Assembly (NCBI GenBank): GCA_008973525.1
Contig: WACJ01000501.1
Coordinates: 868,001-932,000, forward strand
DNA from: Stenopsyche tienmushanensis
Lineage: Eukaryota > Arthropoda > Insecta > Trichoptera > Stenopsychidae
Direction of reading: 5' to 3'
Length of the DNA stretch: 64,000 nt
In this document: positions 1 to 64,000 of the stretch, piece after piece
Numbering within the stretch: the stretch's first letter is position 1
Layout of the letters: the number at the start of each line of letters is the position of its first letter
The notes under the pieces: model-generated
The model's input: the letters and a program-made list of their open reading frames with translations, nothing else
Told to the model about the DNA's origin: nothing
Databases searched by the model: none
Program-made: the position numbers and the translations under genes

Positions 1-1
1 C

Positions 2-127
2 TTCGCAGTGGATAACTTGTACAGGGGGATGAAGAAGTCTGTAATCGAAGACAATCCTATGCTGATCATTGAAAATTTATCAGTAATGATTGACTCAGAT
101 ATTTCTAAAGAAGTTGGGCAAAATTAA
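2..127 (+). CDS. Open C-terminal-like fragment at the window edge, unrecognised
   Basis: The second frame is open from the window edge for 41 codons and ends in TAA (it includes DNLYRGMKKSVIEDNP). I do not recognise the family. It could be the last exon of a gene lying to the left, a transposase tail, or chance in AT-rich DNA. Nothing downstream continues it. Confidence 0.2.
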   Translation, partial: FAVDNLYRGMKKSVIEDNPMLIIENLSVMIDSDISKEVGQN

Positions 128-2790
128 AAAATAAGGCGTTTGGATCGAAACAAATTTTCAATTTGAAATAAAATGCTTCATATGGCTTGTTATCAGCGGT
201 TTGACAGTTACGTTTGAACGAAATTCCAGTTTATATTTTAACACTTTTTGCCTTGCATGCTTATATTACACAAGCAAGATTTAATTGACAAAGACACAAT
301 TGAAACAAGATTAAAAATAATTTGATTTTGACTCAACGACATTTTTTGCTAAACATGGCTTCATATTTGCTTTCTCCGCCCATGAGAAAGGTAAACTTGG
401 CATTTTTTTAGAAGTGCTAATGCACTCTAAAAACGAAACTTATTCCAACGAATTTAAATCTCCCGCTTGTTACATAAACAATGAATGAGCAGACAAAAAA
501 TGACCATACGAGGAAGAAAAAAATTGTGACACCGTGCCTTAAATTCCGTCTTCTAAATCACGCAGCGGCAAGCATTCTATTTTTTGTGATCATACGGCCT
601 TTCATATGCTGCGTTAAAAACGTGTTTCATTAAAAACTCTCCTCGGCCACACGCTGGTTTCTTTGTCGTGAAGACGTCCAAACTGCTCTTTCATAGGCAA
701 CTTGGGAGTAATTGCCTGAAGCAGTTGCTTCTCCTCAATTTAGACCAGGTCTTATCTGGTGGGTACGCCACTTAATCTTTTTTAACCACACCATACGCAC
801 ACACGCATGTGTCGGCTAATCGTGGAACAATTGCTTATAATTGTGGACAGAGGTCAATCCTGTGCCCGCCAAGGATATTTGGCGCCCTTCCAGCAACAGC
901 TTCATTTTTCTTCTTTCCTTGAGGCTACTCGAGACTGAGCAAAACACTCGAAGACGGGGAGATATTTAATATGTACATCTAGCATATAGAAGAATCTTTA
1001 ATATTGTGATAAAATCCATCACGAAGCAATCTTCAACAAAATCGCTTTCAATTAAGGACCACTATAACATTGCGAGAATGGATCGAGAATGTCACGACTG
1101 CGAAGCATTTAGCAATTACTCTCAGCTCAATATAAGCTTAGACCTTTAAAAAGGTTGTCACGACAAAAGAAAGGGGATGAGTCGGGAAGAACACAGGGGT
1201 GAAATTTATAGGAGGGCGGGCGTCTTGAGGGATGTATTTTCATTTAATTTTTCGCACTTTGTGCTCTTAGTGAGCCTATCTTAAATAAAAGCATCGACGT
1301 AATGACATAAAAACGACAATCGCTTTCAATTTTTGCAGCAATCGATCCAGAATGTAACACGATTCCATTTTTTCCTGCGGACATTTTTTCTCGATATCGC
1401 ATATCAAACAATTTGCGAAAGCGGATTTGAACCAAATCGGATGTTGTCAATCGATATTATTCGACGACAAAGGACCCCAAAGAAAAGGGATCTTGATCAG
1501 TGATGATCGCTGATGAAGCGATGTCCGGATTTGCGGATCATAAATTTAGTCCATGACGAAGCTAAATTGAAACGATCCCCTATTTTAACTCGCAAGGAGC
1601 CTAAGTAGGAGGGTGGCAGCGGCATACATGGCTTGATTCGTGAACGATTGATGTCAAAATGGGGTTGGACGACGCATTTTGTCTACGCCTAGTAGACAAG
1701 TCACAAATTTGTTATTGAACAAATACACAATGAGCACTCGGAGGGATTAAAGTATGATAAATCTGAAAACGAAACACTCGCATGTTAGATTAAAAGAATC
1801 AAGATAATCTAATTTATTATAGATACCTTATCTTAGATAGCATTGACTGTATGATATGTTTACTATTAGTTTCATTATGATTAACACTTAATATAGATTT
1901 TAATTCTTTACAGAAAATTTTCTTAAATTTACGCCCATATTTGAAATGCATGCCCTGAAGCGATAGTTATTTAAATGTTTAACAATAAAATCAATTAAAA
2001 CATACTCAAGAAAACGCCAAAATGGCAGACGGTAGTTGAAATATCGACAGATCTAAGATCTTGAAAGATTAAAAGCCATCATTGCAATTGTTGATAAATT
2101 TCAAGGTACATACACCAAATAGATATCAATGCTATAAAACATGAAAATTTAGGTTGCGAAATTTAAGATCGATCCTCTAAAATAATGCTGTCTATAAATT
2201 ATATAATATCAAGGGATGATTTATTGGATCAGATTCTGGACTCTTATTATGAAGATTGTTTCGATATGGATTGCCTAATATGAAGGATTGATTTGTGCCA
2301 TTAATTAAAATATCTTGCAAAAATAATGATAATTTCATCCCTTAATCATAGATTCCTTCTAAAATTGCTATTAGAAAGTGCTAATTATTTTTATTAGAGT
2401 GTGTAATAATCATGCTTTCATATGAATGGATTATCAAAATAAATCGTCATAGCTTCCGAGGATACAAACTTGTGGTTTTAATAATCTCACAAAGCGAAAG
2501 CCCATAAATTACACTAATGTATTAAACATGAACAATTTATTGTGCTGCTGATTAACTTCATGACGATGAACCGCAAAGGTCTGCAAAATTAAATACGCTT
2601 TGCAAATTTATAACATGGCAATTCGTCATTAGAAAATTAAATTAAAACGGTAATAAAATATTAAATGCACATTTGTACAAAACATATCTCAAAATACAAG
2701 AGAACTCTGACTCAAAATAATTTAAAAAACGTCTATTTAAAAAAGTATATTTTTAATCACTAAACCGCCAGCGACTCACCAGTGAGTCGC
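128..2790. other. Intergenic, no gene recognised
   Basis: AT-rich, with no open frame above 70 codons that looks like a protein and no transposase motif. I see only short A/T runs and scattered short ORFs. Confidence 0.5.
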
Positions 2791-2795
2791 TTAAT

Positions 2796-3175
2796 CGAGA
2801 GTTTTGGCTGATCGTAAATTGAAGTTGCGTGAGATAGCTGAGATCGTATCAGGAGACAGTGTATTCACCATTTTGGATCGATATTTGTCCATGAGAAAGC
2901 TCTGTTCGAAGTGGGTACAACGCGTCCATAATTCAGAGCGCTGTTTAGGCTCAATAAAAAGGATTTTTTCATACGGTATGTGATATCGGATGAAACATGA
3001 ATCCAGCACTATATTCCCGAATCAAATCGGCATTCAGCTGAGTGGACAGCAACCGGAGAAATTCGCTCAAAGCGACCAAAAACGCAAATGCCAGCTGGTA
3101 ATGTTATTGCCTCCGTATTTTGTGATGCGCATGATATTTTATCCATCGATTACCTTGATAAATGAAAAACCATTA
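2796..3175 (+). pseudogene. Mariner transposase remnant (copy 1)
   Basis: Conceptual translation with frame jumps gives a mariner series: a second helix-turn-helix reading DRKLKLREIAEIVSGDS, then LSMRKLCSKWVQR, then a Mos1-like stretch around the first catalytic region (SSTIFPNQIG, WTATGE-like), then FVMRMIFYPSI, matching the 'WDAHGIIFIDYL' region of this family. Several frameshifts and stops are present and no inverted termini were found, so it is dead. The same family occurs at 21160-21560 and 31216-31425. Confidence 0.7.
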
Positions 3176-3281
3176 ATATGGAATTATTGGTGCGTTTGAT
3201 GGAAGAAATTTCTGAAAAAATGAGGCCAAACGAAGAAGCAAATAAATGCGCGATTGTGAAACTAACGAGGACGATAAATAG

Positions 3282-3306
3282 TATCTTAGCACTCTAAGGG
3301 TTAATT
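3282..3306. repeat. piggyBac-like terminus next to TTAA
   Basis: The sequence GCACTCTAAGGG ends directly at TTAA. Read in reverse it gives TTAACCCTTAGAGTGC, close to the termini of the element at 33339-34317. No partner end was found nearby, so this is a solo terminus or chance. Confidence 0.3.
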
Positions 3307-5260
3307 ATTTTTTCTCAAATCTTATCAAATTATAATATTTAAAATTGGCTTGATGTTTTTGGCTTATATTTTGCTCGATTGACATTAAAAGGGATATTCT
3401 TGATTCGAGCGCAGATATTATGATTTATTGCGATTCAAATATATCGTCGATCATTCTGCGATTCAAAATATGTCTCATCATTTAACACCATCTGTCCCAT
3501 TAGTCCAAAACCGGTGTTGTTAGCCTTGTAGCGACAATTTAAGGTTAACATGCAGCAAATTGTTAGCAAAGACCCAGTTTGCTTCCAATCTAAATCTGTT
3601 ATAATCTACATACAAGGGAAGTCAATCAGCATTGTGCCCTGTGCACGGACGTACGGTTTCTTGCACTGGGGTAAGCAGATTGTTATGTTAAGATTTGCAT
3701 AGTTGAGTCATCAGGTGTGGCACAAGACATCACGTCACCGTTTGTCACCAGCGGTCAAATTAGACAAACTATTACCAGATTATATGGACCATTCCAACTG
3801 GGTCATGCTCCATCAACGAATTCAATTTTCTTCGGATCATTGCTATGTAAATTTGAAGAATTTACCATTTCGATTGTGACGCAGTAACTAGATGGACAAG
3901 TACATTATAAAAGTGGTACTCGAACGAAACAGCCAGAAATGTGATAGACCATGTCCGACATTCACCTGTAATACGAGCTATTGAATTAGATCAGTGCTTT
4001 TAAATCATATTCGAATCGATGTAAAACGTCCGATGGCGGATCTAAATGCTGCCAAGTGTTTATTGGCAGAATTCTTATAAATTCTTATAAAATGTATACG
4101 AAATATTTCATCAGTTGTTAAAGGTTAAAAATAGTTTACGACACAATTGCGATAAGTTTATCAGCATTTTAAAAATATTACTTAATGTCGCATCGATGAC
4201 CGAATACAAAAGGTTTGGTTCATAGGTTTTATTGATGTCATAGACGTCTGATGTACAACGAACAGGAATTCGATCGATAGGTCGATTTCGATCTACCCGG
4301 TTTTTACAGTAAAGCTGTCAGTGCTGGAATTGGATTGACGATCCATGACTGAAGAGAAAATCGACACGAGAGTATCGATTATTGATGGTAATGGATACGG
4401 CTGAGAAAATGTTAGACTACTGGAGAATTTATGAACGAGATACTTTAAAAATGTTTCTCCGACTGTTAAAACGGGTCACTGTTAACACTTGTCGACTTTC
4501 ATCGTAATTGCAGTGCTTCGAACCCAAGGTCCTACGAACGAGGAATCTGTTCAATTTGTCTCTGGATTATCGTTGCACCGTTAAACCACAATAGGGCTGC
4601 AGTGAAATTATCTCCGACGATCTTGAGGAATTTTCTTTTAGCGCGAAAGACCGAGATCAAAATAGGATGAATATAAAAATCTTCTTTAATACTAACCGTA
4701 CCAGGATTTCGAACGAGAAATTCGTGATAGTCATCGGCAAGGACTTATGCTAATCGTGTCTTAATTTCATTTGTCCCCTGGTTTCTTTATAAAGGATTCT
4801 TGCATTGAGACCGGCTAAATCTGATCTGATCATCTGATCGATGACATCGAAATTGAATTTGATTTTATTATAATGGGCGATCGTCTCGTGCTTTTAACTT
4901 TGTTGACTATTCTATTTGTTTTTATACATCTGAAGTTTGTCGGTTTTTAACCGTTGGATTTGTTGTATTTTTGCATCAAATCGGAGAAATTTGTGTGAAA
5001 GTATTCCTGCTCATAGAAAGCAGGCCCCTATTTCGAGTTCTATAGGTATGAAATGGCTAAATTGATAAGTACCACATGCATATAACATATAATTGCAAGG
5101 AAGGTGTACATGAGGTCCAAAGCTATGTTTCCAGGTAAAGAAATTTAGAAAAATATATAATGTATAGAAAAAGCATAGTATAACGATCAAATGACCACTC
5201 ATGTTACGCAATCCTGGATTGATTTCAGAAAAATAGCCTGGACAATCTAAGACGATAAAC
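3307..5260. other. Intergenic, mostly unassigned
   Basis: Only short ORFs. A weak protein-like stretch around 3715-3990 has frame jumps and may be another decayed transposase helix-turn-helix, but I could not support a family. Confidence 0.35.
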
Positions 5261-5640
5261 GTATCGAGTAGAAGTTTGAAATTCTTGAAATATTATGAAG
5301 ATTATAGCATTGAAAAACGTGTGCAAATCATCAAATTCAATTTTTAAAATCAGTACTCCGTTCGAGAAACGTTCCGCACGTGATTTTTATCCTGCCACAA
5401 CCGTCCTGTCGAGTCGTTTATTCGACATTTAGTTGCCAAATTCGAATCAACCGGTTCAATAAATAATCAGTCAATACCTGTAGATCACCAAAATGTAAGA
5501 TCTACGGAAAACATCGCTGCTATGAGTGAGAATGTACAGGAAAACCCGAGGCAGTCAATTTTACATCGTTCACAAGAACTTGACCTTTCTGCGACTTCGA
5601 GATCCTCGATTGAGCATCGAAGAATTTTTGTAGATAATGA
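5260..5640 (+). pseudogene. Tc-like element with DUF4817-type helix-turn-helix (copy 1, 5' part)
   Basis: Across frame jumps the sequence reads RPVESFIRHLVAKFESTG, then STENIAAMSENVQENPRQS, then LHRSQELDLSATS. This is the usual order of the DUF4817 helix-turn-helix found at the start of a Tc/mariner-type transposase common in insects. DNA-level similarity to copy 2 (17640-18050) is obvious, for example the shared AATCAGTACTCCGTTCGA. Only the 5' third is present. The sequence then passes into a mariner fragment. Confidence 0.65.
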
Positions 5641-6200
5641 ATTCATCGTGGTCGATAGTTGAAGAGCATCGAGAAGAAACGTATCGGGAAGACGAACTGG
5701 ATAGGGATTTGGATGCCGCACGAACTGTCCAAAGATAACAAAGGAGAGCGGACGAAACACGTTAAAAGTTTTGTTGTCAAGACAAAAGGTTCGTCCCTTT
5801 TTACATCGGATTGTGATTAGGGATGAAAAATGGTTTTTTTATGACAACATAAGTCGTAAACGTTAATAGGTTTCGTTGAGATAAAAACCATTTCCGACTC
5901 TGAAACCTCTAAGATTCTTTTGTGCGTTTGGTGGGATATTCAAGGAATTATTCATTATAAATTTATGAAACCTAGCGAAACAATAACTGCAGATGTGTAT
6001 TGTCAGCAATTGGAAAAGGTGAACAAAAAATTGAGAGTCAAACGTCGAGAATTAGTCAGGAACATTTTAGTAATACCTTCAATTCACGACCCCATAAGAT
6101 GAATAAGACGTCTGAAAAAATCAGGGAATTAAAATGGGAAGAAATTCCATACCCTCCATATTCATCAGACCTGGTTCCGACAGATTATCATTTTTTTTGA
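5640..6200 (+). pseudogene. Mariner transposase remnant (irritans-like), two catalytic blocks
   Basis: Frame-shifted mariner series: LKSIEKKRIGKTNWIG, then WMPHELSKDNKGERTKH, then HRIVIRDEKWFFYDNISRKR (first catalytic Asp region), then CVWWDIQGIIHYKFMKPSE, then YCQQLEKVNKKLRVKRREL, and finally PYSSDLVPTDYHFF (third catalytic Asp region). The HDNARPH-like block is damaged. A second mariner starts immediately after it. Confidence 0.75.
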
Positions 6201-6203
6201 TCT

Positions 6204-7099
6204 TTGACACATTCTTTAATCATAATCATAGTCATGGTTGAAGAAAACTCGCGATATACTGTTCGCGAAATAGCTAACAAGTTAGAAATTCCACGAACAT
6301 CCCTCCATAATCATCTGACAAAACTGGGCTACATCAATCGTTCAGATGTGTGGCTTCCTCATGAACTGACTGATTCAAATAAACTTCAGCGTATTTCAAC
6401 ATGCGATCTTCTTCTCCGACGACATAATAGCCAACCTTTTTTGAAGAGACTTGTCACTGGAGATGAAAGTTGGATACTCTATGAGAATATCCAACGTAAA
6501 CGGTCTTGGACCAAGGGTACAGAAGCTTTAATTGTAGCTAAACCTAGCCTACATCCAAAAAAAGTTTTGCTATGCATTTGGTGTAACTGGAAGGGGGTAG
6601 TTTATTATGAGCTACTTCAGCAAGGTAAAACGATCAATTCAACAAAATATTGTTTCCAACTAGACAATCCAAAGGATGCTATTGCCAGAAAACGGCCAGA
6701 ATTAGCGAACAGGCGAAACGTTGGTTTTCATGACGATAACGCCAGGCTTCATGTGTCTTTGCTCGTCAGAAATAAATTATTATCATTTGACTGGGATGTT
6801 TTACCTCATCCTCCATAGTCTCCGGACATTGCCCCTTCAGATTATTATTTATTTCTTCCGTTGAAAAAATCTTTACGTGGTAAAAATTTTAATTCAAAAA
6901 ATGATATAAAAATGTACCTTGATTTTGCCAACAAACCTGGGGAATTTTGGCAAGAAGGCATTATGAGGCTTCCGGAGAGATAGAAAAAGGTAATAGAACA
7001 GAATGGATCATATATTATTCAATACATTTTGATACAATACAAATTATTGCTTATTTTTTTCTTAATATAAAAACGAAAGAAACTTATGGGACACTCTAA
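6204..7099 (+). pseudogene. Mariner transposase, nearly full catalytic domain, one in-frame stop
   Basis: An open frame of 204 codons covers the second helix-turn-helix (YTVREIANKLEIPRTSLHNH), the linker WLPHELTDSNKLQR, the first catalytic block VTGDESWILYEN and the second block HDDNARLHVS. It stops at TAG 6816-6818, exactly where the family has Tyr in the HPPYSPD motif. The same frame continues with SPDIAPSDYYLFLPLKKSLRG and a C-terminal LPERWKKVIEQNGSYI (stop read through). The element ends with the terminal repeat GAAACTTATGGGACACTCTAA next to TA at 7100-7101. The first helix-turn-helix and the left terminus are missing. It is the least decayed transposase in the window, but it is 5'-truncated and inactive. 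Confidence 0.85.
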
Positions 7100-7101
7100 T
7101 A

Positions 7102-7960
7102 TTTCGAGTCAAAATCAGAATTGATAATAAATCGATTCTTTCATTGTTAAACAATCGGTAAAGACTCTTCGATGCATCATAATAATTATTAATTTTTACT
7201 ATTGCGCCCATTTTAAGCGAAATTATTTGTACAGCAGACTAATTTAGGTGCAATTGAGACAATAACCCCAGCATCGGGATCAAATGCGTGCGTAGTACGT
7301 GGATCCAGTCGAGACGTAAATATCCTCGTGAGCACTTTCGACCTGGTTCTTTCACATCGCGAAGATAAATCAAATTTTATACCGTAGTCGTGCTGTAGAA
7401 GCCCATCTCAGCATCTGTGGAGATAATAACCTTGTCTTTTTTTGGAAGGAAATTAACGACCGAGCTGCGCAAGAACAACGGGGGAAATTCACTCAGAAAA
7501 ACAAACCCATCACATTGCCCGTGCATAAAGTTGAATTTGAGTGCTACGAAAAATAAGAAGAGCACTAAAAAAGCACTCATAAATATTCAAGATTATCAGA
7601 TTAATCAAACAAAGGGTTGTAGCGAAAAGGGAATAAAATCAGAGCCCCGTTAAAATATTTATTAGGTCATCGACCAACGGCTAGAATTCGATATTTACGA
7701 TGGAGATTCAAATATAATCCGGAATTTTGATGTACAAATTTATTAAGGGAACCGGAAACGATAATCGTTTTATTTGTTGACCGTTATCGAGGATTAGTTG
7801 CACTTCGGCTGCTGCACTTTCAAGTCGTGTTTTGTACTATTTTGATGACTATACTCATCAAGAATAAATTTTGATGTGTAAAATTCAAGTTTAACAAGCC
7901 ACTTTATAATGGAACAATTTATTCGGAATTAAAATTTATCTTTTTCTCAAAAAAATTCTG
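7102..7960. other. Intergenic, no recognised gene
   Basis: Two overlapping opposite-strand ORFs near 7377-7653 have no recognisable motif. Otherwise AT-rich and featureless. Confidence 0.4.
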
Positions 7961-8064
7961 GAAGTGAAAGAACGTGTAAGGAAGATGTCGCCATACTGAC
8001 TGCTGAAATCGAAAGTAATCCAACAGCATCTATTGAAAAAATTGCGGTCAATATCGGATACTCG
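7960..8064 (+). pseudogene. Possible DUF4817-like transposase scrap
   Basis: A short open stretch reads CKEDVAILTAEIESNPTASI and then EKIAVNIGYS, which has the spacing of the 'en..v..sie.np..Si..ia..lgis' part of insect transposase helix-turn-helix domains. It is cut off where the CCCGGGAT-rich repeat begins. Confidence 0.35.
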
Positions 8065-8069
8065 TGATT

Positions 8070-8470
8070 AAGGAATCCAATCCCGGGATCCCGGACAGCT
8101 GCTCATGAATCCCGAGATTAGTAAACGTAATCCCGAAAAATTGGGGATTGAATTTTTTGTCTAACAGAAATCGCATCCAGCACGATGAAGGCTACTAAAT
8201 CGAGATATATCCGCCGAAATCTGGACGATTGGAAACAGTGACGTAACTACTGATTGGCGAGCTTAGGCGACGCCTAGGGGCAGTAACTGTCTAATCTATG
8301 TATACAGTACATATATGTTTTTCAAATTTTTATATTAACCTTTCCCTACCGGTGATGTATTTACTACACATCGACTCTAATAATGGGAATATCGATATGA
8401 AATATAATAGATACGGGGTTCAGAATTTTTGTACTGATCCCGGGGTAGTCTAATGCAATCCCGAAATTCC
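8070..8470. repeat. CCCG(G)GATT-rich element, hAT-like terminus style
   Basis: Words of the type AATCCCGGGATCCCGG, AATCCCGAGATT and AATCCCGAAAAATTGGGGATT cluster at 8077-8150, and similar words recur at 8430-8470 (GATCCCGGGG, AATCCCGAAATTCC). The spacing suggests the two ends of a roughly 400-bp non-autonomous element. The hAT assignment rests only on this terminus style. Confidence 0.35.
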
Positions 8471-8699
8471 AAGTATATCCAAGTATTTTTACAGCGTGAC
8501 ATAGCGGCCAAAATAACGCGGGAAAAAAAAACAGCCTCGGATGGAAGACAATTCGACATCCTTCGTATTCTCCAGAAATCGCTCTTTCGGATTTTCAACT
8601 TTTTATATTTATGCAGCATTATTTGGATAAGAAAAATTACAATACTTACGACGATGTCAGAAATGAACTTATAAAATATTTAGGTTAAAAACCCATGAT

Positions 8700-11240
8700 A
8701 TTTTATTGCTGAGGCATTAAAATGTTGCCAAATAATAATAATTGAATGATGGAAATAATATTTTGTAATAATATATTTAAAATAAAAAAACATGAATATT
8801 CATTTAAAAAACGATTATCTTCACCGGTACCACTTATATTTGAATCTCCCTCGTATAGCGATAGCATCCACGAATCAAATTTAAGACGTCATATTTAAAA
8901 GGTCATATTTTAAGGCGTTAGAACCAAATCCAATCTATTTCCATCCAGCATCCGGCATAATTCAATTCGCGCCTGAATAAATCAAACAAATTTAATCGAG
9001 CGCTCATTTCGATAAATCAAATTCGCGCATTTTTCCGAATTCATATTTTGAAACCTAATTATTTTTCAAAGCGTCAAAGAAATCAGGAAATAAGCCGTTC
9101 GGGTTTAAACGGTTTTCCGCCGCCGCTTCGGTGTTGCCAGCGACAAAAAATAAATTGTATATTCGAAAGAAAATTAATGTTGGTGCGGGAAACGTAAATC
9201 ACCATAAAACACTCCGCGACGTGTTTTTATTTTTTTGTCCGTCTCAAAACCGAGCCACTTATTAACTTTCTTTTTCGCCGTTGACAAAACGAACGATAAA
9301 ATCGTAGAAAAGACTGGATTCCATCAAAAGCGGCACAATCGAATTACGAATTTAAGCGGACTACAATCGTAAATATTGATTTTATCACGGCAAAAATAAA
9401 ATCGTTGGAAGTCGCGAATAAATTATATTGAATTTTTGACACCTTTAATGGATTCGTCTTTTTTTGTTGTCTGTTTTGGCCGCGCGTAACATGACGCCGT
9501 GAATATTTTATTCTGTCCGCTGTCGGGTTAATTATATGGAGTCTTTATAAAAGCTCGACGATAAGAGTTGAAATATGAATGGAAAATCATTAATATGTGA
9601 GAAAAACTTTTAACATAATTAGCTACCGAAAAAAATACACAATTATTTGTACGGAAAAAAATCGCAAAATGGGCGCAAGCATGTTGTCTCGGGCGCTATT
9701 AATAGAATTTATTATTATTTTTCATTTCACTTTATGTTATTAAATTTTAGGATGCATTGTCTGTCTGTACAGATTGTTATCCATTAAGATTTGATGAATA
9801 TTATGTGTTCAAATTTAAGTTTGAAACAATTTAAATTTTAATTATCTTCATTGGGCGCAATTAATTATTGGTGCTTCGTTCGCGATTACCTCGCGTACGT
9901 GCGCGTTGTCAAATGTGTTAATGCTCTTGATTTTTTACGCTGGTAACACCGTAAATAGTGTTCCACATTCTCCGCGGCAAAAATTTGCGTGCGATAAACT
10001 CGTTCGTCAAGGTCAACACTGAAAAAACCTCATCTAAAACAGGTGGTCCTTTTATCAAATAGCGCACAGGGGTGCGAAAAACTTTCCGCCACGCGGAAAC
10101 ATTGCAAAATAAAGTCGTTCAATACGAAAATCTTGCTCGATTCCCGGATGTCACCCGCGGGGCGCGTTTGACATTTATAAACGTCAAAACGCTTCACGCA
10201 GTGTTGCCAACGACAAAAATATTCGAATATAGATTTATCGCCGCCGTCGAACTACGGCTCGAAACCGAACGGAGTTTATTTATTTTATGCGGCGTTTAAA
10301 TCTCGGCGAGTCAATATCTGAAGCGTCGCACCGAATTCGAAGTCGATTTTGGAGCGTCTAAAAATAGGCGACTTTAAATTAAAGTAGGCAACGAAATGCA
10401 TCCAGCGTGAAAGGTTTACATCACGGCAAAAGACATTTTATATTTATTTCTTACGACACTGAAAGTGGGACATTCGTGGATGAATAACTTCAACGCGGGG
10501 GGAAAAAAAAACAGCAGCCAATTTAAAATATAATCTTTCAAGATCGCAACTAATTAGAACTGAGCCAATTAACGGCCGTCCATTTTGGATTTCAAGAAAG
10601 GGTTACGTGAAAGGGTTTGCATGTGTTTTGAGCTGTAATTCTAGCCTCATTAGAGTTTTCCGCGTTGTTTATTGTTGTTCACGTTTTTAACGTTGCGGTT
10701 TTTGCTTTTTCACACGCTCGCTTTATAATTCAATCGTAAATCTCTTTTACGTGAATTCCTTATATCAGTCAAAATGCTCGTAAACTGTACGATGACACGA
10801 AACCCATGGGATCCATTAATTCAATTTAGTTAACATTATGACCATGATTTATTGTGATTTCGGGGGGTTTTTAAAAATACAGACAGAGCTGTATTTATAT
10901 TTCATCACTTAATGTCCAACGACTAGACAAAGTTGGACAGCATCTGCCGCAAACGATGAACGCATGATATATCTCAAAATTAATGAGCAATCAACTATTA
11001 GATTAGGAAGCAGTGATCGAAATTTTGCACCCATTTCTACAAAGCTAAATATTTTTTATACAATGTAAATCAAGAAATCTATAAAGCTGCCTTTTTATCC
11101 ACAAGTAGTTTACATTAATTATTGTTAAATAAACGTCATCTACATTCGAAACAAGATGGTTAAGGCTTCGGTAAACGTGGCTAAAGTTGTAGCGCGGGAA
11201 TTTAATTGATCACCTACAACATAGTTTTAGTGTTGTGGGT
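8700..11240. other. Unique-looking, CpG-containing intergenic stretch
   Basis: No transposase motif and no convincing ORF. Compared with neighbours it holds more CG dinucleotides (around 9000-9500 and 9880-10400) and few repeats. The phrase GTGTTGCCAGCGACAAAAA near 9131 recurs as GTGTTGCCAACGACAAAAA near 10201. It may be conserved non-coding or regulatory DNA, but nothing here shows that. Confidence 0.35.
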
Positions 11241-11749
11241 ATAAAACATGTATATAAAATTTATTTGTAGATCTCATTTTTTAATAAATGTAGACTGCAG
11301 TTTAATTTATTTACAATACCAAAACGATGAACATCTCAATTGTTTGGTTATATTTCCATTAATTTTAGGTTATTTCGGTTTAAGATGGTGTTTATATGAT
11401 TTAAGACATCCATTACTTTATTTCCACTTACAAAATACGTCATTTAAACAGTCTCCAACAAAATGCATTTTAGAATTTTGACCATAAGTGATTTATAGCT
11501 ATGAAAATATATAGAGCGCCTAGTCGTCCGTTTTTTATACGACCGTTGCCTCTAGCGTTCAAGGGACCCGATTGAGGATATACAAATAGATCTTTTGTCA
11601 GAAGTCTATCAAGTTAAATGATAAATTTGAGGTATCTACAAAAAACTTCAATTAATCACATTTGCTTAAGAAAATATAGTTTCTTCTATTCACCACAATA
11701 CAAAATGAAAATCAGAAAGTTACATTAAACATAAATGTATTGAACAGTG

Positions 11750-12158
11750 AGAAAATGAGTTGCTTTTTATAGCAAGTTCATCAAAAAAACCGTCTTGCAG
11801 TGTTCGTGAAAGTAGTATTTCACACAATAAAAGCTATAATCTTAATAGATATCAGTCTGAGCTATGGAAAGAATATGTGATTAAAAAAAGAAAGAAATTA
11901 GAAGAAGATCAAATATATTTGCTAAGGTAAATTAGGAAAACTTGGCAATGATGCTATGAAATTGCTTTGTTATTGGCGAAAAAAAGAAATCTCTTGCTGA
12001 TGGAGAAGAAATTATCAAGTCTTCACGTATTTGGACGCCATTTTGACAATAAAAGTATTGAAAGCAGACGTAATTGATATATCAATGCAGACAAGATCGA
12101 TGAACTCTTTCATTCTCATTTTGTCTAGTTTTGGATGAACTAACGGACATATATGGTG
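11750..12158 (+). pseudogene. hAT-family (ZBED5/SCAND3-like) transposase remnant
   Basis: Frames combined around 11940-12030 give ASYEIALLLAKKKKSLADGE and then EEIIKSS, which resembles the 'ASYxVAxxIAKxxKPHTIGExLI' segment of ZBED5/SCAND3-type hAT transposases. Upstream (EYVIKKRKKLEED) and downstream parts are short and frame-shifted. The family call is from memory of that motif only. Confidence 0.5.
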
Positions 12159-12745
12159 TAGCCGTAACTAGGGTATGAAGCGCCCGTGGCAAGTATCTAA
12201 CTTAACGTCCCCCTAACCCCCCGCTCCCCTCCGGATTTTCAATTAATTTTTATTAAGTTTACTCATACTATTATAAATGCAATATATTAAATACTATTAT
12301 AATGTATGTTTTAAAATAATATACAAAGATAGTTCAAAAAGTATCCGAACTAACGTATAGATGGCGGTTATTATTGTAAAAAAATACTATGATAGAAAGT
12401 ATCTAGATGCTACGCTGCTTACGTGATCGTACAGATCATGGAAAATGCCACAAAGAGGAGGCCATAAGGTTTATATGCTTAATCGGTCCACTTTTCGGAC
12501 CGCTGATATGACGAATTAGAGACTTGTAGTCGGATGCCATACCGAACATAATGATAACGAAGAAAAGAGGGATTAGACGACTTAGTATATATTATAAAAA
12601 CGGTCAATCAGTGTTGGTTTATGTAAAGTAGAATGGTTGAGTAAAATAAAAACCGCGTGCAACTCTCAATCGGGTCAGTATTCAGTGTTTTGCGCCCCAA
12701 GTCCAGTTGCGCCCGTGACAGGCGCCTGCTTTAAGCCCTTTCCAG
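12159..12745. repeat. Interspersed repeat A, copy 1, with inverted ends
   Basis: Aligned by eye with 18283-18668: shared blocks include ACTATTATAAATGCAATATA, CTATGATAGAAAGT, GTCTAGATGCTACG (or ATCTAGATGCTACG here) and TTGCGCCC near the right end. The left edge, GCCGTAACTAGGGTATG, is the reverse complement of the right edge of copy 2 (CATGCCCTAGTTACGGC), so the element has terminal inverted repeats. No coding frame is evident. A hAT-type non-autonomous element is the best guess, possibly belonging to the adjacent hAT remnant. Confidence 0.55.
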
Positions 12746-14160
12746 TAAAATTAACATTTCGCTTAAAAAATCACTATTGCCCATATTCCCTATTGAGTCA
12801 AGCTGCCTTCAATATCGAGCGCATAGTGAGGTGAATGATACAGACAACATGAATGGATAAGCAATCTTCAAGATCCAAGAAAATCCCAAATACATTAATG
12901 CAAGGTGAACAAACTGTAATCGTGGAATTTATATGGATGCCTAGTCACTCGTATAACACGATGAATTATTGCATGGAGCTTTTTTTGTATATTGAACAGC
13001 TTTATACTGAAGCAATTGGATTTACGATTTTACAAAAAAGGTAAAACAGTGCGTGTTCATTTATTGTTGTCGATATGTGGGTGATCAGGTCCACTATATT
13101 GATAGTAAATCAATTCATAGGAATACACTAAAGCTCGCATAAAGAATTGGATTTATTCATATGGCATTGAACGGGCCATATGAAAACGTTTGCCATCTTT
13201 ATCTATGATGATAATGGACTAAAATTTGAGCATGGGAATCACTATATACTCATTAGAAACGCGAAGTGGAAAAACTGGTTTGTAATGTGAATGAAGCACT
13301 CGACATAGATCTGTTAACTCGGCGGGTAAACCACAACTCTAGAAACATCAAATAAATATGACAACAGGATGAGAAATGTGGAATTGCGGAGCGGAAGATG
13401 GACTGGATAGGCGGCTGCCGACGAGGCCATCGAAGCAGCACGACAAGAATCCGGACGAAGGGCGGATTAATATGGGTGTCAAAAGCAAGGGAGGAGAGTA
13501 AGAGTGATAAGAAAGTTGAAAAACTGCAAATAGTTATTTGAGATGTGTGCCAGTGAAAGTGTCGATGTTGTCGTGGGTCCTTTTACGCATCGACAAGAAG
13601 CATTTAATATTTAAAAAACAACATCTACTTGCTATTCTTATGAATCCATATAAACCGGTAATACATAAAACAACCCCGCAATGAGGACAAGAAGTCACAA
13701 TTGTTTCATCCGCGTTCGCAACAAGTTCCCATAGCACTAATCAAGGCTTTATTTATGACCCAAAAACATCGAAATTTTCGATCTTGCACATTTTGTGCCT
13801 ACGATCAAATAAATCATTTGAACATCTAGCGCTGCCATTAAGAAATATCGTCGCCGGAAGACATAAAATTTTCATAATTTCCAGGAAACGCACGCTATTG
13901 TGCGTTATCTACATCATTTGCACGTGATAATTGTTTCTTAAATTGTTATCTGACAAAGTTGAATTATTCATAAATTGTATAAAATAAACGAAAGTTCGAC
14001 GTTATGTATGTAAGAAGGTTTTTTCATAACGCTGGGAACGCAGCAAAAATGCAAATGTCACAATTTGCATATTAGAAACAAAATGGCGCCTTATCCTTTT
14101 GAAGCAAAATAGTACGCATAAAAATTAATAACAGAGTCCTTTGAATGCAACTTTGATACA
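12746..14160. other. Intergenic, no recognised gene
   Basis: Short ORFs on both strands (12853-13044 plus; 13253-13441 and 13534-13737 minus) with no recognisable motif and no splice context. Confidence 0.4.
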
Positions 14161-15147
14161 AATAGCCATTGATATTACATATTTGTAGTGACAGAATTAT
14201 TACAGAACAGAATTACAGTTGAGCAAATAAAGCATATTCAAATGAATTCCCAATTTTGAAAAAATCGATTTTATATTTTTTGCATATTTTCAAAGTTTAG
14301 AATTTTAAGAATATATCCTAGAGAAAAAATTCCAAAATTCTAATTATTTACGGAGTTATAGCTACTTTAATGAGACGGCAACTAAGTCGGTTCTATCAGA
14401 ATGAAATCTTTAAACGCGTTTTTCTCGAAACTACTTTTTTCAACACGGTTGACATCATATCTTAAATTTTAATCCACTGATTTACTTCAAACTTGTCAAG
14501 AACTTTTTCTATATAACCTTCTATTATTCCTATCAGATATATGTCAAAGTTTTATTTTTAACTATAAAAAAATATATAAATCAGTGAAAAAAATATGGCG
14601 AAAAAAAGACATTTTTTAAACAGTCGCCATTTTGTGAAAATAAAATTATTGTCTTTTTTGAGGGACTATAGCGACATTTTAATTAATTAAGAATCTTTTA
14701 TTTTTTTAAATTTCAAATGACTAAAAGTGTTGAAATCGTGTCAACATGGATACGCCCTTTCTTTACTCCTTACACTTAACCAAAATATTTTTTGTTTCTT
14801 TCGAACATGAAAAAACACCCTAAATTTGTGTCTTTAAGCTAGAATACACCCTTAACCCACAATCAGGACTTGAACCGTTATTTTTTAAAATTCGGTTTTG
14901 GTTTCGATTATGTTCCAAAAATTCCAAAAAAACAATAAAATCCGATTTTCAATGTTTTTATTTGTATTTAAAACTTATTTTCTGGCAAAATTTAAAATAT
15001 TTTATTCCTTCTTCTAAAATAAGCATTCTACATGAATAATATTATTGATTTTTGCTGTAACCGGGGGCCACGTTGTTTAGACACGGAAATCATACCCTCT
15101 CATTCTCTATGGGCGCATATGCGCACAGCCAAATACAGTCAAATTTA

Positions 15148-15440
15148 GCCATTTTTAAAAGGCATTGAAAGATGTTGATATAGATGTTCAAAAATTGTTT
15201 AAATCACACGAAGAACCCTTAATCAACGAAGAGCTACAGAAATTTAAGTATCATACCAAGTATCAAAAAAAGGACGTATTTGAAACAGTACCCGTGCAAA
15301 AGTTAACTGCCAAAATCATTGAAAAGACCCTCTTTCTTCACAACCAATGTATGGAATTGTTAGAAAAAAAATACGAAGATTATGAGCGAATAAGTACAGT
15401 AAAGCGTATTAATAACGGATTATTTTATCCGACATTTTAA
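15148..15440 (+). pseudogene. Tigger/pogo-like transposase C-terminal fragment
   Basis: An open frame (91 codons from the first ATG) reads VQKLFKSHEEPLINEELQKF, followed by KLTAKIIEKTLFLHNQCMEL and KRINNGLFYPTF. The 'HEEpLtnEeL' phrase followed by a helical tail is typical of the region after the DDE domain in Tigger/jerky-type proteins. The catalytic domain is absent upstream. AT-rich repeat-like DNA at 14160-15100 may be the rest of the element. Confidence 0.45.
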
Positions 15441-15504
15441 CGACAATTTTTACTTAATAAATGTAGACAGGCTGAAAAAGGAATATATTAGCAACGCAGA
15501 ATCA

Positions 15505-15560
15505 GGTAATTAATTAATATTCCCCCGTTAATCGTGATCCCTCGTTAATCGCGTCTGAGG
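15505..15560. repeat. Possible pogo/Tigger-type terminus
   Basis: Just after the Tigger-like fragment come CCCCCGTTAATCGTGATCC and CCTCGTTAATCGCGTC, two similar words in tandem in the style of pogo/Tigger termini. The opposite terminus was not found. Confidence 0.3.
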
Positions 15561-17200
15561 CGTATCCGCTTTTATCAACGGATTCGAAAAAACGATATTT
15601 TCGAATAATTTTGGCAAAAAGTAAAGGTTAAATAAATCAAACAATCGCGTTTGGTTGAAGAAAAATTTCGATTAATTAATTTGGATCAACGAGTGATCAT
15701 GAGAAATAGGAGACTAGCTTAGATCATGGCGTCTGTTGATGATGGTGTTTATTGGTCGCTCTCTATTTTGTGGTTTTTATTCGAACTTATCTTATGAAAT
15801 TTAAAATACGTCTATAAAAAAATGGAGCCATAATATTGTTAATGGCATAAATTTAACATAACAGGAATATTAATTGCTGAAACTCACTAAGAAAAGCATG
15901 TAGATGTGCACCCAGGGTGTAATTTGTTTAATAATTCATTGACTTTCAGCCTTTTCGTATAAATTAATTTATCAAAAATTCACAGCACTGTTCTTAATGC
16001 TTTTGAAGTATGAAAGTTAATTATAACGTCTTTATGTAATGCTACGATTGTTTAATCAAGTTTTGTTGGAATAATTGGAAAAATCGTCTACAAATTTACA
16101 TTGCTTGGCTTAATTTACTTTAACAAAGATATCGCGAAGTAAACGTGTATATTTCCTTGAAAACGTAAGTGATATCATTCTGTAAAATTAACTTCCTAGA
16201 AGAGCTGTCACTTTCGAGAGCCATTTGTAACATTAGCGTTGGCTTTGTTTTAGTAACGAAGTACAGTCTCACGTTCGATTCGATAAGAGGTTATTGTTCT
16301 TCGTAGCGATGTACACAGTAACGACGATAACATAATAAAGCAGACATTTTGGAAATAATTTGGAATTCAATATGGAATAACTTCAGGAGACACGTGTCAC
16401 GCATCCAACGCACCGAAGTAAATGAGTAGAAACATAATAGCATAAAATCTAGAACGGTCTATTTTTAAGAATGGAAGATGACAGTGTCTTCCGCCCAGGA
16501 TGTAACACGTTACTGATGATGATGATACGAATTATTCCAAGTCGGAACGCCCATGCGGAAGCGATATCTTCGACGCCGAAAGAGTCTTCAGCTGGATGTA
16601 ACACAGTAGTCGTTTCTGGTCCGATGACCAAGCTATCATTATCCAGTCGTTCTTATCATCCCGGTCATCCTGCGATAGATGCGGTCGATTCTCACACCTT
16701 ATGAATGCTAAAATCCGATAACATAATGCTGTTCCGCTGTTGAACATGTCTCAAGGCGATACAATGACCAGTTGGAATAAAATCTCTCAACAGACCATGG
16801 AAGAGAGCTTCACAATTTGCTTATTCTATTCAAAATTAAATGTAATACTTCTCAGAAGCCCAATGTCATTGATAATTGCATTTCCTTATTAAAACACTAT
16901 CCCATACAATTAAAGCACATGTATTCAAGACAAAAAAGTCAGACACGCTACTTATTGTAAGAATTGCGCTCCATCAGACACAGAACATTTAACGCCAAAC
17001 GGAAGCTATTTTCCATATAAAAATTAAATCCATAATTGATCCTCTGGATATACCTGATAACAAATCAGCCGAAAAATTGTCAATTCCATAAGACGAATGG
17101 AATTAAACCATAAGTTTGGAGAGCCGAAATACAAACAAGAGGATTAGTTTTATCAAACCGCCATGTAAGGCATAATAACACGTTTTATATACAAACATAC
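15561..17200. other. Intergenic, no recognised gene
   Basis: Overlapping ORFs on both strands at 16449-16747 show no motif. The rest is unassigned. Confidence 0.4.
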
Positions 17201-17282
17201 GATTTACGCCCATTCCGAAAGCATCGCTCTATTGGAAATGCCACCAGATTCAATGATAATGTTGTCTTTATTATGAAGACGA

Positions 17283-17543
17283 ATGGCTGAACGTGGGCAG
17301 AGTACGCAATTGGGATCGATAATGAGGTCAAAGTGGCCGCTGGAGCGCCATAGAAAATTGTTTGGTAAATACCAAAATGTATTCAAAAGTATCGAGCGAA
17401 TAAACATGGATTTGACAAACAAAATCAAATACAGAAGACCCTTCATCACTTCACTAATGGATGGCGAATTTGGGCCTTTTCTTCCTTCGTACAAAAGGGA
17501 AACCATCAGAAATGAGGCCATTGATGTATTAAATTCAAATTAA
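17283..17543 (+). CDS. Orphan coding-like ORF, unrecognised
   Basis: 86 codons with an even amino-acid mix (for example SKWPLERHRKLFGKYQNVF, then KIKYRRPFITSLMDGEFGP). The complementary strand carries a 105-codon ORF over the same bases. I do not recognise either product. Its position next to a Tc-like transposon suggests a fragment of a mobile element or a decayed gene. Confidence 0.25.
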   Translation: MAERGQSTQLGSIMRSKWPLERHRKLFGKYQNVFKSIERINMDLTNKIKYRRPFITSLMDGEFGPFLPSYKRETIRNEAIDVLNSN

Positions 17544-17639
17544 TTTCGCCCTTTAAATATGATTAATTATAATAGAAATTGGTCGCTATAACCATGATTT
17601 CATAATATACAGGGCATTTCAATAGGAACGCTGGAAATT

Positions 17640-19117
17640 TTTGGATTATAGCGGCCATCTTGTTATAGTAAAGTTCTACTAAATTTATTGTGAATTATTT
17701 AATAGTATATGGCAAATTATTATGAAAAGTTATAGCGTTGAACAAAGTCTGTAAATCATAAAATTTCATTTTCAAAATCAGTACTCCGTTCGAAAAACGT
17801 TCAGCGGATTACGCGATTTTATCCTCGCCATAACCATCCTATCGAATTGATTATTAGACGTTTGGTGACCAAATTCGAGTCAAAAGGTTCGATAAATAGA
17901 TAGCCAATACTCATACGTCACCGAAATGCAAGGTCTGCTGAACACATCGCTGCTGTGCGTAAGAGTATACGGCAAAACCTGAGGCACTCAATTTCTTATC
18001 GTTCACAAGAACTTGGCTTTTATACGATTTCAATTTGGCAAATTTTGCGTCAGGGACTTGGGTCGTATAAAGTTCAACTGATCCAAGGAACTTAAGGTAA
18101 GCGATCATTTACAACGTCGTACTGTTCAATGATTGGGCTTTAGAGCAGTTGGAAGTTGACCCAAATTTCGCCAAAAAAATCATCTTTAGCGACTGAGGTC
18201 CATCTTTGGATGAATGGAATGTGTGAACAAGCAAAATTGTTAGACTTTGGGACGATATCAATGCACCTGAGATATAGTTAAATAATACTATTATAAATGC
18301 AATATACAAAGATAGTCCCAAAAGTACCCGACCTAATAGATGGTAGTTACTGTTGATGTTACTATGATAGAAAGTGTCTAGATGCTACGTTGCTTCCGTG
18401 ATCGTACATATCATAGAAAATGCCGCATAAAGCCCTAAAAGAGGACGAAGTGGCCATAAAGTTTGTATGGTCAATCGGTCCGCTTTTCGGACTGCTGATT
18501 TAACGAATGAGACAGAGTCAATCAGTGTTGGTTCATGTAAAGTAGAAAGGTTGAGTAAAATAAAAACCATGCGCAACTCTCGACCCGGTCAGTATTCTGC
18601 GTTTTGCGCCCTAAGCTCAGTTGCGCCCGTGGCGGGCGCCTGCTTTACCATGCCCTAGTTACGGCCCTGTCTGTACCAAATATATCCCGAGAAAGTTATC
18701 ATTTGGTGCGGATTTTGGTCTGGTGGTATCATGGATCCGCATGTACTACAGATCGACGATAAGCAACTCCTTGTTGCCTTAACTGGATGATATGGATATC
18801 ATGTGGTTCTAATAAGACGACGCTACGTGCCATATGGCACATGCCACGATGGACATTCTGCACAAGTGATTTGAGGGTATGGTTATCTCGCGTGACCTGA
18901 ACTGATCACCGAAATTGTGCAATTTAACGCCTGTAGATTTCTTAGTTTGGGGCTATCTTAAATCGTAGGCCTATGCGTACAAACTACAAACAATTGATGT
19001 TCTCAAAGTCAACACAACGAACGTCATATAGCAAATTCAGCCAGATCGAAAATTGGACCTCCCGAATACGTGCCATCAAACACAGCCGTGGTGGATATGC
19101 GAACGACGTTATATTGC
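17640..19117 (+). mobile_element. Tc-like DUF4817 element (copy 2), split by a nested insertion
   Basis: Reading across frameshifts, the 5' part (17740-18272) gives RRLVTKFESKGSIN, RSAEHIAAVRKSIRQN, ISYRSQELG, then DWALEQLEVDPNFAKKIIF with the first catalytic block FSDEVHLWMNG and CEQAKLL. The sequence is interrupted at about 18273-18670 and resumes with YPEKVIIWCGFWSGGIMDPH, then a damaged block in the position of QDGATCHTA, then NLTPVDFLVWGYLKS (third block) and NWTSRIRAIKHSRGGYANDV at the C-terminus. This order is that of the DUF4817-containing Tc3-like transposases of insects. Many stops and shifts show it is dead. The inserted piece is interspersed repeat A. Confidence 0.75.
18283..18668. 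repeat. Interspersed repeat A, copy 2, nested in the Tc-like element
   Basis: Collinear with 12268-12745 and ending in CATGCCCTAGTTACGGCC. It interrupts the transposase between the FSDE block and the WCGFWSGG block, so it inserted after the host element. The left inverted end present in copy 1 is missing here. Confidence 0.6.
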
Positions 19118-20810
19118 ATATTTAATGTCATAATATATATATATTTATTAATAGTGATTTATTTATATATATTTAAAATGAAATTAGTCACTCTGCAGCA
19201 AATTGGCAATGTATGTGCAAACTATGAAGATCTCCTTCGTGTGATAACGAATTCGCAACGCAAGGTGTTGAATCGTCATAACAACCATGAAATCCAAATT
19301 CGCTACATAATTACATATTCGGACTGACGATTAGAATGACGAAATATATACATTATCGAATTTTTTCGGATCGGAGCTCATCAAAGCGTATAATTACGCA
19401 TCATTAACACAATTTGGCAAAAGGACGTCGTCGATTTTGGATGCGCCAAAATTAGAACTCTCATTTTTAATCGCCGTTATGAAACGCCGTTATTCCAAAG
19501 GACGATCATCTTTGATGCGAAAACAGAGCCGCCAAAATGAAATACGCGATTGAACAATCACGACTCGAAAGTTTGCATTGAATAATTGGAAAGAGTCTGC
19601 GGAGGAAAGCTGTTGGCGTTTGCGGTTTTTATTAATTTTCGGAAGATAAGACGAGGATGTTGATGGTGGTCATCAACGTCCGATGGTAAACATCGGAGGA
19701 AGTTGGTATTGGAGCACGTGGGACTTGGAGGGCTAGCGGGCACCACGCCCTAGCCGGCTTGGGTGGCCCTAAAAAATAGGTCCACCGCTGAAGCAACATC
19801 ACAGGTACAATCAAATAAACTTTAACTATTTCTTTTGTGGCCGGCGATAAATTGGTGGTGTAATGAAATGTCTTGTACACGACGATCATCCTTTAGATAT
19901 GGTACCTGTAGTTATCGGAGATGATCGTGCGCGCTTACACACTCAGATGGCAGGTAACAAAATATGGACAACCACTTCCACTTTCGTCCGAGATCCCTTT
20001 TAGTAGAAGAAACGTGAAAGATAGACAAATTTGAGGCTGAGAACTAGCGGTGGATGACCTACAGCAGACGATGGACCAAAATATCCGTGATTTTATAGAC
20101 TTCCATTACTTCTGCATAACATAAAACCTATGGTAAATGTTATGATATGAAGAACTGATTGAATCGTTTGTGTATTATCTTCATCTGTTCAAAAATACAT
20201 GTTAGATGAGTATAATGTATTTTAATAGATGTTGGCTTTTTCTTAATGTCACAGGCACAACAGCGGGAGGCATTAATAACAAGAAGCGGTGGTGCTCCTG
20301 CTGCTTCTATAAGATTCCTTAATAATGTCATTTAATCATGAAAATTATGCAGCTGATGAAATTGACCTCCGAAAGTTCAACTATTACTGATCTGAATCCT
20401 GGAAATTAGTATGCAAAATTAATAAATTTGATCCTGTTTAAATAGAACGGTACCAAAGTCTGTATAAAGTCAAATTGCTTCGTGTGTCTGCGAGAACGTT
20501 TGAAATTATTAAAGAACAACAAAGTTGGAAAGTTCTACATTTTACATGGTTAAATCAATCATAAATAACGAAAGTCTGTTTGATAAATAAGCAACATCCA
20601 AAGGATGAAGTTGTCCTCTATAATGAAAAATGCAAGATGAAAATTTTGTACCACATCACTCAATAAGTTCGTAGGATGACAAAAAAATTGAAAAATCAGA
20701 ATTTCGGGTAATAATATTGAATCAAAGCAATGGCTAGACAAATGCTATTCGGATTTCATCGAAACAAATGATAGAGAAGTAGTTTGCTGATTTTAAATGC
20801 GGCCGTACAA
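19118..20810. other. Intergenic, no recognised gene
   Basis: AT run at 19125-19180, then short ORFs on both strands without motifs (19558-19889 minus, 20140-20331 minus). Confidence 0.4.
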
Positions 20811-20814
20811 ACAA

Positions 20815-21160
20815 AAAGAAACAAAGACGAAGAGAGTGTCTTGCGTACATCGTATGATTATAGCAATCGATAACCCAAGTTTATCGACTAATAATAATAA
20901 CCCAAATTAATCGATTTTCCAAATTTCAAACTAAAACAAAGGCATTATTTTGTCACTTAAATTGAAGACACACATGTGAATTGTTTGTGTTAACACGAAA
21001 AAATGAACAAATATTGTGTGCTATAAACAGTGTTAATTTATTGATATACAAGCTTTATACACGCTGCGCGGTCATGAGAGATAAGTCGATTTATACGGAC
21101 GATAAATGGCGGACATACAAATATAGCGTCTATGTAAACACTGAATTTAAAATCTATTTA
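20815..21160. repeat. Interspersed repeat B, copy 1
   Basis: Shares with 33050-33263 the blocks GAGAGTGTCTTGCGTACA (GAGAGTATCTTGCATACA there), TTTATCGACTAATAATAAT and GCGGACATACAAATATAGCG. It breaks off where the mariner remnant at 21160 starts. Confidence 0.5.
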
Positions 21161-21560
21161 CTCATCAAAGAATTGACGATATCAAAAGGTAGTAAATACA
21201 TCATTTTGCTTCGACATTTGTCCATGAGGAAGCTCTGTTCGAAGTGGGTACCGCGTTTGCTCACACTTGATTAAAAACAATAGAGCACGGTTTTGGGCTG
21301 TTTCAGGGTAACAAAAAGGATTTTTCTTGCAATATGTGACAATAGATAAAACGTGCATCCATCACTATATTCCAGAATCAAACCGGTAGTCAGCTGAGTG
21401 GATAGCAACTGGTGAAAGCCGCTCAAAGCGATCAAAAATGCATACATTTGGGATGCGCATCGTATTTTATTCATCGATTATCTTGAGAAAAGAAGACTTA
21501 TTAATAGCAAATAACGAGCAAACGAGCCCAAATTAAGATGAAAAATGTGCTCTTTCACAA
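21160..21560 (+). pseudogene. Mariner transposase remnant (copy 2)
   Basis: Across frames: IKELTISKGSKYIILL, then LSMRKLCSKWVPRLLT (intact phrase), then damaged DETWIHHY-equivalent, then WDAHRILFIDYLEKRRLIN. Same subfamily as 2796-3175 and 31216-31425. Stops and frameshifts throughout. Confidence 0.75.
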
Positions 21561-21599
21561 GGCATAAGTCCATCAGTACATGGGTGCATCTGTACATGG

Positions 21600-22460
21600 T
21601 TTGCAGATCTTTTAAAAGCCTAGAAATTCATAGAGCATTGTATTCATATGCTATTCTCTAGTTTGAACTAGTGACCTTTCCCTGAAAAATCATAGTTTCT
21701 CTTTATTTTTCAACGTGCACGACATTGCTAGGGTATTGAGCAGGCTGCAAAGAGGTTTGCGTGCATGGAATCTATTAGGGAACCGTTCGGCGCGGATATC
21801 AATGCCAGTTAATTGATGTGCACTTAGTATCATCCGAGTTCATTCTTCGTATTCTTCCTGAGGAGAGTCCATTCCCCTTCGTTTTGACCTTTCAAACAAA
21901 TCATCAATCAGTTCACATAGTTGCGATGATTGAATCCCGATGATTTGGCTGTTGTCGCAATCAATTACTGCAAATAATGGGCCGAATTTGTGGGGGTGGC
22001 ATCAATTGGACTTCCCCATAGATCTTATCTTTGATGTTGTTCAACGAGGGGAATCCTTTGTAAACACATAAACGATACGGCAAATGTGATTTCAATGATG
22101 TCGTTTATCAACGATTAAGTGTAAAAATATTGCGTTAAAATATTTCAGTTTTAAAATCAAGCAAACATTCAGCCTCCCAGACTGCCCTTTCCATAAAAGC
22201 AACCCTGTGAGTCTGTATTGATCTCCAAGGGGGAGCGTTTTCCCAGACGAAATCCATAAGTACTGACATTCTTGTTTTCTATGATGCGCATTCACTTTTT
22301 ATGATGTGATATCATTGGAAAGATATTTAAAAATGTTAAACGAGGAAAACTTCCAAAATATGACTCAAATGGATTAATAAAAAAAGTTTTTAATGAAGCA
22401 AAAATGAGTTAAGAATTTCAATAAAGGCATTGATAAATGGAATATAATTAGGGAGTAAAA
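21600..22460. other. Intergenic, no recognised gene
   Basis: No motif-bearing ORF. Short ORF at 22092-22295 (minus) is not convincing. Confidence 0.4.
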
Positions 22461-22890
22461 TACGACTTTACTTTTGGTCGCGTCCAACAATTTAGTCGAG
22501 GGCGTGCCGGAACTGTTTCAAAAATGGTCGACGACACGCGTTACAGCAATCATGTTACGTGTCCAAAGAAAATGGACACGGATGAGCAGGCTGTTGATAT
22601 TTTGTGACGCCAGACTGTGCCCATTTTCCGCGGACGATCAGCTAATAGCACAAATGAGAAGTGGATGACAACTTCCGATGGTAGTCGACAAATCTTTCGT
22701 CTCCGGTGGAAGTCGACCGTTAACATTTTGACGTGCAGACACGACTCCGACGGCGGCACACGTCCTGCCGCCGCGGGAATAAAAAAGGAAGGTGTGCTCG
22801 TCCAGAAGACGTGTTGGCAATTCTACTTCCGCCGAGGAAACAGTTACATTGCTTCTATTTTACATTGCAAAGCATTTAAGGAATGAGTGC
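22460..22890. other. GC-richer island open on both strands, unexplained
   Basis: Base composition is clearly less AT-rich than its flanks. Overlapping ORFs of 60-89 codons lie on both strands. None shows a domain I recognise. It may be an old insertion or a fragment of a retroelement. Confidence 0.3.
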
Positions 22891-23365
22891 GTGTTCGCAT
22901 TTGTTACGACTTGCGAAGTTCACGATTGAGGTCACTATCTTCCATCAGCAGACTTCGAGCCAACGAAGAGTTAAGGATGCGAACGACAATTGATGATGTT
23001 ATCAAAGACTACTGAATATCGTTAATCATTCCAATGCTGCAAAATAAACAGCGACTTCTTGAAAACCAAAATGTTCAATTGAAGAAAATGTCCCCCAAAA
23101 TTTTGAAACATCGAGTGACCATGTAAAAATTAGGACCTGTTTTGACATATCATTTGGAAGTGTTGGTAAAGTGTTCATGTTCATGGGGTTCAATTATAAT
23201 TATTCGGATTTAAATTCAGATTGCGGGAAAAAATCTACATACCAATGCATTAGGGAGGTCATAAATACAGTCAATCCATCGAGATAGCGACCACGCTATA
23301 GAAACAAAACGCTATAGAAAGTTGGGTACCCATACTAAATGCGTACGCGCTTAGGTTTTTAATAA

Positions 23366-23593
23366 ATGCAAGTGAATAACACGCGCGAAGAGGCATTGAA
23401 TTTACGTATTTTATCCATTGCTTATGTAAAAGATGTCGCAAACGAAGTTCACTCTATAGAAGGGTCCGAAACGATTAATAAAGGCAAGGCTTTCTTTAAG
23501 CAACGAATTTGCAACAATAATCAATATGCGATTTTTAAAAATAATAACTTAGTCAATCCTGTTGGTAATCCCGCGATTAAGCGCACCGGCTAG
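23366..23593 (+). CDS. Short unrecognised ORF (75 codons)
   Basis: Begins MQVNNTREEALNLRILSI and ends at a stop just before GGGTTCAAATC. No splice context and no recognised domain. Listed only because its composition is protein-like. Confidence 0.15.
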   Translation: MQVNNTREEALNLRILSIAYVKDVANEVHSIEGSETINKGKAFFKQRICNNNQYAIFKNNNLVNPVGNPAIKRTG

Positions 23594-23912
23594 TGACTCA
23601 ATCGTCATGGGTTCAAATCTACAGATGGTGTGGTTAAAACATATATTCGCTATGAAAAACCATGCCAATATAATTGGCAATAGTCCCATAAAAGAAATTT
23701 CTAGACGCCACCTCAAATAATATTATCCTGGTTTGACCACACTTGGGAGACAGTGGGAAACCGCCGCATAAAAAAAATAGTTTTTTTCCTGGAAAAGTCT
23801 CTTACAGAGAATTTCTGATAATGCATATGGCACTTTGACCCGTTGTGGTCCTATGTCTCACGTGTTTTTTGTAAATTGATTATATCATCGAGTAGACAAT
23901 TTTACAGATTAA

Positions 23913-24507
23913 CTCTTTACAGTCCGTACGCGCATTTACGCGTGAAGGGAATGACGTAACTTTAGCTCGAAAGAAATGCCATACGATCTTGATATAGATT
24001 TAAATTTCTTTCTAGGGATGACAATACATACATGTGTTAATAATTTAAACGTATACAATATTAATAAATATCATTCGTCTGCAAAATATAGCGAATTGCA
24101 TAAAAAAATATTTTTACAAATATGTCAAAGATTTTTTTTAACAAAAACTTTATAGAATACGTTCAAATACACAATTAAAATATAAATTCATATAGAACAA
24201 TGAACTGATTGAATTTTGTTCTAATGTTTTGTTTGTGTGTTTGCATGACATTTTATTTATGCCTGATCATACAATTCAAGTCAAAGATAATATTTTTTGC
24301 ATTTTATCATGCACCACAGATTGAAAAGCATTATTATGTTGCACTATATGGATGCAGTAAATTCTTTTATAGGCACTGCTGAAATTTCGTTTCGATTTAT
24401 TAGCTGGTTTAAGAATTATATCAATTTTACGAAAGAAGCAGAGTTTCATGAATTTCTTGTCCAGACTTTGGGCGAAGTTTAGCGCGGAACACCCGGACTG
24501 AAAAGTG
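23913..24507. mobile_element. piggyBac-like non-autonomous element flanked by TTAA
   Basis: TTAA at 23909-23912 is followed by CTCTTTACAGTCCGTACGCG. TTAA at 24508-24511 is preceded by a sequence whose reverse complement is CACTTTTCAGTCCGGGTG. The ends are imperfect inverted repeats beginning C-N-CTTT and sharing CAGTCCG. The inside encodes no recognisable transposase; a 61-codon ORF at 24297-24482 has no clear motif. A third, related terminus lies at 26280, so the 3' boundary could be there instead. Confidence 0.5.
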
Positions 24508-24865
24508 TTAAATTAGAAATTAAACATTAAATGTCCAAGTTTGTTTAATAAAAAGGGATTCAGTCTTTGCCATGATCGGATAGAAATCGGTTTAAACGAG
24601 TTTTTTAAATCCAAGTCTAAAAATTTCATTAAAAAACGAAATGGAGGAAAGGGCCAAGAAGACGATAGGTAACATTTGATCTGGCGAGCCCTTTAGTGAC
24701 CTGCTTTACCGACTGCCGTTCGATGTTCCTACGCATATCCGTCACGATTCTATGATTATAGATTTCAAATTTAGCATTCAAATACAAATTGCTGGGCGCT
24801 TTTTTTGATTTTAAGGTTCGCCTTAATACATTATCGACCCGGACCATTGTTTCAGCGGGTTAATG

Positions 24866-24898
24866 ATAATGATGATGATGCAGTGATGATGATGATGA
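24866..24898. repeat. GATGAT-type microsatellite
   Basis: Short run of GAT/ATG trinucleotides, interrupted once by GCAGT. Confidence 0.8.
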
Positions 24899-25012
24899 CA
24901 TTCAATATTAAATCGTGACTGTCGAGCTGCTTATTTTTTCGGGCACACGATTCGAACATACAGGTTTTACGATCTGAGTTGAAAAAATGGCATTCGAAAA
25001 AAATAAATATAT

Positions 25013-25297
25013 TTGATTAGTCAACGGCCTTGCGCCATTCGAGCATGTACGCGATTATTGCAGGCAATTATGGATTTGGACGGTCGTTTTGAAGACGTTC
25101 GAGATGAAGATAATGTGACGATTGACTTGCTGATGTTTCGCAACAGATTCGATAATTCCGAATTGAGAAATTTAAGGAACTTTTTATTGAAAAGACTCAC
25201 TTCCATTGCTGGCAGGCTTAATAACTGTGAAAAAATGAGCAAATCGATTTCTTCCTTTCGGCAGAAATGGCCATTGGCTGTTATGTTAATGCCGTAA
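25013..25297 (+). CDS. Orphan coding-like ORF, unrecognised
   Basis: 94 codons (for example TRLLQAIMDLDGRFEDVRDE and LRNLRNFLLKRLTSIAGRLN). An ORF of similar size lies on the other strand. No family recognised. It lies between a piggyBac-like element and a mariner remnant, so a transposon origin is possible. Confidence 0.25.
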   Translation: MISQRPCAIRACTRLLQAIMDLDGRFEDVRDEDNVTIDLLMFRNRFDNSELRNLRNFLLKRLTSIAGRLNNCEKMSKSISSFRQKWPLAVMLMP

Positions 25298-25699
25298 TAA
25301 TGAATCTGAGTCATATGTCATGCAACCCTGAAGGCCGCTATTTTGATTGCTCCTGAGTTCTTAGGTAACCATTCTCACGACATGGCAATTATGAGTAATA
25401 AGCGAAAGATTAACATTGAACTCTCAATTCGACATGATTAGGATGACCAGCTCAAATAAGATCCATATCAAAGCAATGATTTGCAATTTTTTTGCTATAA
25501 AAAATCAGCACGTGGAATTAAATTTTGCTGATTTTGACACACCTGGCGTGTAGAGTTTTTTGTTTGGACCGCAATTTGTCGGCCATTTTATTCAGTCACA
25601 GTAAATTCTTCCGATGGAGAGGTCATCGCGCACTTCTGCCACCTCCCGTTCGTGTAAGATCCGTGCGGTCATTCGTTTTTGACTTTACAGAACAACACC

Positions 25700-26060
25700 G
25701 CCGCGAATATCCATTGGAAGCTCGTAGAAGTTTATAGTGGTGATGTGATGAGTCGACAATATGTCACGAAGTGGGCTAGGTTGTTCAGAGAAGGACATAT
25801 TGATACTAACGCCGAGGTAAGGAGTGATTTCTGACGAACTTGTGCAAAAAATTGAAGAACAAATGCGAAATGACCGTCATGTTACGCTTGATAACATTCA
25901 CGAAGAATTCCCTGACCCCTGAATTGTGTTGGAAAAACTCGGTTACAAGAAATTGTGTGCGAGATATGTCCCCAGAATGCTCACACTGAAACACCATTAA
26001 AATCGCGTGACGTATAAAAGCTGGTGCCCCGACTATAAAAATGTCTCGATTTCGACGGCG
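25700..26060 (+). pseudogene. Mariner-like transposase 5' remnant
   Basis: The first helix-turn-helix reads EVYSGDVMSRQYVTKWARLF and then REGHIDTNAE. A +1 jump gives SDELVQKIEEQMRNDRHVTL and DNIHEEFP, then KKLCARYVPRMLTLK. This is the order of the paired-like helix-turn-helix domains and linker of mariner transposases. The catalytic domain is missing. Confidence 0.65.
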
Positions 26061-26245
26061 ATTACGTTGAAAAATAGTTTAATATGTTTCTGAAGTATCC
26101 TGTAAATTTCAATTAAACACAAGCATTTTTTGATCCCCCATAAACATTGTAACCTTACTTTCTGGATGACTTTAGTATATATTTTATTTAAAACTGTATT
26201 TACGCGTTATGCGCGTTAAAAACGACGTTAAAATGTAAATTATGC

Positions 26246-26284
26246 TATCATGCAAAAATGCGGGTCCGGACCGTAAAGTGTTAA
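26246..26284. repeat. piggyBac-like terminus ending at TTAA
   Basis: GGGTCCGGACCGTAAAGTG is directly followed by TTAA (26281-26284). Its reverse complement CACTTTACGGTCCGGACCC matches the left end at 23913 (CTCTTTACAGTCCGTACGC) better than the 24507 end does. It may be the true right end of a larger, interrupted element. Confidence 0.45.
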
Positions 26285-26297
26285 TCTTTTTTAATAA

Positions 26298-26590
26298 ATA
26301 GATTAGAATTGGGTTTTGTCTATTCGAAATGCGCTGTCATACCGTTCATTGTATTGCAATAAAACTTTGTTCACTTATTGCTAAAGATTCCGCGAGTAAC
26401 ATAAGCAAAGTCTAATATATAAAAAGTAATGTCTGTTTGTCCGTATTTAATGAACTGCCATACCGTTTATTCGATTGTGATAAAACTTTGCCAACTTATT
26501 GTTTGCACTTTCTCAAATAATATAGGTATAGTACAATTAACTTACAGTAGATCTTATATATAAAAATCAATGTTTGTTCAACAAAATAAA
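26298..26590. repeat. Tandem-monomer repeat C, copy 1 (Helitron-like starts)
   Basis: About 125-135-bp units begin with an ATATATAAAAATSAAT-like word and contain TGCCATACCGTT..ATT, then GATAAAACTTTG. Units start near 26297, 26416 and 26551. Collinear with 31735-32030. AT-rich starts of this kind are frequent in insect Helitron-type elements, but no Rep/helicase sequence is present, so the class is a guess. Confidence 0.5.
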
Positions 26591-27668
26591 ATAGATTTCA
26601 TTATTTCTATCATTCCTAATTGAACAAGTTAACTCTTTCAAATTTCATACGATATTTTTAGAATTATTACTTCTGTGGCAGCAACGCACCAGGTACCAGC
26701 TACTACTCCATAAAAATATACAAGATACTTAAATTATCGATTCATTTAAATTACTTGTCGATGATGAATGATTAGATAATAATGAACAAATTGGTTACAT
26801 GTCTCGATTTACACATTTTTTTACACGTTGAAGCTTATTTTACGAATGGAACATATCTACCGCGTAAATCGAAGGTAGGATACATTGATTCGATCATATA
26901 AAAACGTGCAAAATTAAACTTTTCATTGATAAATGTAAACTCACCGCAAATATCCAGCCAGCCTTCTATCCTGCAGGGATGATAGTCCATTCTCGATCTG
27001 AATCCCATCATGGTGTCCTATTCAAGCACAGCAGTAGACGACGGGCAAAACTGGATCAGGACTCAAACAATAACATCCATCGCGACAAATAATTGTATCA
27101 CTGCCGGCAGACACATTCACTTTTTAAGATTAATAAGCGCATTTTTATTTACACTCATTGCACTTTGTCCTTAGAGATTATGACTCCGTATTGTTGTGGG
27201 CACTCATTCTGGGAAAGCGGAGTTCACATGTCATTTTATGGCCTGGATTCAATAAAAACACATCGTTTATGATGGTTATCAATTTTTAAAAACATAAATA
27301 ACGATTTCTAAAGCGGCTTATTCGAGATATTCCAACATTCGGAGCCCGGGGCGCGGTACTTCGCATGTTCACAGTTTCTACCGTACACGAAATATATTAA
27401 ATTGAATAATTTAAATATGAACGTAACAAGTGAATTGTGCTGGTCGAATATTAATCTTTCTATGACCAAAATGTCAATGAAAAGGTGCGTCACATAAGGC
27501 GCTTCAATTTCGTTTTGAATTAAATTAATGCTTTTTATTAGCAAGAAAATCATTGAGCAGATGTCGTTCTTCTATCCATTCATTATAATAATGATAAACA
27601 TTATTATAATTAATGGATAAACATTATGAAGATCTGTATAAAAAGTTGAAATGTGAACTTCAAGCATG
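26591..27668. other. Intergenic, no recognised gene
   Basis: AT-rich, no ORF with a recognisable motif. Confidence 0.4.
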
Positions 27669-27670
27669 TA

Positions 27671-28258
27671 TTAGGGGGACCCAAAAATATTCGCGTATTT
27701 TGAGATCTAGTGTTTGAGATCAGTCTGTATCCGAATACAATGATGGAAACATCTTTGCGAGTTATTTTTTTTTTTTTTTGACATTATTTTTATGCAAAAT
27801 ATTTGTTTTTATTGTTAAGGATAAAATGTCTAGATCCGAAACTAATGAAATCCACATCCGAATTTTGATTTTGTTTGTTGTTTGAAAACGAATAGGATGG
27901 ATGTTATGGGATAGGATGGGCACCGTACGCCTTGATCGGACACAACAAAAAGGAGCGATGAAACATGGGCTATGCCTTCTTGACAACACAAAAAATAGTA
28001 CCTTTTTGAATAGCATTGTAATTGGTGATGAGAAATTGCTCGTTTATGATAATATACAATGAAATAAACAATGTCCCTATGGACCTATAGCACAGTCTGA
28101 GAGAAAAACGATTCAAAAATGTATCTGGGGATCGGAAAAACCGCCAAAGTGAAGGGAAGATGCGTTGAATAATGAAGGGAATTATACTTTTTAATATTGC
28201 CTATGATAATTTTGTTACTTTTTTACTAAATACGCGATTATTCCTCGGTCCCCCTAAT
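27671..28258 (+). mobile_element. Mariner deletion derivative with intact inverted repeats
   Basis: The left end TTAGGGGGACCCAAAAATAT and the reverse complement of the right end, TTAGGGGGACCGAGGAATAA, are inverted repeats; similarity extends about 30 bp to the CGCGTATTT word. Both ends are flanked by TA (27669-27670, 28259-28260), the mariner target duplication. The 588-bp body retains scraps of transposase: IVIGDEKLLVYDNIQ (first catalytic block), a PYGPIAQSERKTIQKCIWGS stretch, and REDALNNEGNYTF at the C-terminus. Most of the gene is deleted. Related to the larger copy at 51380-52185. Confidence 0.8.
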
Positions 28259-28260
28259 AC

Positions 28261-29130
28261 ATACATCGACTTCCTTGAATGTCATCAATTATGCTATGAT
28301 TATATCATAGGCTGGACCCCCTACATTTAACATATGCTGATAAAAGGCAGCGGAATATTATAAAATAAATAAATTAGTATTCATCACGCATTTTATAACG
28401 TCTCAAGAGGACAGAGGCTAACAGTTAAAAATGACGCCATCGAAGCGCGCGTTATTTATTTATAAGTGGATGTCGTAGATGTTTGGAAGGTATGAATTTT
28501 ATTTCTGGATATTGTTCCAAAGACCTCGTTTCTCAGTGTAAATATTTCAATTCGGCTCGGCAATAACGTAAATATTACGGCCTTTATTTACGAACAACGA
28601 GACCGAATTTATTGCTCCATTTTGGAGCCATTTTTGCACAAGCAAAAACGAGATAATTTATATTTGTTTGTATTTTTGTGATAAATAATTAAAAAAAAAA
28701 TCATAATGCAATTAAAAATCGCCTTATTTAAATTGAGTATTATTGCTATTTTGTTTTTCGATGTGCAATAACGATATTTGCGATTTTTTTTTTTTGGCAA
28801 GTTCTTCAGAAAAATCTATAACAAATCGCATCACACACGAAGCCTTTTAACGGCCGTTAACAATGGGATATCTCAAGATTTTTTTGCAAAAAAATTACAA
28901 GTTTTTTTCATAAAACCGACCAGTAATACAAATACAAGGAAGAACGCGTGAGAACCTCCGTACTGTCATGCAAATCCACAACTAAATATTTACATAAATG
29001 CATATATTATTTTAAAAACACCAAGCACAATATTTTCATTAAACGATCACGAATTTATAAATAAAATATTTGTTATTTTAAAAATGTTCTCAACCTTTTT
29101 TTTATTTAACTTTCGTAATTCAGATATTGT
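28261..29130. other. Intergenic upstream of Rop
   Basis: AT-rich. No ORF with motifs; the minus-strand ORF at 28609-28800 is low-complexity. Confidence 0.4.
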
Positions 29131-29132
29131 TG

Positions 29133-29240
29133 ATGAGTTCGCGAGCGCGCGACGCGACCTACTCGAAACGGCTCCGAGAGGAAACTGATTGCAACTGTCA
29201 GAACTGGCAATTCAACAGTCACTGTGAACACGAACAAAAG
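29133..29240 (+). other. Possible upstream exon of Rop (5' UTR or alternative start)
   Basis: A CG-rich patch (GAGCGCGCGACGCGACC) in otherwise AT-rich DNA is open from an ATG for 36 codons (MSSRARDATYSKRLREE and on) and ends at the donor-like AAAAG|GTAATT. It could be a first exon spliced into the Rop 5' UTR. There is no direct evidence of transcription. Confidence 0.25.
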
Positions 29241-29979
29241 GTAATTTTTGGGTAAATATTGATCCATATCGCCGACATGTAACATTTATAAGTTTATTTT
29301 TTTTATAAATCATGTACTAAACAAATCGAAAATATTCAATCATTCAAGATCGCACATTAAAATATGAATGCTATTTTTCGGCTAAAAACTAAATATCAAT
29401 AAAAATGCTCGATATTAAATGATTTATTAAGCATGTGCCCATTAATTTTAAATTATCATTTAATTTTATCAAATAATTTTATGGCCAATTTAAAACTTAT
29501 CATTGCCAATAATTTATGATAAAAGTCATCACTGCTCAATAATAACAATTAATCGCTATGGCAATCAACAAAAATTTGAATATCAATATCAGTGTTGCCA
29601 TTGTAATTAATATTGACGTTTCAACAGTATCGATTTAAAATTGAATCAAATTATTGATTTACATTATATTTACCGCTTAAAAAATATTAACACAATATAA
29701 ATTGCATAAATTTATGCAAACAAATATAATAGAAAATAAATTTAATAAATATGGCATAAAATATTCAAACAATTATAATGATAAATTTATTTACGCCATA
29801 ATAATATAAATATTTTAAATATATATCTAATGTGCACAGAAATATTATTGTGTATTTATGCACATTGATTTATTAAAAAAAATATATAATAATATAAAAA
29901 AATATATTTTTATATTTTTTCGTGTGTATTAAATTTAGTTATTGCGTGTTTCAGAATCCGTGCGATATTTATGTTATGG

Positions 29980-30138
29980 ATAAAAAATAAACTTTAACAC
30001 TGAAAAATATATCCATGGTTCGTTGGTCATAGACAAGCGCGCAAGTCTGGAAGTGGCGTTTGGTCTATGGCAGTGTTTAGTTCACTTGAGACATCTGTTG
30101 GTTGCCGGCGGTGCGAGTCTTGTTAGTACAAACAAAAA
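29980..30138 (+). promoter_or_regulatory. Presumed Rop promoter and 5' UTR
   Basis: Less AT-rich sequence directly precedes the Rop start codon, with AAACAAAAATGG as translation context (A at -3). No TATA box was identified with confidence. Confidence 0.4.
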
Positions 30139-33100
30139 TGGCGCTCAAGGCATTGGTGGGGCAGAGTGAGTCACTAATTTCGATAATTCGCGCACATTTA
30201 AGATAATTTTCGTATCTGTTCGTCTTTATTTTATCGCGATAGGTTCGATCGGAGATAATTAGATCGTCACTTTGGGATGCAGTCCCTTCTAGAATCCATT
30301 AACAGCCTTCGGAGTTTGACGTTTTGCGCAATTTAATCAGCGAATGAAACGCCCCGCGCTCGATTAATAATCGAGAGAATGTTTTCCGTCGAATACGTTA
30401 TTTGCATTGTGCTTCGAATTAAATTTTATGATTTTTCATTTTCATTTGACAGATCGTTAATTATTTGGTAACATTTTATGGGCTTCCTGTTGATGCATTT
30501 TAACGACATGAAGCGTCAATGAGTTGTCTGAAAACACCATAAAATTGCTCAAAATCCCTTAATTTCTTTATTTTAGGCGCTTTTTTGTACTTGTCGGAAG
30601 AATTATTGATTTTCTTCCGCTTATAGGTGGGGATGAAGTGTGAGTGGGGAGATATATGACGTCACGCTGGGGAATCGATAAACCTCCCTTATATGAATAG
30701 CTCCTTTGTTTTAATTCCTATGATCTTTTCCACTATAACTATTTTCTTTAGCCTTTTATTAGACACACATGCAATTAGAATATATTTCCAGTCAATAATT
30801 TGATGCCAGTATTCAGTTTCGTTCTTATTTCATCATTCTATTAAGGAAATTTGTACTTGACCTAGGTCTATCGTTTTCCAATCTATAAATAGGCACATTA
30901 CATGCTACTTCCAGCTATTAGAGAATCGTTCAATGAAATCTTTAAAAGGCAATAAACATGCAAAAAACGGCTTATTAAGAATTCTGCAAGAATGAATAAG
31001 AATGGCAAGATAAATATGTATTCAAAAAAGGTTTTATTTAGACAGGAAAATATTTAGTCGACAAGATGAAATAACACTCAATCATCAGTATAAATTAAGT
31101 ATTTCTTAATTATTAACAAGTTCTTTATATATAAGTATCATACATCTTATTTCTTGTTGTGAATTGTTTTCACCTTCTTTGGAGCCGATTCTCCTCTTTC
31201 ACTTCATTATATTGACTATTTTGTGAAGTGATGGATCCAGGTTTCATCCATGATTATGAATCGACGCAAAAACTCGGCTTTATTGCTGTAAAACATTGCC
31301 AAACGCTCGATTGAAACATCCTCACAGTGCAGTTTTTGTTCCATTGTGAGCAAACGTGGCACCCATCTTACGCATGGCTTTCTCATGTCCAAATTTTCAG
31401 TCAATATGCAATGTACACTATACACTTTATGAAATTCCTACTTTCATTTTTTTTTTTTGCTTGGTGGTAGAGAGTCTCTCTTTACTAATATATCTTAGGC
31501 GGCTAATATTTGCATCGGCAATTTGAAAAAATGGCTGTATCTTTTAAGCCGCTCATTATTTTATAATGAAATTTTATATAATCACTTACCACCTTATTCT
31601 CTTCAATTCTGCGTATTTATTTAAACATGAATATTTTATTTTTTATAGAAACGTGTATTACATGTATTACATGTATTATATGGTCGTGGTCCATGTTTCA
31701 CTCCCATAAACCATTTCGGCCTTTCTATCATCTGATATATAAAAATGAATTGGGTTTTGTTCGTTCGAAATGCGCTGCCATACCGTTCATCTGATTGCGA
31801 TAAAACTTCGTCCACTTATTGCTAAGGATTCCGCGAGTAACATAGGCATAGTCTAATATATAAAAATCAATGTTTGTTTGTCCGTATTTAATGCGTTGCC
31901 ATATCGTTAATTCGATTGCGATAAAACTTTACCAATTTATTTTTTGCACTTTCTCAAATAATATAGGTATAGTATAATTAACTTACAGTAGATCTTCTTA
32001 TATATAAAAATCAATATTTGTATGTTTGTTAATATTTATAATAAAACTAACAAAATAAAATTAACATCATTTATACTTTTCCCTTATATATCACTCAATT
32101 TCAATAAATGTATTCATTGTCGGAAAGACAATAAATAAATTTCATTCTTTCCTCTCTTTATGCTCTTGAGTATCAAATTTGGCCCCCATGAAAAATTTCA
32201 TCAATTCACCTTTGTGAATAAATATCCTGTTTTATGTTTGGATCATCATAGTGCAGCCACAAACAGTCTCGATAGAGAGTGTGGATGATTTGTATAGAAG
32301 TTTTCTTCAGAAGATAATGGAAAACTACTTGAGGGCGATCTTGTTAATTTTACTGAAAAGGGCGTACAAAGAGTACCGTCCCTTCTTTTTTACGAGGGCG
32401 ATGCCATACGTGATATTAAATGCATCTCGGATCCACTCTTACGCCAACTGAGGATGTTTCCTCATTCACGTGCATCTTACCTTAGTGAATTCTCTTCTTC
32501 ATATCTGTTTCAGGTTGTTCATATGATCATGTTTAATTCATTAGAATTTAAATAGTGACCGCATGTTAATTTTTTAAATTTCTTCAAATGAACTAGTTCA
32601 CAAATACATATATTTAATTCGTCGTTGAGTGATAATATGTTTTAATTAAAGCATTATCTATGCTCTGTACAAGGTATCCTTATTGCATTATTCATACGTG
32701 GATAAACCAACTCGCTAAATATATATTCATTATTAATGCAAATTTATATGACAAACTTTGAAAGTGCAGTAATTTGCATGACATAACACAATTCTTTGAA
32801 TGAGGTATCTCCGTTGAGATCGACTCAAATATTGAATAGATTCATAATAAACTTTATCTCACATGATATAAAAATATTGCCTAATTCGCTTGCAAGAATT
32901 TGAATGAAAAATCTTTTTACCACAAATATTGAGGAGGTTCATACAAAATTTCCAAGAAAAACTGTTAAAAATTGTATATGTTGAAGAAAGACAGAGATGG
33001 AAAGTGTCTTGTATGTTGATTTGGAGCGAATATCTTACAGATCGAAGATTGTGAATGGAAGACAGAGACGGAGAGAGTATCTTGCATACAGCGTACGATT

Positions 33101-36100
33101 GTACATACTATTAACCCAAATTTATCGACTAATAATGATGTGATTATGTAAAGAAATGACCGCTGGGGTCCTGACATACAAGTGGATTTGTATGACGTAG
33201 CGGACAAGCAAATATAGCATCTAAGATTATGTAGATTTTAAATTAGTTCACTACTTAAAGGGTTAATAATGAATTAAATATAATTTCAATAGACTTATTT
33301 TATGTATGCAGCGTATAAATTAAAAATATAAAATTTAACCCTTTTAGTGCCGGGCTAAATAGAGGTGCCTATGCGAGAAAAACCAGCCGAATTTTACAGT
33401 TTTACAAGGATTCGGAAAAATGTTTATAAAAACCAAACGAGGAACAATATTTACATGATTCAAAAAACCATATATTGTGGATGAAATACAGAACAAAATA
33501 ATGACACTAGTTTTTTTGTATTCAATTAAAATTTTAGAAAAAACAAAAGTATAAATGTTTATAAATAAAGTAAAAGTTGAGTTCTCTTATACAAAACATA
33601 TTTGCATATACAAACAGTCATCTTTCCATCATAATTTTATATGGGCCAATTATTATGAAGTATATACTTTGCATTTCCAATGCATTTTGTACCAAAATAA
33701 ACAAAACTACATAACAAAAATAAAACATAACTCGAAGGTACATGGTAGGCGCCGGGCGGATTATCTCTTTCGACATATGTAATTGGTATAGGTAATATAA
33801 AATTGCTGAAACAAAATTATGTTGTCATAAATATTTATATTTATATATTGTAAATGTGTAAAATTTTGTTGTAAAACTCACACAAATAATTTATTTAGCA
33901 TTCGTGGCTGCTAATGCACACTCCATGCAATCCTTTGTTGCACTTATTACAAATTGTGCGTGATTTTCTTTTTGGACCACCATCCTTTCTGCTGCACACC
34001 ACGCAAACTCTTTCCAAATTTCCTGGAAGTTTCCGTACGCCTATACGGGGCACATTTGTTGAACTTTTATGTTAGGTTTCGGTACCTCCAAGCGATAGGA
34101 AAATGTTGTCGTCAAAGAAATAAAACGAAAAACTATTTATTTTAATTCTCTCGTAATGAAATTAGATAATTTATAACGTATTCTAAATTTATTTTGAGAT
34201 AGAGTTCTCTCGCAATGCAAATAGTAAAGCGCTACAAGGCGCGGGCCGATATATCGGCTCTGGCACTTCTCGCCAGTGCAACAAGAGCCGATATATCGGC
34301 CTCCGGCACTCAAAGGGTTAACAACACATTTTAATCGAATTTCTGCTAAAAAATGAATGCTTCGTAGTTGCGTTTAATTATGTTACTGTGGAATCAGTGG
34401 ATGTTAGGAATAAAAAGATTAACTACCTCCGCACTAGAATAATTTTGTCTATTAATTTTAAATGTATTATTTTGAGACATGAGAAGTTCAATAAAAACCG
34501 AAGCAAAAATATAAATAAATTAAGCCACAATACAAAAATTCTTGGAACGTCATCGAACAATGAAAATACCATACCTAAATAAGATACCTGAATATTATTA
34601 TAATCGGTTCATTGTTATGGTTAGACGGCATATTTAATTGTGTTTTACGATTACATATTTTATCAAAATACTTTTATGATGCATATCGATATCAAATTTC
34701 CTAAACTGTAATCTAATTTTTTTCAGAGATTATGAATGATGTCATAAAATACAAACCCAAAGGCAAAGCAGCGGCTGCAGCTGCAGCTGCTGGAGTTGAA
34801 TGGCGTATACTCGTCGTGGATCAACTTGCAATGAGGATGGTTTCCGCTTGTTGCAAGATGCACGATATCTCAGCAGAAGGAATAACCTGTAAGTACTTTC
34901 ATCGAGGGTTTGAAATCGATGAATTATTAAATTGGGAATTAATTTTTTAATAACATTGCAGTGGTCGAAGATATTCACAAAAAGAGGGAACCGTTGTACA
35001 CTATGGAAGCTGTCTATTTAATCACGCCGTGTGAAAAGTCTGTTCATGCGCTCATAAACGACTTTTCGGCAACCAGTCGTGTGATGTACAAGGGAGCTCA
35101 CGTTTTCTTCACCGAAGGTATCTTATTAAATTTAAATCGATTATTGCATACAAAATAAAGACGGTATTTTATGAATCATCCCATATTTGTCTGCATATTG
35201 AAGATCCGCATTGTTTTTATTTATGGGGAAATTTATAAAAGCTAATTTTCTAGATTCTTTATTGAGAAATAATTTTTCTTGTATTTTTTTGTTATTTTTT
35301 TTTTTTTGTGATATTTTGTTACCAGCATGTCCTGATCCCCTTTTTGAAGAAATAGTCAAGATTCGCAAATATATCAGGACGTTGAAGGAGATCAACATTG
35401 CATTTATTCCATACGAACGACAGGTTTGTTCTTTGATGAAAATAGTATGGGCTTTACAGTTAAATTATGAATGCAATCTAATCCATCTAACAAATGGTGA
35501 TGGCTTTTAAAGTTCGTATATGTTTGGGAACTGGTTTAAATTCTAATATTTTTGTATCCTATTTTTTCCTTTCCCCTTTCTTCTGTTTTGAATCATTCAA
35601 AATTCATTTACTCGAGACCTTAAATACTGTATAATTTCTAACATAAAATGGATTTTTAATACTTGATTATATATATATATATTGCATGAGTTTTTAAAAT
35701 GTTAAAGAAATATGTTTATTCGTTTGCATCTTCTAATAGTCTGCCCTGAAGAGCTGTTCAACGAATTATGCAAATCATGCGCTGCTAGAAAGATCAGGAC
35801 ATTGAAGGAAATAAATATTGCATTTTTACCATACGAATCTCAGGTTAATTTCTAGTTGTTAATGATTGTAGTTTGCCTTTTTTTAATACAATATAAAATA
35901 GTTGTTTTTTTTAAATATGTTCCCATATTAGTTGCAATATTCTTAGTGGTTTTAGCTTAAAAAGTATTTTTTTAAATTTAATTTTGTTCCTTAATGTGTA
36001 AATATTTGTATTATTTTACATTGCGAATTTAAATTTTCTGGTGTTAAGATATAGTAGAGCTTTCTTTCTTGATGGAAATGTAATATAAAACATTTTTATT

Positions 36101-39100
36101 TTGTCCTACAAATTTATATAAGAGGTGCCGGTTTTAAAACCATCAGCAGTGACAAGTAGTAATCCAATAATGCTTCATATTTGTGCTTAAAACAAATTCT
36201 GTAACATTGTGTATCGGTAGTGCCAAAATCGCATGCCATTTTTTATATCAGCAAATATGATCTATGTACCGTTACATCTTAATCTTCCTACAGTTGAAAT
36301 GCAGTAAGCAAGATTATCTTTCATTGGTGTCAGAACTTCCATCAAGTTAATATTTGTCTCAGAAAGTGGCCTTAAATGAGTTCCTTGTTGTAGAAATTCT
36401 TCGGTTTTGAATCAAAAAACCAAGAAAGGCGTTTTTTTATATCCTCCAAATTCATAAAAGAAATTGTGTTTAATAACTGCTCTAATATGCAACGCATGCC
36501 CTAACTCTGATAATTCAAAAGCAACTTTTAAGGGGCGCATTTTAAGGCTAACACTCCTCTCAACCTCATCTAGCACTTAAGATCACCCTGCAGTGGCACT
36601 ACCGATACTATAAAACCGCATTTCTTCGTTATATTTTAACAAATATATTCAGTAGTCTTGTTGCTTTTTCTATGTACATTATTATTTCTTCCTGAGATTA
36701 ATTTATGTGAATATATAAAAAGTAACCCGAGCATCGTATTTCATTTAGGTATTCTCTTTGGATTCTCCTGATACATTCCAGTGCTGGTACAATCCGGCTT
36801 TGAAAGACGCTCGAAATGCTAATATGGAGCGCATTGCCGAGCAGATCGCAACATTATGTGCAACTCTCGGAGAATATCCTGCAATTCGATATAGGAGGTA
36901 ATTTTAAAATAGATGTTTTTTAAATAGAAATTATTTTTACATGAAATTATAACAAATTGAAATGTTATTTCAGCGACCGCTTTAATGAAGATTTGGCACA
37001 ACATGTCAAACAAAAACTTGAATCGTACAAGGTAAGTTTTGTACGTATGTATATTTTTTGTTTACATTGGTTCTTGTATTAAATATATATTTTTTTAATG
37101 TAGGCTGATGATTCTACGATGGGAGACGGACCAGAGAAGGCTCGTTCTCAACTCTTGTTGTTGGATCGTGGCTTTGATTGTGTCTCGCCTCTTTTACACG
37201 AACTCACACTACAAGCTATGGCTTACGATTTATTACCGATTGAAAATGATGTTTATAAGTATGATATAATTATCCTGTGACATTCTTATTTATCCATGTT
37301 AAGAATGTAATATTTTTATATTATTTTCTAATAGGTATGAAGCTGCCCAAGGTGGTCCACTGAAGGAAGTTCTCTTAGATGAGAATGATGAGCTTTGGGT
37401 GGAGCTTCGTCATCAGCATATTGCTGTTGTATCACAGAGTGTAACAAAAAATTTGAAGAAATTCACTGAATCTAAAAGGATGGGCACCGGTAAGTCGCGA
37501 ATAAGGTTTTTTAAACGAAGATCAAATTTTTTCCAGTGTTGTATGATTATGCAATAACTTTCAATTTATAGGAGATAAGCAATCTGTTCGAGATTTGTCT
37601 CAGATGATCAAGAAGATGCCTCAGTATCAAAAGGAGTTGTCCAAGTATGCGACTCATCTTCATCTTGCTGAAGATTGCATGAAAAATTATCAAGGAAATG
37701 TCGATAAACTGTGCAAAGTTGAACAGGTATGTATTGCTTTAATGGGAAGGAAGTCTTTTTTAGTCTTCTTTTATCAATGTTAATTTAATGTTTCCAGGAT
37801 CTTGCAATGGGAACAGACGCAGAAGGCGAAAGAATTAAAGATCATATGCGAAACATTGTCCCCATACTCTTAGACAAAGTAAACACAATACATTCTTTTG
37901 TATATATCTATTATTAGAAGCATAAATTTAATATCATTAAACTATTTATATTTAGGATGTTTCCAATCCTGATAAAATGCGCATCATCGCACTGTATGTA
38001 ATGTCAAAGAATGGAATTTCTGAAGAAAATCTCAACAAATTGGTCACCCACGCTGAAATACTTCCTCAAGAAAAACAAACAGTTGCTAACCTTTCTCATC
38101 TTGGAATCAACGTCGTCATAGAAGTGAGTAATTAATAAATTAACATTTATAGTTGATAAGGGTCTTCGGACACCGTCTCAAAGAAAACGGCTCGACGCTT
38201 CCGTGGATCAACTCGATACCATGTATACGTTGCTTTCCCGTGCCTTGTCGGCACTAACACCACCTATACGTTCATCCAGAAGATCCGTTGAGTGAGCGTT
38301 CCAAATGAAACTTATGCAACACCTTCAATATCAAATGAATAAGGAGGTGAATGTATGATGCAGACGAAATGGATGTAAACCCGTCGTATGAATGGATATT
38401 GAATTATTTTTATAGAAACTCGTAAATGTTTATACTTATATTCAACAAAAAATCGTATTCTAAAGAATCTTTTAACTGTCATTAATTAAAATCGCTATCG
38501 TCGGATAAACTATTAATCTCTTTCAACAAAGAAAAGACGACTTTTGTTCATGTTGTCTTGAAAGTAGGCGTTTGTTTTGATAATTAAGATACTCGTATCA
38601 TTCTTATCGTTTACCAATTTTGATATTCCCTCTTGACTGTTCCGGAGAGGCATCATTAGCCGAGTATCACTACTCCTTTGTAAAATCTACTCCAGAAGTA
38701 AACTGGCAGGCTTGCACAGTAACCCTGTCCTTTTATTTTCGCAACACATTAGTAGACAAAAAAAAAGGGTTAATAAATTGGGATCACAGTCACCCACAAT
38801 TTTCGTGAGTTTTTCGTTAATTGAGATTACAGTCTCCCGCATTCAACTAGTGGCGCGCCGAGGGCTGTAATCTTCGTTTCTCGCATACAATGTGTTAATT
38901 TGAAAATATATTTTATTTCTAGGGTGGACGTAAGAAACAATTCTCTGTACCACGAAAAGAACGCATCACTGAGCAAACTTATCAGATGTCGCGTTGGACA
39001 CCGGTTATTAAAGACATTATGGAGGATGCTATCGAGGATCGACTTGACCAGAGAACATTCCCATTCCTTCCATTGCCTGCAGGGCGAGCATATGGTGCTG

Positions 39101-39507
39101 CCTACAATCCTCCTACCAGGTAAGAGTAATAGAGAAATATTAATGAGGTTTTAAATTGTAATAAATATTTATACAGATTTTATATATATATATATTTTAT
39201 AATTATTTAAAGCGCCCGTTATGGACAATGGCACAAGGATAAAACACAGCAGACGATTAAAAATGTCCCTCGACTTATTATTTTCGTAGTAGGCGGTAAG
39301 TTATCGATCGTATTAATTCAAAAATAAAACATCAATAACATGATTGTGAATAACGTTGCATGAATAATTTCAGGAGTGTGTTTCTCGGAGATTCGATGTG
39401 CATACGAGGTTACAGCAGCTATGAAAAATTGGGAAGTCATCATCGGTTCTTCCCACATAATAACACCAGAAAGCTTCCTTTCAGATTTGGCAAACCTTAG
39501 CGCTTAA
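30139..39507 (+). CDS. Rop: Rop / Munc18-type Sec1 family protein
   Basis: This gene encodes the Sec1/Munc18 protein that binds syntaxin and promotes SNARE assembly at the plasma membrane in exocytosis and synaptic release. Exons drawn from GT-AG signals and frame: 30139-30166, 34727-34888, 34962-35117, then 35326-35423 or 35740-35843, 36749-36897, 36974-37031, 37104-37258, 37335-37489, 37572-37726, 37798-37878, 37956-38123, 38923-39119, 39213-39295, 39374-39507. The joined frame is open to TAA: 594 residues with the second choice of exon 4 and 592 with the first, the usual family length. Landmarks: [128 protein letters not shown] and [15 protein letters not shown]. The first intron (4.6 kb) carries three repeats. 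An eight-alanine run sits in the loop after KPKGK (about 34770-34793). Confidence 0.96.
31216..31425 (-). pseudogene. Mariner transposase remnant (copy 3)
   Basis: Minus-strand ORF of 69 codons: [20 protein letters not shown], then [20 protein letters not shown] with [10 protein letters not shown], the linker and first catalytic block of the same mariner subfamily as 2796-3175 and 21160-21560. Truncated on both sides. Lies in Rop intron 1, antisense to the gene. Confidence 0.8.
31735..32030. repeat. Tandem-monomer repeat C, copy 2
   Basis: Three AT-starting units near 31735, 31858 and 31997, collinear with 26298-26590, including TGCGCTGCCATACCGTTCAT, TTCCGCGAGTAACATAGGC and CTTACAGTAGATCTT. 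Lies within Rop intron 1. Confidence 0.55.
33050..33264. repeat. Interspersed repeat B, copy 2, ending at TTAA
   Basis: Shares several blocks with 20815-21160. Its right edge CACTACTTAAAGGGTTAA has the style of a piggyBac-like terminus, suggesting that repeat B is a non-autonomous TTAA element. Confidence 0.45.
33339..34317 (-). mobile_element. piggyBac-like element with residual cysteine-rich domain
   Basis: TTAA at 33335-33338 and at 34318-34321 flank a 979-bp element. The left end CCCTTTTAGTGCCGGGCT and the reverse complement of the right end, CCCTTTGAGTGCCGGAGG, are inverted repeats differing at one base over the first 15. A subterminal palindrome GCCGATATATCGGC occurs twice near the right end (about 34246-34259 and 34288-34301). 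On the minus strand (about 34045-33900) one frame reads [20 protein letters not shown] and [18 protein letters not shown], matching the C-terminal cysteine-rich domain of piggyBac transposases (CxxC...CxxC spacing). The DDE domain is deleted, so it is non-autonomous. It sits in Rop intron 1 in the opposite orientation. Confidence 0.85.
35326..35423 (+). other. Rop exon 4a (alternative)
   Basis: Acceptor TTGTTACCAG|CATG and donor CGACAG|GTTTGT. With the G left over from exon 3 it encodes [20 protein letters not shown] then [13 protein letters not shown]. It is 98 nt and ends on a codon boundary. Compared with exon 4b it is two residues shorter between the Phe and the conserved IRTLKEI and has a different helix sequence (EEIVKIRKY against [11 protein letters not shown]). 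Confidence 0.9.
35740..35843 (+). other. Rop exon 4b (alternative)
   Basis: Acceptor TTCTAATAG|TCTG and donor TCTCAG|GTTAAT. With the G from exon 3 it encodes [20 protein letters not shown] then [15 protein letters not shown]. It is 104 nt, the same phase class as exon 4a. This version is nearly identical to my recollection of fly Rop in this region and equals mammalian Munc18-1 in length, so it is probably the ancestral form. Confidence 0.92.
36211..36608. mobile_element. MITE-like element with 15-bp perfect inverted ends in Rop intron
   Basis: GTATCGGTAGTGCCA at 36211-36225 is repeated exactly in inverted orientation at 36594-36608. If the ends are TCGGTAGTGCCA the flanks are TA on both sides, as in Tc/mariner insertions. 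The interior minus strand reads as protein-like stretches with a frame break ([20 protein letters not shown], then [20 protein letters not shown]), perhaps a captured or residual transposase piece. It lies between exon 4b and exon 5. Confidence 0.6.
38124..38922 (+). other. Rop intron 11 with possible repeat insertions
   Basis: An 800-bp intron, longer than its neighbours. The 38165-38330 part is less AT-rich and looks foreign. TTAA-bounded sequence near 38774-38897 with GGCTGTAATCTTCG-type words could be another small TTAA element. Neither is proven. Confidence 0.35.
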
Positions 39508-42500
39508 ATATTTATTTCGAAATAGCGTAATCTTTCAACAATGTGAATGAAGATTTGATTTTATTTTTAAGCGCAAAAATTATTCATTGTTAATTTTTCA
39601 TTTCATGCCCAGCATTATGTTAATTTATTTCATTAAAATGTACATTTAGCTAATAACTGTTAATTTTTATAGAGAAAAAAATGACAAAACATTATTCCCA
39701 CGAGTTATTTTTAATTATATTTTTTCTAATGTTCTGGGAATCGCTTGACTCATCGATCTCAAATTAAGTATTGACATGTAACAAATAAAAATTTCCATAG
39801 TGATAATTACGCTTCTTATTTTGTAGCATTATCTTCAGACATTGTTCTAGAATTATCTATCTTCATCAATTGAACCATGTGGATAATGATGGTAATTCAA
39901 TAATTGAAAATTTTTATGTAGAATAATGAGTCGTTGCAATTGTTTAATACGGGTGGGTGCCTGTAAAATTTTGAGACATTTTCGTCACGCGAGTAACGCC
40001 TGTTGTAAAATAGTAGAGTTAGCATCATGTCAATGAAAGTATATATTTTTAAAATATATATTAATAATGTCAGGCATGTTAGTTTTACGAAAATATCAAT
40101 ATTTTGCCTTGAAAATGTAACTATTGACTTTCTTGACATAAATGACTAATACGCAGTTTTTATTTATTGTATGGTATTTAATAAAAGGCGATTTATGAAG
40201 TGATTGAATTCTATTATCAATTTTAATTAACAATGAAAGACGTAAGCCGATCTTTCTTCATTGCCATCCCTTAATTTACGCAACTGAAGTGCATTCTACT
40301 GTGCGAGAGACGTGGATCGTTAACATTAATGCCGTAGATGATAGTATCATTTCAAATTTGAACCCAAGTCAAATGAACATTTGTGTATGTCTATTTTTGT
40401 TATAATTGCGTATAATTTAATATCGATCAATGTGTGTTTTTAGTTTGATTTAATTTTTTCTTTTGCTTTATTAACTAGTAGCGTTTACCAAATATTTAAT
40501 ATACAATTGATATCTTTTAATGTTAGTAAGGTTTTGTAACAATTAGAGAATTTTGATACAATGTGAAGATATAATGGATGTTATATTATTCATTATGATG
40601 AAAATTTATTGATTTGCTGTTCAATCTCTAAATAATATGGAACAGTACAATATCTTTTTTTGTAAATATTTATAACAAAATAATATTTCAAAGTTAATCT
40701 TATCCGTTAAAGATTGTTTTTTTTTTATTAATTTACTCATGTTTGTGTATCACTTCAATCTTAATTAGCTTGAAGGAAGAGTTGTTTTTTTGATCTTTAA
40801 TGGATATGCAGTTTTTAACATACTTTTTATGTATATATATATAATTTTAACTGTTTTTATAAATGTTTATATACATATGTTATCTCTTATTTTGTTATTT
40901 TATATTTAAAGAGTTTATCTTTCTATAATCTGGCTATTTATATTAATATACTGAATATAAATTTGGTTTTATAGGTACATTGTAATGCAGCGTGTTTAAC
41001 CCAATTTAATAATCTCTGTAGTGGTGAACGAGCATACCTAATACATAAACAAGTAATTCAATGTTTTTGCACTGTTGTTAACATTATAAATTAAGTCTTC
41101 AATTTATTTAAATCTTATTTTGTTTTAAATTTATATTTATATTAGCAGTTTCCGTAAGTTATGTTGTTATGAAAATAGTCTCAAAGGGCCGTTACCAGTC
41201 ACCAAATCATGAAGGAATGGTCTTAAAAGTTATTTTTCTTCCAATAATCTACTGTTGTATGTGGAACCCAAACACCTTAATTTTCCAGGTCGTTTCAGAT
41301 CACTAGACGTCTCAGTCCCTCACAGAATATAGACGGTTTAGGGCCTCGTTGCTTAGGTTTAGAACAGACTTCGTTTCTGACTTCAGACCTTATTTCTGAC
41401 TTCAGAGTGTCCGTGTGGAGTCCGTTTTGATGCATCAGTGATCTGAAATTCGGACCGATTGGACACGGAAACTTAGTTTCCAATTTTAGAGCTTTCTGTA
41501 AGAGTTTCGCATCTTATTTTAGATAACATCTTATTCACGCAACATTGTAAGGGAACTGCTGATATTTAATTTCGTTTAAAATTCGTGTTTAATTCGCAAA
41601 TTCTATTATCCCGTAAGCCTAGTCAATCCTGCTTTATATATTCGGTATTGATTTGAAACGAGTGAAATATTTACATTATTCATATTTTCCGAGGTAGCTT
41701 TAGGTTGCATAAAGACTTCTAATTATATTATATTTTACCTATAAGGAGACAATATAATTATTTTTTAAATCAATTTTCATTATGTAGTTTATAATCATTG
41801 AAATGTTCATAATAAAATTTAATAAAAAAAAGGGACAACAAATATTAAAATGTGTTCTATTGGCCACCACTCTGTAAGAAATGCGCGTACAGAGCAAATG
41901 TAATTTATTTTTCATCCGGAATACCGCATTTTGATGTTTCAACATAGGAGTGCATTGCACAATAGTTGCCCTTTTTATAATCTACTGTGTATATTTTTTC
42001 AAAATGTTATATTTTAGTATCGCACTATTTATAATACAAGTGTATAACTTTTTAATCGTGATAATATTAGAGAGTGATTTTTCAAATCAATCGATTTACG
42101 TATGTTTACAGAGAATGTTTCCTTCTTTTTAATAATGTAACAAAGCAATATTCCACTGGCTTTTCGACGATTCCGTGGTGGCTAATAATATGATGATTCT
42201 GGTTTTATTGCATAGCAGTTATATCATTAAAATTTAAAAAAACGTTGCCTACATAGTAATAAGATTAAATGTGTTATTAATTATTAATGTACTGTGTCTG
42301 AATGCATATTTATAGGCATCGCTCTGAATGTTTCAAATTCCATTTTCTATATAAATATATATATATATATATATACATATTATGTGATCAAAAGTGTCTG
42401 TATTTATCAACTTTTAAAGAAACACTGCTGCATTTTCATTATTGGTATACATATGAGATAATTTTACCGTATACGTTTACTCGGCTTTGCGTGTATTTCT

Positions 42501-44095
42501 TTAAATAATTTAGTTAAAATTACATTCGCTCTCGTGAGTAAAGATATATTTTATACGATGCAGCAGTATTTTATTCAATTCGTTGATGCATGTAAAATTT
42601 ATAGATTGATAAGATATTCTTTCTGAAAGAAAAAAATAATAACAGTAGAGTAGAGGAAATTGGATCGTCTAATCTTTTTAAAGTTATTAAAGTAAAGGAC
42701 TTGTCAATTGATTCATAAAATGTATTTATCTGAATAACTTGTTAGATAATCCTATTTCATGCATTGTTATATGAGAACTCTGTCTCAAATTCTAAGTATT
42801 AAATTATATATTCGCCACCATCTATATCTTTTATTATTGATCCTTCCCCTTTTGATTTTCCTAATCAAGATGAGCTTATAAACAAGCCAGTAGTCATTTT
42901 AGATTACATAAAAAATATGGGCAAGGTGGACACGGCAGATTAATAAACATCCTGCATAACAAAATACTATATTTTTATTCATAAACACCCAATTTTTTCA
43001 TTTTATTCCATCCAAACATTTTTTTTAAGAAATATACAAAAAATGGCTTGGGGTTGGTAGAAACTTTTATGAAAAAATCTTGGAGCCCAAAGGGTTAATC
43101 CACTTGAGATCAACAGCAGTTACGAGGCGTAAACTTAAACTCACTCACTAACTTTACGCACCTCCCCTACTCATTTTTGGACTGTTTTGAAGCTTTACAT
43201 ACACTTCGTATTATGTATTGCTCTGAGAAATGTTTGATTGTTATGAAAATTGAAGATCTGTCGTATGACACTTCAATTCTTCTGGAATCATCATCCAGTA
43301 GTTGGTACGTATAAGATTTCAAATAGCGTAGTTATGTGAGTATCACCATTTTCATGTAATATTTCTTTTTTAAAACGTGAAAATTGAAAGGCGTTAACTA
43401 ACAAATCATTAATAATTAAAGTAAATAAAAATATATTAAAATCCACAATTTTACACGTTATTAGTAAATTAATTCCTTTATCATTTGTGTATTTTAAAGC
43501 ATGTCTCTTTAAAGATTTTAAATTTTCTGGATCAAATATATTGCCAATTATCGGGAAAAATATATCGGGAATTTATAGATTTACGCCTATAGATCATTGT
43601 TTTGGAAAGCTTCTAGATTAAATTAATCAATTGCATATTTATGTTGATTCATTAAAAATACTAATATTTGTTACGAATCATTGAAATCATCTCAAATTAA
43701 TTTTACATTAAATGACTGTGTATTTTATTGCAGAGAGATTACGATGCAAAGATCATCAAAGCAAATATTATATAATTTGTTTTCCATTGACTTATAACAT
43801 TTATTGATATCTACTTGCGTCAAGAGGGGAAAGGTTATCAAATATTAGTTATTCAAACGTATTTTAAATTCAATCAAATATACTTAAACTTTACTAATGT
43901 GAATTTATTAATATCATTTCAAATGGTTTTATCCAATCCATAATACGGAGTATATTAAATTTAACTGATTTATATCTACATTTTTAATCCACCCTTATGA
44001 TGCATTCATTTTATTAACCACCAGTTTTCTACTTTAAATTGTTATAAACTATGAACGATGCCAATACTGCAATATCCAGCATATTGTAGAAAATA
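39508..44095. other. Rop 3' UTR and long intergenic stretch
   Basis: AT-rich with many possible poly(A) signals (for example ACAAATAAAAATT near 39780), so the 3' end of Rop cannot be fixed. No gene recognised. A TA microsatellite lies at about 42353-42376. A tandem TTTCTGACTTCAGA pair is at about 41373-41408. Confidence 0.45.
41440..41510. repeat. Interspersed repeat D, copy 1
   Basis: Shares TTGGACACGGAAAC and TAATTTTAGGGCTTTCTG-like words (ATTTTAGAGCTTTCTG here) in the same order with 56275-56345. Class unknown. Confidence 0.4.
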
Positions 44096-44099
44096 GCTA

Positions 44100-44442
44100 G
44101 AATGCTAGCAGCGTTACGGATTCCAAATTTAGTGGCGTATTTGGTTGTTTTCCTTCACTGAATTTAGCTATAGTTGTCCCAGCTTCCTGAGTATTCGTGG
44201 TCATCCCTTATTTAAAACTTCTGTCAATCCCCGAAGACCTCTTAAGCGTTCTGTTGCTGGTGGTTGTGTTAACCATTTGGTTCCATCTAGAATTTATTCT
44301 GTATGTAATACTGCCTATTTTTCAAACTTTTTTTTTGGAACATGAAGAAAAACATTATTTCCAATACAAATTCTATAAAAAAAATCTCATTGTAAAAGGA
44401 AAAATGATTGACCGGGGCCTACTTATTTACCAAAAGGCTTAA
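44100..44442 (+). CDS. Hydrophobic unrecognised ORF upstream of ASS
   Basis: From 44197 an 81-codon frame contains a strongly hydrophobic run (LLSVLLLVVVLTIWFHLEF, then ILYVILPIFQTFFLEHEEKH) that would make one or two membrane segments. An upstream frame (MLAALRIPNLVAYLVVFLH at 44102) could belong with it after frameshifts. It ends about 200 bp before the ASS start codon. I do not recognise the family. It may be a decayed membrane protein gene. Confidence 0.25.
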
Positions 44443-44643
44443 CATATGCAAGTAAGTAAAATATAAATGACTTATCAAGCATTTCAAAACGAAATTAAAA
44501 TAAAGCACATTTCGTTTGAAGCCATAGGTTTGATTTGTTAAAAAAATAATAAACACTGTTTACATTTAATGTTCGAGATAAATTTATAATTGCGAAAACC
44601 GTCTAGATTAACAATAAATATTTTGCCATCACAATTAGCAAAG

Positions 44644-46614
44644 ATGTCAAGGGAATTGGTAATACTCGCATACTCCGGAGGATTAGATACGAGCTGTATT
44701 TTAAAATGGTATACAATTTATAGCATTCACTAATTTCGACTGCATTAAAAAAATTCTAATCATTTTTGTTACGCAAACTTCACAGGTTGTTAGATAAAAA
44801 ATTCGACGTGATCTGTTATATGGCAGACGTCGGACAGGATGAAGATTTTTCAGCCGCTAAACAAAAAGCCTTAAAGATAGGCGCTAAAGACGTAAGGAAT
44901 AATAAATTATTTTTGGATAAAACGATCGAATGCGTGCTAAAAACATTGATCATCAGGTGATAATAGATGATCGAAGACGCGATTTCGTCGAAAATTATAT
45001 GCTGCCGTCAATACAAATGGGACTGCAATATGAATCTCGATATTTATTGGGGACATCGTTGGCGCGTCCGTGCATTGCAGAGGGTCTTGTTAATACAGGC
45101 TAAGAAATTTGACGCAAGGTAATGGAGATATATTCAATGCTATTTAGTTATGGATGGCTTTTATTTAATAAAATTATTTTAGCTATGTCTCCCACGGAGC
45201 AACAGGAAAAGGAAACGATCAAGTCAGATTTGAATTGAGCGTCTATGCCATGTGGCCAGAAGCAAAGGTATAAATTAAATTATAATTTATTTATATTATT
45301 TTCTTTGTTTATATTGTTGAGCAATATTTTTTGTCTTCAAGTCCTTGTGAATTCCGTTGAAAGTCCTATGAAATTATTTGAACTGCATATAAATTTATTA
45401 ACAATTGTTTCGAAGGTAATAGCGCCGTGGCGTGAAGAGGATTTCTTCAAAACATTCAAAGGTCGACAAGATTTAATCAAATACGCTGAAAAAAATGGTA
45501 TTCCTGTGCCTGTTACTCCGAAAGAACCGTGGTCCATGGATGCCAATATAATGCATATTAGGTTTGAATTTATCAACGATCAATAGCTTATAAAATCCAG
45601 TATTTTCAATTTTTTTATCATATTTCAGTTACGAATCTGGGATTTTAGAAAATCCATCGACGACCGCACCTGATAATTTGTTCAAAATGACTTGTAATCC
45701 TATTGATACGCCAAATAGGCCGACAGTTATTGATATTCAATTTGAAAATGGTAATAATTGGATTACAAATTTTAATCATTTATGGTTTCATAATATAAAT
45801 ATTGCAATACACATTTACAGGTTTACCGAATTCGGTACTGATTCATAGAGCGGACGGGCACAAAGAAGCGACCACTGACCCTTTGATGATGGTTCAAATG
45901 CTAAATAAAGTGGGCGGAGAGCACGGAATCGGCAGAATTGATATAGTCGAGAATCGATTTATTGGTCTCAAGGTATATTTTAAATTGACCGTATTTGCCA
46001 ATTATTATCAAATATTTAATTATATTCACTTTGATTTAGTCTCGGGGTGTATATGAAACACCGGCAGGAACAATTTTATTTGTTGCACACCAAGATTTGG
46101 AAGTATTTAGCTTGGATAAAGAAGTCTTAAGGTCAATTTAATAACAAAAATATGAGTTGAAAAAAATGACCAAATATAATATTTAAACTAATTTTGCAGA
46201 CTCAAGAAACTATTCCAAGATAAAATGTCCGATTTTGTGTATAACGGCTTTTGGTTTTCGCCGGAATCATTCTACGCCAAACATTGCTTGATTCATTCAC
46301 AGGACGGCGTCAATGGAAACGTCCTTTTGCAAATATTCAAAGGAAACTGGTATTTAATCTACGCTCAATTGTCGTTTGTTAATCTATTTTAAATCGCGCT
46401 AATAATATATTTTTTTACAGTTGTCGTGTTGAATCGACACAACGACGTATCTTTGTACAGCGAAAAATTGGTCAGCATGGATGAACACGGCGGATTGCAA
46501 CCGGATCATGCTACCGGTTTCATAAATATACACGCAATTCGCCTTAAAGAATTTGCGCGTTTTATGCAACAGAGCAAAAAAACACAACAATCGGTTAATA
46601 AATTGAGCAAATAA
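44644..46614 (+). CDS. Ass: Argininosuccinate synthase, ten exons, two single-base frame breaks
   Basis: Argininosuccinate synthase joins citrulline and aspartate using ATP, in the arginine/urea cycle in the cytosol. Exons by splice signals: 44644-44708, 44786-44891, 44957-45118, 45183-45267, 45416-45561, 45629-45750, 45821-45972, 46040-46131, 46200-46349, 46421-46614. Landmarks: the ATP-pyrophosphatase loop [10 protein letters not shown] (residues 9-18), [84 protein letters not shown] and [29 protein letters not shown] and [14 protein letters not shown]. Length fits the family (about 412 in human). Two one-base surpluses break the frame: GG at 45098-45099 in exon 3, giving an early TAA, and a T near 46348 at the exon 9 donor. 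All splice sites and the rest of the coding sequence look intact, so sequencing or assembly indels and a very young pseudogene are both possible. Confidence 0.9.
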
Positions 46615-46665
46615 ATGGGTTACAATATACAGGATAATAAGATTTAAAATATTTTTAATGATCTA

Positions 46666-46671
46666 AATAAA
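46666..46671 (+). terminator. Likely poly(A) signal of ASS
   Basis: AATAAA 52 bases after the ASS stop codon, within the 104-bp gap to the convergent zinc-finger gene. Confidence 0.6.
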
Positions 46672-46718
46672 AATATCTTTGATTGTTTTTGCATTTTTAT
46701 TTAGACGTTATATAAAAT

Positions 46719-49362
46719 TTATAAGCTTAAAACTTCATCTTGATTGTAGTTATTCAAAATAGATAATTCGTCGTCGTCTACAATGTACATGGTATGCGCA
46801 TCGCTGTTGGAAAATAGCACATTATCACTCAGCGTCATTATATCAATGTTTGAAGAATCGTTTATGTTTTCTTCGCCGGATTCCTCGATTATTATGTAGC
46901 TTTCATCATTTTCACTTTCTGAATTTTGCAAGTCGTTTAAAATATTCGAGATCATCTTGGGATGAACCGACAAACATTTGACATTGTTTTTTGTGGGCAA
47001 CTCGATGCCATCGCCTTTGAAATCGGACAGATTTGTCTCCGAATAATTTTTCGAGTGTTTCGTTGAAGATTTTGAATTATTTTTATTGTGAATTTTTAAA
47101 TGACGCGTTAGTTTTACCTTCGTTGGAAAATCTTTTCCGCAAATATCACAAACGAAGGGACGGAAGTTCGTATGCGATCTCATGTGTATTTTTAAATGTC
47201 CTGATTCATAAAATGATTTGTTACATTCAGAGCATTTGAATTTTTTCGTTTTAAAATGATAGAGAAGATGTCGTCTTCGTTCGTAGTTACTGTAGAAAGC
47301 CTTTTCACATAGGTGACAAGGATATCGTCTAATGGCTAAGTGTATTTGTTCGTGTCTTTGGAGTCCGGTTTTTTTAAAAAATCCCTTCCCGCAATATTCG
47401 CATATATGCTTGAAATTACCCAAGTGTCTTTTTTGATGGATTTTGAGCGACTTGGGGTTTATAAAAGTTTTATCGCAAAATGTACATAAAACGGATTGGA
47501 CGGGCAAATGAGCTTTTTCGTGATATTGAAGATCGGATGTCTTATTATAAATTTTTCCACAGTAGGAACATGGAAATCCTTGTTTAACGTCTGAAGTCAT
47601 ATGTTTTGCTACATGTTTCTGTAATTTCATCAGTCGAGTGAAACTTTTGCAACAAATTTTGCAAACAAACGGTTTTATATTTAGATGTTCTCGCTGATGA
47701 ATTATAAAGTCATGCCGACTGCCAATATTTTGAGAACATATTTCACATACGAATGGCGGTTCATGTTGCACATTAGCAATAGTTAACATTTTTCCTTTAT
47801 TAAAATGCGATACGGAATGTTCTTTCAGAGTTTCGAGATCAATTTTCTTAAATTCTATCAAACATAGATGGCACAGAAATTTTGTAAATGTAAATAACTC
47901 CTTTTCGCTTTGATCATCATCATTTTCTTCAGGTTGATGACTAAATGTAGTAATTATTTCTGAAATTCTCGGAGCGACTTCCTCTTGAACATCAGTCTCT
48001 GTGTATACATCTCGAGACTCCACTTGTAATTCCAATAGCATTTCCGAAGAATCCATATCATTATACTCTTTGTGTAAATCTATATAAAATTGCTCAGTGG
48101 ATTCTATCGATTCAATTTTTTCTCTGGGATCAACAGGTACATCAACAGTCTTTGAGCATATATGAGACGATTTATCAATTTCTTGTAAATTAATATTTAT
48201 AGGTAAATCTAGAAAATTAAGCTGATTGTCATTCGCAAATATTATATTCGTATCATCTTTATCCACGTCAGATATGAGGCTATTTTTAATATCTTTTTCA
48301 GAACTATCCATTAATACTTTAAAAATAGAAGCATCCGGTATGATAGTACTTGTTACATCGTTATGATGCATAAATATATTTGTATCTTTGCCTAAAATAT
48401 TATAACATTGAGAAAAATGCTCATTAGGAATACTTTCTTCCAAGTACGTTTCTTTATCAAAAATACTACAATTGCTTCCAGATTTATCTATTGGAGATTT
48501 TCTTAAAAATGAAAAGTTATCTATAGACACTTCATTTTCATCAAAATTACTTGAAGAGATTTTATTTTCCGATAAAAAACGGTAAGAGTTTTCTATTTGT
48601 AAACGAAATTTCCAGAAATCATTTACTTTTATATGACAATTATTACATATAAGATTTGTTAAGCCGTCGTCATGTGATATCTAAAAAAATAAAATATCAA
48701 AATTAATTACAGATGGTTATTGAATTTTTCATATTTTATTATTTTGCATATTTTTAAATACAATTTTGTCAATAATATCTACCAAAACTATATGCCACGT
48801 ACAACCTATGGATAACTATGTTTAAATGATACTATATGAGAACTATAACGAATTTGATTATCGGAAGATGAGGACAACGATGATATTAATGAGTTGATTG
48901 AATATCACTCAGGACTATTGTTAAATGAATGCTTAATTGAGCAATAAGAATTAAACGAAATACATAACATCATGTGAACTCTTCACAAGTATATAAAGAA
49001 AACACCCAAAAGCATTTAAACAAGCATCGTTAACTTGACTATGTATATTGATGGATACATATTTTAAAATATAATTTTTGGCGTTTATTTTACACAACTC
49101 CATTTTAAATTCACACACATTTTAAGAACCAATCATGTACAAAGCCCAAGGGTCATATGTATGTGATAAACTATGATTGTGAGCCAAATTGAGAGCATTT
49201 TTTAAAGCAATATTTGCATAAATGGTTACATAAGATTTTATTGACGTTAATACAAAGATTGAATTAAACCTTCACAGCAGCAATTGACATGATAAACTCA
49301 GCTTGGGGCAAAATAGCATGCAATTGTGTGTCTGTACGTAGACAAAGTCGACAAACCGACAT
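46719..49362 (-). CDS. ZAD-C2H2 zinc-finger protein, nine fingers
   Basis: Probable sequence-specific nuclear DNA-binding protein. Two exons on the minus strand: 49362-49270 (31 codons, MSVCRLCLRTDTQLHAILPQ...) and 48680-46719. The splice is phase 0: GTGAAG|GTTTAA to TTTTTTTAG|ATATCA. Together they give 684 residues. The N-terminus is a zinc-finger-associated domain (ZAD) with C4, C7, C43 and C46 and the typical FWKFR helix start. A long acidic, low-complexity linker follows (residues about 80-300), then nine C2H2 fingers at roughly 300-570, the first and second slightly irregular, for example CEYCGKGFFKKTGLQRHEQIH-type units with short linkers. An acidic tail closes it. The 588-codon piece alone would miss the ZAD, so the upstream exon decides the start. 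Orthology to a named fly gene was not attempted; ZAD proteins evolve fast. Confidence 0.93.
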
Positions 49363-50775
49363 TATTTTCTAATATGTTTTGAGTATTGCATTTGACACAT
49401 TAAACGTCAAATCTTTTGATCAAAGCGCGCGATATCGCAGCCTTGTTTTTGTACGGGGTTACAACGCGCCACTATAAATAAAAAATATTTTACATCAGAA
49501 GAGTCTTATAATTACCATATATAATCAATTTAACAAGACCATATATTTAACAATTTATAGACATTGAAATAAATCATTTCATTTATAAAATATATTATCC
49601 AAAATTTTTCTTACAATTTATGTAAATTAATTTAAAAAAAGACTTTTTATATTAAATTTATCAAATGCATCATCTCTTTTTAATCTACTTAAATTACTAT
49701 TATAAAATGTTTCATATGAAAATATGTGCATATATAATTTGACACAGGACTAAAATTTGAAAGAGTATTGTTGAGCTTGATTTTTTTTATACCTGATTTT
49801 ATTATGACCGCCAAATTTAAAATTTCCATATGTTAATTTTGAATAAATGTCCTATTGGTGTTCGTAGAACCTGTCTACGCTTGTTGATATTTAAGATAAT
49901 TAGGTTAGTGACGCACATGATATTTTGGCGGTAGATGCATTGAACAGTAAGAGTTTGAATGAGCTCAGTTTGACTATCATCGTGGATTGTGACGGTTGTT
50001 ATTATAAAACGAATTTCACTGCAATTTATTCAGTATTTTTCATTCCTCTGAGGTTATCTAATGTCAAATATTCAAAAAAAATCTATCTAGTCTATCACGT
50101 CATGGGAAATATTGCAGCAATCGTCCCGTTTACTTATTTTTTTTGTTTATTTCACGGGAACGCTGCTTGATAAATTTGATTAAATCAATATACATTTCAT
50201 AATAAAAACAATCCATTTGAATTCGGCATTTAGATTTGTATTATTATACTATATTTTATAAGTTCAACGACTATTATGATTTGATTATTCGTTATTTTTA
50301 TGTGTTTTGTTAAATATTTTTATTTTATCTTGCAGGCAGTACCGACGTGAAACTGGATCATACCAGTCAATGTGAATTACACACATGATATTGTAATTTG
50401 GAACCAGTTTTATAACCAGTTAGAAATTATAAAAAGTACTTAACAAACGATTTTAAAAAGTAGTCAAATTCAATCATCAAACTTGTTTTAATGTAAGCGT
50501 TAAGCTTAAGTCTAACGCAATTTTTCATTAGGGCTAAGCCATAACATAGATATGATAGTATTTTTATAATGAATTGAAAACCTCGGGTGCAAATTATTCA
50601 CATTTTTTGTGTGCTTATGCCGACAGTTATAGAACCGGAAATTCCAATCATAATGATGCAAGCATTTTTAGTCATAGCGTCAACAGTAAGTAAATAATAT
50701 AAATAAAATTCACTATTGTATCGTAATGTCTTTTTCCTTCAATTTTTTTATAATCTGCTTTATTTTAATTTTCAG
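49363..50775. other. Head-to-head gap between the zinc-finger gene and FPGS, with possible 5' UTR exons
   Basis: The two genes are divergent. Donor-like GAACA|GTAAGA at about 49947, acceptor-like TTGCAG|GCAGTACC at 50336-50344 and an exon-like piece ending TCAACA|GTAAGT at about 50681 could be non-coding FPGS leader exons. The last contains a short ORF from ATG 50611 (MPTVIEPEIPIIMMQAFLVI). Confidence 0.35.
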
Positions 50776-50802
50776 AAATTAAACTTGTTTGTAAAGGTGT
50801 AA

Positions 50803-53800
50803 ATGAAAATAAAGTCGTTAAAGATGCTGTTCGCTCTCACGTATGAGGTAAGTTTACTGTTTTTAAAATACTATTTATGATCCGATATAAAGTTTTTATG
50901 CGCGAAGAAAACAACTATTTTGTCTGTTGCTTTCTACATTGTTCCACCTTAATTGAGATTTCGAAAGTGAATCATCAATTAAGAAGACATTGACGACTTT
51001 CAAAGAAAGCCTGCAAATAATATACGGACACTAATACATCAATATACTTTGAATGTTTGTTAATAGAAGTCAAACGAGTATCCGATAGAATGATAAAAAT
51101 ATACGCCTTTTCGATATTTACGTTTCATATTAATATGCGCATTATTACATTAATTCTAGTGAGATGAGCATTCCTAAACAGGTATTATAAGAACATACGC
51201 TCATATATATAGTATGCATGGCGCAGTGATTGTCTGATTTGAATGACATCATTATTTTTGTATGGGTATTGATGGAAACCCACAGCGAAACTTTTGTCAT
51301 TAATTCTTCAATAAAATAATTAACGATATGCATTAAAATTTAATACTTAATTTCTTCATCATATATAATTTTTAACAGTTCCAGTTATACAGGTCTATGA
51401 TGAAGTAGTAACATTCCGTAGTTTCCAATATTGGTTCCAGAAATTTAAATCGGGCTAGAGAAGCTTAAAGGATGAACCGAGAACATGAAGGACGGAAAAA
51501 TCCTAATCGAGTCAGATCCATGGCAAACAATCGATGAGTTATCGTAAAGACTAGGATCCCAATGAAGCACTGTACAAACACATTTAAAACTCATCAGCCA
51601 ATTGATGGATACTGAAAGTCTTCACTGAACACAACAAAAACGAGTGATGAAATACAAGGCTCATTTATGATAATATATGACGAAAAAATCAATGTCTTTC
51701 TTAAAAAGAAATTATGATTCTAAGCCTAAATTGATTATAAAAAAGTTTATTTTTTACATATGATGGGAAAAGTGGATTATTAAATTAATTACATTATTAA
51801 AAAATTAATGAAAGCGGGAGAAACTGTAACTGCACAAGTTTATTGTCAACAATTAGAAGTTTTTCGAAAATTAAAAGAAAAACGTCCATATTTATTCAAT
51901 AGAAAGAAGACGACACTGCTTCATGATAATACATGCCCTCATAAAACAAAATTGACACTGGATTAAATACAGGAATTAAACTGGGAAGTGTTACCTCATC
52001 TTTCTTATTCACCAGAGCACAGCCTTAATACATTTAAAATCGTTTTTTGCTTCTAAGCTGGAAAGTTTTTACAAAAAAGTTATTAAAAGACTGCCGAAGC
52101 GATGGGAAGATTTGTTGAATAATGAAGAGAATTATATTTTATAATGTCGTTTCTTAAATATTTGAATAGTTTCGGGTCCTCCTAATATATATAATATATA
52201 CACACAGGATTTTTCAGAGAAAATGGGAGGCCCAGGAGAACTAATATTTTAGACTGGACTTTGAACCATTATGTTTTTTAATTCAGTATTTGTATCATAA
52301 TTCATTTTTCTAGCATTATTTCTTTCTGCATAATCTTTTTTACTGTATTCTATGTACTGTGTGCGTATGTAAACTTGTACATAACTCAGATAAAACACAT
52401 TGTGAAAACCCTAAAGAGAATGCTCTGATCATTGGGTTGCTGATTGACTGTGCATGAACGAAATACATAATATTGACTTAAGATTGCAGCTATTATCTTA
52501 TGCAATCATTTAACAGGACAATCAACGAGTAAATATAACAGTAATATTAAACAGTTACAATCGACTAAACTCTCTTTCGCATAAAACGTTGACATAGTGA
52601 GCAAGAAAATTGCGTATAATAATAGCAAAGAAAATAATATTTAGTTAAAGTATAAAATAGTTTTCAATTTTGTTCTGCTTCGCCTATGTCTATATTTTTG
52701 TCTTATATATTGAGTTGCCAAATTAAGGCTTCTAATATTGTGAGGCCTGGAGCAGGAGTCTCTCCTGCCCTCGTTCTAATATACACTAATATATATAGTT
52801 TTATATAGGATATAGATTTATTTATATACTTTAAATTACTAAAGCAAACGTTGGCAGTATAGATACGCAAAGATTTAGAACAGCTGGAATTCTACAAGAC
52901 GTGCAGTATTTGACGTTGTTGCTTTTCTTTTGATTAGACTGACTAAATGAATAAGCGTATAAACTATTGTGTCATTTGCTCGTATAAATCCTCGAAACTA
53001 TATATTACTTAACTTCAATTTTGTGTATTCCTTTTAGCACTTCATTTCCATTCAAGATGTTAAATTATACTACAAGTAACACAAATACGCTTCTGGTTCA
53101 GACAGTTCAAGAACGTCTGATATAAAATGATAAAACCGACAAACGTATTTTGATTAAAAATAATATCTAATATTTTTTTATCGTTATTTATAAACGTGTA
53201 GTAGTGTGACAAACAATCTTAGAACATACGTATGATTTTATCAATCTTAGTTAAGATGGTTAATTTTCTTTTTTACTCATTATGTAGGAATGTTGTGATA
53301 ATATCTTGTCTGTGGCATTGAATTAAAAATACAAAGTGAAGATTTGTTATATAAATTTGTATTGAAATACCAGAATACGAGAAGATTTATGTATCCCATA
53401 CGAACAATGAAATTATCAAGCTTCCTAAACCTTCAATTGCAGCATGCTAAACGAGTGGGGATGACTTTTAAGGTTGAACCTCTGAAATTTTTGCCTCATG
53501 ATTCTACTGGCATGCGGTTTCACTATGATTTCTTCTGCTAAAACGAACCCTCGCTATTGTGTATTTTTGTTTTTTTACGTTTTGTTTGCATATATATTTT
53601 AACCCATTGATAAAGCTTGTGTAATGTGGAAACTAATTTATGTGTGTTTTAAAAAAATGTTTTAATCTGTAATAATAAAAGTGAATTTGAATGCACTACT
53701 CATCATAACAGCAATACAAATCTTCAGTTTATACTTCCGAAGAGATTGTATATGATTTTTGTTTTGTTGCTACAATATTTGTTTAAAATATACAGCATGT

Positions 53801-56800
53801 ACTTGTTTTATACATATTTTTATTGCACTCAGATAAGTAGTTTGCATATATTTGTTCTGTATGTTATAATTTTTCGACAAGCTAGCCCTTAAAACAGCTA
53901 AGAATAATTTTAAAAATATACAACGTTAATCTCTCAATGTTTTATTTTATTGCAGGAATCGATCAATACCCTCAATAATTTTCCATCAAACGCAACTGCT
54001 ATATCTCAATCAATAACGAGCAAACTTATCGTTAAAAAAGTAATTACTATCAATATAATTCCAGTAAATCGATTTAATATATACATATTTTTATCGGACT
54101 AATATTTAATTTTATATTTTTAGCATAAAAGAGATAGTATATTAAAATATCTAGGTTTTACTGGATACACTAAAGACGATTTACATCAGCTCTCTGTTAT
54201 TCATATTGCCGGAACAAAGGGAAAGGTTTGGAACAACGACAATCAATTTATAACGCTCGTAAATACTTTATGCAATGATTTTATTTATTTTCAGGGTAGT
54301 ACAAGTGCCTTGTGCGAGTCAATTTTACGCAGTCACGGTTATAAAACGGGACTGTATAGTTCGCCACATTTGATATCTGTGACGGAAAGGATACGATTAA
54401 ATGGAAAACCCATTGAAAAAGAGCATTTTGCCAAAGTTTTTAGTAAAATATATAAAGATATCTGTGAAAAACAGGTTATTAAATACATATGTTTATATTA
54501 GTGTTTATAAATTCACCCTCTAACGGGCGCAATGCATCGGGTTCGATCATGCGCGGCTATTTATTCGAATCGAGAAAATATTTAATATGTCACATATTTA
54601 GAATATCTGTTTCTTGTTTTGTGTTAGACTGTATTATTTTTTTGAAGAAGTAAATCCGGTAAAATATACAATTTACTGTAGCATATTCATCTAAAAAGGT
54701 CGAACATGTATATAACACATTTAGGTATTATTTTATGTCTTGCATATAATTTAACATTTTATTTATTCACAAAAATACTAGTCTAAGTAGCGAAGAGGTT
54801 TATTAAGTTTTTGCAATGCATCTATATATGCCAATAAATTAGATTGAATGTTTAGGAATGTGAAAATGATTTTCCACCATATTTCGGCTTTATGACTGTG
54901 ATGGCATTTAATGTATTTATTGCCGAAAAAGTTGACGTTGCAATTGTTGAAGTCGGCATAGGCGGTGAATATGACCAAACTAATGTTGTAAGGTTATTAC
55001 TTTTATCTTCGTTATTAAATTTTATCAATTAAGTAATAACGAAACCAATAATAATCAATTCCGATTGTACAATATTTAGTAACGTTCCCGTGGTCGGTAT
55101 CACATCATTGGGGTTGGACCACACAGCTCTGTTGGGAAACACAATAGAAGAAATTGCAAGGCAAAAAGCTGGAATTATGAAACCAGGATGTAAGGCATTC
55201 ACAGTTCGACAACAACCGAACGCGATGAAAGTTCTTCGAGATATGTCCAAAATCAGAAAGGTTATATTTTGATGATTATTTAAATTTTACCATATATAAA
55301 ATATACATTCTTATACGCGTTTCTTTTTGGTCGAATAAACAGTGTACGCTAAATATAGTACCTGATTATGAAACATACAAGTGGGAACATGATCCTGACG
55401 AGAAAAACGTGCATCTCGCTAACCCGACCAAATATTTGAACGCCTCCCTCGCAATACAATTAGCACATAGTTGGATTAAACAAAATAAAAAAATTGTAAG
55501 TAGATTTTTTTAAATAGCAATGCATTAAACATTAAGATGCTTACGTGTGATAATTTATGATTTCTACAATATAGAATTTTGACAATAACATCTTAAACGA
55601 ATATTATAAACCGAAAGTTAACGGAAATACAAAAGACGATATGCTTATTTATATTCCAAAGAAAACTCTGGATGGAATACATTCCAGTTTTTGGCCAGGT
55701 AGATGTCAAATATTAAACGAAGAAAATAGGGATATTTACATAGATGGCGCGCACACAATTGAATCTATGGAGGTATGCGCTGAATGGTTCAAGAAAGAAT
55801 GCAGGTAAGAATGCCTTTATTTATTATAGATAGATGGTTTTTTTGTTATGTTTTCTGGAGTTGTGTGATGTGTAACGCTGTCTTACTGGAAATAAAAATC
55901 AAACACATCAATATGTTGAGATTCAATGTATATCGAGATTCAATGTAGTAATCATTACAACTACAACTCGAATCAGTGTAGTAAATACACCATAATAAAA
56001 GAAAGGTTAACGGAATGATGCACACCGATTTTAAAGCTAGATAAGTATAGTATTTTAATATAGATGCATCAACATTTAACCCAAATGCACACAATTGTTA
56101 TGCCGTCATTTGACGGTGAAACGGCAGGAACTTTTTCCAGTACTATCCTGTTAATGGGAGGCAAATTTATTGTTATTAAATAAAATAATTATTCATTTGT
56201 TTTTAATATACATATTAATTAATCTAAATGATGACGTGTTGTACCTCTGTGTCGTTGTATCAGTGGTCCAGAGTTTTTGACCGGTTGGACACGGAAACCT
56301 TGTGACCCCTCCCTCTAATTTTAGGGCTTTCTGCCACAAATTTGGGGACCTCAATAGGGTCATAGAGGCTCTCCTTGGCGGCTGGATAGTACCCTTTTTC
56401 CCCCTAACAAGATAGTACCCTTTTTCTCACACCCAAAATAATAACGTTAAAAGATTGGATTCTTATACACTTTTGTTTGTATTTGTACTGCTTATTAAAA
56501 AATATGTTTTAGATTTTTTATTTAAATAAAATATCATATAAAATTTAAATACAATTTTATTAAAAAATATTACAGTCAACAACTCATTCTGTTTAGTAGA
56601 ATATCAATTATTTAAAAAACACATTCTACATCGATGTTCTTCAAATTTGTGAGCAATATTTCAGGTTGTTTATTTCAACGCTCAATTGCAATAGTTATTT
56701 CACGTTGCCAGCAATAGTTGCAGTTTTCATTTATTCTATTTAAGTATTCCCGCAGGGTCAACTTCCAACAAACGATCGATATCGGTTAGCCACCATATCA

Positions 56801-59183
56801 GTCTATCCAAATAGCCTTGATCTAGTTCGTATGACAGCAGCATCAATTTTAAATGACTGTCTGCAATCGGCAAGTTTAATTGCGCGTGCAATTTAGATTC
56901 CTTGACCGAAAGCAATCTAATAATCACTAAAGCTATGAGATTCCATTGGATAGCTTTAAAAGTGATATTATGTGCCTGCAAATTGAATGTGACTATTAAT
57001 TCTTGCACGTCGCTAATCACTTCCATCGGTGCTATATTTAAAGCTCTCAATAGATCGGGCAACACTTTGTCCAGGCCGTTTAATACAATTTTCCTACGCA
57101 GCGCATGCTGTGCACTTTTATGGATCAGAGGTAGATTAGTAAATTTATCATCTTCAATTTCTGGCGGCTCTGGCATAACTTGCTCCCTTTCGGGAATAGT
57201 CATATCTCCTTTATAATATGCGCGTACTTTTATGTCTAATTGTTTGCCTTCTTCTTTTAATATTGAGTAATCTGGTAACGGTTTCAAATTTTTCGTTTGA
57301 TTAACTTCAGCATCGTATTTTATGTCTTCCAATTCTAAAATATTCAATTTTCTACATAGTTTTGTGTATGCGTCGTATGATACAGACGAACTAGACGGTC
57401 CACATGTCAAATTATGTAAATATTCTTTTATTGAATCGCTCTTGTCGGCTACCATTTCCTTTACTTTTTTCTCGCCAAATAGAAAGAGTAACGTATCTAA
57501 ACTGAACCATTCACTTATGCATTTTTCAACTAGGGTAATAGTTGGTGTGTTATCGGACACATGCTTTTCTTTACTTTTTGTGGGTTTTTCATTCATCTTT
57601 GCTAATTTAAGATCTTTTCCAGCACTAATAAACGGATCCTCCCTATTCTCTGATTTTCTTTCTATTACATCTCCAATAATCATAGGAGTTGTTTTAGATT
57701 TTTTTTTAACATTAGTTTTACTTACCTCTAATGTTCGTTTATCTGATTTTGCTGTGTTGGTATGTTCAGGATTTGTAATAGTCTCATCTTTTTTATCAAT
57801 ATTTTCATTCATTTGAGTTAAATCGTGTGTCTTAGTAGTGCTTTTATTGTGATCGGTCTGAACATTTTGGTCGCTGGAATTGAAAGATTTTTTTAAAGGA
57901 TCATTATTTTCCTCGTTCAATTCCATTTCACCCAAAGATGCTTCGGTAAAATCTAATAAACTGGTAAAGTGCGCGTCCTTATCAATGGGGATTTTTTCTG
58001 TAATTGATATGTCTATTATTTCACCTGGAGCTCCTTTGCTGTTCAATGATAGCAGTTGGAATTTGGGGATGTCTTCTTTCTTCCTAAACCAAAGTGGGCT
58101 CGTCAATATCTGCTCTTTTATAAAAGTGGATGCTTTATAACATTGGTTACTGCAAAAATTCTTCCTTTCGGTTATATCGTACACTGTATTATTCTTCATG
58201 CATATTTTATAAGTTTGTGCAGGTACTTTATCTTTGAGTTTCTGTCGGCATAAAGGATATCCGCAGTGTTTAATGATCGACCTCTCAATAGTAACATCTT
58301 CATAATGATTCCGGGTGAGATGTGGTAGACTTTCAATGAACATTTTTTCTGTCACATTAGAATCTAAAAGTTCAATCACGATTGATTGAGCTTTGGCATC
58401 ACATTCGCGTTTTTTCATTAAATACTCTCTAAGTTGCTCTTTTGTCATATCTTCCATTTTTGGTGGAGTTCTTTTTGCCTTTGTATTCATTTTTATGTTT
58501 TAAAAATGAATATTATGATGCCAACAATCTGGTCCAACGTCAAATGTCACACGTTAATTTCGTCGTAAATTTAATGTCAACCTTAACAGCATATTATTCA
58601 GGCATGTCTTATACAACGTAATTTGTTTAATAAAAATGAGTTTCACTTGATTTATGTTTTTAGGGACGATTCTTACAAAATACTGATATTCCACGTAACG
58701 AAAGGAAGAAATCCAAAACCTATGATGGAAGTGATATCAAAATTAAATTTTAACATGGCATTATTTGTTCCCGATCAAGCATTTAGTGAAATTAAATCCA
58801 AAACTCCCATTGGTCAGTACATTTTTTTTAATAGTTAATTTTATGCATAAAATACATTAATTTGAAAAGAATATCTTGTAGATCAAATGGATGTAAATAA
58901 TACTATTGTAGATAAACTGTCTACATGCAAAAATCAAGCTCAGACATGGATGGAATTAAACAATCAAACGAATTCTACACAAAGCGATAAAACTGTGATT
59001 GAAGTTTTCTCGGATGTATCGACAGCTTTGGAGTACGTGTCTTCGTATTGTATTAAACAAAAGCCACAAATTTTAATAACTGGATCGCTATTATTAGCTG
59101 GTGCCGCTCTAACTGTATTAGATCCACAATTAATAAAATCGCACAAAGTTATATCATCTAGAAAACATAATCTAGCAATATAG
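50803..59183 (+). CDS. Fpgs: Folylpolyglutamate synthase, ten coding exons
   Basis: Adds glutamates to folates so that cells and mitochondria retain them (Mur-ligase family, ATP-dependent). Exons: 50803-50847, 53956-54039, 54124-54225, 54295-54474, 54856-54992, 55080-55260, 55343-55495, 55575-55804, 58664-58812, 58882-59183. The joined frame is open, 520 residues. The start ATG directly follows an in-frame TAA; the first residues [12 protein letters not shown] are basic and hydrophobic and lead into TYEESINTLN, the usual start of the catalytic domain. Landmarks: ATP loop GTKGKGS (73-79, split by an intron), [82 protein letters not shown] (DGAHT at 351-355), [12 protein letters not shown] and C-terminal [19 protein letters not shown]. 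Intron 1 (3.1 kb) carries a mariner. The eighth intron (2.86 kb) contains RPAP2 on the other strand. Confidence 0.95.
51380..52185 (+). pseudogene. Mariner transposase remnant in FPGS intron 1
   Basis: Across frameshifts: [20 protein letters not shown] (first helix-turn-helix), EKLKDEPRT, then [40 protein letters not shown] (second catalytic block, HDNARPH type), [13 protein letters not shown] and [21 protein letters not shown] C-terminus. The right end reads, in reverse, TTAGGAGGACCCGAAACTAT, the same family as 27671-28258. The left terminus was not found. Confidence 0.75.
52186..53340. other. Rest of FPGS intron 1, first part
   Basis: AT-rich, no recognisable element or exon. Confidence 0.5.
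53440..53541 (+). other. Exon-like orphan sequence in FPGS intron 1
   Basis: The acceptor-like CTTCAATTGCAG is followed by an open, protein-like stretch [18 protein letters not shown] then [14 protein letters not shown] and a stop. It also continues a 65-codon ORF from 53344. No family recognised. It might be an alternative last exon, a nested gene fragment, or chance. Confidence 0.25.
56275..56345. repeat. Interspersed repeat D, copy 2
   Basis: TTGGACACGGAAACC and CTAATTTTAGGGCTTTCTG occur in the same order as at 41440-41510. It lies within the eighth intron of FPGS, downstream of RPAP2. Confidence 0.4.
56736..58490 (-). CDS. Rpap2: RPAP2 / Rtr1 family RNA polymerase II CTD phosphatase, nested in FPGS intron
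   Basis: An intronless 584-residue ORF on the minus strand. RPAP2/Rtr1 proteins remove phosphate from Ser5 of the RNA polymerase II C-terminal repeats and help import the polymerase. The N-terminal RTR1-type zinc finger is visible: CGYPLC at residues 76-81 and NFCSNQC at 111-117 (Cys76, Cys81, Cys113, Cys117), followed by [12 protein letters not shown] and [17 protein letters not shown], all typical. A charged, poorly conserved middle (about 180-310) and a C-terminal helical part with [26 protein letters not shown] phrases (about 315-345) and [20 protein letters not shown] near 465 fit insect members. The ATG at 58490 is followed by [20 protein letters not shown]. The whole gene lies inside the eighth intron of FPGS (55805-58663). 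Lack of introns is compatible with an old retrocopy or with a compact native gene. Confidence 0.93.
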   Translation of the reverse strand: MNTKAKRTPPKMEDMTKEQLREYLMKKRECDAKAQSIVIELLDSNVTEKMFIESLPHLTRNHYEDVTIERSIIKHCGYPLCRQKLKDKVPAQTYKICMKNNTVYDITERKNFCSNQCYKASTFIKEQILTSPLWFRKKEDIPKFQLLSLNSKGAPGEIIDISITEKIPIDKDAHFTSLLDFTEASLGEMELNEENNDPLKKSFNSSDQNVQTDHNKSTTKTHDLTQMNENIDKKDETITNPEHTNTAKSDKRTLEVSKTNVKKKSKTTPMIIGDVIERKSENREDPFISAGKDLKLAKMNEKPTKSKEKHVSDNTPTITLVEKCISEWFSLDTLLFLFGEKKVKEMVADKSDSIKEYLHNLTCGPSSSSVSYDAYTKLCRKLNILELEDIKYDAEVNQTKNLKPLPDYSILKEEGKQLDIKVRAYYKGDMTIPEREQVMPEPPEIEDDKFTNLPLIHKSAQHALRRKIVLNGLDKVLPDLLRALNIAPMEVISDVQELIVTFNLQAHNITFKAIQWNLIALVIIRLLSVKESKLHAQLNLPIADSHLKLMLLSYELDQGYLDRLIWWLTDIDRLLEVDPAGILK

Positions 59184-60002
59184 TTCTTTTGTTATATATA
59201 AGTGTATATGCATTAAATGCAACATATATTTTTATATATACTATTACAAATTCATGAAATTATTTAGTTTATTTTTTTATGCTTTTATGAATAAATATTT
59301 TTTTACACCAATATTGTATTATTTGCATTTATCCTGGAGTAGCCGATGTATATTGTTTAAAAGGGGATGTGTCATTGACGGCACCAATTTATTTAAATTT
59401 AAAATATACTCCCCCCCCAATGAAATTAATCACATATTTTTAAAATGGTCACCTTATTAAGTTTTATTATCTGATAGATTTTGACCTTTGTATTTTGAAC
59501 GTTCATTATAACAAAAAATATTGAGTAAATTTAAATTAAAATTGGAGCAAAGAAAGCCTATATATAGGCAATAAAAATGTGTAGTGGTGACATTGGGTTG
59601 TTGACATTTTATCTATCAAGTAGATTCGCTAGTGGAATGTTGACTGTTTATCAGCAGTTGATTGTGAACGATTTAATTGTGTTCTTAATTTTGAAACGGA
59701 TTTACTACTGGTAATTTGATCGCACGATTCCCTCAAATGTCGCTTCCTTAAACATCATCTAAGCAATTTTCTTATGCATTGTTTTTAAAGATATTTTTTT
59801 TTCAAACAGAAACATTACAAAATTGATGTGTAAATATTTCTTTGTCACTATGTCAATTATTTTATCAACGATGTTAACATTTTAGTCATCTTAATTTGTT
59901 AAATTGTGTATTAATAGCACACTATACATATTTTTAAAGTGCATTATTTGCCAAGAATTATTGAAAATCATATAGTTTTTTTTTATTTCAGACTTTTTAA
60001 CA
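59184..60002 (+). other. FPGS 3' end and CTR1 leader region
   Basis: AT-rich. A plausible non-coding first exon of the copper transporter ends near 59710 at TTACTACTG|GTAATTTG, and TTTTATTTCAG|ACTTTTTAACA at about 59990 is the acceptor before the start codon. Confidence 0.4.
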
Positions 60003-60515
60003 ATGCATATGAGCTTTTGGTGGGACTATAATATAGGTGATTTGTTTTTCAATGGTGCAACAGTGCAAAGTATAGGAAAATTGGTGTTAGTATGCGGTGT
60101 TTTTATGATCGCCTCAATTGTATACGAAGGCTTAAAGGTAATATTTAATTCGTCATTTATAAAAATCGCTTTGAATTAATACAATTTAATTCTTAGGTAT
60201 TAGAAACGAAAATGCGACGAGAAAAAGATTTGCATTTAAGAAGAATGTCCGTAGGACCATGCTCCGATGAAAGAAATGACCTAATTCGCAACAAGTAATA
60301 CTTTTTTTTATTAATCAATTTCAAAACACTTGTCGTATTAAATGTTGTCGTTTTGTTCATTTGTGTAAATGAGATGGCGGCATAGTCATGGTTTATTTTA
60401 AAAATACACGTGTATTAAAAATGATATCGTTTTTATTTAATTTTTTTCATAGTTATGTATCGGAACGGAGAAATCGAGATCAATTGCCGTGGAGATATTT
60501 CTCTTTTTCTAACAG
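60003..60515 (+). CDS. Ctr1-type copper transporter, first three coding exons (partial)
   Basis: Ctr1 (SLC31) proteins form trimers that import copper(I). Exons: 60003-60137, 60197-60294, 60453-60515, all GT-AG and in frame. Exon 1 gives MHMSFWWDYNIGDLFFNG, a Met/His-bearing N-terminus, and the first membrane helix IGKLVLVCGVFMIASIVYEG ending in the family's YEGLK. Exons 2 and 3 encode the basic cytosolic loop (KMRREKDLHLRRMSVGPC, then RNRDQLPWRYFSFSNR). The part with helices 2 and 3, including the MxxxM copper motif and GxxxG, should follow in phase 2 but was not found before 64,000. The last intron is either over 3.4 kb or the gene is truncated. Confidence 0.8.
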
Positions 60516-62940
60516 GTTGGAGGGAATCTATTTCATATGTAGTATTTTAGCAAAAATTTCGTTGCATTTCCCATAACATCCAAATTTAAATGCTTTATTT
60601 TCACTAACGTAATTCCTACTAACATGTTTCGTGCAACCGATATTGCTTAAAACATATTTCTTGCTATGTTTTGATTGAGAGTTGCTATGCTGGTTACAAA
60701 CAATGAAATCCGAGCGTACGCTTGAATGACAGTGCATTGGAGACATTCCACAGGCACAAATTCATTGTTAACTTTGACACCAATTATTGATTATAAAACG
60801 GCACGAGACATGTTTAAGTTTTATAATAGCAAATTTATATTCATTTCGGTTTTTCCCTGTAAATTGAAATAAAAGTCATTGGAAAAACGCCTCTTTGATG
60901 CAAATTCGCTATTATTGGAAACAAATAATAAATAATCCCGTGCTGATATTTTACATTTAAAGAATGCTATACTACTCTAAACTAAAAAAAAACATTTGTT
61001 CAGCTATAATGTTACGAGATAAGGAGATTTTAAATATGTATTTAGTTCACTATTAGATTAAAAGCGTAGAAATAATATTTACTTATCACATTTTAAATGA
61101 AAAGTTGCTGCAATTAAAATAATGATTATAATTCAAGCATTCGTTTTATTTGTATGCTTTTTTAAATTTCCTTCTTGCTCGTTAAATGTTTTGTTAAAGT
61201 AATATAGATGTACAGGTGATGGCCGCACTTAAGTTATAATATTTTTCTTTTTTAGTTCAGTCATGCTTTTACCGTTGATTATCGTGTTTTGTATTGATTT
61301 TTTCTTTAGATATAGATAATAGATAGATCTTTCAATGGTTTTCAAACCCAACGTATTAATTTTCAATTGGAAAAAATGTATAAACTTTATAAAAAGTATT
61401 TTTTTCCTCTTTCAATTATAAAAGCAATCTTAATCTAAAAGCATATGGAAAAAAATAGCTTATCAATGCCATTGATTGTTTTTTTTATAATTTGTTATCC
61501 TCTTGTATATATATTTGTAAATTCATGTCTCGTTTTTTGGTGTTTTAATGATAATTTTTTCAAGAGTTTGTCCTTTGATCAATTAACAAAAGTGTTTCAT
61601 TTTTTGTATTTAATTATATTTTTACTGTTTGCACTAATATTTTTGTTTATTTAATGCCTATTCTATATGTATTCAATTGAACTTTACTGGGTACAGATCC
61701 TAAGTTCATTAACACATCTTATGTGGGGTCACACAATACTTGAATCACACAACTTACATTTATAGCATCTCCGCGTCTTTATATCACAATTTTTTTCAAT
61801 TAATTTTTATGAAAATGTTTTGATATTCGAAAAGGACATTTGGGTTTGCCTTTGCGTTGATGGCAGTGTGTTTGTTGAAATTTGAGTCGTAACTGAACTG
61901 TTCTAGATGATTATATAAATACACATATTACATTTCAGAAATATTAGATGCGTATTCATAGACGTGACCGTTATCACATCATATTTTTTTCTTATTCCTG
62001 CTTAAAACTGTAAAGGGGTACATGGGTTTCTGAAAGTCTCCGAAAATCAAGTTTCAACGGCCTAATTTTCAAGATTTTTAAATGAAAAATTTATAAAATA
62101 TTGCTTAAATGTTGCTCTTTTATATGCTTTAAAGATTTCAATAAAACATTTCTTTTATTATATTAAAAAATAAATAAATAGAGAAAATAAGCTTTATTTT
62201 GTGCTTAGAAATGCGTTCCTGCAAAAGATGTGTTAATCCCAGTATTTATGTTAAGGTTTTCAAAATGCTTATGGTTCAAAAAATAAATATGCTTTGCTTT
62301 TTGGTGGAGGTTCACTTTTATGTATAAATCTGATCCAACTTCATTGAATTGATTTATTTTTTATATGATTCTTGTAGTTAACATTAATGTGTAAATATTT
62401 CTTAGATGAACCCCGAGCTTAAATGTATTGTACAATATTTTAAATGAGTTTATTTATTGGAGAAAAATGCAGAATTTTTTATCTACCTTGACCTACATAT
62501 ACACCATTCTAATCATTACAAAGAAGTTTAAATCAACTTATCTAATCACAATTGATTATGAAAGAAAGCCAATTGTGGAATGGCGTTTCTTATGTCCGGT
62601 TTTTTAATATAGAACTATTGTTAATTAAGTGCTTTGAATTTTTTACGACTTTACCAGTCAAAGAGCAGTTGAAATCGTCAATAACTTTGATATAACTATA
62701 ATGAATTAAATAATATTTAATAAAGTTTTTGCATGGTCAGTCAAAAACATATTAACTGTGTATAGTACAATATACAAGCAAATAAATGTATGATTAATCA
62801 TTTAACGAGCTTAAGCAGATAAAAAGTAATAATAACTTGTTGACTAACATAATTGTATTTTTTTATGTCAAAGAACAAATATTAGAAATTACCAATTTAA
62901 TAGGTAAAGTGGAAAGTAATCAAAAAAATTAAATTTCTTT
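60516..62940. other. AT-rich stretch, presumed long last intron of the copper transporter
   Basis: No exon with the expected Ctr1 helix 2 or 3 and no gene or transposase seen. ORFs such as 61445-61654 are low-complexity hydrophobic translations of T-rich DNA. Confidence 0.4.
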
Positions 62941-62944
62941 TTGC

Positions 62945-63390
62945 AAGTCCTTTGATTTTTCACTGAAAATCTGTATCTAAATGCGTTTGCAGCATGTAGT
63001 CTCATATTCGTCCGAATTATTCACAATGAACGATCTGACCAGGTTTGAGTAATTCATAATAAATAACTTCAGAAAAATACCACCACACACAAAGTTATCA
63101 TAAGTGTTGATTGAGGGGTGTCGGAACAGGTACTTGTCCGGAAGAAAGTCATTGTTTTCTTCATACAGGATTATTGTACAGCACCCACTTCTCGTCTCCA
63201 GTTATAATTCGCAACAAAAATGGATCTTCTTCAATTCGAGATAGAAGAGATGCATATATTATATGCCGTAGATCGAGCATCCACAATAATCCACTTGTTG
63301 CGAATCTTGTTCTTAGGCTAAAAACAATATCAAAGAGAAAATTCATCAAGAAAATTAACGTAGCAAAACTGGAATAACTAAACTTCAAAT
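62945..63390 (-). pseudogene. Mariner transposase remnant (minus strand)
   Basis: Read on the minus strand: SLLSRIEEDPFLLRIITGDE, then KWVLYNNPV (first catalytic block), a stop, WLSSGQVPVPTP after a shift, then LCVWWYFSEVIYYELLKPGQ. Shifts and stops break it, and the C-terminal catalytic blocks are missing. Adjacent to a retrotransposon fragment on the other strand. Confidence 0.75.
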
Positions 63391-64000
63391 TACGGGAACT
63401 GCAAGTAGACGCAGATAAAACAGTTCATATACAATGGGATAGTCTGAAGTCGGTATTCACAGATGTCTGTATTAATAATTGAGAGACCGAAAGAACTGCT
63501 AAAAAAATTGGATGACAGACCATATTCTCTCTCATGGAAGAACGAAGGCTTAATAAGATTTATGACACAGGAATTATACCCCAAGATTGGTTGAAATCGA
63601 CATTCGTCATTTTACCTGCAATGACTATCGCATGATTAGCGTAATGAGCCATTTACTAAAACTGTTTCTTAAAATTATACATGCCGGAATAAGAAGCAAG
63701 TGCAAACATGATCTGGATGATACGCAATTCAGTTTACAAAATGCTTTCTGGGGAACAAAGAAGCATTGCTAGCAGTTAATGTCTTATTACAGAAGTGTTG
63801 GGACCAACGCAAAGAAGTATTTGTTTGCTTTATAGACTACGAAAAAGCATTTGATAGAGTAAGGCACACGACAAAGACTCCAAAGACCAGAACTTTATTA
63901 AAAACGGCAGAGATCAGACATGGATACAGAGGCTATAGCTATACAAAGAGGAGTCCGACAAGGTTGTATTTTGTCACCCCTATTATTTAATCTGTATTCC
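63391..64000 (+). pseudogene. Non-LTR retrotransposon reverse transcriptase fragment
   Basis: Across frameshifts: RRLNKIYDTGIIPQDWLKST and FVILP, then CNDYRMISVMSHLLKLFLKI (the YRPISL block), DDTQFSLQNAFWGTK, then LAVNVLLQKCWDQRKEVFVC and FIDYEKAFDRVRH (first catalytic Asp block), then QRGVRQGCILSPLLFNLYS at the window edge. This is the order of a LINE reverse transcriptase of the type abundant in insects. The YADD block would lie beyond 64,000. At least three frame breaks show it is decayed. Confidence 0.85.

Follow-up and report, generated by a model that had tools for sequence, protein, structure and literature searches.

The Rop gene of the caddisfly Stenopsyche tienmushanensis probably contains an ancient pair of mutually exclusive exons, from which two Rop forms would be made that differ on the N-peptide side of domain 1. 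The gene is complete and lies at 30138-39507 on the + strand of the window (the whole 64-kb stretch of DNA that was analysed), with 14 exon positions, exon 4 being present in two copies, called here 4a and 4b. The product of insect Rop, a Sec1/Munc18 protein, is required for vesicle release by cells, and in the fly it serves both synaptic and general secretion. The Sec1 domain (PF00995) extends across residues 37-585 of the 592-aa form (E 4.3e-140), and among the matches listed the closest relatives are insect Rop and Munc18-1, not Vps45, Sly1 or Vps33, the top match being Rop isoform X2 of the caddisfly Arctopsyche grandis (90%, full length). The exons are as follows.

30138..30165, + strand, Rop exon 1, encoding MALKALVGQ and the first base of K (gene model)
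34727..34888, + strand, Rop exon 2 (gene model)
34962..35117, + strand, Rop exon 3, ending in phase 1 (gene model)
35326..35423, + strand, Rop exon 4a, the a-type alternative, 98 nt, acceptor ttaccag, donor CAG/GTTTGT (typed by residue 138, which is I, and by the tree)
35740..35843, + strand, Rop exon 4b, the b-type alternative, 104 nt, acceptor tctaatag, donor CAG/GTTAAT (typed by residue 138, which is L, and by the tree)
36749..36897, + strand, Rop exon 5, entered in phase 0 (gene model)
36974-37031, 37104-37258, 37335-37489, 37572-37726 and 37798-37878, + strand, Rop exons 6-10 (gene model)
37956-38123, 38923-39119, 39213-39295 and 39374-39507 (stop included), + strand, Rop exons 11-14 (gene model)

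Without exon 1, the gene spans 4.8 kb. The intron 3' of exon 4b holds a 15-bp perfect inverted repeat (36211-36225 and 36594-36608) with TA at its ends, and the segment of about 400 bp that it encloses, between 36211 and 36608, has the look of a small mariner-type insertion (MITE) in the intron. Elsewhere in the window are a mariner-type transposase fragment (6201-6818, + strand, PF01359, E 4.2e-22), a cysteine-rich ORF of 58 aa (33898-34071, - strand) which has no Pfam match and which we take to resemble the C-terminal zinc finger of piggyBac transposases, a long C2H2 zinc-finger gene (46719-48680, - strand) whose zf-AD match falls under its cutoff, and an RPAP2/Rtr1 family gene in a single long ORF (56736-58499, - strand, PF04181).

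Exons 4a and 4b are both 2 modulo 3 in length, have their own AG and GT sites and lie 316 bp apart. Because exon 3 closes in phase 1 and exon 5 opens in phase 0, a single copy of exon 4 fits, giving a protein of 592 aa with 4a or 594 aa with 4b. Joining 4a to 4b shifts the frame and brings the first stop at codon 170, a TGA within 4b, while omission of both brings it at codon 123. An earlier reading made from the sequence alone (the sequence-only reading) had given these coordinates, lengths, splice sites, spacing, protein lengths and frame breaks, and all were reproduced. The homology that it claimed between the two exons was also borne out, since their proteins align with a BLOSUM62 local score of 101, whereas 2000 shuffled versions of 4a average 18.9 and never exceed 39. 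A third copy of exon 4 was not found in the window by tblastn with either exon as query (next match E 0.17). The pair is probably an ancient tandem exon duplication with mutually exclusive use: each exon is entered in phase 1 and left in phase 0, use of both or neither breaks the frame, and the full protein is therefore either Rop-a or Rop-b. The same early stops could instead serve as a dosage switch, in which messengers with both exons or neither are frameshifted and decayed and the duplication mainly sets the level of Rop; fly Rop is essential, yet its overexpression strongly inhibits release (from the accessible part of PMC8377282). Such a switch is improbable as the main explanation, however, because it has no need for two coding versions under lasting selection, and both are open across many orders.

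The spread of the two exon types was followed in relatives from three protein searches, whose best 120 of 3248, 363 and 3127 matches gave 233 different proteins; with the best 120 per search listed, a group that lacks a type cannot be taken to have lost it. The exon-4 segment was cut from 217 of the 233, the other 16 being fused models that were left whole, and 213 of the extracted segments have 36 residues, one has 37, one has 34 and two have extra residues. By a rule set after inspection of the data, a segment is a-type if position 138 is I or V, or L followed by A, and P0119, P0124, P0211 and P0213, which have other lengths, stay untyped. The species counts leave aside 40 records (15 a and 25 b, P0199 included), the a parts of 11 of the 16 fused models were returned to the a set, and species names were given by hand from the record listings, mostly at genus level. 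The sequence-only reading had proposed looking for a second exon 4 in other insects, and among the matches listed the insect entries number 78 for a (Hermetia twice) and 53 for b, with both types in 27 species. Window included and among the matches listed, the b-type occurs in 13 insect orders and the a-type in 11, namely Trichoptera, Lepidoptera, Siphonaptera, Neuroptera, Coleoptera, Hymenoptera, Diptera, Hemiptera, Thysanoptera, Orthoptera and Blattodea; the b-type alone is listed for Odonata, Phthiraptera and Phasmatodea (five species in total) and also for Arctopsyche. The a-type state is found in none of the 36 non-insect species among the matches listed, four of which (three nematodes and Nymphon, with T at position 138) are of neither type and untyped.

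In each of the 16 fused gene models among the matches listed the a segment precedes the b segment, and in two of them the former is no more than a short a-like piece. In predictions P0003, P0004, P0009, P0058, P0061, P0067, P0071, P0089, P0092, P0121, P0122, P0143, P0201 and P0207 the two exons are joined and the frame is preserved by extra residues or trimmed pieces, and such fusions of 4a- and 4b-type exons are probably annotation errors. Among the Drosophila records P0186, P0187 and P0143, the isoforms of Drosophila pseudoobscura and D. miranda have a short a-like piece, AIPTRALDMLKAHK, that runs in frame into a complete b exon, and the D. subpalustris record has a full-length but altered a segment; to judge from these records, the a exon may be kept or in the course of being reshaped in Drosophila. 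The flanking residues of Hermetia illucens P0122 are unlike those of P0151 and P0154, which suggests that the black soldier fly has two Rop loci, each bearing a and b exons. P0199, a Rop labelled Rhagoletis zephyria, has a mite-like sequence and is perhaps contamination. Octopus and argonaut isoforms (P0140, P0141, P0159) differ from squid s-Sec1 in the exon-4 segment, for example ISKSTTLKF versus LCKSTTARF, and this difference in cephalopods might be an independent alternative exon.

A tree of 69 exon segments has a branch (89/64) with the a rows to one side of it and likewise gathers the b rows to one side (100/90), with window 4a among a and window 4b among b; it was made from 36 columns, its bootstrap is unsettled and the support of the a side is moderate. 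The arrangement supports, short of proof, a single duplication as the origin of a and b. Collembola join b at 99/92, and on that placement the duplication would predate the insects, although a tree with insect a and b together is still allowed (AU p 0.317).

The two types have changed at very different rates. In the 27 species with both types, the a segments have a mean pairwise identity of 75% and the b segments one of 95%; with one species for each of seven orders the figures are 65% and 94%, respectively. Identity to the outgroups is 76% for b and 67% for a, but, judged from single residues, b is not simply ancestral despite this greater likeness. Among the matches listed, position 109 is A in 20 of 36 outgroups and in 76 of 79 a, and V in 52 of 54 b; position 112 is D in 30 of 36 outgroups and 65 of 79 a, and E in all 54 b; and position 126 is Y or F in 21 of 36 outgroups and 66 of 79 a, and K in all 54 b. 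Consequently, the description of 4a as the diverged copy stood in part: 4a evolves faster, but at these three Munc18-1 positions the exon that differs from the most frequent non-insect state is 4b. The faster change of the a-type falls chiefly in the helix that flanks the putative pocket for the syntaxin N-peptide. The most variable a-type positions are 113, 116, 117, 119, 120, 122 and 142. As for the helix change noticed in 4a, the shortening by two residues is not general to a exons and is a local trait. Among the 217 extracted segments, the 34-residue length of window 4a is matched only by the wasp Phymastichus coffea (P0124), and therefore the shortening probably arose twice.

The two exons may also have exchanged sequence. 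Window 4b alone among 54 b segments has Arg at position 128, with the same codon as in window 4a, and of the 15 residues shared over positions 127-143, 11 have the same codon where 6.5 would be expected (P 0.014), compared with 2 of 6 against 2.8 over positions 109-126, the split at 126/127 having been chosen after inspection; for the whole segment the figure is 13 of 21 against 9.3 (P 0.069). The planthopper a-type P0072 has a b-like first half, and both P0072 and P0076 are mixed, with an a-like second half. These patterns hint at gene conversion between 4a and 4b.

As to expression, all 15 a-type records outside the species counts are uninterrupted ORFs of 552-593 codons, with a longest contig per record of 1844-5002 bp. 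The 23 tabulated records (15 a and 8 b, the latter picked by hand from 25, five of the 8 looking non-insect) have uninterrupted ORFs of 1656-1788 nt, with the longest contig of each at 1844-5002 bp. Short contigs with a full Rop ORF are taken here as spliced RNA, which is our own reading, the source label being silent, and the a-type entries of Xenopsylla, Riptortus, Panstrongylus and Clastoptera are without a listed genomic contig. From these records and from annotated isoforms of relatives, the a-type and b-type forms are probably each expressed singly, and by extension this would be so in S. tienmushanensis.

Both alternative donors have T at +3, a position occupied by a purine in 12 of 12 constitutive donors of the gene (Fisher P 1/91). 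This fits donors that are weak and regulated; with T at +3, one exon could therefore be rarely used. Window 4a itself might be thought to be decaying and out of use, having lost two residues, with an end branch of 0.39 against a median of 0.057 in the 69-segment tree and a weak donor (GTTTGT), and D. pseudoobscura and D. miranda keep only the short a-like piece fused to b. Decay is nevertheless quite unlikely, since the frame, acceptor and donor of 4a are intact, the loss is of whole codons and the named pocket positions are kept. Moreover, on a crude 12-site matrix both splice sites of 4a outscore those of 4b (donor 6.8 versus 4.5, acceptor 6.5 versus -3.2), and the wasp P0124, an annotated a-type isoform, is short by the same number of residues.

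Competing RNA structures of the docking and selector kind were sought as duplexes from one intron to another among the three; 52, 38 and 5 of 60 shuffles did as well or better, two of the three comparisons thus giving nothing better than most shuffles. An inverted repeat that links the beginning of 4a to the interior of 4b (35311-35337 and 35792-35818) was set aside, its 10-nt perfect core being expected by chance in 1.6 kb, and so was a TGCATG at 35683, between the exons, which we take to be an Rbfox-like site, since the window has 27 copies of this motif, no more than the 36 expected. The 316-bp spacing is presumably too great for steric exclusion, given minimal intron sizes. The one-of-two choice may be enforced mainly by the frame together with decay of the wrong products.

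The exon-4 block aligns to residues 109-143 of Munc18-1 (PDB chains, 3puj_A numbering), with 4a two residues short. In Munc18-1 the positions Cys110, Phe115, Ile127 and Leu130, together with 132, are assumed here to line the syntaxin N-peptide pocket. Positions 110, 115, 127, 130 and 132 are C, F, I, L and E in both window exons, and a-type sequences keep them in 77, 78, 77, 74 and 79 of 79, respectively, among the matches listed, so the proposal that both exons retain the named pocket positions holds in the window and in most relatives. The mean entropy of these five positions in the a-type is 0.18 bits against 0.93 elsewhere (permutation P 0.013), in one post hoc comparison over 36 positions. 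The exceptions include both Hermetia a segments (Val or Ile at 110, Cys at 130), that of Drosophila subpalustris (Ile at 110, Val at 127, Cys at 130), those of Bemisia and Brassicogethes (Cys at 130, with Cys110 retained) and that of Chrysoperla (Phe at 130). The syntaxin N-peptide binds the outer side of domain 1 of SM proteins, where its Leu or Phe enters a hydrophobic pocket (PMC4224468 and PMC7470827, in the portions available). The swapped block would comprise a loop, a helix and the start of a strand that form the pocket wall.

AlphaFold2 models were taken from database relatives only, one b-type (Tribolium P0096) and one shortened a-type (P0124). Ahead of the strand, the P0096 model has helices at Munc18-1-equivalent positions 112-120 and 123-126; those of the P0124 model are at 112-116 and 119-124. 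In the segment, the block means of pLDDT lie at 85-92 in P0124 (residues 101-140) and at 78-92 in P0096. In a Foldseek search with the P0124 model, the first four ranks go to complexes of Munc18-1 with syntaxin 1, and Munc18-1 bound to the N-peptide of syntaxin 4 comes at rank 6. In P0124, then, the models predict a shorter, differently divided helix on the pocket side, with the fold retained, the effects of length and type not being separable in these models.

Rop-b would be the conserved general form, and Rop-a mostly keeps the named pocket positions and sets a different, fast-evolving helix alongside. It is plausible, if somewhat short of probable, that the main function of the switch is to provide Rop forms that differ in tightness of binding or in the choice of syntaxin or helper, by tissue or stage. 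Conserved pocket residues in 4a would be equally expected if both forms bound syntaxin alike, the helix serving another partner or nothing. In a rival reading the pair is truly exclusive, but the Rop-a helix would be an exposed surface that meets a different protein (for example tomosyn, Mint or a kinase), or would alter stability or localisation; the variability of the a-type at the seven positions named above, with the pocket mostly kept, is in favour of this. It is a serious rival but somewhat unlikely, as the variable helix lies directly between two proposed pocket residues and positions 130 and 110 are themselves changed in 5 and 2 of the 79 a-type sequences, respectively, among the matches listed.

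A more specific idea is that Rop-a in insects takes the role of the vertebrate paralogue Munc18-3 in syntaxin 4 traffic. Munc18-3 shares with some a-type exons the I at 138, the C at 130 and a helix one residue shorter, and in the window identity to Munc18-3 is 0.588 for 4a versus 0.514 for 4b, that to Munc18-1 being 0.676 and 0.75. Across all insects, however, the gap is negligible (0.513 for a, 0.496 for b) and the BLOSUM sums favour b (91.0 versus 95.3), so that mimicry of Munc18-3 by the a-type is not convincing and such a role is very doubtful. Vertebrate Munc18-1, -2 and -3, which have different syntaxin partners, carry versions of the domain-1 segment in separate genes and without splice choice. 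Tentatively, and with less confidence than in a difference of binding as such, one Rop gene may be seen as dressing its pocket in two ways by an exon switch and so performing by splicing a share of the work of the three Munc18 genes of vertebrates. The switch would be at least as old as the split of the insect orders that share a and b; b would be frozen and a re-tuned by lineage, with occasional gene conversion between the exons, a becoming shorter in the caddisfly and the chalcid wasp and flies pairing the change of Cys110 to Ile or Val with that of Leu130 to Cys.

Tandem exons of like length, one of which is used, are known from Dscam1, srp (PMC6071210) and muscle myosin heavy chain (PMC2257972), and vertebrate Snap25 exon 5 (PMC10676425) is a tandem exclusive pair in a gene of the fusion machinery like Rop, as given in the accessible portions of these sources. 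The Rop pair differs from other tandem exclusive exons in comprising two exons only and in its host, a Sec1/Munc18 chaperone. Splice diversity is also known in the vertebrate orthologue, Munc18-1, but it is C-terminal and not at the N-peptide pocket (PMC4583478, in the part available). The nearest likeness is found in the Rop X1/X2 isoforms of other insects at NCBI, which concern the same gene, segment and a/b exon types, with the a-then-b order where fused; they are automatic annotations without stated function, and only Phymastichus coffea P0124 has the 34-residue segment among the matches listed. No description of the Rop exon pair was found in the open-access titles and abstract openings listed, a body from which subscription papers are mostly absent, and a term search of the available main text of PMC3228551, on the prediction of mutually exclusive exons, did not give the word Rop. 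The exon pair is already recorded in databases, as X1/X2 in many insects, and is a real but little studied pair.

The role of the Munc18-bound syntaxin N-peptide is still disputed (PMC4224468, in the portion available). A conserved switch that replaces just the putative pocket segment would allow the N-peptide question to be addressed in living animals, and studies of insect Rop may have pooled two proteins as one.
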